From: Candidatus Omnitrophota bacterium
Lineage (GTDB): Bacteria; Omnitrophota; Gorgyraeia; Duberdicusellales; 4484-171
Direction: 5' to 3'
DNA: 49,556 nt
Assembly (NCBI GenBank): GCA_003154195.1
Contig: PMCS01000012.1
Coordinates: forward strand, 1 to 49,556
Positions 1 through 49,556 of the stretch are shown here, piece after piece. Under the pieces are notes generated by a model. The model did not search any database, had not been told where the DNA came from, and saw only the letters and a list, made by a program, of their open reading frames with translations. Position numbers and translations under genes: made by a program. The stretch's first letter is position 1. Each line of letters opens with the position of its first letter.

Positions 1-534
1 ATCGCGGCATACGGCGGTTTGCGCTGTTTCGAATTTGGTCCGGGCCGCGCGGTGAAGGCCACATCGGTAAAGACAACCCGTTCCGTGCTCGAAGATCTCG
101 ATAACATGCTGATGCTGTTTTACACGGGGAAGACGCGGCAGGCCTCGAGCATTCTCTCGCAGCAAAAATCCAACATCGGCGACAAGGTTGAGGTGCTGCA
201 ACAAATGGCGAAACAGGCGCAGCAGGTGCGGCAGTTGATCGAGGCGTCGGACATTGATGGGTTGGGCGCGATCCTGCACCAGGGCTGGGAAGCCAAGCGA
301 AAACTCGCGCAAGGCGTCAGCAGCTCGGAGCTGGACGAGATTTACGAGCGGGCCGTGAAGGCCGGGGCGGTGGGCGGCAAGATTTCCGGGGCCGGGGGCG
401 GTGGATTCTTCCTGTTATGTGTGCCCAGCGACAAGCGGCAGGCGGTGCGCCAGGCATTGGCCAATTTGCGCGAGATGCCCTTCCGGTTGGAACGCGGAGG
501 CAGTCGCATCGTGGTGAACATGCAAAGGTATTGA
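1..534 (+). CDS. hddA: GHMP-family sugar kinase, C-terminal part (D-glycero-D-manno-heptose 7-phosphate kinase-like); 5' end outside window
   Basis: Frame is open from base 1 (IAAYGGLRCFEFGPG...); GHMP C-terminal motif GGKISGAGGGGFFLLCVP; directly followed by a phosphoheptose isomerase gene. Confidence 0.8.
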   Translation: MAAYGGLRCFEFGPGRAVKATSVKTTRSVLEDLDNMLMLFYTGKTRQASSILSQQKSNIGDKVEVLQQMAKQAQQVRQLIEASDIDGLGAILHQGWEAKRKLAQGVSSSELDEIYERAVKAGAVGGKISGAGGGGFFLLCVPSDKRQAVRQALANLREMPFRLERGGSRIVVNMQRY

Positions 535-1134
535 GTGATGAAGAACGCAGGCGAATTCGCGAAGGATTACATCAAGGGATTGAAGGATGTATTGGACCGC
601 ATCCCGCTGGGACCGGTGGACGAGATCGTCCGGGCCATCGAGCAGGCCCAGAATGAGCGACGGCAGATTTTTGTCATCGGTAATGGCGGCAGCGCCGCGA
701 CTGCATCGCACATGATGAACGACCTGTGCAAGGGCACCTTGGGCCACCAGGGCGACGCGCCGTGGCCACGATTGCGCGTTATTGCGCTGACCGACAATGT
801 CTCGTTGATGACGGCGTGGGCCAACGACACGGACTACAACCACGTCTTCAGCGAGCCATTGAAAAACCTGGCGCAGCGGGGTGACGTGCTTATTGCGATC
901 TCCGCTTCGGGCAACTCGCCCAATATCCTGGCGGCCGTCGACGCGGCGAAACAAATTGGCGTGAAGGTGATCGGGTTGACCGGATTCGGCGGCGGCAAGC
1001 TGGGGAAGGCGGCGGACATCAACTTTCTTGTTCCGTCAGATGGTTACGGTCCCGTGGAAGACGTCCACATGATTCTTGATCACATTATCACGGGCTACCT
1101 GTACGAGAAACTGAAGGAAACCCACTCCCGGTAA
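535..1134 (+). CDS. gmhA: SIS-domain phosphoheptose isomerase
   Basis: SIS motifs FVIGNGGSAATASHMMNDL and IAISASGNSPNILAAVDAAK; adjacent to heptose kinase. ATG at 535 or 538. Confidence 0.85.
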   Translation: MMKNAGEFAKDYIKGLKDVLDRIPLGPVDEIVRAIEQAQNERRQIFVIGNGGSAATASHMMNDLCKGTLGHQGDAPWPRLRVIALTDNVSLMTAWANDTDYNHVFSEPLKNLAQRGDVLIAISASGNSPNILAAVDAAKQIGVKVIGLTGFGGGKLGKAADINFLVPSDGYGPVEDVHMILDHIITGYLYEKLKETHSR

Positions 1135-1138
1135 GCGT

Positions 1139-2083
1139 ATGGGTAAAGGTCTGGCGTTGATCACAGGCGGGGCGGGTTTTATCGGGTCGCACATTACCCG
1201 CCGGCTTGTTAATTTGGGCGCTAAAGTGATAGTTGTTGATAATATGGCGAGCGGCAAAATGAGAAATATAGAAGATGTTTTGGATAAGATATCTTTTATC
1301 CAGAAAGATATTAGAGACGATGCGGCGTTAGCCCAAGCTTTGGCCGGTGTTGATTACATATGTCATCAGGCGGCTTTGCGCAGTGTTCCTAAATCGGTGG
1401 ATAATCCTGCTGAATATAACGATGTCAATGTGACCGGCACATTAAAATTATTTTTGAAAGCAAAAGAAAAAGGCATTAAGAAAATTGTTTGCGCTTCTTC
1501 GAGCTCGGTGTATGGAGAAAGGGTTGATTTTCCCGAGAGGGAGGACGATACCGCCAAACCCATTTCTCCCTATGCGGCTACCAAGTTAATCGTTGAGCAT
1601 TATTCTTACGTGTTTTGTAAATTATACGGGATGGAAATCGCTAATTTACGCTATTTTAACGTATACGGCCCCAGGCAATCCCTCGATGATGAGTATGCCG
1701 TGGTCGTGCCTAAATTTATAAATTGTCTTTTAAAGAACGAGCCGCCGCCGATATATGGCGACGGCAATCAGGAAAGAGATTTTACCTTTGTGGATAATGT
1801 GGTGGATATTAATATCGCCTGCCTCATTAAGGAAAATATAGCGGGGGATGTTTTTAACGTGGGCGCCGGATCACCCAATTCCATTAACGATCTATTGGAT
1901 AATTTAAAAAAAATAATCGGCAGCAAAATTCAACCTGAATTTCGCCCTTCCCGGCCGGGAGATGTGCGCAAGACGCACGCCGATATTTCCAAGGCGAAAA
2001 AAATATTGGGCTGGCAACCGAAGGTAAATTTCAGACAGGGTTTGGAAAAAACGGTGGAATGGTTTAAATCGCATAGCGCATAG
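1139..2083 (+). CDS. NAD-dependent epimerase/dehydratase (UDP-glucose 4-epimerase-like SDR)
   Basis: Rossmann GGAGFIGSH, SSSSVYG, YAATK active-site motif, RYFNVYGPRQ. Confidence 0.85.
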   Translation: MGKGLALITGGAGFIGSHITRRLVNLGAKVIVVDNMASGKMRNIEDVLDKISFIQKDIRDDAALAQALAGVDYICHQAALRSVPKSVDNPAEYNDVNVTGTLKLFLKAKEKGIKKIVCASSSSVYGERVDFPEREDDTAKPISPYAATKLIVEHYSYVFCKLYGMEIANLRYFNVYGPRQSLDDEYAVVVPKFINCLLKNEPPPIYGDGNQERDFTFVDNVVDINIACLIKENIAGDVFNVGAGSPNSINDLLDNLKKIIGSKIQPEFRPSRPGDVRKTHADISKAKKILGWQPKVNFRQGLEKTVEWFKSHSA

Positions 2084-2087
2084 TGCA

Positions 2088-2130
2088 GGGAGCATGCCGT
2101 AAATAAAGAATATTCTTACTTTATGCTCCC
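2088..2130. repeat. Intergenic nested hairpin (GGGAGCAT...ATGCTCCC, inner AAGAATATTCTT)
   Basis: 8-bp perfect outer stem enclosing a 12-nt palindrome between two SDR genes. Confidence 0.6.
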
Positions 2131-2161
2131 GGCGCTTTGCTCGATGCATACCTGGTGAATT

Positions 2162-3097
2162 GTGAATATATTAATTACCGGCGGAGCGGGATTTATCGGG
2201 TCGCATTTATGCGGCCGGTTCTTAGAGCGCGGTGATTCTGTAATCTGCGCAGATAATTTTATTACTGGTTCAAAAGATAATGTCAAAGAATTTTTAACCA
2301 ATTCCAGGTTTCGTCTGATTGAACACGATATATCAACCCCGCTTTATATCGAGGAGAAATTAGATTGGGTTTTTCATTTTGCTTCTCTGGCTTCGCCAAA
2401 ATTTTATCTCGGTTACCCGATAAAAACTTTGAAATCCGGCCTTTTAGGGGCACACAATTGTTTAGGCATTGCTAAGGCCCATCACGCTAAACTTTTTCTC
2501 GCTTCCACCTCAGAAATTTACGGCGACCCTCTGGTCCATCCGCAGACAGAAGAATATTGGGGCAATGTTAATACGATTGGGCCGCGCTCTTGTTATGACG
2601 AATCAAAACGCGGGGCTGAGGCTTTTGTCTACGCGTATCATCGCGAGCATGAACTAAATGTGCGAGTGGTGCGTATTTTTAACACATATGGGCCGTTTAT
2701 GGCTGTTGACGACGGCCGCGTCGTTTCTAATTTTGTCGTCCAGGCGCTAAAAAAGCAAGATTTGGCTATTTACGGTAAGGGTGAGCAAACGCGTTCTTTT
2801 TGCTATGTGGATGACCTCGTGAGGGGGATATTAAGAATGATGGAAGTTGATTATCAATTGCCGCTTAATCTGGGCAATCCCGTTGAATTCAAAGTCATTG
2901 AGCTGGCTCGGCTCGTTCTGAAGCTTCTCAAGTCACGATCTCAGATAAAATATTTTCCTATACCCGAAGACGACCCCAAACAGCGCAAGCCTGATATAAC
3001 CAAAGCAAAGACTTTGTTGGATTGGCAGCCCAGTATCCCTTTAGAAGAAGGCCTTGTAAAAACAATAGAGTATTTTAAGTCTAAAATAAAAAGTTAA
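2162..3097 (+). CDS. UDP-glucuronate decarboxylase-like SDR
   Basis: GTG start; ITGGAGFIGSHLCGRFL, ASPKFYLGYPIKTLK, STSEIYGDPLVHPQ, RGAEAF, RIFNTYGP: UXS-type motifs. Confidence 0.85.
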   Translation: MNILITGGAGFIGSHLCGRFLERGDSVICADNFITGSKDNVKEFLTNSRFRLIEHDISTPLYIEEKLDWVFHFASLASPKFYLGYPIKTLKSGLLGAHNCLGIAKAHHAKLFLASTSEIYGDPLVHPQTEEYWGNVNTIGPRSCYDESKRGAEAFVYAYHREHELNVRVVRIFNTYGPFMAVDDGRVVSNFVVQALKKQDLAIYGKGEQTRSFCYVDDLVRGILRMMEVDYQLPLNLGNPVEFKVIELARLVLKLLKSRSQIKYFPIPEDDPKQRKPDITKAKTLLDWQPSIPLEEGLVKTIEYFKSKIKS

Positions 3098-3105
3098 CCC
3101 TTTAC

Positions 3106-3134
3106 TTGATTTATTGTTTTTAGGGAGGTATAAT
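3106..3134 (+). promoter_or_regulatory. Sigma-70-like promoter TTGATT-N17-TATAAT upstream of PilZ genes
   Basis: Near-consensus -35 and perfect -10 with 17-bp spacing. Confidence 0.65.
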
Positions 3135-3188
3135 AAAGTCATAATCAGAAATACCGCTAGATAACCTCATATTTATCCGGGAGGGAGA

Positions 3189-3500
3189 ATGGCCTCAGAT
3201 AACCTTAATGAAAAGCGGTTAACCAGAAGATTTTCCTGCCTTTTATACGGTAATTTTAAATCAGACGCCGACCACCGCGGCTTAGCTTTGTTCCAGAATG
3301 TAAGCGAAACCGGATTGATGTTAAAAGCCTATGATACGCTTATCCCCGGCCAGGAATTGGAAATCAATATCCGGCGGCAGAATTCCATGGTTTTTTCTTT
3401 GAGCGGCCAGGTACGCTGGTGTAGAAAGGAAGGAGATTATTGGCGAGCGGGTATATCTTTTCGGGAACCGGCAGTATTTGATTTAAGCCGAATCGCGTAG
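3189..3500 (+). CDS. PilZ-domain protein
   Basis: R-x3-R (KRLTRRFSC), ISE/VSETGL (NVSETGLMLKA), GQVRWCRKEGDYWRAGISF. Confidence 0.75.
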   Translation: MASDNLNEKRLTRRFSCLLYGNFKSDADHRGLALFQNVSETGLMLKAYDTLIPGQELEINIRRQNSMVFSLSGQVRWCRKEGDYWRAGISFREPAVFDLSRIA

Positions 3501-3543
3501 TAGATAAAGAGGCGGCTTTAACTAAGGTTCGGAGGGGCTGTCT

Positions 3544-3861
3544 ATGGATAATCCGCAAGATAAAAGAGAAGTGGAAAGAATCTCTTGCTATCTGGAAGGC
3601 GAATTGATATCCGATCACGGAGACTACAACCAGGTGATTCTTTATGATATCAGCGCTGCCGGCGCGGAAGTAAGAACGCACCGGCCGGTGAGGGTAAACG
3701 CCCAGGTGAGAATTAACGTGATTACGAAAAAGCTGACGCCATTTGTTTTGGAAGGAAAGATACGCTGGTGCAAAAAGGACGATGACGTATGGCAAGCCGG
3801 CATTGCTTTTCACCGCCCCTTACCGTTGCCGTTTAACGAAATAGCGCAGTTTATGCATTAA
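3544..3861 (+). CDS. PilZ-domain protein
   Basis: REVERISCYLEGE, YDISAAGAEVRT, GKIRWCKKDDDVWQAGIAF; tandem paralogue of the preceding gene. Confidence 0.75.
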   Translation: MDNPQDKREVERISCYLEGELISDHGDYNQVILYDISAAGAEVRTHRPVRVNAQVRINVITKKLTPFVLEGKIRWCKKDDDVWQAGIAFHRPLPLPFNEIAQFMH

Positions 3862-3976
3862 GCCTCCGGCTTAATGAACCAAAAAACATAAGAACGAAAG
3901 AGCCGGCAAACTATAAACAATATTTAATTTTTGTTCTTTCGTTTTTCAGTTCTTTCGTTTCCCGGTTATTTTTAAT

Positions 3977-4948
3977 ATGAAACGTTTTATTTTCAAACGT
4001 CTGCTTTTTTCCCTACCCTTGCTTTTAGGAATAACCTTTTTAACTTTCCTTTTTATCCATCTGGCGCCGGGTAATTTTTTCGATAACTTAAGATTAAACC
4101 CGCAAATTTCCCGCCAAACAATCAAACTCTATGAAGAAAAATTTAATCTCGATAAACCGTTTTTTGTACAATATCTCACTTGGCTAAAAAATGTCCTAAG
4201 CGGTAATTTAGGCGACTCTTTCGCTTACAAAGCGCCGGTTTCAAAAATAATTTCTTCCCGGGCGGCCAATACGCTTATTCTTTCCGTATCCAGTATTATT
4301 TTTACTTGGATTTTAGTTATCCCCTTAGGGATAATATCCGCCGTCAAGCGCGATAAATTTATCGATAAACTATTATCTTTTTTTTCCTACCTCGCTATTT
4401 CCACTCCCACATTTTTATTGGCATTTTTGTTTCTTTTTTACGCCACATTTACCCACTGGCTCCCCTTAGGAGGCATGCGTTCGGTTAATTACCAGGACTT
4501 AAATTTTTGGGGTAGATTTTTTGACGTTGTCCGGCATTTGATTATTCCGACAGTTGTTTTATCTTTAGGCAGTATTTTCGGCCTGCAAAGAATTTTGCGC
4601 GCCAATCTTCTGGAAGTGTTAGGTTCTTCCTACATATTGGGCGCTAAGGCGCGAGGTATTACCCCTACCCGTATTATTTATGTGCATGCTTTGAAAAACG
4701 CGTTAAACCCGATGATTACGATTTTTGGGTACCAATTTTCTTCGATTTTAAGCGGCGCCGCGCTCACTGAGATAATCGTCGGTTGGCCGGGATTGGGCCA
4801 GGTTACTTTGGCGGCGGTGATGATGCAGGATTTGTATCTAGTGATGGGTTCGGTGTTAATGGGAAGCGTGTTTTTGATCATCGGAAATTTGCTGGCGGAT
4901 ATTTGTTTAGCTTACGCTGATCCGCGGATACGCTATGAAGAGAGATAA
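3977..4948 (+). CDS. dppB: Dpp/Opp-type ABC transporter permease (DppB-like)
   Basis: Start KRFIFKRLLFSLPLLLGITFLTFLFIHLAPG, ILGAKARGITPTRIIYVHALKNALNPMIT (EAA loop). Confidence 0.85.
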   Translation: MKRFIFKRLLFSLPLLLGITFLTFLFIHLAPGNFFDNLRLNPQISRQTIKLYEEKFNLDKPFFVQYLTWLKNVLSGNLGDSFAYKAPVSKIISSRAANTLILSVSSIIFTWILVIPLGIISAVKRDKFIDKLLSFFSYLAISTPTFLLAFLFLFYATFTHWLPLGGMRSVNYQDLNFWGRFFDVVRHLIIPTVVLSLGSIFGLQRILRANLLEVLGSSYILGAKARGITPTRIIYVHALKNALNPMITIFGYQFSSILSGAALTEIIVGWPGLGQVTLAAVMMQDLYLVMGSVLMGSVFLIIGNLLADICLAYADPRIRYEER

Positions 4949-4951
4949 GTT

Positions 4952-6007
4952 ATGCAAATCATGAAACATCTTGTCAAAAACAGATTAGCCCTGGCGGCTT
5001 TGATTACGCTTGGTTTGCTGTATTTTATGGCGTTATTCGCGCCGTTTTTCGCGTCTTATCAATATGACGCCGACGATTGTTTATATTCCTGGGCGCCGCC
5101 GGCAAAAATACACCCGTTTAGTTTCAAAGATAAAATGTTCCGTCCGTTCGTTTACGGCCAAACTTACCGGATTAACGATTATTACGCCCGGGTCTACCGG
5201 GAAGATAAAACTAAGATTTACCCGATTCGGTTTTTTGTCAAAAACTTTGATTACAAAATCTTTGGCCAAGGGAAAACAAATATTCATTTATTTGGTATCG
5301 ATGAGGGTAAGATTTTTATTCTCGGCGCCGATTTAAAAGGGAGAGATATTTTTTCGCGCATCCTTTACGGGAGCAGAATATCGTTGTCGATAGGCATCGT
5401 CGGCGCCGGCCTGGCGCTTTTGATCGGTTTGTTCCTCGGAGGGATTGCCGGTTATTTCGGCGGGGAAATCGATAACATTATAATGCGCTTCTCGGAGATG
5501 TTTATGATGGCGCCTTATTTTTATCTTATTCTTGCTCTCAGGGCTTCTTTTCCGCCTAATTTGAGTTCGACGCAGATTTATTTATTGATTGTCGTAATTC
5601 TTTCTATTTTAGGATGGGCTCCGGTTTCCCGGATTATCCGGGGCATGGCCCTGTCTTTACGAGAAACCGATTTTGTCTACGCGGCACGTGCTTCAGGTCT
5701 GGGAGATTTCGCGATAATCCGGCGCCATATTTTGCCGCATACTTTTTCATATGTGATTACGGCGTTTGTATTGGATGTGCCTTCGTATATTTTAGGCGAG
5801 TCAGCGTTAAGCCTTATCGGTTTGGGGATACAGGAACCGGAAGCAAGTCTGGGTAACCTTTTATCCCAGGCAATGGGCATTGTCAATATCCGGCTTTTTC
5901 CCTGGATTTTATATCCCGGCCTGGTTATCCTGCTTGTTACGATATGTTTTAATGTGTTGGGCAGCGCCTTGCGGGACGCGGTGGATCCGAAGAGGAAAAT
6001 ATTGTAA
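4952..6007 (+). CDS. dppC: Dpp/Opp-type ABC transporter permease (DppC-like)
   Basis: LGADLKGRDIFSRILYGSRISLSIGIVGAGLALLIG, FVYAARASGLGDFAIIRRHILPH. Confidence 0.87.
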   Translation: MQIMKHLVKNRLALAALITLGLLYFMALFAPFFASYQYDADDCLYSWAPPAKIHPFSFKDKMFRPFVYGQTYRINDYYARVYREDKTKIYPIRFFVKNFDYKIFGQGKTNIHLFGIDEGKIFILGADLKGRDIFSRILYGSRISLSIGIVGAGLALLIGLFLGGIAGYFGGEIDNIIMRFSEMFMMAPYFYLILALRASFPPNLSSTQIYLLIVVILSILGWAPVSRIIRGMALSLRETDFVYAARASGLGDFAIIRRHILPHTFSYVITAFVLDVPSYILGESALSLIGLGIQEPEASLGNLLSQAMGIVNIRLFPWILYPGLVILLVTICFNVLGSALRDAVDPKRKIL

Positions 6008-6012
6008 ACACA

Positions 6013-6136
6013 GATGATCACAGATGAGAGGAAGCAGATGATCGCGGATAAGATGATAAAATTTCAAATAACAAGTTCCAATATTTGCGATTGCGTTTTA
6101 TCTGTGATCATCAGCATCTTCTAATCTGTGATCATC
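6013..6136. repeat. Imperfect ~39-bp inverted repeat (GATGATCACAGAT...GGATAA / TTATCTGTGATCATC...)
   Basis: 6013-6051 is near-complementary to 6098-6136. Confidence 0.7.
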
Positions 6137-6152
6137 AACATATATAAAAATT

Positions 6153-6926
6153 ATGATATTACAAATAAAAAATCTTACCGTAGAATACGCCGCCGGGGTT
6201 AAGGCTTTGGATGGCGTGAGTTTTGACGTTCGCGAAAACGAAATCCTCGGCATTATCGGCGAGTCCGGAAGCGGTAAAAGTACGCTTGCTTATTCCCTTC
6301 TGGGTCTTTTACCTTATGATTGCAAAAAAAACGGCGGTATTATTTTTAACGGTACGGAGATAATTTCTTTGACGGATAAAGAATGGCAAAAATTGCGCGG
6401 CGGTAAAATCGCTTTTATCACCCAGGACGCGGCGAGTTCGCTTAATCCCGTTTTAACCATCGGTTATCAATTCCGGGAAATTTTAAAATGCAAATCGGCT
6501 TTCGGCAGCGATAGGGAAGCCGGGGCAATTATATCAGATTCATTTAAAAAGGTCCGGTTGTTTGACGTTGGGCGTGTAACGAATAGTTATCCTCATCAGC
6601 TTTCCGGCGGGATGCTGCAAAGGGTGTGCATCGCGATGGCAATCGCTCTTTCCCCGCAACTTCTGATTGCGGATGAGCCGACCAGCTCTTTAGACATAAC
6701 CATCGAAAGCCAGATTGTAAATCTATTTAAAGAATTGCGGCAGCAATTGAGTTTGACGGTTTTATTCATTACTCATAATCTTGGTCTGGTAAAGGTTTTA
6801 TGTGACCGAGCGGTGGTACTTAAAGCCGGCAGGGTTAAGGAAATACAGGAAACGTCCGGTCTCTTTGCCGCCCCGCGGGACGAGTATACTAAAAGTTTGA
6901 TTTCTTCGTTAAAGGAATTAGAATAA
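6153..6926 (+). CDS. dppD: Peptide-type ABC transporter ATPase (DppD-like)
   Basis: Walker A GESGSGKST, signature LSGGMLQR, Walker B LLIADEPTSSLD. Confidence 0.88.
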   Translation: MILQIKNLTVEYAAGVKALDGVSFDVRENEILGIIGESGSGKSTLAYSLLGLLPYDCKKNGGIIFNGTEIISLTDKEWQKLRGGKIAFITQDAASSLNPVLTIGYQFREILKCKSAFGSDREAGAIISDSFKKVRLFDVGRVTNSYPHQLSGGMLQRVCIAMAIALSPQLLIADEPTSSLDITIESQIVNLFKELRQQLSLTVLFITHNLGLVKVLCDRAVVLKAGRVKEIQETSGLFAAPRDEYTKSLISSLKELE

Positions 6927-6932
6927 ATGCTC

Positions 6933-6982
6933 GGTTAGGGCTATGGCAACGATGCCGGTATGGGTAAAGGCAACGGTCAGGG
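6933..6982 (+). repeat. Repeat family 2 copy (GGTTAGGGCTATGGCAACGATGCCGGTATGGGTAAAGG)
   Basis: Matches the reverse complement of 12117-12154 with few differences. Confidence 0.6.
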
Positions 6983-7063
6983 TCTAATAAAAATCAAGAT
7001 ATTCCGGTTATTTTTTATCCGCGAAGCGGAGGGGATTATTTTTTTGCGAAATAAAAAAATAAT

Positions 7064-7903
7064 ATGAAGATTAATTTAGCCAAATCAGCCGGATTTTGTT
7101 TTGGGGTAAAGCGGGCGATTAAGACCGCGTTTGCCGCCGCGTTTTCCGGCGAAACCATCGAGATGCTCGGCGATATCGTCCACAATGAAGATGCGGTGGA
7201 TAAAATTAAAAAAGCGGGTATCAAAAAGATATCGCTCCTTAAGAACGGTAAAAATAAAACTTTACTTATTCGGGCGCACGGCGCGCCTTTAGATATTTTT
7301 ATTAAAGCCCGGGCGCTGGGATATAAAATAATCGACGCGACTTGCCCTATGGTTAAAGAAATACATAAAATTGTGGTTGCCCAGCAAACCCGGGGCCGGA
7401 ATATTATCATTGTCGGGGATAAGGAGCACGATGAGGTAAAGGGCATCATGGGGCAAATCAATCATCGGGCGATCGTCATCGACGCTTTGGAAAATATACC
7501 TTTCGCCGAAATCAAGAAGATTAAAAAAGCCTGCCTGGTCGTCCAGTCAACGCAAAATTTGGAAAAAGTCTTAAAAATCGCGGAAGTTTTGAAGCAGTAC
7601 ATCACCGATTTAAGTTTTTTTAATACCATTTGCAACCCCACCCGCACTAAACAACAGGAAATCAGGGCTATGCCTCTTGAGAATGATGTGATAATTGTCA
7701 TCGGGTCGCGGACCAGCGCCAATACGAGAAGGCTTTATGAAATATCTAAATCATTAAACGCGCGTACTCATTGGATACAATCGGACAAAGAAATCAAACC
7801 GTCATGGTTTAAGGGGGCGGAGAGCGTAGGTGTTACTGCCGGCGCGTCTACTCCCGATGAAGTAACTAAAGAAATTGTCGAAAAGTTAAATAATTTGGGT
7901 TAA
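7064..7903 (+). CDS. ispH: 4-hydroxy-3-methylbut-2-enyl diphosphate reductase
   Basis: AKSAGFCFGVKRAI, DIVHNEDAV, RAHGAP, DATCPMV, TICNPTRTKQQ, GSRTSANTRRL, VGVTAGASTPD. Confidence 0.95.
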   Translation: MKINLAKSAGFCFGVKRAIKTAFAAAFSGETIEMLGDIVHNEDAVDKIKKAGIKKISLLKNGKNKTLLIRAHGAPLDIFIKARALGYKIIDATCPMVKEIHKIVVAQQTRGRNIIIVGDKEHDEVKGIMGQINHRAIVIDALENIPFAEIKKIKKACLVVQSTQNLEKVLKIAEVLKQYITDLSFFNTICNPTRTKQQEIRAMPLENDVIIVIGSRTSANTRRLYEISKSLNARTHWIQSDKEIKPSWFKGAESVGVTAGASTPDEVTKEIVEKLNNLG

Positions 7904-7959
7904 TCGTTGCGTGAATTATTACGCTGTAAATTTATTTGCGTAGCAGGGGAAGGCAATTG

Positions 7960-8868
7960 ATGGATATTTTACGCACCCAAAATCTGAAAGTTTATTTTAA
8001 ACAGCAGGGTAAGGCCATTAAGGCGGTTGACGGCGTGGATGTTTTTCTTAAAGAAGGGTTAATCGTATCCTTAGCCGGCGAGTCTGGTTGCGGCAAGAGT
8101 ACGCTGGCGAAGACGATTCTGGGGTTTAATAAACCTTACGCCGGCAAGGTTTATTTTAAGGGTGTGGACATAACGCTTAAGAAAAATGAGCCGGTCATTC
8201 GGAAAAATATCCGGATTGTTTTTCAAAACCCTTATCTCAGCTTTGACCCGCGGTATACGGTATTTGCCGCGTTGTATGAAGCGCTGACAGTTTTTAAAAA
8301 GTTAAGCAAAAGCGAGGGAAGGGGATTGGTAGTCAAAGCGTTGAATGAGGTAGAATTGAATGAGGATGCCCTCGACCGCTACCCTCATGAATTAAGCGGC
8401 GGCCAGCTTCAGCGGGTATGTATCGCCCGCGCCCTCATCAATAATCCTTCTCTGGTTATTCTTGATGAGCCGACGTCGAGTCTTGATGCTACTACCGCTT
8501 ATAAAATTATAAAATTATTGAAAGAATTACGGGATTCTCGCGCCATGACCTTCTTATTTATTTCCCACAACCTTAAATTATTGCACAAAATATCTGATTT
8601 TTGTTTTATCATGTATTACGGAAAAATCGTCGAATATGGGCCAAAAGATATTTTATACGCGAATCCTTTGCATCCTTACACCAAGCTTCTGTTTGATTCC
8701 GCCGATTATAAAATCAAGAATATCCTTCAAGCCCAGGAGTTGGATTATTACGGCTGCGTATTCAAAGGTAACTGCCAGCGTAAAACCGCTGCCTGTGATA
8801 ACCCCCCGTCTAAGTTAGAAGCGGAACCGGGGCATGCGGTGTTTTGTTTTAACGTCGATAGCCGCTGA
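7960..8868 (+). CDS. dppF: Peptide-type ABC transporter ATPase (DppF-like)
   Basis: GESGCGKST, LSGGQLQRVCIARAL, LVILDEPTSSLD; start MDILRTQNL preferred over the ORF-track start at 7936 because of the upstream GGGGAAGG. Confidence 0.87.
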   Translation: MDILRTQNLKVYFKQQGKAIKAVDGVDVFLKEGLIVSLAGESGCGKSTLAKTILGFNKPYAGKVYFKGVDITLKKNEPVIRKNIRIVFQNPYLSFDPRYTVFAALYEALTVFKKLSKSEGRGLVVKALNEVELNEDALDRYPHELSGGQLQRVCIARALINNPSLVILDEPTSSLDATTAYKIIKLLKELRDSRAMTFLFISHNLKLLHKISDFCFIMYYGKIVEYGPKDILYANPLHPYTKLLFDSADYKIKNILQAQELDYYGCVFKGNCQRKTAACDNPPSKLEAEPGHAVFCFNVDSR

Positions 8869-8879
8869 GGGAATAACGT

Positions 8880-10112
8880 TTGATGTCCGCCGGTAACCAT
8901 AAAGGAAAAAAGACTAAGATCATGGTTTACGGTAAAATGCCAATTATGGATAAGCCGCAAAAGGGAGTTAATCTGGGCGGGTGGTTGTTGATGGAAGGCT
9001 ACATGCTTCATGGACGCAACATTGCCGAACACATTTTTAAAAAAGAATTTCAAAAAATATACGGCAGAAAAGAGTTGGCGCGTTTCGAAGAATTGTTCCG
9101 CGATAACTTCATCAACGAAGATGATTTTATTGCCGTTGCGGGAATGGGCGCTAAAATAATCCGCTTACCGTTTAATCATCGGTTGCTCGAGAAAAAACCT
9201 TTTATCTATGATGAGGGCGGTTTTGCCTGTCTGGATAAAGCGTTAAGCCGGGCGCAGCGGCATGGTTTAAAAGTAATCCTTGATTTACATGCCGCCTGCG
9301 GCAGCCAGAACTGCGATTGGCACGCCGACAGCGACGGCCGGGTTTTAATCTGGGGTAATAAAAGATACCAGGAAAGAACTTATGCCCTTTGGCAGGTAAT
9401 CGCCGGCCGGTATAAAAATCATCCGGCCATTTACGCTTACGATGTACTTAACGAGCCGGTGTTGGGCGAAGAAAGCACGGATATTCTGAAAAACTTTTAC
9501 CAGAAAATTATTAAACATATCCGTGGCGTCGACAAAAAAACTTTGATTTTTTTGGAAGGCAGCCGATGGGCTCAGCAAATAGAATTTTTGCCGGATTTGC
9601 TCGGCGCCCATATCGGGGTAAGTATCCATGCCTATATGCCGCTTAGCTATACCTGCCATTACCAGCCGCTTTATAAATATCCCGGTCGAATTGAGGATCG
9701 GGATTGGGATAAACGGCAGATTTATAAATACATGGAGCCTTACTATAGATTTTCCTGTAAACATAAAACCAAAATGTTTGTGGGAGAATTTGGCATTAAC
9801 TGGCGCGGCGGAAATTACGGCGAGTTAAAATGGCTTGATGATCTTTTAACCATTCTCGATAATTTTTCTTTCGACTATACCTATTGGACATATAAAGCGA
9901 TTGCCGGCCATATTTACCCCGACGGAATATACCAGTATCTGCCTAATTCTCAATTCGTTTGTCGTCAGGGACCGGTTTACGGCTGGGAAACTTATTTAAA
10001 ATATTGGAAAGACGAAAAAGATTCAATCGCCGATTTTTGGCAAAGCAAAAACTATACTCCTAACCGGCCGGTTATCGAGCTATTACGCCGCCATTTTAAT
10101 AATGAGGCTTAG
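8880..10112 (+). CDS. Glycoside hydrolase family 5-like (endoglucanase/exo-1,3-glucanase type)
   Basis: KGVNLGGWLLMEGYM, VILDLHAACGSQN, AYDVLNEP, FVGEFGINWRG. Last codons and TAG stop lie in repeat element A. Confidence 0.82.
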   Translation: MMSAGNHKGKKTKIMVYGKMPIMDKPQKGVNLGGWLLMEGYMLHGRNIAEHIFKKEFQKIYGRKELARFEELFRDNFINEDDFIAVAGMGAKIIRLPFNHRLLEKKPFIYDEGGFACLDKALSRAQRHGLKVILDLHAACGSQNCDWHADSDGRVLIWGNKRYQERTYALWQVIAGRYKNHPAIYAYDVLNEPVLGEESTDILKNFYQKIIKHIRGVDKKTLIFLEGSRWAQQIEFLPDLLGAHIGVSIHAYMPLSYTCHYQPLYKYPGRIEDRDWDKRQIYKYMEPYYRFSCKHKTKMFVGEFGINWRGGNYGELKWLDDLLTILDNFSFDYTYWTYKAIAGHIYPDGIYQYLPNSQFVCRQGPVYGWETYLKYWKDEKDSIADFWQSKNYTPNRPVIELLRRHFNNEA

Positions 10113-10199
10113 ATTCTCTCAAGCTCGAAGAGCGCAGAGAAAATCTGTAGCCGAATTACCCAGCACTAATTTTGTTAAGCAAAATTAGTGCTGGGTAAT
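10100..10199 (+). repeat. Stop-codon-associated structured element, copy A
   Basis: TAATGAGGCTT-AGATTCTCTC-AAGCTCGAAGAGCGCA-GAGAAAATCT-GTAGCCGAAT, then perfect 17-bp hairpin ACCCAGCACTAATTTTG(TTAAG)CAAAATTAGTGCTGGGT. Confidence 0.8.
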
Positions 10200-10291
10200 G
10201 AGTTTGAAAACTCGCCGAAATCAAGACCGCAGGCTTGAGGCTTACCTAACCGAAAAATGCATTCGTTTGCTCTCATCGCACTAAAAATGTA

Positions 10292-10320
10292 TTTACCCCT
10301 CTCGATAAATATGGTATGAT
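10292..10320 (+). promoter_or_regulatory. Candidate promoter TTTACC-N17-TATGAT upstream of response regulator
   Basis: -10-like TATGAT with correct spacing. Confidence 0.4.
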
Positions 10321-10436
10321 TTTCTTCTAAAACAGCAGGGAAGAACTGTGTTCGAGATGATAGAAAGAATCGTTTCCGAGGACACATCTATAGGGATATC
10401 CAGAGGCATACAGCAAGCGGTGTGAGGTGAACAGCT

Positions 10437-10799
10437 ATGAAAAAGAAAGTCCTGGTCATTGATGATGAGAGCGAAATAGTAGTTTTTATGGAAAAATTCC
10501 TGGCGCAGTTCGATATTTCCGCGATAAAAATTCTGCCGGGAGAAGGGGTGGTCGATTGCTATAACCGCAGCCAGCCGGATTTTGTTTTTCTTGACGTGCA
10601 AATGCCGAATAAGGACGGCATGGCTATTCTTAAGGAATTAAAAAAGAACCAGCCGGCATCCCGGGTAATTATGATGACCGGAGTTGAGGGGAAGGAATTC
10701 AAAGAAAAGGCTAAACGCTACGGAGCCCTGGACTATATTACCAAACCCATCGACTTGAACGATTTAAGCAAGAAAATCGAAGAATATATTATTAAATGA
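10437..10799 (+). CDS. Response regulator receiver (CheY-like)
   Basis: KVLVIDDESEI, DFVFLDVQMPNKDG, MMTG, YITKPID. Confidence 0.88.
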   Translation: MKKKVLVIDDESEIVVFMEKFLAQFDISAIKILPGEGVVDCYNRSQPDFVFLDVQMPNKDGMAILKELKKNQPASRVIMMTGVEGKEFKEKAKRYGALDYITKPIDLNDLSKKIEEYIIK

Positions 10800-11995
10800 A
10801 AATAAGTTACCGCTACGATTTGGAAAAGACCGCCCGGCAGATGATTCTTATCCATCGTGCCGATACCCTGATTAAGCTTATTCTGCGCACGATTATAAAA
10901 AGCGTGAAGGTGAGGCATGCCGGCGTGTTTATCTATGACAACAGCCGCGATGAATATGTCGTTAAGGTATCGCGAGGGCACTCCGGTTTTAAGGTGCCAG
11001 TCGGTTTCGTAAAAATAAAAAAGGATAGCCCATTAATCCGCTATTTTACCGACGCGAAACTATCTTTTTCCAAAGAGGCGCTTTCTCTTGATCAAATCAA
11101 GCGTTTAAGAGCAAAGTTCGGCAAAACTCCTTTAAAGAAAACTATCGAAGAATTATATTTTAATCTTTCTTTTTATAAGGCTAAATTGTGTATCCCTGCT
11201 TTTTTTCGTAATGACCTGATCGGGATTTTTTTCTTAGGCGATAAGAAAAACGGACGCGCCTTCAACCGGAATGAAATAGGTTTCCTATCGGTGCTGGCTT
11301 CTGACGCGGTGATGGCTTTGAAGAACGCCGGGCTCATCGAAGAACTCAATAACCAACTGGCGATAAATAACCGGATGTTTTTGCAGACGGTTTCCGCTCT
11401 GGCTTCCAGCATCGAAGCTAAAGATAGATATACCTCGGGGCATACCGAGCGCGTAACGGAATTTTCTCTGGTCATCGCCGGGCGTATCAATAAGCATAGA
11501 AAAATAAAGGATTGGGCAAAATTCATCAAGGATTTACGGATTGCCGCGCTGCTTCATGATATCGGAAAAATCGGCGTTCCCGAAGCTATCCTTAATAAGC
11601 CGGCGGCATTGACGCCGGAAGAAAGAGCGATTATCGAGAAGCATCCCTTGATTGGAGTGAATATATTAAACCATATCGCGGAATTTTCTAATGTTCTGGC
11701 AGGCGTTAAACATCATCACGAAAGGTATAACGGAGGAGGCTATCCTTCACAATTAAAAGGAAAACAGATACCTTTGATCGCGTCAATAATCGCGTTGGCC
11801 GATGCTTACGATGCGATGACAACCGATCGGCCTTACCGGTCGGCTTTATCCCGGGAAGCCGCGATAAAAGAAATCCAAGAAAATAGAGGCAGGCAATTCG
11901 CCCCTTCCGTGGCGGACGCGTTTTTGGAAGCGTATGGGCAGATTGATAAAGAAAAGGAAAAAGAAAACGGTAGGGTTATGGCTTCGGTATCATAA
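10796..11995 (+). CDS. GAF-like domain + HD-GYP phosphodiesterase
   Basis: LLHDIGKIGVPEAIL, HHERYNGGGYP, DAYDAMTTDRPYR; overlaps CheY gene by ATGA. Confidence 0.88.
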   Translation: MKISYRYDLEKTARQMILIHRADTLIKLILRTIIKSVKVRHAGVFIYDNSRDEYVVKVSRGHSGFKVPVGFVKIKKDSPLIRYFTDAKLSFSKEALSLDQIKRLRAKFGKTPLKKTIEELYFNLSFYKAKLCIPAFFRNDLIGIFFLGDKKNGRAFNRNEIGFLSVLASDAVMALKNAGLIEELNNQLAINNRMFLQTVSALASSIEAKDRYTSGHTERVTEFSLVIAGRINKHRKIKDWAKFIKDLRIAALLHDIGKIGVPEAILNKPAALTPEERAIIEKHPLIGVNILNHIAEFSNVLAGVKHHHERYNGGGYPSQLKGKQIPLIASIIALADAYDAMTTDRPYRSALSREAAIKEIQENRGRQFAPSVADAFLEAYGQIDKEKEKENGRVMASVS

Positions 11996-11997
11996 AA

Positions 11998-12158
11998 GGT
12001 TATGGTTAGGGCTAGGCTCTCCTTCGCTCTTCGAGCTTCGGAGAAGTCTCGCCGAAGCTTTAGCGAAGGCGGAAAGCCGGTTTGGGCTATGGTAATGGTT
12101 AGGCCTGAATTATAGCCTTAACCCTATACGGGCATCATTGCCCTTACCCTAACCGTTT
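11998..12158. repeat. Repeat family 2 region: GGTTAGGGCTAGG ... inverted CCTTAACCCTATACGGGCATCATTGCCCTTACCCTAACC
   Basis: GGTTAGGG-type motifs in opposite orientations around a nested inverted-repeat core. Confidence 0.6.
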
Positions 12159-12166
12159 TTTAATTT

Positions 12167-13282
12167 ATGAAACGTATTATCGCTTTTTATATTTCCGATG
12201 CCGGGGGCCACAACAAAGCAGCAGAGAATATTAGAGAAGCTTTTGAATATAAGGATCCCAAGGTAAAGGTTTTAAAAATAAATGCTTTAGGCTATTTTTA
12301 TCCCCGCGGCGAAAAAGTAGTGGATTTTACTTACTTGGCGATCATAAAACATTTTCCTCAGATTTGGAAAACGATTTATGACCGCCGCGATGTAATACGG
12401 AGCCTTACCCCGGTTCAAAAGTTTTTTAATAAAATCGCTTTTCGTAAGCTGTCAAAACTTATAAAAGATTTTCGTCCCGATTGTTTTATCGCAACACAGG
12501 CTTTTCCCTGCGGGGTAACGGGAGACTTTAAAGAAAAATTCGGCTGTAAAATACCCTTGATCGCCGTGGTCACCGATTATTATCCCCACCGCTTCTGGAT
12601 CCATGACGCCATAAATAAGTATACCGTCGCTTCGCTTGAGGCAAAAAAGCTTCTCGTGCGCCAGGGCGTGCCGGAAGAAAAAATAAAGATTTTAGGCATA
12701 CCCATTTCGGTAAAATTTTTAACTTCTTATCCCCGGAAAGCAATAGCCCATGAATTGGGCGTATCCGGTAGTTTGCCGGCAGTATTACTGATGGGGGGAG
12801 GGCTGGGCATAGGGCCGATAAAAAAAATCGCCAAAGAACTTGACCGGCTTCCTTTTAATTTTCAAACGATTGTAATTTGCGGCAGAAATAAGCGTCTTTA
12901 TAAATGGTTTGTGAGAAATAAAAGAAAATTTAAAAAGGCGATTTATCCTTTCGGTTATGTCGAGTTTGTGCACAAGCTTATGGATTTTTGCGATATTATT
13001 ATTACCAAACCCGGCGGCGTAACCGTTTCCGAGGCGCTATCCAAAGGCATGGCGATAGTTATCACTACCCCTATACCCGGACAGGAGGAACGAAACGTAA
13101 AATATTTGCTGAAGAAAGGCGTGATTGTAAAAGGTGAAGAATCGGGCAGCGTAAGCGAAGCGGTAAGTTCGTTTCTTTCCGACAAGAAAAAAATGTATGT
13201 CTATAAAGAAAGAGCCAAGGAGATATCCCGAATCGATTCGTCGCTGAGGATTGTGGATTTGATCTTGGAGGAAATTGTTTGA
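12167..13282 (+). CDS. MGDG-synthase/UgtP-like glycosyltransferase (GT28 type)
   Basis: SDAGGHNKAAENI, VVTDYYPH, LLMGGGLGIGPIKKIA, DIIITKPGGVTVSEAL, PIPGQEERN. Confidence 0.83.
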   Translation: MKRIIAFYISDAGGHNKAAENIREAFEYKDPKVKVLKINALGYFYPRGEKVVDFTYLAIIKHFPQIWKTIYDRRDVIRSLTPVQKFFNKIAFRKLSKLIKDFRPDCFIATQAFPCGVTGDFKEKFGCKIPLIAVVTDYYPHRFWIHDAINKYTVASLEAKKLLVRQGVPEEKIKILGIPISVKFLTSYPRKAIAHELGVSGSLPAVLLMGGGLGIGPIKKIAKELDRLPFNFQTIVICGRNKRLYKWFVRNKRKFKKAIYPFGYVEFVHKLMDFCDIIITKPGGVTVSEALSKGMAIVITTPIPGQEERNVKYLLKKGVIVKGEESGSVSEAVSSFLSDKKKMYVYKERAKEISRIDSSLRIVDLILEEIV

Positions 13283-13315
13283 TTTTTCGGCTCTGGGTAC
13301 AGCCGGAAAATCAAA
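13278..13315 (+). repeat. Hairpin containing the stop codon of the GT28 gene
   Basis: TTTGATTTTTCGGCT / AGCCGGAAAATCAAA, 15 bp with one G-T; TGA stop is 13280-13282. Confidence 0.7.
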
Positions 13316-13380
13316 CACCCTGAGCGAGCGAAGCGGTGAACGAGCAAAGCGAGTTGAACCGCGAAGCGAGTCGAAGGGCT
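13316..13380. repeat. CCCTGAGCGAGCGAAGC...AGTCGAAGGG-type intergenic repeat
   Basis: GAGCGAGCGAAGCG / AAAGCGAG / GCGAAGCGAGTCGAAGGG iterations. Confidence 0.55.
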
Positions 13381-13468
13381 GAACAACATCAGCCTTTCAG
13401 GAAGGGATTGTTAAAGAAAATTAATGGGTTATAGATAAGTCACCGACGAATAGCATTTCAGGTTAACT

Positions 13469-14302
13469 ATGTACTTTTGGTTTGTTCTAGGTAAATTTTT
13501 TTCTTTGATTTTTCCCCGCTCTTTTTGCTACCGGGCGGCTAAAATTTTAGCTTATTTGCAGTATCATGTTTCCCAAAAAGACAGGGAAGCGGTAAAGTAT
13601 AATCTGGAACCGATATTGTCCGATAAGAAGAATATCGATGCATGTGCGAAGGAGGTTTTTGTAAATTTTTCTTATTATCTGGTTGATTTTTTCCGGTATC
13701 CCAAGCTCAATAAGAAGTTTATCGAAAAATACGTTACCGTCAGCGGGTTGGATAAAATTGATAAACTTTTGGCCGTTAAAAAGGGCATTATTCTACTGGC
13801 GGCCCATTCGGGCAACTATGAATTAGGCGGAGCGGTTACCGCCCTTTTAGGATACCCCATATCTGCCGTTGCCTTGCCGCATGAGAACAAGCGTTTGAGC
13901 GATTTTTTCAACCGCCGCCGGGAAATGACAGGGATTAAAGTCATTTCCACGGGAGTCGGCGTAAAGAAATGTTTTTCTGCTTTAAGAAACGGCGATATGC
14001 TTGCTTTGTTGGGTGACAAAGATTTTGCCGGCGGAGGAGAAAGGGTTAAAATGTTTTCCCGATACGCTTTGCTTCCGCGCGGCCCGGCGTTTTTTGCTCT
14101 CAAGACCGGTTGTCCGATAGTTCCTTCCTTTTTTTTAAGGGAAAAAGTTAATTTTTATCATCTTATTTTTGATGATCCTATTGAATGCGCCGGCAGGGAT
14201 GAAATGGGCATAGTAGAAGAATATGCCAAGGTTATCGAAAAGTATATACGCCAATATCCCGACCAGTGGTATATGTTTCAACCGTATTGGCTGAAAGAAT
14301 AA
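13469..14302 (+). CDS. LpxL/HtrB-family lysophospholipid acyltransferase
   Basis: LLAAHSGNYELGG (H-x4 motif), LLGDKDFAGGG, GPAFFALKTGCPIVPSFF, YPDQWYMFQPYW. Confidence 0.85.
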   Translation: MYFWFVLGKFFSLIFPRSFCYRAAKILAYLQYHVSQKDREAVKYNLEPILSDKKNIDACAKEVFVNFSYYLVDFFRYPKLNKKFIEKYVTVSGLDKIDKLLAVKKGIILLAAHSGNYELGGAVTALLGYPISAVALPHENKRLSDFFNRRREMTGIKVISTGVGVKKCFSALRNGDMLALLGDKDFAGGGERVKMFSRYALLPRGPAFFALKTGCPIVPSFFLREKVNFYHLIFDDPIECAGRDEMGIVEEYAKVIEKYIRQYPDQWYMFQPYWLKE

Positions 14303-14320
14303 TTTGGACTAATAAATATT

Positions 14321-14378
14321 GTAGGGGCGGGGTTTCCCCGCCCCTATCAAAAATCGGACGCGGTAACCGCGCCCCTAC
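14321..14378. repeat. GTAGGGGCG...CGCCCCTAC inverted intergenic repeat
   Basis: GTAGGGGCGGGGTTTCCCCGCCCC and a second CGCGGTAACCGCG hairpin; outer GTAGGGGCG/CGCCCCTAC. Confidence 0.7.
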
Positions 14379-14389
14379 TATAGAATCAT

Positions 14390-15061
14390 ATGAATATTTG
14401 GGTTTTGATTCCCGCTTATAACGAAGAAAAAAATTTAGAGAAGCTCCTCAATGAGCTTAAGGGAAAGAATCTTTTCCTGCTTGTTGTCGATGACGGTTCG
14501 CGCGACGGAACTTATAAGATAGCGTCTGAATACGCCGATACCGTTATTAAAAATGAGCAAAACTTAGGTAAGGGCATGTCTTTGAAGCTTGGTATAAAAT
14601 ACCTTCTGGAAAACAAAAATTTCGATTATGTCATTATCATGGATGCCGACGGCCAGCATTCCCCTCTGGACATAGACAGTTTTTTGAAGGAAGCGCGAGA
14701 AAACCGCGAATTTTTTGTCGTAGGCAATCGCATGGATAATCCCGGCGATATGCCGGCAATAAGAATTATGACGAATAAATTCATGTCCTGGCTCATTTCC
14801 AGGATAATCGGCCAGAAAATTTGCGATAGCCAGTGCGGTTTCCGGCTCATTAAAAAAGAGGTTTTAGAGAAACTTACGCTTAAGACCAATCGGTTTGAGA
14901 TAGAATCGGAATTAGTTATCGTCGCGGCAAAAAACGGTTTTCGCCTGAAGAGTATCCCGGTCAGGAGCATTTATTATAAAAAGCAGCAAAGCAGGATCAA
15001 TCCTTTCTTGGATACTCTCAGGTTTGTAAAATTTATCTTTTACGCTTCCGGCCGCCGCTAA
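14390..15061 (+). CDS. Glycosyltransferase family 2
   Basis: VLIPAYNEEKNL, VVDDGSRDGT, IIMDADGQHSP, DSQCGFRL. Confidence 0.88.
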   Translation: MNIWVLIPAYNEEKNLEKLLNELKGKNLFLLVVDDGSRDGTYKIASEYADTVIKNEQNLGKGMSLKLGIKYLLENKNFDYVIIMDADGQHSPLDIDSFLKEARENREFFVVGNRMDNPGDMPAIRIMTNKFMSWLISRIIGQKICDSQCGFRLIKKEVLEKLTLKTNRFEIESELVIVAAKNGFRLKSIPVRSIYYKKQQSRINPFLDTLRFVKFIFYASGRR

Positions 15062-15079
15062 CCAATTTTTTGAAATTAG

Positions 15080-15107
15080 TTGACAATTTTTTTTAAGGGT
15101 ATATATT
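15080..15107 (+). promoter_or_regulatory. Candidate promoter TTGACA-N16-TATATT
   Basis: Consensus -35 with a -10-like hexamer upstream of the 69-aa membrane ORF. Confidence 0.55.
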
Positions 15108-15231
15108 TTATAGAACAAGAGCTTTCACGGTGATTCATAGTAAATTTAAAATTAACGTTTGACATTCAACCTGTCTCATAATTTAGGCGAAACAGTTTGC
15201 CTGCAGGGATGCAAAATAAGGAGGGGATATT

Positions 15232-15441
15232 ATGAAAGATGTATATCGGGTTGGTGATGATCTTTTCATGGCGCTGGCTTTTGTGAGTTTTGTTGTGGGA
15301 GTAGTTTTACGGATATTAAGTTTTTCCGATGTTCCTTTCGGCGTCAACTATAAAGAAGTTATATTTTTATCAATGCTGTGCTTGCTTTTCAGCATCGCGT
15401 TAAGCTTGCACGATGCCAATATTTCTAAAAGAAACAGTTAG
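15232..15441 (+). CDS. Small two-TM membrane protein of unknown function
   Basis: 69 aa, two hydrophobic segments, AAGGAGGGG ribosome-binding site 7-8 nt upstream, own promoter. Confidence 0.65.
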   Translation: MKDVYRVGDDLFMALAFVSFVVGVVLRILSFSDVPFGVNYKEVIFLSMLCLLFSIALSLHDANISKRNS

Positions 15442-15743
15442 CAGGGAAACGCTAAATCCTACCGCTGATTGAAACTGGGCTTGCCCCCGGAATGCCTTAG
15501 GCAAACATGGGCGCAGGCCCAGTTTGTTTTTAACTCGTAGTTTCGCTGCTCCGATAATAATTATATTAACAGGAAAATACATTACGCCTGCCTGCGGGCA
15601 GGTATTTTTCCGGTTCTGGCTTGCCCGGCCGCTTGGTTAGTGAGCGAAGCGATACCGCAGGCAGACACCCGCCCGTCGTTTTTTAAAGCTTTTTTGAGCA
15701 AGGAATATAAATATATTAATCCGCAGCCGATTAATTTATATAC

Positions 15744-15814
15744 TGTTACAGAAAAATGCAATCAGCTTGTTTCGTAATTCTTGCGAAACCGGTTGGAAGA
15801 AAATTGCATTTTTT
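15744..15814 (+). promoter_or_regulatory. Nested hairpin upstream of gspG-like gene
   Basis: AAAAATGCAAT...ATTGCATTTTT outer stem with inner GTTTCG/CGAAAC stem. Confidence 0.55.
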
Positions 15815-15837
15815 GGGTTAATTAGTATAATGTTTAT

Positions 15838-16263
15838 ATGAATCCAAATAAAGTGAAGATCAGTCACCGGAGTTTTACCTTAATCGAATTAATGCTGGTG
15901 GTAATTATTATCAGCGTTTTGGTCGCGATGGTCGCGCCGAGATTCGCCGGAAGGAGCGAAGAGGCGAGAAAAGGCGTGGCCCATGCCGATATCGAAGTAA
16001 ACATCGCCACAGCGTTAAAGCTATATGAAATGGATAACGGTGCTTTTCCTACTACTGACGAAGGTTTGGCCGCCCTTTCCAGCGCTTCCGGTTCGGCAAA
16101 AAACTGGAAAGGGCCTTATATCGAAAAAAAACCCAAAGATCCCTGGGGTAATCCTTATCAATATAAATCTCCCGGAACTCATCGGCCGGATTATGATCTG
16201 TATTCTCTGGGTAGAGACGGCACGGAAAGCAGCGACGATATAACCAATTGGCAGGAACAATGA
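15838..16263 (+). CDS. gspG: Type II secretion major pseudopilin-like protein (GspG)
   Basis: SFTLIELMLVVIIISVLVAMVAPRF, YEMDNGAFPTTDEGLAAL, GPYIEKKPKDPWGNPYQYKSPG, DYDLYSLGRDG. Confidence 0.92.
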   Translation: MNPNKVKISHRSFTLIELMLVVIIISVLVAMVAPRFAGRSEEARKGVAHADIEVNIATALKLYEMDNGAFPTTDEGLAALSSASGSAKNWKGPYIEKKPKDPWGNPYQYKSPGTHRPDYDLYSLGRDGTESSDDITNWQEQ

Positions 16264-17522
16264 TAAAAAAAATACTGGCGGTAGACGATGACGCCGCGGT
16301 TCTTAAAGTAATGAAAACCGCCCTTCAGGATAACGGTTATGAAGTTGTCGCCGTCGAAAGCGGCGCAAAAGCTATAAAAGAAATACGGAAAGAATTTTAC
16401 CCTCTTATTATTCTTGACGTCAAACTTCCCGATACCGACGGTTTGGCCGTATTAAAAATGCTGCGTGAGTTGCAAAAAGAATCTTTGCATAGTGTAGTGA
16501 TTATGGTTACGGGGTTTCCCAGCGAAGAGATAGTCGTGGAAGCGATTAAAAACGGCGCGAACGATTATTTGGCTAAACCGTTTAATTTAACGGAGTTTTC
16601 TTACAGCGTAAACCGCAACGCTAAGGTGGCGGAATTGGAAATTGAGAAGTATGAATACGCAAGGCAATTAGCCCAGAAGAATAAAGAATTAGGAGAAACA
16701 TTGCTTGAGTTAAAAAAAGCAAAAGACACGGCGGATAATTGTAATATTACTTTAGAAAGAATGGTAGAAGAAGAAATGCGCAGTTTTCAGATTTCTCAAG
16801 CGCAGCTTATACAGTCGGCTAAAATGGCGGCGGTAGGCCAACTTGGCGCCGGCGTTGCCCATGAATTAAACAATCCCCTAACCGCCGTTTTAGGATATAG
16901 CCAGTTTCTTTTACAAAAAACCAAAGATAAAGGCCCTTTAGATATTAATGATTTACGGAGTTATCTTGAGTCTATAGAAAAGGAAACAATACGCTGCAGG
17001 GAGATCGTGAGCAATCTTTTGCAGTTTTCGCGTAAGCCCTTCGGCGAGAAAGATGAACCGATTGATATAAGGAAAGCCATAGATTCGGTTTTTCTCATTA
17101 TCGGCAACCAGCTTAAATTAAATAATATTGAAGTAGAAGCGAAGCTGGCGCCGGATCTTTTTAAGGTCGCGGGCAATCTTAATCAGCTGGCGCAGGTCTT
17201 TATAAATATTTTCTTAAATGCCAGGGACGCGATGAAAGGCAAGGGGAAATTGAGTATCAACGTCCAAAACATTATTGATGAAAAAAACAATAACGCATGC
17301 ACTGTTGCCGTAGCAATCAGTGACACGGGCTGTGGAATAGCCCAGGAAAATTTAGCAAAAATTTTTGAGCCGTTTTTTACCACAAAAGAAAAAGATAAAG
17401 GTACCGGTCTGGGGTTATTCGTTACTTATCAGATTATCCAGGAACATAACGGCAGCATCGAGGTAAAAAGCGAAGTAGGTAAAGGGACCACTTTTACCAT
17501 CACTTTGCCGGCCGCGCAATAA
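16260..17522 (+). CDS. Response regulator-sensor histidine kinase hybrid
   Basis: Receiver ([29 protein letters not shown]) then HisKA/HATPase ([40 protein letters not shown]). ATGA overlap with gspG. Confidence 0.9.
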
Positions 17523-17569
17523 TTTGCTACTGACGGTTAGATTTATTGACGCTATCCCCGAGGAGATTT

Positions 17570-19072
17570 ATGGCTGATAAAGTTATTCTTGTTGTTGATG
17601 ATGAACAGGTGATTTGTAACCTTTTGTCGGTTGTTTTAAGCGAAAAAGGCTACAAGGTCGTTTATACTACTTCGCCGGTTGAGGGCCTGAAGCTTGCCGG
17701 GGCGCGGCATCCCGACATTATGGTAGTCGATTTAAAAATGCCGGAAATGGATGGGATATCTTTGATACGCCGCGTCAGGGAATTTGACAGCGAGATGATA
17801 ATCGTGGTTATGACAGGGTACCCTTCTTTCGATACGGTGGTAGAGAGTTTGCGTTTGGGGGCATATGATTATGTTACTAAACCTTTTGATATAGGAGAAA
17901 TATCATTTGTAATCGAAAAGGCTTTTGACTATCGTAATTTAATCATTGCCAATAAGAGATTGATGAAAGAATTAGAGGAAAAGAACGCGGAGCTCGAAGA
18001 GAAAGTCGAAGGGCGGACTAAAGAGTTGAGTTTGTTGTACAACGTAAGCAAAGATATAGTTACGTCATTGCAGTTAGATGAAACCCTGAAGGTTATCGTT
18101 GATAGAATAAGCGCAGTCTTGGATTTGGAAATATGTTCGATCCTTCTTTTTGATAAAGTTTCGAAAGAGCTGACGATAAAAGCGGCGTGCGGCCTACCGG
18201 ATGATGCCGTTAAAGTCACCCAGGTTAAGCCGGGAGAAAACATTTCCGGGTGGGTTCTGCAAAATAAAGAAGCAGTTTTTGTAGAGGATATCGAAACCGA
18301 TGGAAGATTCTCCCGCCGGAACCAGGAAAAGTATTATACTCATTCCTTTATCAGTGCCCCGCTTATCTATAAAAACGAGGCAATCGGGGTAATCAATGTT
18401 AACAATAAAAGGTCAAAAAAATCTTTTACTTATGATGATTTCAAGCTTCTTAAGTCTATCGCCGATCAGTCCGTTATCGCTATAGAAAACGCTTCTCTTT
18501 ACACTTCGCTGAACGAAATGTATCTGTGCACGGTTGCCGCTTTAATCTCGGCCCTTGACGCCAAGGATCACTATACCAAGACTCATTCCGATAACGTGGC
18601 GCGTTATGCTTTGGCCATTGCCCTCAGCATGGGATTAGACGAGGAAGCGTTGGAAGACATGCGGTTGGCTTGCGAACTGCATGATTTAGGCAAAATCGGC
18701 GTCCATGATTATATTCTTACCAAACCAGGAAAACTTAATCCCGAAGAGTGGGAAGAGATCAAGAAACATTCTTCTAAAAGCGCGGAAATATTAAAACCTT
18801 TAACCTTTTTAGGCAATATCATCAAGCTTATCGAGCAACACCATGAAAGATATGACGGCAAAGGGTACCCCCATGGCTTTAAGGGTGAAGATATAGAGTT
18901 AGGAGCCCGTATTATTGCTGTGGCCGATTCCTATGATGCTATGACCACACAGCGGCCGTATAAAAAAGTTTTGTCACGGGAAGAAGCCATGGGGGAATTA
19001 GCCAAAAACAGCGGTACTCAGTTTGATCCCATGATTGTTGATGTTTTTTTGAAGATACTGGAATCATTGTGA
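17570..19072 (+). CDS. Response regulator + GAF + HD-GYP protein
   Basis: Receiver VVDDEQVICN, MVVDLKMPEMDG, YVTKPFD; GAF; HD-GYP ELHDLGKIGVHDYIL, HHERYDGKGYP. SD GAGGAG before MADK. Confidence 0.9.
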   Translation: MADKVILVVDDEQVICNLLSVVLSEKGYKVVYTTSPVEGLKLAGARHPDIMVVDLKMPEMDGISLIRRVREFDSEMIIVVMTGYPSFDTVVESLRLGAYDYVTKPFDIGEISFVIEKAFDYRNLIIANKRLMKELEEKNAELEEKVEGRTKELSLLYNVSKDIVTSLQLDETLKVIVDRISAVLDLEICSILLFDKVSKELTIKAACGLPDDAVKVTQVKPGENISGWVLQNKEAVFVEDIETDGRFSRRNQEKYYTHSFISAPLIYKNEAIGVINVNNKRSKKSFTYDDFKLLKSIADQSVIAIENASLYTSLNEMYLCTVAALISALDAKDHYTKTHSDNVARYALAIALSMGLDEEALEDMRLACELHDLGKIGVHDYILTKPGKLNPEEWEEIKKHSSKSAEILKPLTFLGNIIKLIEQHHERYDGKGYPHGFKGEDIELGARIIAVADSYDAMTTQRPYKKVLSREEAMGELAKNSGTQFDPMIVDVFLKILESL

Positions 19073-19099
19073 TAGTTATATCGGCAATAATTTTATATT

Positions 19100-19134
19100 C
19101 GGGGCGTGGCTCAGCTCGGCTAGAGCACTTGCCC
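19100..19134 (+). pseudogene. tRNA-Pro-like 5' half (acceptor, D-arm and start of anticodon stem only)
   Basis: CGGGGCG-TG-GCTCAGCTCGGCTAGAGC-ACTTGCC, then structured element T; no matching 3' half seen within the next ~160 nt. Confidence 0.6.
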
Positions 19135-19253
19135 AATGAGGCTTGGCTTTCAAGCTTATCCGTGGCAGAACGGATGAAAGCCTTAGCCGAATTAGTCCCG
19201 CAGAATATGCATAAATATGCTAGGCATATTTATGCATGGTTCATGATGCGGGA
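19135..19253 (+). repeat. Structured element, copy T, directly following tRNA-Pro-like fragment
   Basis: AATGAGGCTT-GGCTTTC...GAAAGCC-TTAGCCGAATTAG, then CCCGC(...ATGCATAAATATGC-TAG-GCATATTTATGCAT...)GCGGG. Confidence 0.75.
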
Positions 19254-19292
19254 GTTTGGTAAAATCTATTCTTTGAATTTATCTGGTGTATC

Positions 19293-19365
19293 CGGGAAGT
19301 GGCCCAATGGCTAGGGTACTTGGTTTGGGACCAAGTGGTTGTGGGTTCGAATCCCACCTTCCCGA
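19293..19365 (+). tRNA. tRNA-Pro(TGG)
   Basis: Acceptor CGGGAAG/CTTCCCG, anticodon arm CTTGG-TTTGGGA-CCAAG, T-arm GTGGGTTCGAATCCCAC; CCA not encoded. Confidence 0.92.
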
Positions 19366-19554
19366 TCGTGCCCTCAAGTTCGGTGAGGTTAGTGAGGAAA
19401 GACAGCTCATCATTGTGTGGAAGCCCGATACATTCTCGGAAGCAATAGCGCTTCGCGCGTTGTGTCCTGCGGACGCAGATTGCTTGCGAGTCCTACCTTC
19501 TCGATGTAATCGAGAGGCACTATTTACGGTAAACTAAACATTATTTGTCAATGT

Positions 19555-19661
19555 GTGCCCGTAGCTTCCCGCCTGCGCCTGTGTAGCGGCTCGGCGGGAT
19601 CTCACTGGATAGTTAAATTAATGTGTTCGACAATCGGAGCTATCCAATTTCGTACGGGCGC
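19555..19661 (+). other. tRNA-Arg-like structured sequence (5' part of tRNA-Arg, inserted hairpin, then partial inverted copy)
   Basis: GTGCCCGTAGCT [TCCCGCC...GGCGGGA] TCTCACTGGATAG ... GAGCTATCCAATTTCGTACGGGCGC resembles the intact tRNA-Arg start GCGCCCGTAGCTCAATTGGATAGAGC plus its reverse complement. Confidence 0.6.
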
Positions 19662-19695
19662 TCGTTTGACTAAGATAAAAGTTATTTGCAAGCTC

Positions 19696-19769
19696 GCGCC
19701 CGTAGCTCAATTGGATAGAGCACCTGCCTTCTAAGCCGGTGGTTGCGTGTTCGATTCACGCCGGGCGCG
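19696..19769 (+). tRNA. tRNA-Arg(TCT)
   Basis: Acceptor GCGCCCG/CGGGCGC, D-arm GCTCAATTGGATAGAGC, anticodon loop CTTCTAA, T-arm GCGTGTTCGATTCACGC; one T-C mismatch in the anticodon stem; CCA not encoded. Confidence 0.88.
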
Positions 19770-19849
19770 CGTATTCTTGTAGGTGGTGCCAAGGCGGCTT
19801 GGGCCAACAAGCGTCATCGTTGTCCGCAAGCCGAATATATTCGTGGAAG

Positions 19850-19877
19850 ATATTTTTTTTGCGGAGCAAAAAAATAT
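19850..19877 (+). promoter_or_regulatory. Hairpin ATATTTTTTTTGC-GGA-GCAAAAAAATAT abutting the start codon
   Basis: 12-bp stem with one bulged T; ATG at 19878. Confidence 0.6.
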
Positions 19878-21104
19878 ATGAAAAAACTAAAACTTACATT
19901 TTTAATCATCGCGATTTTGTTATTTGCCGGTTTTCTTTTGCTTTTTGGTATTGTTGCCGCCAGGGGTAAGACTATTCTGGTTGATGTTTTGGCCAATAAT
20001 TTCAAGACTGAAGTAAAAGTAGATTATGTTTCTTTGGGTTTTCCTTTTACGATTGAAATCGGTAACTTTAATTGCGGGGATATCGCGTTTAAAAAAGCTC
20101 GGATTACGCCGGGAGTTTTTAATCCCTTCGGCGGGGTTTTAACGTTAGGCAGGGTCGAGGTTGAAGGGCTGACTGCCGGTGTGAAGATTTACCGGGATAA
20201 AATAGCGGTTACCCCGTTTTTCGAGCAAAAGTTTTCCGTAAAGACAGTAGTTTTACCCAGAGACGCCTTTAGCATATTTTCGTGTGCTTACGCGCAGAAC
20301 GCGCCAGGCAGGCAACAACCCATGCCTTTTAACATCAATAATTTTTCGATAAAGGATAGCACGGTTACCCTTTATGATTTAGCGTCGAATACCGGCAGCA
20401 GCCCGGCTCAGTTTGTTTTTACAAAAGTCAGCGCCGACATCAAAGATTTATCTTATCCGGCGCTTACCAAATTCTATCTTGATGTTAACGCGTCGATGGC
20501 TTCTCAGGATATAACACTGGAAAATCTGCTGAATGCCAAAGGGTTTGTCGATTTGTCCCGTAAGGATATGGACGTGGACGCCTCGATTAATAATTTTGAC
20601 TATCTGATTTTAAGGGATTATTATTCAGCCGAATGGAAACCGGAATCGCTGGGATTAAAAAAAGCCCTCGTTTCGTTAAAGGCGAAGCTGGTTTCGGTAA
20701 ATAACGATCTCGATATAAAGGCCGATTTCACCGTCGATAATGTCGAGTTTACCGGAGGCGGAGAAAAGTCTTCTAAGTCTGACCGCTATCGGACGATATT
20801 TTCTTTGGCTAATGGCGGAAGCGGAAAATTTTCTTTTTCTTTCCAGCAGCAGACTAAAATGGACGCGCCGAAATTAGATTTTAAAGCTTTAGGAAAGCAG
20901 TTTACTAAATCTGCAGGCAACAACGCGCTGGGCAATATTTTAGGCAATGTTTTAAGCGGCGACGGCGATGCCATTGATAATATTAAAAATCTTTTTAAGA
21001 TAAAAAAGAAACACAAGAATGAACCGGAAAACAGCGCGCCGCCGGATTCTTTAGGACAGCCGGCGCCGGTATCTCCTGATGGCGGTGTTTCTCCAGCGCA
21101 ATAA
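19878..21104 (+). CDS. AsmA-like/DUF748-type periplasmic protein
   Basis: N-terminal TM MKKLKLTFLIIAILLFAGFLLLFGIVAARGKT then AsmA-like beta-rich sequence; ORF-track start at 19743 lies in tRNA-Arg, so 19878 preferred. Confidence 0.65.
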   Translation: MKKLKLTFLIIAILLFAGFLLLFGIVAARGKTILVDVLANNFKTEVKVDYVSLGFPFTIEIGNFNCGDIAFKKARITPGVFNPFGGVLTLGRVEVEGLTAGVKIYRDKIAVTPFFEQKFSVKTVVLPRDAFSIFSCAYAQNAPGRQQPMPFNINNFSIKDSTVTLYDLASNTGSSPAQFVFTKVSADIKDLSYPALTKFYLDVNASMASQDITLENLLNAKGFVDLSRKDMDVDASINNFDYLILRDYYSAEWKPESLGLKKALVSLKAKLVSVNNDLDIKADFTVDNVEFTGGGEKSSKSDRYRTIFSLANGGSGKFSFSFQQQTKMDAPKLDFKALGKQFTKSAGNNALGNILGNVLSGDGDAIDNIKNLFKIKKKHKNEPENSAPPDSLGQPAPVSPDGGVSPAQ

Positions 21105-21134
21105 TTTATTTTTTTTGCACAGCAAAAAATTACG

Positions 21135-21211
21135 GTAGGCGTAGCTCAGCTGGCCAGAGCCCTTGACTGTGGCTCAAGGTGTCGCGGGTTCAACTCCCGT
21201 CGCCTACACCA
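21135..21211 (+). tRNA. tRNA-His(GTG), CCA encoded, A at position 73
   Basis: GTAGGCG/CGCCTAC acceptor, CTTGA-CTGTGGC-TCAAG anticodon arm, T-arm GCGGGTTCAACTCCCGT, 3' ACCA. Confidence 0.92.
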
Positions 21212-21229
21212 TTTTTTATTTTTAGCATG

Positions 21230-21268
21230 ACGAATCCTCCCAAAACCCTTGGGAGGATTCGTTTTTTT
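21230..21268 (+). terminator. Rho-independent terminator
   Basis: ACGAATCCTCCCAA / TTGGGAGGATTCGT perfect 14-bp stem followed by a T tract. Confidence 0.9.
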
Positions 21269-21565
21269 GAGGTTCTAACCGATCGTGGAGGGCCTGGACT
21301 TCTGGCGAGAGCTTTTTGAGGACAAGGAAGCAACCGGAGAAATCGCTTCGACAATTTTTTCCCGTACTGCCGTACCCGTTATTTATTATATGGCGATGAA
21401 ACCTTTGAATCTTTATTCTCACCTCAACAAGATAATATAGAATTTAGACTTATATTTTCTGTTATACCTTAGTACAATTGATTTTTTTTTGATTTTTACT
21501 ATAATACTTATAGGAAATCGGCGGGAGCTGGTTTTATTTTTGTGGACTTTTAACAAAGGAGAAAT

Positions 21566-22213
21566 ATGAAAACAGGGAAATGGATTTTTGGATGTTTGGC
21601 TATTGCTGCGGCTGTCGGGGTTGGTATGGGTTGCGCGTCTACTGGATATAACAAGGCCGGCACTACTGTTACTGCGTTAGATAATTCTGCTAAGGCTATT
21701 GTTAGAGGGAATATGCTTATTGATGAGACGTTAGTCAAGTTGAATGATTTGGTTTATAATCCTAGCTCTAATCTTTTAGTACAGTTTAAGTCGTTTGAGA
21801 AGTCAGTGAATGAGCTTGGTGCGACAGTTAATGATGTCGGGGCTAAATCTAATGATATGAAGGCGCAAGGCGCGGCGTATTTTGCGGATTGGGATCAGAA
21901 AATGGCTAAGATGAAGAACGAAGATATCCGCCATCGCAGCGAAGCTCGAAATAAAGAAGTTTCGGCGCGTTTTGACCGTATTAGCAAACATTATGATGAG
22001 GTCAATGCGGCCTTTGCTCCCTATATGTCTGATTTACATGATGTGCAAAGCGCGCTTTCTGTTGATTTGACCAGTGGCGGTTTATCGTCGGTTAAGGATG
22101 CTGTAGGAAAGGCAAAAGATCATGCTGCGCCGTTGAAGAAGACCATCGAGAAGCTTTCTAGCGAATTTGAGGAAATCGGCCTTTCAATGTCTGCCGAGAT
22201 GTCGCGTCAGTAA
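21566..22213 (+). CDS. Lipoprotein resembling the DUF2959 family
   Basis: Signal with lipobox-like GMGCAS, coiled-coil-rich; AAYFADWDQKMAKMKNEDIRHRSEAR segment; AAGGAG SD. Confidence 0.6.
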   Translation: MKTGKWIFGCLAIAAAVGVGMGCASTGYNKAGTTVTALDNSAKAIVRGNMLIDETLVKLNDLVYNPSSNLLVQFKSFEKSVNELGATVNDVGAKSNDMKAQGAAYFADWDQKMAKMKNEDIRHRSEARNKEVSARFDRISKHYDEVNAAFAPYMSDLHDVQSALSVDLTSGGLSSVKDAVGKAKDHAAPLKKTIEKLSSEFEEIGLSMSAEMSRQ

Positions 22214-22266
22214 TTTGTTAATGGTTTTTTGGTGTTGAGCCAAAAGGCCGGTAGCTTGTTTTATAG

Positions 22267-22305
22267 CCCTCTGTGAGTTTAAAAACTTGCAGAGGGTTTT
22301 TATTT
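22267..22305 (+). terminator. Rho-independent terminator
   Basis: CCCTCTG-TG-AGTTT-AA-AAACT-TG-CAGAGGG followed by TTTTTATTTT. Confidence 0.85.
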
Positions 22306-22565
22306 TAATTTAGGTAAATAGTCAGGTTGCCTAAATATTGATTTCTAAGGGGCATGTACCTGAGGAATTCACCTATCTAAACTCGCGGTTTTTTGTTTTA
22401 ACCCCGTATGCAAAATGTATGCATGTTCCTACATTGTTTACAACTTTATAAAATCCTTTGAAGGCAAGATATCCGAGAGTATAATGTCACTGGAACAGCT
22501 ATCGAAAAATGGCTGATTTAGCTTATCGCGCGTCCAGATACAATATCTGTATTGGATGAATTTAT

Positions 22566-24080
22566 ATGAAAAAATTTTCAGAAAATAGAAGTCACGGAAA
22601 ATTTTTTTTGTCCAACGCGCCTTTGTTTTTTTCTATTTTTTTTATTACCCTATATTATATTTTTCTTAACTTTTTATCCCCCGCCTTATATGATTCGGAT
22701 AGTTATTATCATGTTGCCGTTTCCAATCTTATAAAGAGTTACGGCCTGCGTTATGATTTTCACTGGGCGCAATTTTCCACGTTTAAGTATTTTTTCTCCG
22801 ATAAAGATTTTCTTTTTCATCTGTTAATCATACCTTTTTTGTATCTTTCAAAAAATATAGTGTTAGCGGCGAAATTGGCGGTGGTTTTTTTTAACATTTT
22901 TTTTATATTAGTTTATGCTTTTATTTTAAGAAAATATGTAAGACCTTTTTTTGCCGCTTGTATTCTCATCGTTCTGACGTCATCGTATTTTTTTTCGATT
23001 TATTTCCTGTATTTACGCAGTATTACTCTGGCTAATATTTTCATGATTGCCGGTATTTATTTTCTTATAAATAAAAAGTGGTTGGTGATTTTCATTTTAT
23101 CTTTATTATACCCGCTTGCTCATATTTCTTTTTTTACCATGATAATTTTTGTTTTTGCTTGCGAGACAATAAGATATTTATGCGAAAAGGAATTTTTTTT
23201 TCGTAATGTCAACGCGGTTATTCTGGGATTGGCTCTAGGGTGCTTTATCCACCCTAATTACCCTAATAATTTATTAGGGTTTTATCTTAACGGTTTTTTA
23301 GTGCCTTGGTACACGTTAAATAATGCCGGCGTAGAGTTTGGCAGGGAACTTTTATCATCGTCGGCGCGCTATATTGTTTTGGCTAATTTCAGCGTATTTT
23401 TTAGCGCCAATATTATTTTCTGGCTTTTGTTGTCCGCGAAAATAAAAGTAAGTTTTCCAACCATGGTATGGTGGGCATGCACTAGTATTTTCTTGGTATT
23501 TGGTTTTTGGTCAAACCGGTATTGGTATCAGGTAAATATTTTGTTTTTTATTTTTTTTGCCTCCTTCATTAAAGACTGGGGTCTGGAGAAATACCGGCAA
23601 AGGTTTTCCCGAAGGATAAGCATTCTAACCGTCGCGTATATCGGGATAATTTTTTTGGTAAGTTATCCTGCTTTAAAACACAGGGCAATGTCCGTAAAGG
23701 ACAAAATATTCAAAGACATTGATTATGAAAATGCCGGCCGTTGGATGAATAAAAATATCCCGGCCGGTGAAACGGTATATCACGCTTTCTGGAGCGATTC
23801 CCCGTATTTTATCTGTCTTAATCCCAAAAATAATTATTTAGTCATTTTGGATCCTATTTATATGTATTATCTTTCACCTTGGCTTTACAATCTTTATAGT
23901 GATTTATATAAAGGGAGAATTATTTCCCCCGTTGGTGTTTTAAATACAGTGTTTATGGTAAATTATGGATTTACTAACAAGATTGCTCCTTTGTATCGGC
24001 AAATAAAAAGTGATTCGGTTAACTTTAAAATCCTTTACGAAAATAGGACGGGTGTTGTTTTTAAGGTTTTATCAAAATAA
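22566..24080 (+). CDS. Polytopic membrane protein, probable GT-C-type glycosyltransferase
   Basis: 504 aa, many TM segments, early acidic YDSDSYYHVAVSNLIKSYG loop as in GT-C enzymes. Confidence 0.6.
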   Translation: MKKFSENRSHGKFFLSNAPLFFSIFFITLYYIFLNFLSPALYDSDSYYHVAVSNLIKSYGLRYDFHWAQFSTFKYFFSDKDFLFHLLIIPFLYLSKNIVLAAKLAVVFFNIFFILVYAFILRKYVRPFFAACILIVLTSSYFFSIYFLYLRSITLANIFMIAGIYFLINKKWLVIFILSLLYPLAHISFFTMIIFVFACETIRYLCEKEFFFRNVNAVILGLALGCFIHPNYPNNLLGFYLNGFLVPWYTLNNAGVEFGRELLSSSARYIVLANFSVFFSANIIFWLLLSAKIKVSFPTMVWWACTSIFLVFGFWSNRYWYQVNILFFIFFASFIKDWGLEKYRQRFSRRISILTVAYIGIIFLVSYPALKHRAMSVKDKIFKDIDYENAGRWMNKNIPAGETVYHAFWSDSPYFICLNPKNNYLVILDPIYMYYLSPWLYNLYSDLYKGRIISPVGVLNTVFMVNYGFTNKIAPLYRQIKSDSVNFKILYENRTGVVFKVLSK

Positions 24081-24298
24081 ATACTTTTTCCTGAATATTA
24101 TCTCAACCTTGGCCTTAGCCTCGGCCTTCTTTCTTTTTAAGTGAAACAACCGAAGGGGGGCCTACACATTTTTCTTGGCGTTACCAAAACTAATTTCTAT
24201 ACTGTTTTTCGGAGAAAGTGCTAAAATAGCCAAAGGAATAAAAGGAATATCGGGGGGCCGGTGTCCCCCGAACTAAAAGACAACAAGGGGGTAAAACA

Positions 24299-27200
24299 AT
24301 GATTGAGATAAAGATGCGCCGATTGATTATGTTTGTCGTACTTCTGTCCGCCGCAACCGTTTGCGGTTTGGTTTATGGCCAGGAATTGTCAAAGGCCAAG
24401 GTAATCTGGGGGATAAACGGCATAAAGGATAGTCCGGAAGGGGCGCTTATTCTTGACGTGGCGTTTGACGGGGCAGCGGCAAAGGCCGGCCTCTCAGCAG
24501 GGGATGTTGTGACGGCCATTGACGGCTCACCAATAAAAAATTCCAAGGACTTAAAAGAAAAAATCAAGGCTTCGCAGCCATACACGCTTGTCGACGTTAA
24601 GTTTCAGCGGTTCGGCAAGGTCTTAGAGAAAACCGTCCTGCCTAGGGGATTCCTGCGGCTTGAGGTAAAAGATTTCGACCGCAGCTTTGTGATCCCGGGG
24701 ATGTCCCAGACAGCTGCTAAGCAGCGGTCGGCCGCCCTGGACGCCCTGGACAATATCAATGTCCTGAAACAGGTTATTATTGACCCCAAGTCCGGCCAAA
24801 TCGCGCTTGTGGGTACCTACGACCCGAAGTACGCCACCGGGCCTATTCCGTATCTTGATTTATTGAAAACAGCCATAAAATATCCGGAGCCCAAGTTTAG
24901 CCTTATCCCGGTATATGATAAGATAAAGAGCGATGATGAGGTTCCTAATCCATACGGCATACCCATTGTTCCCGCGCTGCTCGGGATGCCTGCGGCGGAA
25001 AGAGAGCGCCAGTTATTCATCCGGGCAATATCCGACGCTTACGGGATAACGCAGGAAGAATATGTTAAATTATACAATTACGCCTATATGGACTACGACG
25101 GGAACATTGCGCCGCCGGAGATCGGCAGGATTATCGTAAAAATGTGCCGCCACTTGGGTTGGGATGACGTTGCCGAAGCTTATGGACAGCTGGAAGGCAA
25201 CACAGCTGACGGTTTTACGCAAGCGATGAAAACACTGGGCCAGGAAAAGGAAGCGCAAAATGTCATGGCCGACAAAGGCATTGATGAAAAACAGAAGGAA
25301 AAAGAGTTACTGAACCTGGCCTGCGTAGCGATTATAGAAAAACTCGAAGTGCCTCCGGGCGAGGCAAAGCAGCTGAGATATTCCCTGCAGAACAACTGGA
25401 AACCCGAGCCTGCCGAATTGCTCAAAAAGATGTACCAGCTGATTCCCATATCAATAAAAGACAAGACCGGCCGTCCCATCACCGGGTTGTGCATAGTAAA
25501 GGTCCCGATAGGCGACGCCGCAACCAGGATAATATGCGGCACCGGCAACGATACCCTGCTAGTGAAAATCGTAGCCGAAGATGTCGAAACCAATACCAAC
25601 CTTGTCCGCATCATGTATGAAGCCGATTACGCCGGAAAAACTTTCGTGATAAGGCCCGACTTATTCGAAAAAATCCCCGGGCAGATGACCATTCCGGAAT
25701 ATACGAGCCGGAAGATAGAAGAAATGGGCGGCAACCAGAAGGGCATATTCCTGGATGCCAAATTCTGGTTTGAACCCAAGCATGTGGCAATGAAGGTTTC
25801 GCCGGATAAGAAGGTAGTATCTTTCGGCGCCGCGGAAATAAGGTTTACCACCAGTTGGGATAAATTCGACGCGGGCGGTTTTAAATCGAAGGAAGAGGCG
25901 GAAAGGATGATGAAAAAAATAAGTACCATCTACGACGATTGGTGCGCGCAGTATACCGATAAATACGACCTATACGCGCAGATTTTTCCGCCTTTCCACG
26001 CCCTGCGGGAATCGGCCAAGATGGTAGCCCTTGCCAAGTGGCTTAACAGCGAAAAGATTTCCGTTAACCTGGGAGATGTAAAACCGGAACATTGGAATCC
26101 CCCGGAGAAAATAATAGGTTTCTGGCGCAGCGGCGTGCTCGCATATAAGAACAGCGAAACCGGAAAATATTCTACCGCACCATACCACGGGGTCACGGGC
26201 GGCGTGACTTTTAAGCCTAAGAATGCCCAATGGACAGCCGTCGAATCGACAACGGTAAGTGAAACCGGCTTGTCGGAACAATTGAAATTGAGCAGCCAGC
26301 TGGGCGAAAAGGCGGTCGACGCCGCGCGCTCCGGTGATATTGAAAATGCCAGGTACCTGTCTGAATTAAGCGCCCAGGCCATGACCGGAGAGGTATTGCG
26401 GGGCGACCTGATAAAACTTAATGTGCCCCTGGCGGAACCCGTACAGCTTCCGGCTTCGCCCCAGGCCGTGCTGCTGCAAAAAGAAATGATCAAGCAGACT
26501 TACGATGAAATCAACGAATTGTCTCAAAACCCGGCCTCGAAGGCAAAGGCGGCCGAGAAATTGGGACAGATAGGTAATATTTACAATAACATGAGGAGCA
26601 ATCCCGCATCGGCGTCGAATTACCTGTACAAACTGCAGGCAGGCAAAGTTTCCGAAGTGTCCGGGCCAAAAGTCGAGCCAGTGCCTTCAGTAGAACTCCT
26701 GAAAGATTTTTACGATACAATTCATAAGCGCACCGCCGGGACCAATGAGCTGGCGCAGGAAATACTAAGATCGCTTAAAACCAATAAGCCGCCAATGCCC
26801 GAAAACATTAACAAATATATCGACGACCTTGTCCCGGGTGACGTTATCCTGATTGCGTCAGTGCCGTTTGCCGACCGGGAAAAGGCGGGTATGAAGGATG
26901 TGCTGATCAGTAATGCTATAAAATTGCTGGACCGGTGGAGCACAAACTGTTGGAGTTCGCCCGCCTCACACGTCGCGTTATATTTAGGAGAACGAAACGG
27001 CAAGCGATGGTATGAGGACAATACCAGCGAGCACGGCCCGGTCATCAAAGAAGAACAGGAATTTTTGAAAGAGTATGGCGCGCGCAAAATGGATGTCGCA
27101 ACGCTTGTTGGCGAACCGATATCTCCTGCGGAGGCCGAGGCTATTTTCAAAGCCGTCCATGAATTACGGGACGCCGGAATCACCTACGGCGTAGGCAGCG

Positions 27201-27406
27201 ACAAGAGGATGGTCTGTTCGGAGGCTGCCCGGTGGCTGCTGATGAAGGCGGGCCGCGATATTCCCCGGACAGAAAGCGGCCCGGGTTATCCGAACCTGAT
27301 CACCGCTTTCATACAAAAAAAAGATCTGGTTACCTACAGTCCGGCCGATTATTACGATAACCAGGGATATTTCCTGATCCGTCCGCTGGACATACAAAGA
27401 AAGTGA
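24299..27406 (+). CDS. Secreted protein with N-terminal PDZ domain and C-terminal permuted NlpC/P60 (YiiX-like papain fold) domain
   Basis: PDZ GALILDVAFDGAAAKAGLSAGDVVTAIDGSPIKNSKDLKEKI; C-terminal PGDVILIA...SPASHVALYLGERNGKRWYED...MVCSEAARWLLMKAGRDIP. Confidence 0.75.
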   Translation: MIEIKMRRLIMFVVLLSAATVCGLVYGQELSKAKVIWGINGIKDSPEGALILDVAFDGAAAKAGLSAGDVVTAIDGSPIKNSKDLKEKIKASQPYTLVDVKFQRFGKVLEKTVLPRGFLRLEVKDFDRSFVIPGMSQTAAKQRSAALDALDNINVLKQVIIDPKSGQIALVGTYDPKYATGPIPYLDLLKTAIKYPEPKFSLIPVYDKIKSDDEVPNPYGIPIVPALLGMPAAERERQLFIRAISDAYGITQEEYVKLYNYAYMDYDGNIAPPEIGRIIVKMCRHLGWDDVAEAYGQLEGNTADGFTQAMKTLGQEKEAQNVMADKGIDEKQKEKELLNLACVAIIEKLEVPPGEAKQLRYSLQNNWKPEPAELLKKMYQLIPISIKDKTGRPITGLCIVKVPIGDAATRIICGTGNDTLLVKIVAEDVETNTNLVRIMYEADYAGKTFVIRPDLFEKIPGQMTIPEYTSRKIEEMGGNQKGIFLDAKFWFEPKHVAMKVSPDKKVVSFGAAEIRFTTSWDKFDAGGFKSKEEAERMMKKISTIYDDWCAQYTDKYDLYAQIFPPFHALRESAKMVALAKWLNSEKISVNLGDVKPEHWNPPEKIIGFWRSGVLAYKNSETGKYSTAPYHGVTGGVTFKPKNAQWTAVESTTVSETGLSEQLKLSSQLGEKAVDAARSGDIENARYLSELSAQAMTGEVLRGDLIKLNVPLAEPVQLPASPQAVLLQKEMIKQTYDEINELSQNPASKAKAAEKLGQIGNIYNNMRSNPASASNYLYKLQAGKVSEVSGPKVEPVPSVELLKDFYDTIHKRTAGTNELAQEILRSLKTNKPPMPENINKYIDDLVPGDVILIASVPFADREKAGMKDVLISNAIKLLDRWSTNCWSSPASHVALYLGERNGKRWYEDNTSEHGPVIKEEQEFLKEYGARKMDVATLVGEPISPAEAEAIFKAVHELRDAGITYGVGSDKRMVCSEAARWLLMKAGRDIPRTESGPGYPNLITAFIQKKDLVTYSPADYYDNQGYFLIRPLDIQRK

Positions 27407-27413
27407 GGGACCT

Positions 27414-28271
27414 ATGAAAACAACTCAATGGTTTTTACGTCTGGTGTTCGTTGGTTCGTTTTTTATCAGCGCAAATCCAGCCGTTTGGGCAGCGGATAGC
27501 TGGGTTGCCGATTCTAAAACAGGTTGTCAGATTGGCTGGGTGTCCGGCAGCTATAACATCACGGCAGCGAGTTGGTCCGGCTCTTCTGTAGACGGCAAGG
27601 CTGAAGGGAAAGGCACGTTGACGGTTACCCTCCGGAATAAAGACGCCAAAGAGTTACAGGGCCAGGGTGACGCCGAGATGAAGGCCGGCAAGTTGGACGG
27701 CAAGGCCAGTGTCAAATGGTCCGACAACAGTACCTATGACGGGGATTATAAAGCGGGTATTTGTGAGGGCAAAGGCGTATATAAGTGGCCCAATGGACAA
27801 TTCTACGATGGCGAATGGAAGAGCGGCAAGCAGGATGGCAGAGGTGTATCTAAGCTGGCTACCGGCCAAGTTTACGACGGCGAATGGAAGGACGGCAAGC
27901 GATCCGGCAAAGGAGTTATGAAATGGCCGAACGGCGGGATCTATGAAGGCGACTGGGCAAATGACACTACGAACGGCCACGGCAGGTTAGAGATGTTTAA
28001 GAATGACATTTATGACGGCGATTGGAAAAACGGCAAGAGGGACGGAAAATGCGTGTACAAGTCACCTGACGGCACGACCTATGAAGGCGATGCAAAGAAC
28101 GACAAATTAGTAGGCAAGGGCAAGATAACATATCCGAACGGATCTGTCTACGAGGGTGATGTTGACGGCGTAAGGCCGTCAGGCTACGGCGTCCTTAAGG
28201 ATCCCAGCGGCAAAGTGCTTTATCAAGGGGAAAGGAACAATACGGCGAACAACTCAGCCGAGCAATTTTAA
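27414..28271 (+). CDS. Secreted MORN-repeat protein 1
   Basis: Signal peptide; repeats YDGDYKAGICEGKGVYKWPNGQFYDGEWKSGKQDGRGV... Confidence 0.85.
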   Translation: MKTTQWFLRLVFVGSFFISANPAVWAADSWVADSKTGCQIGWVSGSYNITAASWSGSSVDGKAEGKGTLTVTLRNKDAKELQGQGDAEMKAGKLDGKASVKWSDNSTYDGDYKAGICEGKGVYKWPNGQFYDGEWKSGKQDGRGVSKLATGQVYDGEWKDGKRSGKGVMKWPNGGIYEGDWANDTTNGHGRLEMFKNDIYDGDWKNGKRDGKCVYKSPDGTTYEGDAKNDKLVGKGKITYPNGSVYEGDVDGVRPSGYGVLKDPSGKVLYQGERNNTANNSAEQF

Positions 28272-28378
28272 TGAGCACATCATTTTTCCAAACCGCAGGC
28301 GCAGGAAAAATGATAGTGCGGGGTGATTCAAACCCACCGACAAAATCGGTGGTAATTCATAGATTGTGCCGAGCGCGT
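28269..28378 (+). repeat. Structured element, copy F (starts at MORN1 stop codon)
   Basis: TAATGAGCACATCATTTTTCC-AAACCGCAGGCGCA-GGAAAAATGATAGTGC, second hairpin ACCCACCGA-CAAAA-TCGGTGGT. Confidence 0.65.
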
Positions 28379-29157
28379 TCCACACTACAAAAGGGAGTAT
28401 TAATATGAGAATAGTCCGGGGGTTTTTAATTTTGCTGTTAGTGAGCGCGTTTTTTATCGGCACAAACCCAACCGCCGGTGCAGCGGACTCGCCTTCAGAC
28501 AAAGTCTCGCCTTTGGCGGATAGCTGGGTTGCCGATTCTAAAACAGGTTGTCAAATTGGTTGGGTGTCCGGCAGCTATAACGTCACGGCAGCAAGCTGGT
28601 CCGGATCTTCTGTGGACGGCAAGGCTGAAGGGAAAGGCGCGTTGACGGTTACCATCCGGAATAAAGACGGAAAAGAGCTGCAAGGCCAGGGTGACGCCGA
28701 GATGAAGGCCGGCAAGTTGGACGGCAAGGCCAGCCTAAAATGGTCCAGCGGCGATTCCTATGACGGGTATTACAAATCCGGCAGATGCGAAGGTAAGGGC
28801 GTATATAAGTTTCCGAACGGCGATACCTACGACGGTGACTGGAAGAACGGCAAAATGGAGGGGACAGGCATATATAAAAAGCCCGACGGCGGTTATTCCA
28901 AAGGGGAATGGAAAAGCAGTGTAATGGACGGAAAGGGTGAAATCCATTGGGCGAACGGCCAGATTAACATCGGCGATTTTAAGAACGGCTGGGCTGAAGG
29001 CAAGGGCATAATAAAATATTCTAACGGCAACACCTACGAAGGCGATATTGTCAAGGGCAATCCCGCAGGCAAAGGCGTCCTCAAGGACCCCAGCGGCAAA
29101 GTAATTTATGAAGGCGAAAGGGGAAATACGCCCGGCGGCACAGCCGAACAATATTAA
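28366..29157 (+). CDS. Secreted MORN-repeat protein 2 (start possibly 28405, MRIVRGF)
   Basis: Signal peptide MRIVRGFLILLLVSAFFIGTNPTAGAADS; MORN repeats. Confidence 0.83.
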   Translation: MPSAFHTTKGSINMRIVRGFLILLLVSAFFIGTNPTAGAADSPSDKVSPLADSWVADSKTGCQIGWVSGSYNVTAASWSGSSVDGKAEGKGALTVTIRNKDGKELQGQGDAEMKAGKLDGKASLKWSSGDSYDGYYKSGRCEGKGVYKFPNGDTYDGDWKNGKMEGTGIYKKPDGGYSKGEWKSSVMDGKGEIHWANGQINIGDFKNGWAEGKGIIKYSNGNTYEGDIVKGNPAGKGVLKDPSGKVIYEGERGNTPGGTAEQY

Positions 29158-29165
29158 GGAGTGTC

Positions 29166-30230
29166 ATGAAAAAAATATTTACTTGTTTTCTTTTAATTTT
29201 ATTGGGAGCCTTTGCGGCCCGCGCATTCGGTGAAAATATTTCCGACGAAGCGCAAAAGCACCTGAAGTGGGGCACGATGGCCCTGGAGTCGGCAAAAACA
29301 CCGAAGGACATTCAAGACTCGATGGATGAATTCAATGAGGCGATAAAAATTGCTCCAGACTTCGCGGATGCTTATTACAGACTCGCCGTGGTCCAGGAGA
29401 TGGTTAACAAAGATGACGACGCGATGAAGAATGTAAAAAAATACCTGGAGCTGGCGCCGGACGGCGCCACGGTCAAGGAGGCAAATAAACTCATCGACAA
29501 ACTGGAGTATAAAATATACAAGAAGGAGAAATTAAAGAAAGAACTATCGGTCCCTGCTCTTATACCGGCCGGTGAGTTCATGATGGGTGACCCAAAGGGA
29601 CAGTTAGATGAGAACGAACGCCCCCAACACAAGATTTTTCTCGACGCTTACTACATGGACAAATGCGAAGTGACTGTCGCCCAGTACCGCGGGTATTGCA
29701 GCGCAACCGGAAAGGCTATGCCGGATGCTCCGCCCTGGGGCTGGCGGGATGACCTGCCGATGTGTAATGTAACTTGGGATGACGCCGACGCTTATGCCCG
29801 GTATTACGGCAAGCGCCTGCCCACCGAGGCGGAATGGGAAAAAGCGGCGAGAGCCGGCTCAACTGCCAAGTACTGTTTCGGTGATTCCGAATCAGAGCTT
29901 TTAGAATATGCCTGGTGTGCGGCCAACTCTAACAATATGCTGCAACCGGTAGCTACAAAGAAGCCCAACGCTTTCGGACTATACGACATGCATGGCAACG
30001 CAGCGGAGTGGTGCAGTGACTGGTACGGCGCTAATTACTACAAGAACAGCCCGGCAAGCAACCCAACAGGCCCGGACAGAGGCCCATACCACGCTGTGCG
30101 CGGCGGCACCTACAATGACCAAGCTTTATACTGCGGTTCCGCGTTCCGGTGCAATTTTGACAATACTTTTGCAAAAGAAGGAATGCGGGGATTCTTTCTC
30201 GGATTCCGCTGCGTTTCATCGGTAAAATAA
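29166..30230 (+). CDS. Secreted TPR + formylglycine-generating-enzyme-like (C-type-lectin fold) protein 1
   Basis: TPR DSMDEFNEAIKIAPDFADAYYRLAVVQ; FGE-type GEFMMGD, DKCEVTVAQYRGYC, RLPTEAEWEKAARAGS, GLYDMHGNAAEWCSDWYG, VRGGTY...LGFRC. Confidence 0.87.
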   Translation: MKKIFTCFLLILLGAFAARAFGENISDEAQKHLKWGTMALESAKTPKDIQDSMDEFNEAIKIAPDFADAYYRLAVVQEMVNKDDDAMKNVKKYLELAPDGATVKEANKLIDKLEYKIYKKEKLKKELSVPALIPAGEFMMGDPKGQLDENERPQHKIFLDAYYMDKCEVTVAQYRGYCSATGKAMPDAPPWGWRDDLPMCNVTWDDADAYARYYGKRLPTEAEWEKAARAGSTAKYCFGDSESELLEYAWCAANSNNMLQPVATKKPNAFGLYDMHGNAAEWCSDWYGANYYKNSPASNPTGPDRGPYHAVRGGTYNDQALYCGSAFRCNFDNTFAKEGMRGFFLGFRCVSSVK

Positions 30231-30245
30231 AGAGGGGTTATTCAT

Positions 30246-30986
30246 ATGAAAACAGTTCAGGGATTCTTAAGCTTGCTGCTGGTGGCCGCGTTTTTTATCG
30301 GGGCGGGTTCCGTTGCCATGGCAGAGCGGTCAGTTGGCAAGACGGCAGAGAGCTGGGCCACCGATCCGAAAACAGGCTGTCAGATTTGCTGGGTATCTGA
30401 TTACTATACCATAGTGGCGGCAACATGGACAGGGCCGGTTGTAAACGGTAAGGCCGAGGGCAAAGGCAACCTTACAGTAACCACCAGAGGTAAAGACGGG
30501 AAGGAATCACAGTGGCAGGGTGAAGTTGAGATGAAGGCCGGCAAACTGGATGGCAAGGGCAGCATAAAATTGTCTGACGGCGATTCCTATGACGGGGATT
30601 ATAAAGCCGGTGTCCGCGAAGGCAAGGGTTTATATAAGTTCCCGAACGGCAATACCTACGACGGCGACTGGAAGAACAACAAAATGGAAGGGATGGGCAT
30701 ATATAAAAAGCCCGACGGTGATTATTCCGAGGGAGAATGGAAAAACAACGTAATGGATGGAAAGGGTAAAGTCAGGTGGGCGGACGGCAAGGCCTATGAC
30801 GGCGATGTGAAGAACGGCCATATGGAAGGCAAGGGTATACTAAAATACCCTAACGGCTCGGTCTACGAAGGCGGCATTCACCACGATGACCCCGCCGGAT
30901 ACGGCGTCCTTAAGGATCCCAGCGGTAAAGTGCTTTATCAAGGGGAAAGGAACAATACGGCGAACGATTCAGCCGAGCAATTTTAA
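30246..30986 (+). CDS. Secreted MORN-repeat protein 3
   Basis: Signal peptide; YDGDYKAGVREGKGLYKFPNGNTYDGDWKNNKMEGMG repeats. Confidence 0.85.
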   Translation: MKTVQGFLSLLLVAAFFIGAGSVAMAERSVGKTAESWATDPKTGCQICWVSDYYTIVAATWTGPVVNGKAEGKGNLTVTTRGKDGKESQWQGEVEMKAGKLDGKGSIKLSDGDSYDGDYKAGVREGKGLYKFPNGNTYDGDWKNNKMEGMGIYKKPDGDYSEGEWKNNVMDGKGKVRWADGKAYDGDVKNGHMEGKGILKYPNGSVYEGGIHHDDPAGYGVLKDPSGKVLYQGERNNTANDSAEQF

Positions 30987-31205
30987 TGAGGCTTAGATTT
31001 TTTCAAGCCCAAGGGGCGTAGAAAAAATCTGTAGCCGAATTAACCCAGCACTAATTTTGTTGCAGCAAAATTAGTGCTGGGTAATGAGCCTGAGGCTTCA
31101 CCGAATGCACATGTATACATGCGCAGCGAGGCGGCAGTCGAATCAATGAAGCTAAGCCCCACCGTATTCGGCGGGCCAAGTTTCATTGTTTGGAGCGAAG
31201 CGGAG
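30984..31205 (+). repeat. Structured element, composite copy B (two modules in tandem)
   Basis: TAATGAGGCTT-AGATTTTTTC...GAAAAAATCT-GTAGCCGAAT; hairpin ACCCAGCACTAATTTTG/CAAAATTAGTGCTGGGT; second module TGAGGCTTCACCG...GGCGGCAGTCGAATC; CAATGAA...TTCATTG; GAGCGAAGCGGAG. Confidence 0.8.
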
Positions 31206-31220
31206 GGAAAGGAGCGGCCG

Positions 31221-32288
31221 ATGAGCGTAATCAAAATGAAAGCGTGCCTTATCATCTTTCTGATTGTACTGGGGAGTTTTGCAACCAGTGTCCTAGGCCA
31301 GGATATTTCCGATGAAGTGCGTAAGCACATGGATTGGGGCAAGATGGCCCTGGAGTCGGCAAAAACACCGGCGGACATTGAAGAATCGATGGACCAGTTT
31401 AAGCAGGCAATAAAGCTTGCGCCGGACTACGCCGACGCTTATTACCGGCTCGGCGTGGTTCAGGAGATGGTCAACAAAGATGACGAGGCGATGAAGAACC
31501 TGAAAAAATATCTTGAGCTTGCGCCGGACGGCGCTACCGTTAAAGAGGCAAAGCATCTCATCGATAAACTGGAGTATAAGGCGTATAGGAAGGAGAAAGC
31601 CATCAGGGAGCTGGGAGTTCTTATACCCGCCGGTGAGTTCATGATGGGCGGCAGCGAGGCCAATGAACTTCCCCAACATAAGGTTTTCCTTGACGCTTTC
31701 TATATAGACAAACTCGAAGTAACGGTCGCCCAATACCGCGCCTACTGCGACGCAACCGGAAAGGCTATGCCGGATGCTCCGCCCTGGGGTTGGCAGGATG
31801 ACCTGCCGATGGGTAACGTAACCTGGGAAGATGCCAATGCCTATGCCCAATATTACGGCAAGCGCCTGCCTACCGAGGCGGAATGGGAAAAGGCCGCCCG
31901 GGCCGGTTCTAATACTAAATACTGTTTCGGTGATTCCGAATCGCAACTTTCCGAATATGCCTGGTACGCGGGTAACTCTGATAATATGGTGCATCCGGTA
32001 GGAACAAAGAAGCCCAATGTCTTCGGCCTTTACGACATGTATGGCAATGCCGCGGAGTGGTGCAGCGATTGGTATGGCCCGAGATACTACAAGGACAGCC
32101 CGGCAAATAACCCCAAGGGGCCGGCCAGTGGCCCGCACCATGCCGCGCGCGGCGGCAATTACGGCGAGCCATCCTTATACTGTGTTTATTCCGCGTTCCG
32201 ATACAATTTTGATATTGCTTCTTTTAAGGGAGTAGTGCGAGGAAATTGGCTCGGATTCCGCTGTGCTTCTTCGGTGAAAGCGGATTAA
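31221..32288 (+). CDS. Secreted TPR + formylglycine-generating-enzyme-like (C-type-lectin fold) protein 2
   Basis: Paralogue of 29166-30230; SD AAAGGAG precedes ATG 31221 (alternative start 31236), the upstream ORF extension is repeat B. Confidence 0.87.
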   Translation: MSVIKMKACLIIFLIVLGSFATSVLGQDISDEVRKHMDWGKMALESAKTPADIEESMDQFKQAIKLAPDYADAYYRLGVVQEMVNKDDEAMKNLKKYLELAPDGATVKEAKHLIDKLEYKAYRKEKAIRELGVLIPAGEFMMGGSEANELPQHKVFLDAFYIDKLEVTVAQYRAYCDATGKAMPDAPPWGWQDDLPMGNVTWEDANAYAQYYGKRLPTEAEWEKAARAGSNTKYCFGDSESQLSEYAWYAGNSDNMVHPVGTKKPNVFGLYDMYGNAAEWCSDWYGPRYYKDSPANNPKGPASGPHHAARGGNYGEPSLYCVYSAFRYNFDIASFKGVVRGNWLGFRCASSVKAD

Positions 32289-32315
32289 AGTATTGGTGTT
32301 TTTACAGGAGAAAAA

Positions 32316-33185
32316 ATGTTAGATCGACAAACGCGCCAACAATTATTGACCGCGCAAAAGAACGAGATCACCGAATATTATGTTTATAAGCGCTTAGCCG
32401 AAATCGTGAAGGTTAAGGAACAGGCGGAAATATTAAACCGGATATCGGCTGACGAACTGAAGCACTACGAATTTTTTAAGAGCCTTACCCAGGAAGAAGT
32501 CCTTCCCGGCCGGTTCAAGATATTTTTTTATGTGTTTATCTCTAAGGCGCTGGGGCTTAATTTCGGTCTGCGGCTGATGGAGAACGGCGAAGGCATGGCC
32601 CAGGATGTTTACGCCGGGCTAAAACAGGTGTCGCCGGAAATAGAGCGGATAACCGCCGACGAAGAAAAGCATGAGCGGGCTTTGCTTGACCTGATCGACG
32701 AGGACCGCCTGAAATATGTCAGTTCGGTCGTTCTGGGTTTAAACGACGCCTTAGTGGAATTGACCGCGACTTTAGCCGGATTTACTCTGGCGTTGCAAAA
32801 TACCCGGCTTATCGGGATCGTCGGTCTTATCACCGGTATCGCCGCGGCGATGTCCATGGCGGCTTCCGAATATCTGGCTACCAAAGGCGAACAGACTAAG
32901 AAAAATCCCTTTAAGGCCAGTGTCTATACCGGTATTTCCTACATCACTACGGTTGTTCTGTTGGTCCTGCCGTATTTTATGCTCAAGAATGTCTTTGTCA
33001 GCTTAGGGCTGGCAATAGCCGGAAGCCTGCTGATTATCTTAGTCTTTACTTTTTACGTGTCCGTGGCCAAAGGCCTCAGTTTTAAAAAGAGATTTTTTGA
33101 GATGGCGATTTTAAGTTTAAGCATCGCCGCGATAACTTTTTTTATCGGTATGGCCATAAAGAAGATATTCGGAGTAAATATTTGA
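32316..33185 (+). CDS. Ferritin-like domain + VIT1/CCC1 family membrane transporter fusion
   Basis: N-terminal E-rich ferritin-like helices (KNEITEYYVYKRLAE, ADELKHYEFF, ADEEKHERALLDLI), then VIT1 SSVVLGLNDALVELTATLAGF...AAAMSMAASEYLATKGEQ. Confidence 0.85.
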   Translation: MLDRQTRQQLLTAQKNEITEYYVYKRLAEIVKVKEQAEILNRISADELKHYEFFKSLTQEEVLPGRFKIFFYVFISKALGLNFGLRLMENGEGMAQDVYAGLKQVSPEIERITADEEKHERALLDLIDEDRLKYVSSVVLGLNDALVELTATLAGFTLALQNTRLIGIVGLITGIAAAMSMAASEYLATKGEQTKKNPFKASVYTGISYITTVVLLVLPYFMLKNVFVSLGLAIAGSLLIILVFTFYVSVAKGLSFKKRFFEMAILSLSIAAITFFIGMAIKKIFGVNI

Positions 33186-33236
33186 CAATGAGGCTTCACC
33201 TAACACGAGCCGCAGGCGCGGTGGGCAAAGCGAGAT
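33186..33236 (+). repeat. Degenerate structured element, copy E
   Basis: CAATGAGGCTTCACC...CGAGCCGCAGGCGC...GGTG...AAAGC directly after the TGA stop of the VIT1 gene. Confidence 0.4.
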
Positions 33237-33270
33237 GTTTCTGGAGTGAAAGATTTTATTGTATTAATGC

Positions 33271-33356
33271 TTGATTCTATGACATAATAAGGTAGAATGT
33301 TAGGAAATCTTTCAGCCGTCAAAGGCGCGCGACGATTTACCTTTGCGGCTTTTTTA
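33271..33356 (+). ncRNA. Candidate short transcript: promoter TTGATT-N16-TAGAAT followed ~15 nt later by a terminator hairpin (33314-33356)
   Basis: GCCGTCAAAGG...CCTTTGCGGC + TTTTTTATTTT; no ORF between. Confidence 0.4.
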
Positions 33357-33373
33357 TTTTATAGGCTGATTTT

Positions 33374-33515
33374 TAATGAGACTCACTCATTTTCAAGCCA
33401 TCGGCTTCGCCGAGAGGCGAGCCGAAGGCGCAGAAAATAAGTGTAGTCGAATCAATGAAATTTGGCCAGCCGAATACGGCGGGACTTAGTTTTATTGCCC
33501 CGAGCGAAGCGAAGG
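33374..33515 (+). repeat. Structured element, copy C
   Basis: TAATGAGACT-CACTCATTTTC-AAGCC...GGCGCA-GAAAATAAGTG-TAGTCGAATC; CAATGAA...TTTTATTG hairpin; GAGCGAAGCGAAG. Confidence 0.8.
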
Positions 33516-33529
33516 GGACTATAAGGTGG

Positions 33530-34619
33530 ATGATTTATAAAGAACGAGTTTAGGAACTTAGATTTAGGCGATTTAAGGATAGGCGTGCCGATTATCCAGG
33601 GCGGGATGGGGGTACGGGTGTCATTGTCTTCATTAGCTTCGGCAGTTTCCAACGAAGGCGGGCTGGGAGTGATTGCCGCAGTCGGCCTTGGGGAAGAGGG
33701 CAGTGATGAAAAGCGCGATTACGAAACGCGTTCGCGCGAAGCGTTTATCGAGATTATCCGGGATACGCGCAAGCTTACGGCCAATCCCTTTGGCGTTAAC
33801 ATCATGTGCGCCCTGACTAACTATGATGACTTGGTAGATGCGGCCCAGCAGGAATCAGTGGATGTAATTATTTCCGGAGCCGGATTGCCGTTGCGCCTGC
33901 CGTCTTTGATCAAGAATAACCGGACTAAGCTCGTCCCCATTGTTTCTTCCGCGCGGGCAACACAGATTATTTGCGCTACCTGGCAGAGGAGGTATAAACG
34001 CCTTCCTGATGCCATTGTCGTCGAGGGGCCGCTTGCCGGAGGGCACCTGGGTTATAGCCGGGCCGAGCTCGCTGACGAGAAGAATGTTTTTTTGGATAAT
34101 ATCGTGCGGGAGGTGCTGGCGGTTACGCGTGGTTTTGAAAATAATAAATTGCGCATTCCGGTAATCGCGGCCGGCGGCATATTTGACGGCAAGGATATTG
34201 CCCGGGTGATCAGGCTGGGTGCCGCCGGCGTACAGATGGCGACCCGTTTCGTCTGCACTGATGAGTGCGATGTTTCCCCTAAATATAAGGATTTATACCT
34301 TTCTTGTTCGCCTGACGATATCGTGGTCATCGACAGCCCGGTGGGAATGCCGGGAAGGGTGATTCGTAATGAATTTGTGAAGAGGATTTCTAAGGGGGAG
34401 CGCATCGATTTTAGTTGTGAATACCAATGCCTGGCTACCTGCGACGCCAGGAAAGTAAATTATTGTATTGCTAAGGCGCTTATGTATGCTTATCGGGGTG
34501 AGCTGGACAAAGGGTTTGCGATGTGCGGAAGCAATGCTTACCGGATTAAGAAGATTGTCCCGGTAAAGGAACTTTTTGCCGAGTTGGTGGGAGAAGCGAG
34601 AGCTGCATTAGAAGAATAA
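33530..34619 (+). CDS. Nitronate monooxygenase/2-nitropropane dioxygenase family; N-terminus appears frameshifted (uninterrupted frame from ~33552, GTG at 33585)
   Basis: VPIIQGGMGVRVSLSSLASAVSNEGGLGVI, NIMCALTNYDDLV, EGPLAGGHLGY, IPVIAAGGIFDGKDIARVIRLGAAGVQMATRFVCTDEC; SD-preceded ATG at 33530 is in another frame. Confidence 0.83.
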
Positions 34620-34844
34620 TAACTTTACCTTTTTATTTTACCGCAGAAAACCGCCGGTGGAGCCGGCGGATTGCCTGCCTGACAGGCAGGCATGCGGAAA
34701 AATAACACCCGCCTTGATGAGCCGTAAGGCCCACGGCTTCGCCGTGAGGCGAGCGAGGCAGGCTGCCGCAGTTTGGCGGAATTATATAGGTGTAAAGTTT
34801 GTTAATCGGGTACTTGAAGACAAGTGCCTTAAAGGAGGATGCAT

Positions 34845-35003
34845 ATGGGATTCCAGAATGATTATGACCGTCAGCCGCGAGAAATGCACAAAGCGGTTTG
34901 TTCAGAGTGCAAGAAAGAGTGCGAAGTTCCTTTTAAGCCTAAGGAAGACCGGCCGGTTTACTGCAAGGAATGCTTTTCAAAAAGAAAAGATAGCGGCCGT
35001 TAA
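34845..35003 (+). CDS. 52-aa double-CxxC zinc-ribbon protein
   Basis: Absent from ORF track (too short): MGFQNDYDRQPREMHKAVCSECKKECEVPFKPKEDRPVYCKECFSKRKDSGR*, with AAAGGAGGA SD. Confidence 0.85.
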   Translation: MGFQNDYDRQPREMHKAVCSECKKECEVPFKPKEDRPVYCKECFSKRKDSGR

Positions 35004-35135
35004 GAGGGTATTAACCAACAAAAGGAATAACTCGGCTGCCGGGGGGCAGGAAACTATGCTATGCCCAAATAAGTTTTAATCCCCGCGGCTGTTTACTCCT
35101 TTAGCTTTATCTCTCGAACCGCAATTAAAGGCAAT

Positions 35136-35172
35136 AAAACCCCTGATTGATATCTGGTCAGGGGTTTTATTT
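35136..35172. terminator. Bidirectional terminator hairpin overlapping the cstA stop codon
   Basis: AAAACCCCTGA...TCAGGGGTTTT; U-tract on + strand, A-tract on - strand. Confidence 0.75.
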
Positions 35173-36936
35173 TTGCCGGAGCAGGCTGTGCAATTTTTTA
35201 GCTGATTCGAGAAATATAATTATTACCAGCGCAAGCATGATGAGGGTAAAGCCGGCGTTGAGGTTTCCCTGGACGGTATGTTTGGGCAGGTAATTACTCA
35301 GGATGTTTTCTACCCCGGCGACAAAGGTAGTTACAAACATAAAGATTGCCGGCAGTCCGGTAATCAATCCATAGCGCCGCTTTCGGGAATGTCTTATGAT
35401 AAAGATGGTAGCGATAAACAGCGCCAGTGTCGCCAGTAATTGATTGGCTACGCCAAACATCGGCCAGATGGTCGAGATGTCGCCGTTATAAACGAGATAC
35501 CCCCATAAAAAACTGATCACCGCGCTGCTCAAGATTATCCCCGTAAGTTTGTTGCCTCTTCCCAGCCGGGGGTTGGCGAACTTTATCATCTCCTGCAAAA
35601 TATAGCGTGCCACGCGCGTTCCTGTATCTACGGTAGTCAGGATAAACAGCGCCTCGAACATTATGGCAAAGTGGTACCAGTAGCCCATCAGGTGTTTCAT
35701 CCCTTTGATCGAGGATAGGATCACCGACATCCCGGCGGCCAGCGATACCGCACCGCCGGCTCTCCCTGTCAGCGCTTCGCCGGTCATCCGTTCGATTTCC
35801 GGCAGGTTAACGGCAGCCAGGCCTAATTTAGCGAAAACCGCAGGCGGCAGGTTGATCGCGAAATAATCGCCCGGTAGCATCACTGTGGCGGCAATCAAGG
35901 CCATAATCGAAACCACCGCTTCTACCAGCATCGCCCCATAACTGATAAAGCGTATATCCGATTCGTTATCGATCATCTTAGGTGTTGTTCCGGAACTTAC
36001 CAGGCTGTGGAAACCGCTGATCGCTCCGCAGGCAATGGTGATGCAGACAAACGGCCAGACACGGCCGGGGATGATCGGCCCTCCGCCGTGGATAAAAGTA
36101 GTGAACATCGGCATGTGGATTTGGGGATTAACGATAAAGATGCCTAGAATCAGCATTAAAATCGTCCCGATTTTCATATAGGAACTTAAGTAGTCGCGCG
36201 GGCAGAGGAGAAGCCAGACCGGAAGCACCGATGCCGTAAAACCGTAAACCGGAAGAATAAGGGAAAGCGTCGGTTTAGAAAGAAGGAAAAAAACGCCCAA
36301 CCGGGTTTTCGATAACGGTTCTCCGAAGATTATTCCGGCGACGACTATCACCACGCCGATAAGCGACGCTTCGAATATTTTTCCCGGCCTCAGTTTATAC
36401 ATATAAAGCGCCATGATCAACGCGGCGGGGATGGTTACGGCGATCGTAAACGTGGCCCATGAACTTTCATTCAGGGCGTTTACCACTACCAGTGCCAGTC
36501 CCGCCAGTGCCGTAATGATGATAAAAAGGATGGCAAATCCGGTAGCAATTCCGGCAGTAGAACTTATGTGCTTTGCGGCCAGGCGGGTCAGGGACCGGCC
36601 TTTCAGCCTTACCGAAGCAAAAAGAATCACCATATCATGAACCGCGCCGCCCAGCACCGCTCCGATGAGAATCCACAAAAAACCCGGCAGGAATCCAAAT
36701 TGCGCCGCCAGGACCGGGCCGACCAGCGGCCCGGCGCCGGATATCGCCGCGAAATGATGGCCGAAGAGGACAAATTTATTAGTAGGATGATAATCTTTGC
36801 CGTCGCGCAGGGTATGCGCCGGGGTCGGCCGCCGGCTGTCCAGGACAAGGACTTTGGTAATAATGAACTTAGCGTAAAAGCGGTACGCCAGCGCAAATAC
36901 CAGTAAGCTGATGATGACAAAGGTCAGGGCATGCAT
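35167..36936 (-). CDS. cstA: Carbon starvation protein A (CstA family peptide/pyruvate transporter)
   Basis: DGKDYHPTNKFVLFGHHFAAISGAGPLVGPVLAAQFGFLPGFLWILIGAVLGGAVHDM, GFHSLVSSGTTPKMI, TTVDTGTRVARYILQE. Confidence 0.95.
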   Translation of the reverse strand: MHALTFVIISLLVFALAYRFYAKFIITKVLVLDSRRPTPAHTLRDGKDYHPTNKFVLFGHHFAAISGAGPLVGPVLAAQFGFLPGFLWILIGAVLGGAVHDMVILFASVRLKGRSLTRLAAKHISSTAGIATGFAILFIIITALAGLALVVVNALNESSWATFTIAVTIPAALIMALYMYKLRPGKIFEASLIGVVIVVAGIIFGEPLSKTRLGVFFLLSKPTLSLILPVYGFTASVLPVWLLLCPRDYLSSYMKIGTILMLILGIFIVNPQIHMPMFTTFIHGGGPIIPGRVWPFVCITIACGAISGFHSLVSSGTTPKMIDNESDIRFISYGAMLVEAVVSIMALIAATVMLPGDYFAINLPPAVFAKLGLAAVNLPEIERMTGEALTGRAGGAVSLAAGMSVILSSIKGMKHLMGYWYHFAIMFEALFILTTVDTGTRVARYILQEMIKFANPRLGRGNKLTGIILSSAVISFLWGYLVYNGDISTIWPMFGVANQLLATLALFIATIFIIRHSRKRRYGLITGLPAIFMFVTTFVAGVENILSNYLPKHTVQGNLNAGFTLIMLALVIIIFLESAKKLHSLLRQK

Positions 36937-37368
36937 GGAATCATATTATACTAAAATTTGGCGGCTTAGTGAATGGGAAAAAATATTTTTTGCCAAGCCT
37001 GCCAGGAGATATCGCAAAAATCTCCTATGGATTTCTATACTGTTTTCCCGCAAAAATGCTAAAATAACCCAAGGATTGGGAGTATTAGGCGGCATTTGAT
37101 TATCGATAATTGCGTGTAGCTACCCTAATTTGAGTGAAGAAAACCAACTGGGAAGGTTTTTCAAAAATAGTTGACGCATCCCCGGGTTTTTTCCAAGAAG
37201 AAATGTTTTTCCGCAAGCTTTCAACGGCAGATTATCAATTTAATTATGAAAAAGCCACGGGGGCGGGCACGGGAAGTTGAAAATTTTTATTCGCGTAATT
37301 AGCGTAATTCGTTGTTAAAAATTATCTTGTTTTTCTTAGTGTCTTGGCGGTAGGTATAGGTTTTCCCC

Positions 37369-38460
37369 ATGATAAAACGTTTTTTCGTTATCGGTTTTCT
37401 GGGGATTGGTTTTTTCGGGGCGGCCGCCGTTTTTGGCAAGTCAACCTCGCCTGTGGTGAAGTCGGAGTTTATTTTTACCCGAAACCTTCCCGGTACGCCG
37501 TTCGCCCACGCTCCTACCATCGCGGAAACATCTGACGGTTTTGTCGTGGCCTGGTTCGGCGGAACTCGCGAAAAGAACCCCGATACAAAAATTTTTATCT
37601 CAAGGTTTGAACGAAGTCTAAACCGTTGGGCTATTCCCGCGACGGTTGCGGAAGGCAGCGATAAAGGCGGCCCGACGGCATGTTGGAACCCGGTGCTCTT
37701 CCCACAGAAAAACGGGCCGCTCTTTTTATTTTATAAAACCGGCAAGAATCCCGAAAGCTGGAAGGGGATGTTTAAGGTTTCTTTGGACGGCGGTAGAACT
37801 TGGGGCATGGCTAATTATTTGCCGGAGGGTATCCTGGGCCCTGTTAAAAATAAACCGATTGAATTAGACGACGGGACGATTCTCTGTCCTTCGAGCACTG
37901 AATCGTCCGACGGCTGGAAAATCTTTATTGAACGCGTCCGGCCGCGAAGCACCGGAGATTTCTTATTAAAAAATAAGTGGTCGATAAACGGCCCGTTGAA
38001 TGACCGTTCGCTACCGGTAATCCAGCCCACACTTTTGAATTTTGGCCGGGGCAGGATATTACTGCTTTCGCGCAATAAACAACCGAAGGCATCACGGATT
38101 CAATCGATTATGGAATCTGTCTCTACGGATAATGGCCTCAGCTGGTCTCCATTGAAGCGGTCGGCCTTGCCGAATCCTAACAGCGGCATTGACGCGGTTA
38201 CCTTGAAGGACGGCCGATGCATATTAGTATACAACCCAACGTGTACCAAACGAACTCCGCTGGCGGCGGCGATATCCACTGACCAAGGAAAAACCTGGGT
38301 TCAGTGTTTAGAGTTAGAAAATGGGCCGGGGGAGTATTCGTATCCCTCGGTCATCCAGGCCAATGATGGTATAATCCATATTGTTTACACCTGGCAAAGG
38401 CGAAAAATAAAACATGTTGTGCTCGACCCCGGGCTTATCCGGCCTCTCAGCGGTTATTAG
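37369..38460 (+). CDS. BNR-repeat sialidase-like secreted protein
   Basis: FAHAPTIAETSDGFVVAWFGGTREKNPDTKIFISR, Asp-box-like SLDGGRTW and STDNGLSW and STDQGKTW. Confidence 0.8.
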   Translation: MIKRFFVIGFLGIGFFGAAAVFGKSTSPVVKSEFIFTRNLPGTPFAHAPTIAETSDGFVVAWFGGTREKNPDTKIFISRFERSLNRWAIPATVAEGSDKGGPTACWNPVLFPQKNGPLFLFYKTGKNPESWKGMFKVSLDGGRTWGMANYLPEGILGPVKNKPIELDDGTILCPSSTESSDGWKIFIERVRPRSTGDFLLKNKWSINGPLNDRSLPVIQPTLLNFGRGRILLLSRNKQPKASRIQSIMESVSTDNGLSWSPLKRSALPNPNSGIDAVTLKDGRCILVYNPTCTKRTPLAAAISTDQGKTWVQCLELENGPGEYSYPSVIQANDGIIHIVYTWQRRKIKHVVLDPGLIRPLSGY

Positions 38461-38615
38461 AGGCTTGGAGCATATTCTCAGTATTAATTTTAATCTTAAT
38501 CTGTTTCTTTTCTGTCATATTCGATATTACCATTGAGTAATCCGGGTTTACGCAGTGAAATGGTAAATCAGGTATCAGGTATGGAAGGCAAATGTTTTCA
38601 ACGCCCCAACCACAG

Positions 38616-39866
38616 CTATTTCCTCAAGCCTTCCATTTCCAGGCTCGCCTGGATAAACGGCCCGATACCCTTAAGATCATCGGTTACCCGCAGCTCGCCG
38701 ATATAATAAGCGTAAGAGCCATTGCGATAAGGTTTTCCTCCCAGGCCGGCAGTTTTACAAATCTGCGTAAGATGTGGTGAGCCGGCTGAATCAATTTTAA
38801 TCAAATACCGGATTATACCAGCATAAGCTTTAGTTACTGCCGGGATATATTTTTTATCTAAAAAACCACGATTAATTCCCTTAGCGATCGCGTAAACAAA
38901 CATCGAGGAAGCTGAGGCCTCAAGGTAATTACCACTCCTTTTACCCTGATTCAAAACCTGATACCACAATCCCGTTTCCGGATCCTGGACGGCGGTTACA
39001 TCGCGGATTAACGCCCGGAATAACGCGATGATTTCTTCGCGCCGCGGGTGGTCAGACGGTAAATAGTCCAGAGTGTCGATGATGCCCATAACATACCACC
39101 CCACGCCCCGGCCCCAGAATTGGGAAGAGCAACCGGTTAAAGAATCAGCCCATTTTTGTTTTTTGCTTTCATCCCAGGCGTGATAAAAAAGCCCGGTTTT
39201 AGGATCGCGTGCGTGGCGGGCAACGAGGAGAATCTGGTCAGCCGCGATATCAAATCCTTCAGGTCGGTTAAAAATAGCGGCAAACTCTGCGTAAAACGGC
39301 GCAGCCATATAAATACCATCCAACCATATCTGATGAGGATAAATCTTTTTATGCCAGAAACCGCCTTCAGCCGTACGCGGCTGGGTTTCCAGTTGGTGTT
39401 CCAGTAAAAATACCGCTTTTTTATATTTCTCTTCCTTAGTCTTGGTGTATAAAGTCAATAAAAGTTTGCCTTGGTTGATCTGGTCTAAATTATAATCATC
39501 AGGGTTATAGGTATTAATTGTCCCATCCGCGTTGACAAAATAATCCATTATGTGTTTAACATAATTAAAATATCCGGGCCGTCCGGTTTTTTCGCCGGCC
39601 ATATAAATCGATTTTAAAAATATCCCGGTTTCGTAATTCCATACCGTTCCCCTGTTTTTAGCGAAGGCAAGAGTATTGCCGAGGCATTTTATCTGGTAAT
39701 CGGCAATACGTTGGTACCAGGGTATGGTGTTGGACGGCGATATTTCCTCTGCGTAAATACCCGGGCTGGGAAGAAATAAAATAACAACAAGAAAAAACCA
39801 TGCCGGGATAGCGGGAAAGCGCGGAGTGAGGGGGATGGCGTTGTTTGTTTTAGAATATACTGACAT
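38616..39866 (-). CDS. Glycoside hydrolase family 88/105-like (unsaturated glucuronyl/rhamnogalacturonyl hydrolase)
   Basis: WNYETGIFLKSIYMAGEKTG, WLDGIYMAAPFYAEFA, LFYHAWDESKKQKWAD, FWGRGVGWYVMGIIDTLDYLP; start MSVYSK (39866) or 39905. Confidence 0.85.
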   Translation of the reverse strand: MSVYSKTNNAIPLTPRFPAIPAWFFLVVILFLPSPGIYAEEISPSNTIPWYQRIADYQIKCLGNTLAFAKNRGTVWNYETGIFLKSIYMAGEKTGRPGYFNYVKHIMDYFVNADGTINTYNPDDYNLDQINQGKLLLTLYTKTKEEKYKKAVFLLEHQLETQPRTAEGGFWHKKIYPHQIWLDGIYMAAPFYAEFAAIFNRPEGFDIAADQILLVARHARDPKTGLFYHAWDESKKQKWADSLTGCSSQFWGRGVGWYVMGIIDTLDYLPSDHPRREEIIALFRALIRDVTAVQDPETGLWYQVLNQGKRSGNYLEASASSMFVYAIAKGINRGFLDKKYIPAVTKAYAGIIRYLIKIDSAGSPHLTQICKTAGLGGKPYRNGSYAYYIGELRVTDDLKGIGPFIQASLEMEGLRK

Positions 39867-40257
39867 TGCAGGCGGTGTTCTGATCCATCGTACCGCTATT
39901 GACATTGTAAAAGTTATCCCATTTGAGGCTTCCCGGGGTATACCCCCCTACGGCTACAGCCCAGCCTGGGGATGGCGGTACCTGCCTATCCTGAAAATAG
40001 TTGGCAAGGCTTGCGATGTGAGTAGGAAACTTGCCGTTATAATGAGGGCTGTTGATCGACCAGTAGGCGAAATAGTTGGAAAGGGCCACCCTGATTGCCG
40101 CCACGCTGCCTTCGCACTGGGCTTGTCTTGCTTCCCGGCGCAAGTTAACGAACCGGGGGACCGCGATTGCCGCTAAAATACCGATGATAACGATGACCAT
40201 GATCAACTCAATGAGAGTAAAACCTTTGTTCTTTATGGTCCCAAGCATTTTGCTCAC
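39850..40257 (-). CDS. Type IV pilin/pseudopilin-like protein
   Basis: NKGFTLIELIMVIVIIGILAAIAVPRFVNLRREARQAQCEGSVAAIRVALSNYF. Confidence 0.9.
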   Translation of the reverse strand: MSKMLGTIKNKGFTLIELIMVIVIIGILAAIAVPRFVNLRREARQAQCEGSVAAIRVALSNYFAYWSINSPHYNGKFPTHIASLANYFQDRQVPPSPGWAVAVGGYTPGSLKWDNFYNVNSGTMDQNTACNVSIF

Positions 40258-40563
40258 CCCATTTTTATTTTCATAGCTTCTACTGTGGAAATAAGGTTAA
40301 GGATAACCCTTCTTTTTAAGAATAGCAGTAATAGCTGAATTGTCAAGAAATTCAGGAAATCTTAGTGTATCGTAACAATTTATCGGCCAACTGTAGATTT
40401 TCCAACGATACCCCCTGCGGAAAGGGGTTATTGTGTGAACTAAAAATACAGAATTCAATATTTAACTTGACCCTTGTATCAACCGACGGTAATATTTATA
40501 TATCGCTTGGCTATACAGATTACAAAAAATGTTGATGGAATAAGTTAAGCTCAAAAATACTCT

Positions 40564-40842
40564 ATGTGGCACCAATTAAATTGGAATGATAAATGGTTTA
40601 TCGTCGGCCTTCTTGCTCAATTGATGTTTTTTTTCAGGTTTTTTGTGCAATGGATTGTTTCGGAAAACAAAAAGGCGAGCGTAATCCCAATAAGCTTCTG
40701 GTATTTTAGCCTGGCGGGAGGATTGGGTTTATTAATCTACGCACTGCACATAAAAGACCCGGTATTTATCCTCGGCCAGTTAGGAGGAGTGCTTATCTAC
40801 ACAAGAAATCTTGCCCTTATCTACAAGAATAAAAATAGTTAA
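40564..40842 (+). CDS. Lipid A biosynthesis N-terminal domain (LAB_N) small membrane protein
   Basis: WFIVGLLAQLMFFFRFFVQWIVSENKKASVIPISFWYFSLAGGLGLLIYALHIKDPVFILGQLGGVLIYTRNL. Confidence 0.85.
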   Translation: MWHQLNWNDKWFIVGLLAQLMFFFRFFVQWIVSENKKASVIPISFWYFSLAGGLGLLIYALHIKDPVFILGQLGGVLIYTRNLALIYKNKNS

Positions 40843-41040
40843 TGAGACTTTGCCGAACCCAAGCCCGAAGGGCGCAGGGTGAGGTGGTAGTCGAATCATC
40901 CCCGAAGGGGATTTGAGACTTTGCTGAACGCCCGCCTTGCCGAGCAAGGCGAGGCAGGCGAATCCGAAGGATGCGGCGTGAGGCAATAGTCGAATTTCCC
41001 GCTGCGTCTCGCCATAGGCGGGATTCGGCGGGATGTCGCT
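40840..41040 (+). repeat. Structured element, copy D (two modules in tandem, starting at LAB_N stop codon)
   Basis: TAATGAGACTTTGCCGAACCC-AAGCCCGAAGGGCGCA-GGGTGAGGTGGTAGTCGAATC; ATCCCC-GAA-GGGGAT; TTGAGACTTTGCTGAACGCC...GGCGTGAGGCAATAGTCGAAT; TCCCGC...GCGGGAT. Confidence 0.8.
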
Positions 41041-41067
41041 TCCTTGATATAATTATCCAGGGAGGCG

Positions 41068-41841
41068 GTGAATTCCACAAGGTGTATAACATTGGATTAC
41101 TCCGTAATAATCCCCATACATAACGAAGAAGGTTGCGTAGAATCCCTTTGCCGATCCGTAAAAGATACCATGGATAAAATTGGCGGAAAATATGAGATTA
41201 TTTTTGTTGACGACGGCTCTAACGATTCTAGTGTCGGTAAACTGGAACGTATTTTCCTTGATTCGAACAATCTTATTGTTATTGTTTTGGCGAAACGAGT
41301 CGGCCAGTCCGAAGCTCTGCAGGCCGGGTTTGATAATGCGACGGGAGAAATATACATTACCCTGGACGGCGACGGCCAGAATGACCCGGCAGATATACCG
41401 CGTCTCTTGGATAAAATGAAGGAAGGCTACGATGTGGCGCACGGCTGGAGGAAAAACAGGCAAGACCCTTTCTTAAAAATAGCCGCTTCCCAAATCGCCT
41501 CTATAGTACGTAAACTAACTACCAGGGACAGCATCCACGATGTTGGATGCTCCCTGCGCACTTTTCGAAAAAAAGATATGGAAGGCGTATGCCTGTGGGG
41601 AGGATTGCATAGATTTTTTTCAACCATCATGACAAAAAAAGGCTGTAAGATAGGGGAGGTTATAGTGAGCCATCGCCCGCGTAAAAGCGGCGTTTCCAAA
41701 TACGGTATATTGGGCAGGCTTAAAGATGGGGCGATTGACCTGTTGCGTGTTTCTTTTACTGACTTCGGTGCTCTCATGAAACACCAACATAAATATAAAA
41801 TCGAACGGATAATAAGGGCAAAAAATGGCGCCGACAATTAA
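41068..41841 (+). CDS. Glycosyltransferase family 2 (DPM1/ArnC-like); start possibly 41092 (TTG, LDYSVIIP)
   Basis: YSVIIPIHNEEGCVESL, IIFVDDGSNDSS, ITLDGDGQNDPADIP, VGCSLRTFRK. Confidence 0.85.
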   Translation: MNSTRCITLDYSVIIPIHNEEGCVESLCRSVKDTMDKIGGKYEIIFVDDGSNDSSVGKLERIFLDSNNLIVIVLAKRVGQSEALQAGFDNATGEIYITLDGDGQNDPADIPRLLDKMKEGYDVAHGWRKNRQDPFLKIAASQIASIVRKLTTRDSIHDVGCSLRTFRKKDMEGVCLWGGLHRFFSTIMTKKGCKIGEVIVSHRPRKSGVSKYGILGRLKDGAIDLLRVSFTDFGALMKHQHKYKIERIIRAKNGADN

Positions 41842-43381
41842 AAACTCATTTTTTTCTCCTTCTTCAGCAATTCTTGTGAAAAAAATACTCAGGTTTTTAG
41901 TGCCGGCGGTTTTTTTTGTTATCGTTTTCGCATGCATTCGTTTTAGAAATGTTTTTGAATACAATGTTGATGAAGGTATGTATACCATGCGGGCGTTTCT
42001 TCATCTTAAAGGTTACGCGTTGTACAAACAAATCTGGATGGACCAACCGCCGGTATTGGTGTTGATATTATCGTACTTTTTTAAGACTTTCGGGGCCTCT
42101 ATCTTTCTTGCCCGCCTCGTTACACTTTTGTTTTCTACTTTATTTATCTGGGCTATATATGGCATTATCAGCAAAACCCAGAATACCCTTTCCGCCTTAT
42201 GGGCTGCGATAACTATAATTTTTTCATTGTCTTATCTATACTTTAGTGTTTCCGCAGTGGCTACCATCCCGGTTATTGCTACGGCGGTATTATCGATATA
42301 TTGCCTTTTATGTTATGAAGACACCGGGAAAAAAAGATTCATCATACTATCGGCAATTATCTTCGCTCTTGCGTTAATGATAAAGTTTCTTGCCGTAATC
42401 TTCTTGCCGGGGATGCTCGTGGAAATGTTTATTTCTGGACGCAGTAAAAAAACTTGCGCAGAAAGTCATGCTTGTTTTCCCGGCTTAATCCTTTTATGGT
42501 TTATTACCTTCTTTGCAGCAATTCTATATATAATTCGAGCGGCATCCATAGACTTATCTCAAATTATACAACCCTATGTATTAGCCAGAAAAATAGTCAT
42601 TACCGGCCAGCCGGAAGCATCCCGATGTTTATTCCAATGGTTCAAGGATGCCTCTGGCGTTGTCCCCCTCGTTCTATGCGCGCTTATTTTTACCAAACGC
42701 GGCCAGAGAAAGTTTTTTCTGGTGCCGTTGATAAATCTTGCTTCCGTGATTTTAGTCTTTTCTACACATCGCCCTTTATGGTCTCATTATTACCTGTATA
42801 TAATTTTTCCCCTTAGCTGGCTGGCATCTTACGGTATTTATGCATTATGCAACTTGATTGGAGAAGAATGGAAAAATAGAAATACAGTACTGTCCGGCAA
42901 CAGTACTGTAAAGATAATCTGCTTTTCGCTGGCCCTTGGGTTTTCCCTTACGATGACATATTTAGAATATCCGCACTTAAAATGGCAACTCATAAAACCG
43001 GAACTCGACAGCCGCCGTCAAGATTCCGGCAATCGTTGCGTCATTGACCTTATGAAAGGATATGCTCCCAAAACGCACATGGTAGTAACCGACCGGCTTA
43101 TTTATGCTTTTTATGCGGGTCTGCCGGTACACCCCTATTTAGCCACGGTTTCTTCGAAAAGAATATATTGCGGCTTGCTGACAGCTAAGGATTATATCAA
43201 TATCATAATAAAAGAACGGCCGGAATTAGTCCTTCTTACCGAAGAGACTAAGATGCTGGGAGGAAATATCGAGCCGTTTTTAAAAAAAGATTATGAATTA
43301 AGTTATGAAAACGAATGCTCCGGCAATATCCAAAAACTTTATATATCAAAAAAAATAAAGCGGGGTTTTTCTGAAAAATAG
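41825..43381 (+). CDS. GT39/ArnT-like polytopic glycosyltransferase
   Basis: YNVDEGMYTMRAFLHLKGYALYKQIWMDQPPVLVLILSYFFKTFG motif typical of PMT/ArnT proteins, many TM segments. Confidence 0.75.
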   Translation: MAPTIKNSFFSPSSAILVKKILRFLVPAVFFVIVFACIRFRNVFEYNVDEGMYTMRAFLHLKGYALYKQIWMDQPPVLVLILSYFFKTFGASIFLARLVTLLFSTLFIWAIYGIISKTQNTLSALWAAITIIFSLSYLYFSVSAVATIPVIATAVLSIYCLLCYEDTGKKRFIILSAIIFALALMIKFLAVIFLPGMLVEMFISGRSKKTCAESHACFPGLILLWFITFFAAILYIIRAASIDLSQIIQPYVLARKIVITGQPEASRCLFQWFKDASGVVPLVLCALIFTKRGQRKFFLVPLINLASVILVFSTHRPLWSHYYLYIIFPLSWLASYGIYALCNLIGEEWKNRNTVLSGNSTVKIICFSLALGFSLTMTYLEYPHLKWQLIKPELDSRRQDSGNRCVIDLMKGYAPKTHMVVTDRLIYAFYAGLPVHPYLATVSSKRIYCGLLTAKDYINIIIKERPELVLLTEETKMLGGNIEPFLKKDYELSYENECSGNIQKLYISKKIKRGFSEK

Positions 43382-43574
43382 CGGATATAGCATTTTTATT
43401 GAATCACGCGCTGCACAAAAGGATTTTTATTGTTGGATTGGATAAAATGGGTAAAATGGAATCATTAAGGTGGGGTAAGTATTATCTTTACGGAGCTTTG
43501 CGAGTTAAAGATAAATATATAAATGCCTGCGAATAAGTACCCTTACGGGTAGGGGAAAAGAAGGGGGTGGAGGA

Positions 43575-44033
43575 ATGTCTCGGATAGTGAAGATAGGCAG
43601 TGGAATTGCATTGCTTATGTTATTGATCTGGGCTGTAGGCTGTTCGCAAGATTCTAACCAAGCGTTGTTTATGGCAGTATCGAAAGGACATACCGCAACC
43701 GTTAAAACCTTATTAGCTCAGGGCGTTGATGTGAATGCGAAAGATGACGATGGGGTGACAGTTTTGATGTCGGCAGCATACGGAGGACATACCAAAACCG
43801 TTACGGCTTTGTTAGCCAAGGGCGCCGAAGTCAATGCTAAAACTAAGGATGGCGTGACAGCCTTGATGGTAGCAGCGCAGGGCGGACATACTGCAACTGT
43901 TAAAGCCTTACTGGTCCCAAGCGTCGATGTTAACGCGAAAGCCAAAGATGGTTCGACAGCCTTGATGAAGGCAGTAGCGAAAGGGCATGCGGGAATCGTC
44001 AACTTGCTTAAGCAGGCTGGGGCTAAAGAATGA
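43575..44033 (+). CDS. Ankyrin-repeat lipoprotein
   Basis: Lipobox LLIWAVGCSQ; repeats KGHTATVKTLLAQGVDVNAKDDDGVTVLMSAAYGGHT. Confidence 0.88.
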   Translation: MSRIVKIGSGIALLMLLIWAVGCSQDSNQALFMAVSKGHTATVKTLLAQGVDVNAKDDDGVTVLMSAAYGGHTKTVTALLAKGAEVNAKTKDGVTALMVAAQGGHTATVKALLVPSVDVNAKAKDGSTALMKAVAKGHAGIVNLLKQAGAKE

Positions 44034-47000
44034 ACTTGTCCGAGATTTCCATAAAACGGCCGGTTTTTGCCTGGATGTTGATGTCCGGGTTGATTATCTT
44101 CGGCGGGATCTCCTTTATGCGCATGGGGATCAGCCAGCTTCCCGATGTGGATTATCCCGTGGTTTCCGTCAACATCCGTCTGGAAGGGGCAGCCCCGGAG
44201 GTCATCGAAACCTCCGTCGTCGATATCATCGAGAACGCGGTGATGAGCATCCAGAGCATTCGCAGTGTTACCTCCCAGTCGGAAAACAGTGAAGGAAGCA
44301 TAACGATTGAATTTGAACTCAATCGTAATATTGACCTGGCGGTCCAGGATGTCCAGGCCAAAATCGAATCCGTCTTGCAGAAACTTCCCAGGGAAATCAC
44401 TTCACCGACCATCCGTAAATCGAATCCCGAGGACCAGCCGATCATGTTGCTGACCCTGGAAAGCAATACGTATCCCCTTAAGGATTTGATGGCCTATACC
44501 AATGACCGCGTCAAGGACCAGTTTTCGACGGTAGCGGGAGTCGGCGATATTACCCTCGGTGGTTACCGCGATCCTAACTTACGCATTTGGGTGGATAAGA
44601 AAGCCCTCAATTCTTATTCCCTTTCGGTCAACGACGTCATCAGCACGGTTCAGAACGAGCACCTGGAAAGCCCTGCCGGCCAGTTGGAAGACGGCAAGCG
44701 CCAATTGAATGTCCGGACTATGGGTGAGGCCAAAACTGTCGAGGAATTCGGCAACCTGATTATCAACCAACGCGGCGGCCAGCCGAACTATGTCCCGATT
44801 CATCTGAGCCAGGTCGCGCGGATCGAGGAAGGTATGGCCGATGCTTTGAGGATCAGCCGCGCTATGGGGACTCCCGGGGTTGCGCTCAATATCCTTAAAC
44901 AGCGCGGGTCCAACGCCGTCGCGGTGGCCAAGGACGTCCGGGCTAAGGTTGCGGAAGTTCAGAAAGGGTTGCCCAAGGGCATTAGCTTAAGCGTAAATTT
45001 TGACAGCACCCGTTATATCGAGCAAGCCGTTCATGAGTTAAACTTTACGCTGTTGCTTTCGGCACTTTTGACCGGTTTGGTTTGCTGGATGTTTTTGGGT
45101 TCCTGGGCATCTACTCTAAACGTTCTGTTGGCGATTCCGACTTCGGTCGTCGGCACTTTTATTGTACTTTCTTTCGCCGGGTTCACCTTGAATACCTTTA
45201 CCTTGCTGGGCTTAAGTCTCTCTATAGGAATTGTGGTGGATGATGCGATCATGGTGTTGGAAAATATTATTCGGCATCAGGAAAAAGGTCAAAATAGAAT
45301 TTTGGCGGCCATGGCTGGCTCTAAAGAAATTACTTTTGCGGCCATAGCCGCTACGATTTCAATCGTAGCGATCTTTTTACCGGTGGCTTTCATGAGCGGC
45401 GTGATTGGGAAGTTTTTCTTCCAGTTCGGGGTGACCATCACGGTGGCGGTGTTGCTGTCGCTTCTGGAAGCCCTGACCCTGACTCCCATGCGTTGTTCGC
45501 AGTTTGTGGATGTCGGAAAACGGACGACTCGGTTCGGCAAAGGGGTCGAATGGTTGATGGACAAGACAAGAGACCTTTATGCCGGTTCGCTTGCGGTAGC
45601 GTTGAATTATCGTTTAAAAGTGATTGCCACCGCATTGATAGTTTTCGTTTTAAGTTTCTCGGCTCTTTGGTTTCTCAACAAGGAATTCATCCCTTCCGAG
45701 GATCAGAGCCGTTTCAACGTCCGGCTCAAAACCCCGGTTGGCTCAGCCCTCCCTTATTCGGATTCTAAATTCAGTGAAGTCGAAAAATTTCTTTCGCGGC
45801 GGCCTGAGGTCGACCGCTACGTTATGCAGGTAGGGGGAGGTTCTCCTGGTGATTCCAACAGCGGTTCCGTATTGGTAACGATGAAGGAGCGGGGCAAGCG
45901 CGGTATCGATAAAATCGCCGGGCACGAATTAAGCCAGCAGGATTTTATGGGTATCTGCCGCAAGGAATTTAACAAGATTCCCGATGTGCGTGCGGTGATC
46001 CAGGACCTTTCCACTAAGGCGTTTACCGCTTCCCGGGGCTTTCCGGTGGAGTTTACGGTTAAGGGCCCGGATTGGGATAAGCTGGCGGATTATTCGAAAC
46101 AAATAATGGCAAAGTTGGAGGAGACCGGTTTGGTTACCGACTTAGATACCAATTATTCTCTTGGTCAGCCTGAGCTTCACGTGATTCCCGACCGCAAGAA
46201 GGCGTCTGAATATGGGGTAAGTATTTCCAATATCTCCCAGGTTGTGGAGGCGATGATCGGCGGCGTGCTGGTGGGTACTTATGAGAAAGGCGGCCACCGT
46301 TACGACATCCGCCTGAAACTGGAAGAAAGTAAAGAAGACCCGCGCACCAAGGTGAACAGCCTTTTTGTCCGTAATAACCGGGGTGAGCTGACGTCGCTTT
46401 CCAATTTAGTCACTATGGAAGAAAAAGAGTCCATGGTGGCGATTTGGCGCAGCAATCGGGAACGGTCGATCACGGTTTACGCCAATGTCAAGACGGGTAA
46501 GTCCCAGCAAGAAGCTCTACTAGCGGCCCAAGGTATTGCCAAACGCATTTTGCCGCCGGATTACCATATCACCCTTACCGGCAGTTCCCAGACATTCGCC
46601 GAATCCCTCCAGAGCCTGGTCTGGGTTCTTTTGCTCGGTATTCTCGTGGCCTACATGGTGCTGGCGTCGCAGTTTAACAGTTTCATCGATCCGATTTCGG
46701 TGTTAATGGCGCTTCCCTTCAGTATATCCGGCGCGCTGATGGCCCTATTTATCGCTCACCGGTCGATTAATATTTATAGCGTTATCGGCCTCATCCTGCT
46801 TATGGGGATCGTCAAGAAAAACTCGATCCTGCTGGTGGATTTTACTAATCAGGTGCGGGAAAGAGGAGAACCCTCCGTTCCTAAGGCTCTCCTGACAGCT
46901 TGCCCTATTCGCTTGCGGCCTATTTTGATGACTTCGGTGGCTACCATCGCCGGCGCTATCCCGGCGGCTCTGGCCATCGGCCCGGGAGCTGAGAGCCGGA

Positions 47001-47179
47001 TACCCATGGCAATTGCCGTCATCGGCGGCGTGATTTTTTCGACCCTGCTCACGCTTTACGTGGTCCCTTGTTTTTATAGCGCCATGTCGCGTTTCGAAGG
47101 AAAGAAAGACCATGAGAAACTTTTGGCGGATGGCGGGGAAGAAGGACGTGGGGAGAAAGAAGTAGGGAGCAAACAGTAA
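44030..47179 (+). CDS. RND-family efflux pump inner-membrane subunit (HAE1/AcrB-like)
   Basis: ISIKRPVFAWMLMSGLIIFGGISFMRMGISQLPDVDYPVVSV, GIVVDDAIMVLENI, MGIVKKNSILLVDF; 1049 aa. Confidence 0.93.
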   Translation: MNLSEISIKRPVFAWMLMSGLIIFGGISFMRMGISQLPDVDYPVVSVNIRLEGAAPEVIETSVVDIIENAVMSIQSIRSVTSQSENSEGSITIEFELNRNIDLAVQDVQAKIESVLQKLPREITSPTIRKSNPEDQPIMLLTLESNTYPLKDLMAYTNDRVKDQFSTVAGVGDITLGGYRDPNLRIWVDKKALNSYSLSVNDVISTVQNEHLESPAGQLEDGKRQLNVRTMGEAKTVEEFGNLIINQRGGQPNYVPIHLSQVARIEEGMADALRISRAMGTPGVALNILKQRGSNAVAVAKDVRAKVAEVQKGLPKGISLSVNFDSTRYIEQAVHELNFTLLLSALLTGLVCWMFLGSWASTLNVLLAIPTSVVGTFIVLSFAGFTLNTFTLLGLSLSIGIVVDDAIMVLENIIRHQEKGQNRILAAMAGSKEITFAAIAATISIVAIFLPVAFMSGVIGKFFFQFGVTITVAVLLSLLEALTLTPMRCSQFVDVGKRTTRFGKGVEWLMDKTRDLYAGSLAVALNYRLKVIATALIVFVLSFSALWFLNKEFIPSEDQSRFNVRLKTPVGSALPYSDSKFSEVEKFLSRRPEVDRYVMQVGGGSPGDSNSGSVLVTMKERGKRGIDKIAGHELSQQDFMGICRKEFNKIPDVRAVIQDLSTKAFTASRGFPVEFTVKGPDWDKLADYSKQIMAKLEETGLVTDLDTNYSLGQPELHVIPDRKKASEYGVSISNISQVVEAMIGGVLVGTYEKGGHRYDIRLKLEESKEDPRTKVNSLFVRNNRGELTSLSNLVTMEEKESMVAIWRSNRERSITVYANVKTGKSQQEALLAAQGIAKRILPPDYHITLTGSSQTFAESLQSLVWVLLLGILVAYMVLASQFNSFIDPISVLMALPFSISGALMALFIAHRSINIYSVIGLILLMGIVKKNSILLVDFTNQVRERGEPSVPKALLTACPIRLRPILMTSVATIAGAIPAALAIGPGAESRIPMAIAVIGGVIFSTLLTLYVVPCFYSAMSRFEGKKDHEKLLADGGEEGRGEKEVGSKQ

Positions 47180-47311
47180 GGAGTAAAGAGTAAAGATAAG
47201 CGAGAAATGAAAACACCGGCAAGAGTTCGAACGCGCCTTTTTTAGCCCTTGCGTTAGATCATTTTCCACCTTAAAATAATGGCTGATTTCCCGGATAAAT
47301 AGGAGGTACTT

Positions 47312-48034
47312 ATGGAACAATTAAAGATAGCCGAGCGGTATAAAAATATCATTAAAAGTTTTACTCAGGGCTTGAAAGATATATATCCTGAGGAGTTGCA
47401 GTCACTCATCCTTTACGGCAGCGCCGTAAGCGGAGAATTTATCGATGGCCATTCCAATCTAAATCTGCTTGCCGTATTGAAAAATACCGATTTAGCTACG
47501 CTCAAGAAATCATCAAAGTTGATGCGCAAGTTTAAAATGATCAATACCTTATTCCTAACCGAAGATTACATCGCCGGCTCGATAGATGTTTTTCCCATTG
47601 AATTTCTGGACATGCAGGAGAATTATTTTTTACTATTCGGCAAGGATGTCTTAAGAGATATCCATGTCGATATCCGTAATCTACGGTTCCAGTGCGAACA
47701 GGAACTGAAGGCGAAGCTGATTAAATTAAAACAGGCATATTTACCGATAAGTAATAATATGCCCGCCTTGCGCAGTTTATTGTTTATGTCTTTTACTTCA
47801 GTCCTGCATATATTACGCAACGCCCTGCGGATAAAAGGGAGAAGGCCGCCTTATTTAAAACCGGAGGTGCTCAAGGAATTGGTTTTCGAGTTTAAAATCG
47901 ATATCGCGGTGTGGGAAAAAATATTGTCGGCGAAAAATAAAAAAATAAAGTTAAACGGAAAAGAAATCGAAGAATTATTCGCCGGGTTTACCGGAGATTT
48001 AGAATCGATTGCTACGATTATTGATAAGGTATAA
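47312..48034 (+). CDS. Nucleotidyltransferase-domain protein
   Basis: SLILYGSAVSGEFIDGHSNLNLLAVL resembles the MNT-type GS-x-D/N motif; AGGAGG SD. Confidence 0.65.
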   Translation: MEQLKIAERYKNIIKSFTQGLKDIYPEELQSLILYGSAVSGEFIDGHSNLNLLAVLKNTDLATLKKSSKLMRKFKMINTLFLTEDYIAGSIDVFPIEFLDMQENYFLLFGKDVLRDIHVDIRNLRFQCEQELKAKLIKLKQAYLPISNNMPALRSLLFMSFTSVLHILRNALRIKGRRPPYLKPEVLKELVFEFKIDIAVWEKILSAKNKKIKLNGKEIEELFAGFTGDLESIATIIDKV

Positions 48035-48040
48035 ATACAC

Positions 48041-48778
48041 ATGCGTAAAATATTGTTTATCCTCGCTTTTCTTATCCTGCCCCTTTCGGGGCGCAGCCAG
48101 CATGTTCCCTCGCCGGAAGGCTGGGTCAATGATTTCGCCAAGGTCATCGACAAGGAAAATGCCGGCAAACTAAGCTCTTTGACCGAAGAGGTAGAACAAA
48201 AGACCGCCGCGGAAATCGCTGTAGTAACAATCGATTCCATCGCCCCTTACGATGAAAAGGAGTACGCGCGTGCGCTTTTCGATACCTGGAAACCGGGCAA
48301 AAAAGGAAAAGACAACGGGGTTTTAGTACTCCTGGCGGTCAAAGAACGGCGCTGGCGCATTGAGACCGGATATGGCGTGGAGGGAATTCTGCCGGACGGC
48401 TTGTGCGGCGAAATCGGCCGAAACTATATGGTCCCCTATTTTAAAGAAGGTAATTATGGGGGAGGTTTGTATCAAGGCGTGCGCGCTATTGCCGATGTCA
48501 TAGCTAAAGACGCCAATATCACCTTAAGCGCAGCACCGGTTAATTCCGCAGAAACTACTCAGGAAAACCAGTATTCATCGGAAGGGCCAACCGGACGGAA
48601 AATTCTTTTTCTTATATTTATTGTGTGCGTGTCGCTTGCCTTAATAATCCACCAGGGATCGCAAGGGATCGGATATCGCGGCGGTAGCTCCTGGGGCGGA
48701 GGCTTTGGAGGCGGCGGAGGTTTTGGAGGATTTGGAGGCGGCGGCGGCGGAGGTGGCGGCGGCGGAGGCGGATTTTAA
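48041..48778 (+). CDS. TPM-domain membrane protein (YgcG-like) with Gly-rich tail
   Basis: GWVNDFAKVIDKENAGKLSSLTEEVEQKTAAEIAVVTID, KGKDNGVLVLLAVKERRWRIETGYGVEGILPD, C-terminal GGGFGGGGGFGGFGGGGGGGGGG. Confidence 0.88.
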   Translation: MRKILFILAFLILPLSGRSQHVPSPEGWVNDFAKVIDKENAGKLSSLTEEVEQKTAAEIAVVTIDSIAPYDEKEYARALFDTWKPGKKGKDNGVLVLLAVKERRWRIETGYGVEGILPDGLCGEIGRNYMVPYFKEGNYGGGLYQGVRAIADVIAKDANITLSAAPVNSAETTQENQYSSEGPTGRKILFLIFIVCVSLALIIHQGSQGIGYRGGSSWGGGFGGGGGFGGFGGGGGGGGGGGGGF

Positions 48779-48895
48779 GTGGAAGCTCATTTGTATTTTT
48801 AGTGTTTTTTGTGCCTTGGTGGTAAATCTTTATGGTTTTGTTTTTTATATTTTACCAGGGAAAACAGAACATAGATTCTATAAAGGGGGTAAAAA

Positions 48896-49462
48896 ATGAA
48901 AGGTATTATTGTAGGGTTAGGGGTCGTGGTTCTTATCGCGCTTTTCGTGGTTATGGGTTTCGCGGGAGTTTACAACAACATTGTCGTAAAACAGGAAACA
49001 ATCACCGCTAAATGGGCGCAGGTAGATAATCAATTGCAAAGGCGTAATGACCTGATACCAAATTTAGTCAATACGGTTAAAGGCTACGCCGCGCATGAGA
49101 AAACTCTCCTCGAAGATATCACCAATGCCCGTTCGCAATGGGGGAAAGCAAGCTCAGTGGACGAAAAAGTTAAAGCGGCCGGGGCAATTGATAAAGCGTT
49201 GGGCCGGCTGCTCCTGGTTACGGAAAATTACCCGAATTTGAAAGCCGACCAGACATTCTTAAAACTTATGGATGAGTTGTCCGGGACGGAAAATCGTATC
49301 TCTGTAGAAAGAATGCGGTATAATGAGGCGGTTAAAGATTATAATATCACGGTAAGAATGTTTCCCGGTAATATCGTAGCCGGGATGTTCGGTTATAAGC
49401 CGGCTACGGAATACTTCAAAGCAGAAGAAAAAGCAAAAACCGTTCCCGAAGTAAAGTTCTGA
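48896..49462 (+). CDS. lemA: LemA family protein
   Basis: GVYNNIVVKQETITAKWAQVDNQLQRRNDLIPNLVNTVKGYAAHE, LLLVTENYPNLKADQTFLKLMDELSGTENRISVERMRYNEAV. Confidence 0.95.
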   Translation: MKGIIVGLGVVVLIALFVVMGFAGVYNNIVVKQETITAKWAQVDNQLQRRNDLIPNLVNTVKGYAAHEKTLLEDITNARSQWGKASSVDEKVKAAGAIDKALGRLLLVTENYPNLKADQTFLKLMDELSGTENRISVERMRYNEAVKDYNITVRMFPGNIVAGMFGYKPATEYFKAEEKAKTVPEVKF

Positions 49463-49556
49463 ACCCGTCGATTTTAGGTAAATGGAATAGGGATGTTACC
49501 TTAAATTTAGAGTCAAATGGGGTTTTTATATTGATAGTGTCAAAAGTTTTATGAAA

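Follow-up and report, generated by a model that had tools for sequence, protein, structure and literature searches.

Among the systems that process the bacterial cell envelope, one that is close in its parts to the locus described below is Prc-NlpI-MepS of E. coli, a characterised periplasmic system in which a PDZ domain (of the protease Prc), a TPR adaptor (NlpI) and an NlpC/P60 enzyme (MepS) operate outside the cytoplasm. Permuted members of the NlpC/P60 superfamily have been described in other settings, and their hydrophobic S1 pocket has been judged unsuited to peptide. The exported proteins YaeF and YiiX (Pfam Peptidase_C92, PPNE) share the motif order GD-SH-[DE]-Y-CSE-P.D, and the structure of YiiX carries a bound fatty acid; LnsA of Staphylococcus aureus, which is permuted NlpC/P60-like, works with its partner LnsB in the N-acylation of lipoproteins; and the type VI effectors Tox-Act1 and TseH use the permuted fold against lipids, Tox-Act1 being a phospholipase. 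The FGE/C-type-lectin fold is likewise found in exported proteins, such as TvpA of Treponema denticola and GldK/PorK. MORN repeats are familiar chiefly from cytoplasmic proteins of eukaryotes, and in the open-licence literature few papers treat MORN repeats and the periplasm together.

The locus lies in a window of 49,556 nucleotides from a Candidatus Omnitrophota bacterium (contig PMCS01000012.1), where positions 24299-32288 hold six genes on the forward strand. Inspection of the open reading frames bore out the order and strand given by an earlier sequence-only reading, as well as its signal-peptide-like starts: by a simple hydropathy scan, which is not SignalP, all six proteins begin with a hydrophobic segment and then a signal-peptidase-I-like site, with no transmembrane segment beyond the N-terminus in any of them. 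The first gene (24299..27406) encodes a PDZ protein of 1035 residues, and is followed by MORN1 (27414..28271), MORN2 (28405..29157), TPR-FGE1 (29166..30230), MORN3 (30246..30986) and TPR-FGE2 (31236..32288). Pfam matches agree with the three MORN proteins (9e-42, 4.9e-29 and 8.8e-32, in gene order) and two TPR-FGE proteins of that reading, the FGE-sulfatase scores being 1.4e-54 for TPR-FGE1 (residues 132-350) and 4.1e-52 for TPR-FGE2. The first-listed GTG of MORN2 (28366) lies ahead of the signal peptide, and the ATG at 28405 is taken as the start; TPR-FGE2 has an alternative in-frame ATG at 31221. In a genome-wide domain search the cassette was the sole carrier of MORN and FGE domains in this Omnitrophota genome (G000).

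Behind its signal peptide, the 1035-residue protein carries a PDZ domain (residues 45-113; 24431..24637; PDZ_2 2.9e-12) that DegP/DegS/RseP-type NCBIfam matches assign to the HtrA/DegS type; Pfam and NCBIfam scans found the PDZ domain only, and no S41 catalytic domain. The core that follows (residues 118-784; 24650..26650) belongs to no named family and is kept in Omnitrophota and in deltaproteobacterial MAGs. Two of its relatives give weak DUF1598 matches at the same position (E 0.14 and 0.13), and an AlphaFold model of the core (pLDDT 71) finds no similar fold in the PDB at E<=0.001. The whole protein returned no match from plasmids or phages, and a scan of viral contigs turned up no relatives.

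The C-terminal domain (26804..27403), though it has no Pfam match, aligns by hhalign with YiiX/YaeF (95.2%, E 2.5e-8) and follows their motif order, which supports the permuted NlpC/P60-like assignment made before. H891 (26969-26971), D907 (27017-27019), Y963 (27185-27187) and C973 (27215-27217) align with H49, E64, Y115 and C128 of YiiX, whose catalytic residues are as published (PMC3142127), and make up the predicted active site, in which His precedes Cys. An AlphaFold model of the domain, built from two sequences, reaches a pLDDT of 36; its order of strands and helices agrees with a papain-like fold, but at this confidence the model is too poor to rely on or to search with. A PDB sequence profile search with the alignment of the domain gave chance hits only. 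The family is rare: a set of 384 genomes gave 8 copies, spread over 7 of them. In profile searches none of its eight domains, and none in G000, matches PF05708 at gathering score. Profile comparison thus supports placing the domain in the permuted NlpC/P60 superfamily, and not in Peptidase_C92.

Each of the MORN proteins contains 4-5 significant stretches of tandem 23-residue repeats above the Pfam gathering score, and the N-terminal domain they had been thought to share is indeed present, at about 80 residues. MORN1 is a mosaic, nearest to MORN2 in its N-terminal part and to MORN3 in its C-terminal part, and the two TPR-FGE proteins are 74% identical; judged by sequence, MORN1-3 and FGE1-2 are paralogues from local duplication. 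MORN1 and MORN3 end in -SAEQF and MORN2 in -TAEQY. A terminal Phe or Tyr is found in all four PDZ-linked MORN proteins of Omnitrophota, three of which are paralogues, versus none of the 14 other Omnitrophota MORN proteins, and the MORN protein of a Syntrophorhabdus MAG (L073) has a non-aromatic end, -VEAE. The PDZ domains of DegS and AlgW bind aromatic C-termini, YQF for example.

The sequence-only reading treated the six genes as one cassette, and this holds in part: the families do recur together outside this genome, but as two separable pairings and not as one conserved six-gene set. By neighbour counts, for families chosen after the loci had been seen and in genomes some of which are related and not independent, a PDZ-core protein adjoins a MORN gene in the window, in another Omnitrophota family (G157) and in L073, and a gene with a C92-like domain adjoins a TPR-FGE gene (G384) or an ankyrin-TPR gene (G126 and G314) in three further Omnitrophota. 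In these last three the enzyme-adjacent partners share the same TPR module, and TPR partners track the enzyme domain; in L073 the MORN gene follows the core despite a different C-terminal domain. Across relatives the core, the N-terminal part of the protein, is kept while the C-terminal domain may be permuted papain, a helical domain or a TPR-coiled coil. A neighbour of the PDZ-core gene in G278, taken by eye for a canonical papain-like enzyme, was unsupported by Pfam and PDB searches. All ankyrin matches of G126 fall within one gene, the neighbour of the enzyme; one of three FGE matches in G384 adjoins the C92-like gene; and a single protein of G078 fuses TPR, Lcl_C (C-type-lectin-like) and MORN. 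No MORN gene stands beside the PDZ-core gene in L075, L105 or L107, and the enzyme gene of G206 has no repeat-protein neighbour. The closest full homologue, in G157, is frameshifted and has lost the Cys and Tyr, and its MORN gene has a stop in the signal peptide.

These observations are best explained by an exported enzyme-plus-adaptor module, similar in plan to Prc-NlpI-MepS, an account that, taken as a whole, we would place slightly short of an even chance. The 1035-residue protein would be exported and would act through its C-terminal cysteine enzyme, which, by superfamily analogy, may cleave or transfer an acyl or amide bond; candidate substrates are an envelope lipid, a lipoprotein or a substrate of a neighbouring cell. 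Its PDZ domain would dock the free C-termini of partners, the likeliest ligands being the aromatic -EQF/-EQY ends of the MORN proteins, and the TPR-FGE proteins would be adaptors, their TPR module contacting the enzyme and their FGE/C-type-lectin fold recognising a ligand without making formylglycine. Because of the analogy with YiiX, LnsA and Tox-Act1, processing of acyl groups is more likely than processing of peptidoglycan. Forms of both pairings are met again in a small number of distant bacteria, so that the locus appears to be a real, undescribed envelope-processing module, and our searches of the open-licence literature likewise found no described system of this combination. The wider formulation is more tentative, possible but clearly less than an even bet: a modular extracytoplasmic acyl- or amide-processing system of Omnitrophota and some deltaproteobacterial lineages, whose permuted NlpC/P60 enzyme would be aimed by interchangeable exported MORN, TPR-FGE and TPR-ankyrin proteins, with the MORN proteins docked tail to PDZ domain. 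The surface binding and processing apparatus suggested earlier fits, whether at the surface or in the periplasm, with three changes: to the single-set cassette, to the role of the FGE domains and to the kind of processing. If a MORN protein does dock to a PDZ protein bearing a lipid-type cysteine enzyme, extracytoplasmic MORN and FGE-fold proteins would acquire a testable job.

The changed role of the FGE domains bears on a rival account that we consider very remote, in which the TPR-FGE proteins would be catalytic, oxidising a cysteine of the exported partner or of a sulfatase. Their strong FGE-sulfatase scores and their alignment to solved formylglycine-generating enzymes speak for it, yet the first active-site cysteine is replaced in both copies, the equivalent of Cys272 of Sc-FGE being Asp in TPR-FGE1 and Glu in TPR-FGE2 (that of Cys277 is present in TPR-FGE1); TvpA stands alongside true FGEs among the best PDB relatives, and other proteins with the FGE fold, TvpA and GldK for example, are annotated differently. 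Lacking one of two copper cysteines, these are probably binding domains and unlikely to be formylglycine-generating enzymes. Their diversification by a diversity-generating retroelement was rejected, there being no RVT_1 in the genome and no template repeat in the window. It is also improbable that common exported repeat proteins have clustered by chance, with no shared function: the locus is rare, patchy and, as its decay in G157 illustrates, dispensable, and the host genome has many ankyrin genes, but MORN and FGE domains are found nowhere else in the genome of the window, the pairings span distant lineages of two phyla, and the G078 fusion exists.

A more serious competitor, though an unlikely one, is a toxin/immunity-type conflict module acting on other cells, with the core as carrier of a swapped C-terminal domain and the duplicated neighbours as immunity proteins or binding factors. 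Differing C-terminal domains on one core, duplicated and mosaic partners, a patchy distribution, the precedent of Tox-Act1 and TseH, and the predatory or parasitic life proposed for Omnitrophota all suit it; against it, the MORN gene of L073 stays with the core under another C-terminal domain and therefore does not go with the putative toxin, the window's partners are all exported themselves, and Pfam shows no known toxin-delivery domain. PADLOC gave no match, which also counts against a defence system. Rather unlikely, too, is a variant of Prc-NlpI-MepS that works on the cell wall, its enzyme being a peptidoglycan amidase or endopeptidase regulated by the TPR and MORN proteins; that system offers a precedent and the superfamily includes wall hydrolases, but the S1 pocket of permuted members speaks against a peptide substrate, and Pfam and NCBIfam scans recognised no wall-binding domain.

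The preferred enzyme-plus-adaptor reading shares features with several described systems and differs from each. Relative to TvpA and GldK/PorK, a TPR module stands in front of the FGE domain, in a genome without a reverse transcriptase for diversification. Unlike the type VI effectors, the locus yielded no signature of delivery, by type VI or otherwise, and Sec-type signal peptides head all six proteins; unlike LnsA, its enzyme has no identified LnsB-like membrane partner, its partners being soluble repeat proteins. Compared with Prc-NlpI-MepS, no S41 protease domain was found, the PDZ chain itself carries the enzyme, in permuted form, and nothing in that system corresponds to the MORN and FGE parts. 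Finally, whereas YaeF and YiiX are Peptidase_C92 proteins, the domain here falls below Pfam detection, is fused to a PDZ domain and a large core, and is adjoined by MORN and TPR-FGE partner genes.

The six co-directional genes at 24299-32288 lie in a host genome of 2.48 Mb in 34 contigs, are separated in order by 7, 133, 8, 15 and 234-249 bases, and are followed, 27 bases beyond the cassette, by a gene that Pfam assigns to a rubrerythrin-VIT1 protein. The sequence-only reading had proposed PDZ, MORN, TPR and formylglycine-generating-enzyme-type (FGE-sulfatase) domains in exported proteins; Pfam agrees on all of these domains, and by hydropathy scan each of the six proteins begins with a signal-peptide-like segment and has no membrane segment past it. 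All 13 MORN matches and both FGE matches of the whole genome are found inside the cassette. Both sets of partner genes are duplicated: measured against MORN1, identity is 66% for MORN2 and 62% for MORN3, and the TPR-FGE pair shows 74% identity. MORN1 is a mosaic of MORN2-like and MORN3-like parts, its first part being nearest MORN2 (84% DNA identity) and its last part nearest MORN3 (81%). An 18-pair hairpin sits between MORN3 and TPR-FGE2 (31043-31082), where the surrounding 131-nt stretch has a folding z-score of -6.0; a second copy at 10147-10202 is 95% identical over 58 bp, which makes it a dispersed palindromic repeat.

Co-occurrence beyond this genome, the proposed sign of a common system, takes the form of two pairings. 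In the first, a PDZ-core gene (encoding a signal peptide, PDZ domain and large core, aa 118-784 in the window protein) lies directly upstream of a MORN gene both in G157, a genome of the same class and another Omnitrophota family, and in the Syntrophorhabdus MAG locus L073. These two MORN proteins share an N-terminal domain with the window's three, a domain not seen in the N-termini examined of other Omnitrophota MORN proteins. The L073 core carries a helical C-terminal domain, common to locus L075, in place of the permuted papain, and since MORN is kept despite this change, it tracks the core and not the enzyme. Different C-terminal domains on the same core would also fit a toxin/immunity module with the C-terminal domain as its toxin part, a less likely reading, but a MORN protein that follows the core runs contrary to a simple immunity role. 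No MORN gene adjoins the PDZ-core gene in L075, L105 or L107; in L072, L074 and L106 that gene runs off the contig. A conserved exported domain of ~290 residues, of no known family, is encoded beside the PDZ-core gene in G304 (L105:5794-6675) and fused to the PDZ-core protein in Syntrophorhabdus (L072:8672-11865). The neighbourhood of the Desulfatitalea PDZ-core gene codes for a protein of the Lnb_N type (DUF4105) and for a fusion of kinase and FGE domains (L074:6671-8662 and 4845-6596); DUF4105 has been classed together with permuted NlpC/P60 enzymes (PMC12994826).

The second pairing involves the C-terminal enzyme domain, present in 8 copies in 7 of 384 Omnitrophota genomes. In G384 the gene after it encodes a TPR-FGE protein, and in G126 and G314 ankyrin-TPR genes take that position; the TPR module is recognisably that of the window proteins in all three genomes. 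In G177 the domain is flanked on one side by an exported TPR gene and on the other by a Sel1-MORN_2 gene, whose product has no clear signal peptide by hydropathy scan; no repeat-protein gene adjoins the copy in G206. One G078 protein combines three elements in a single chain, namely the TPR module, Lcl_C and MORN repeats; Lcl_C and FGE are both members of the C-type-lectin clan. On contig C31 of the window's genome, a paralogue of the enzyme lies among exported ankyrin genes; it and a nearby ankyrin protein have near-identical N-termini (L038:6676-7854 and 2464-3975, minus strand; 92% DNA identity over 146 bp), which suggests that enzyme genes and those of their partners have exchanged start regions. 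Within the window, an RND transporter gene (44030-47179) overlaps at its start with a small ankyrin lipoprotein-like gene (43575-44033); in G384 a close relative of the transporter is encoded downstream of the enzyme/TPR-FGE pair (L113:10756-12000).

Every ankyrin match of G126 falls in a single gene adjoining the enzyme gene, one of the three FGE matches of G384 adjoins the enzyme gene, and the sole MORN matches of G157 adjoin its PDZ-core gene. Each such adjacency would be expected about once in several hundred to a thousand under random gene order, a rough and informal estimate from genome size; the families were picked after the loci had been seen, and the genomes are related. The association is read as real, though independent cases of it may number three or four.

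The permuted NlpC/P60-like C-terminus proposed earlier matched no Pfam family and held up in profile comparison and residue positions. Against a profile of E. coli YiiX and YaeF with Omnitrophota Peptidase_C92 proteins, the domain scored 95.2% probability (E 2.5e-8), and H891, D907, Y963 and C973 align with the YiiX catalytic set H49, E64, Y115 and C128 (PMC3142127). The motif order GD, SH, acidic residue, Y, CSE, SPAD is common to the eight aligned relatives, except that Cys and Tyr are gone from the G157 copy. Because the AlphaFold model was too poor and Pfam gave no match, membership of the superfamily rests on profiles and residue positions, by which the domain appears to be a permuted NlpC/P60 enzyme beyond the reach of the Pfam model. 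Cleavage of fatty acyl amides is the activity proposed for YiiX, which binds a fatty acid; LnsA has a role in lipoprotein N-acylation, and Tox-Act1 is a phospholipase. Since lipids or acyl groups are the targets of those enzymes that have been studied, a first guess is that the window enzyme would process an envelope substrate of the acyl or amide kind. Solved formylglycine-generating enzymes, whose active site includes Cys272 and Cys277, can be aligned with the window FGE domains. In the latter only Cys277 is kept, and because Asp or Glu replaces Cys272 the domains are taken as putative binding domains.

How the MORN proteins might be held is suggested by their C-termini, which are -SAEQF in MORN1 and MORN3, -TAEQY in MORN2 and -SAQQF in G157; 14 further MORN proteins of Omnitrophota all lack a terminal F or Y. 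The window PDZ domain matches the HtrA/DegS type, and YQF and WVF are among the aromatic C-termini bound by the PDZ domains of DegS and AlgW. Together these suggest that the PDZ domain would dock the MORN proteins by their aromatic tails, although the Syntrophorhabdus MORN tail, -VEAE, disfavours docking as a general rule. The G157 locus itself may be decaying: it has a frameshift and an in-frame deletion, the signal peptide of its MORN protein is interrupted by a stop, and the catalytic Cys is replaced by Ala and the Tyr by Phe. Its contig has low coverage (cov 4.42 in the contig name), and errors of assembly could account for the frameshift and the stop, an explanation that fits the residue changes and deletion less easily.

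Pfam and NCBIfam scans found no S41 protease domain in the cassette, which is thus not a member of the Prc-NlpI-MepS system. That system is nonetheless the best-described parallel, and by analogy the cassette would work in like manner, with PDZ and TPR adaptors serving an enzyme in the periplasm.
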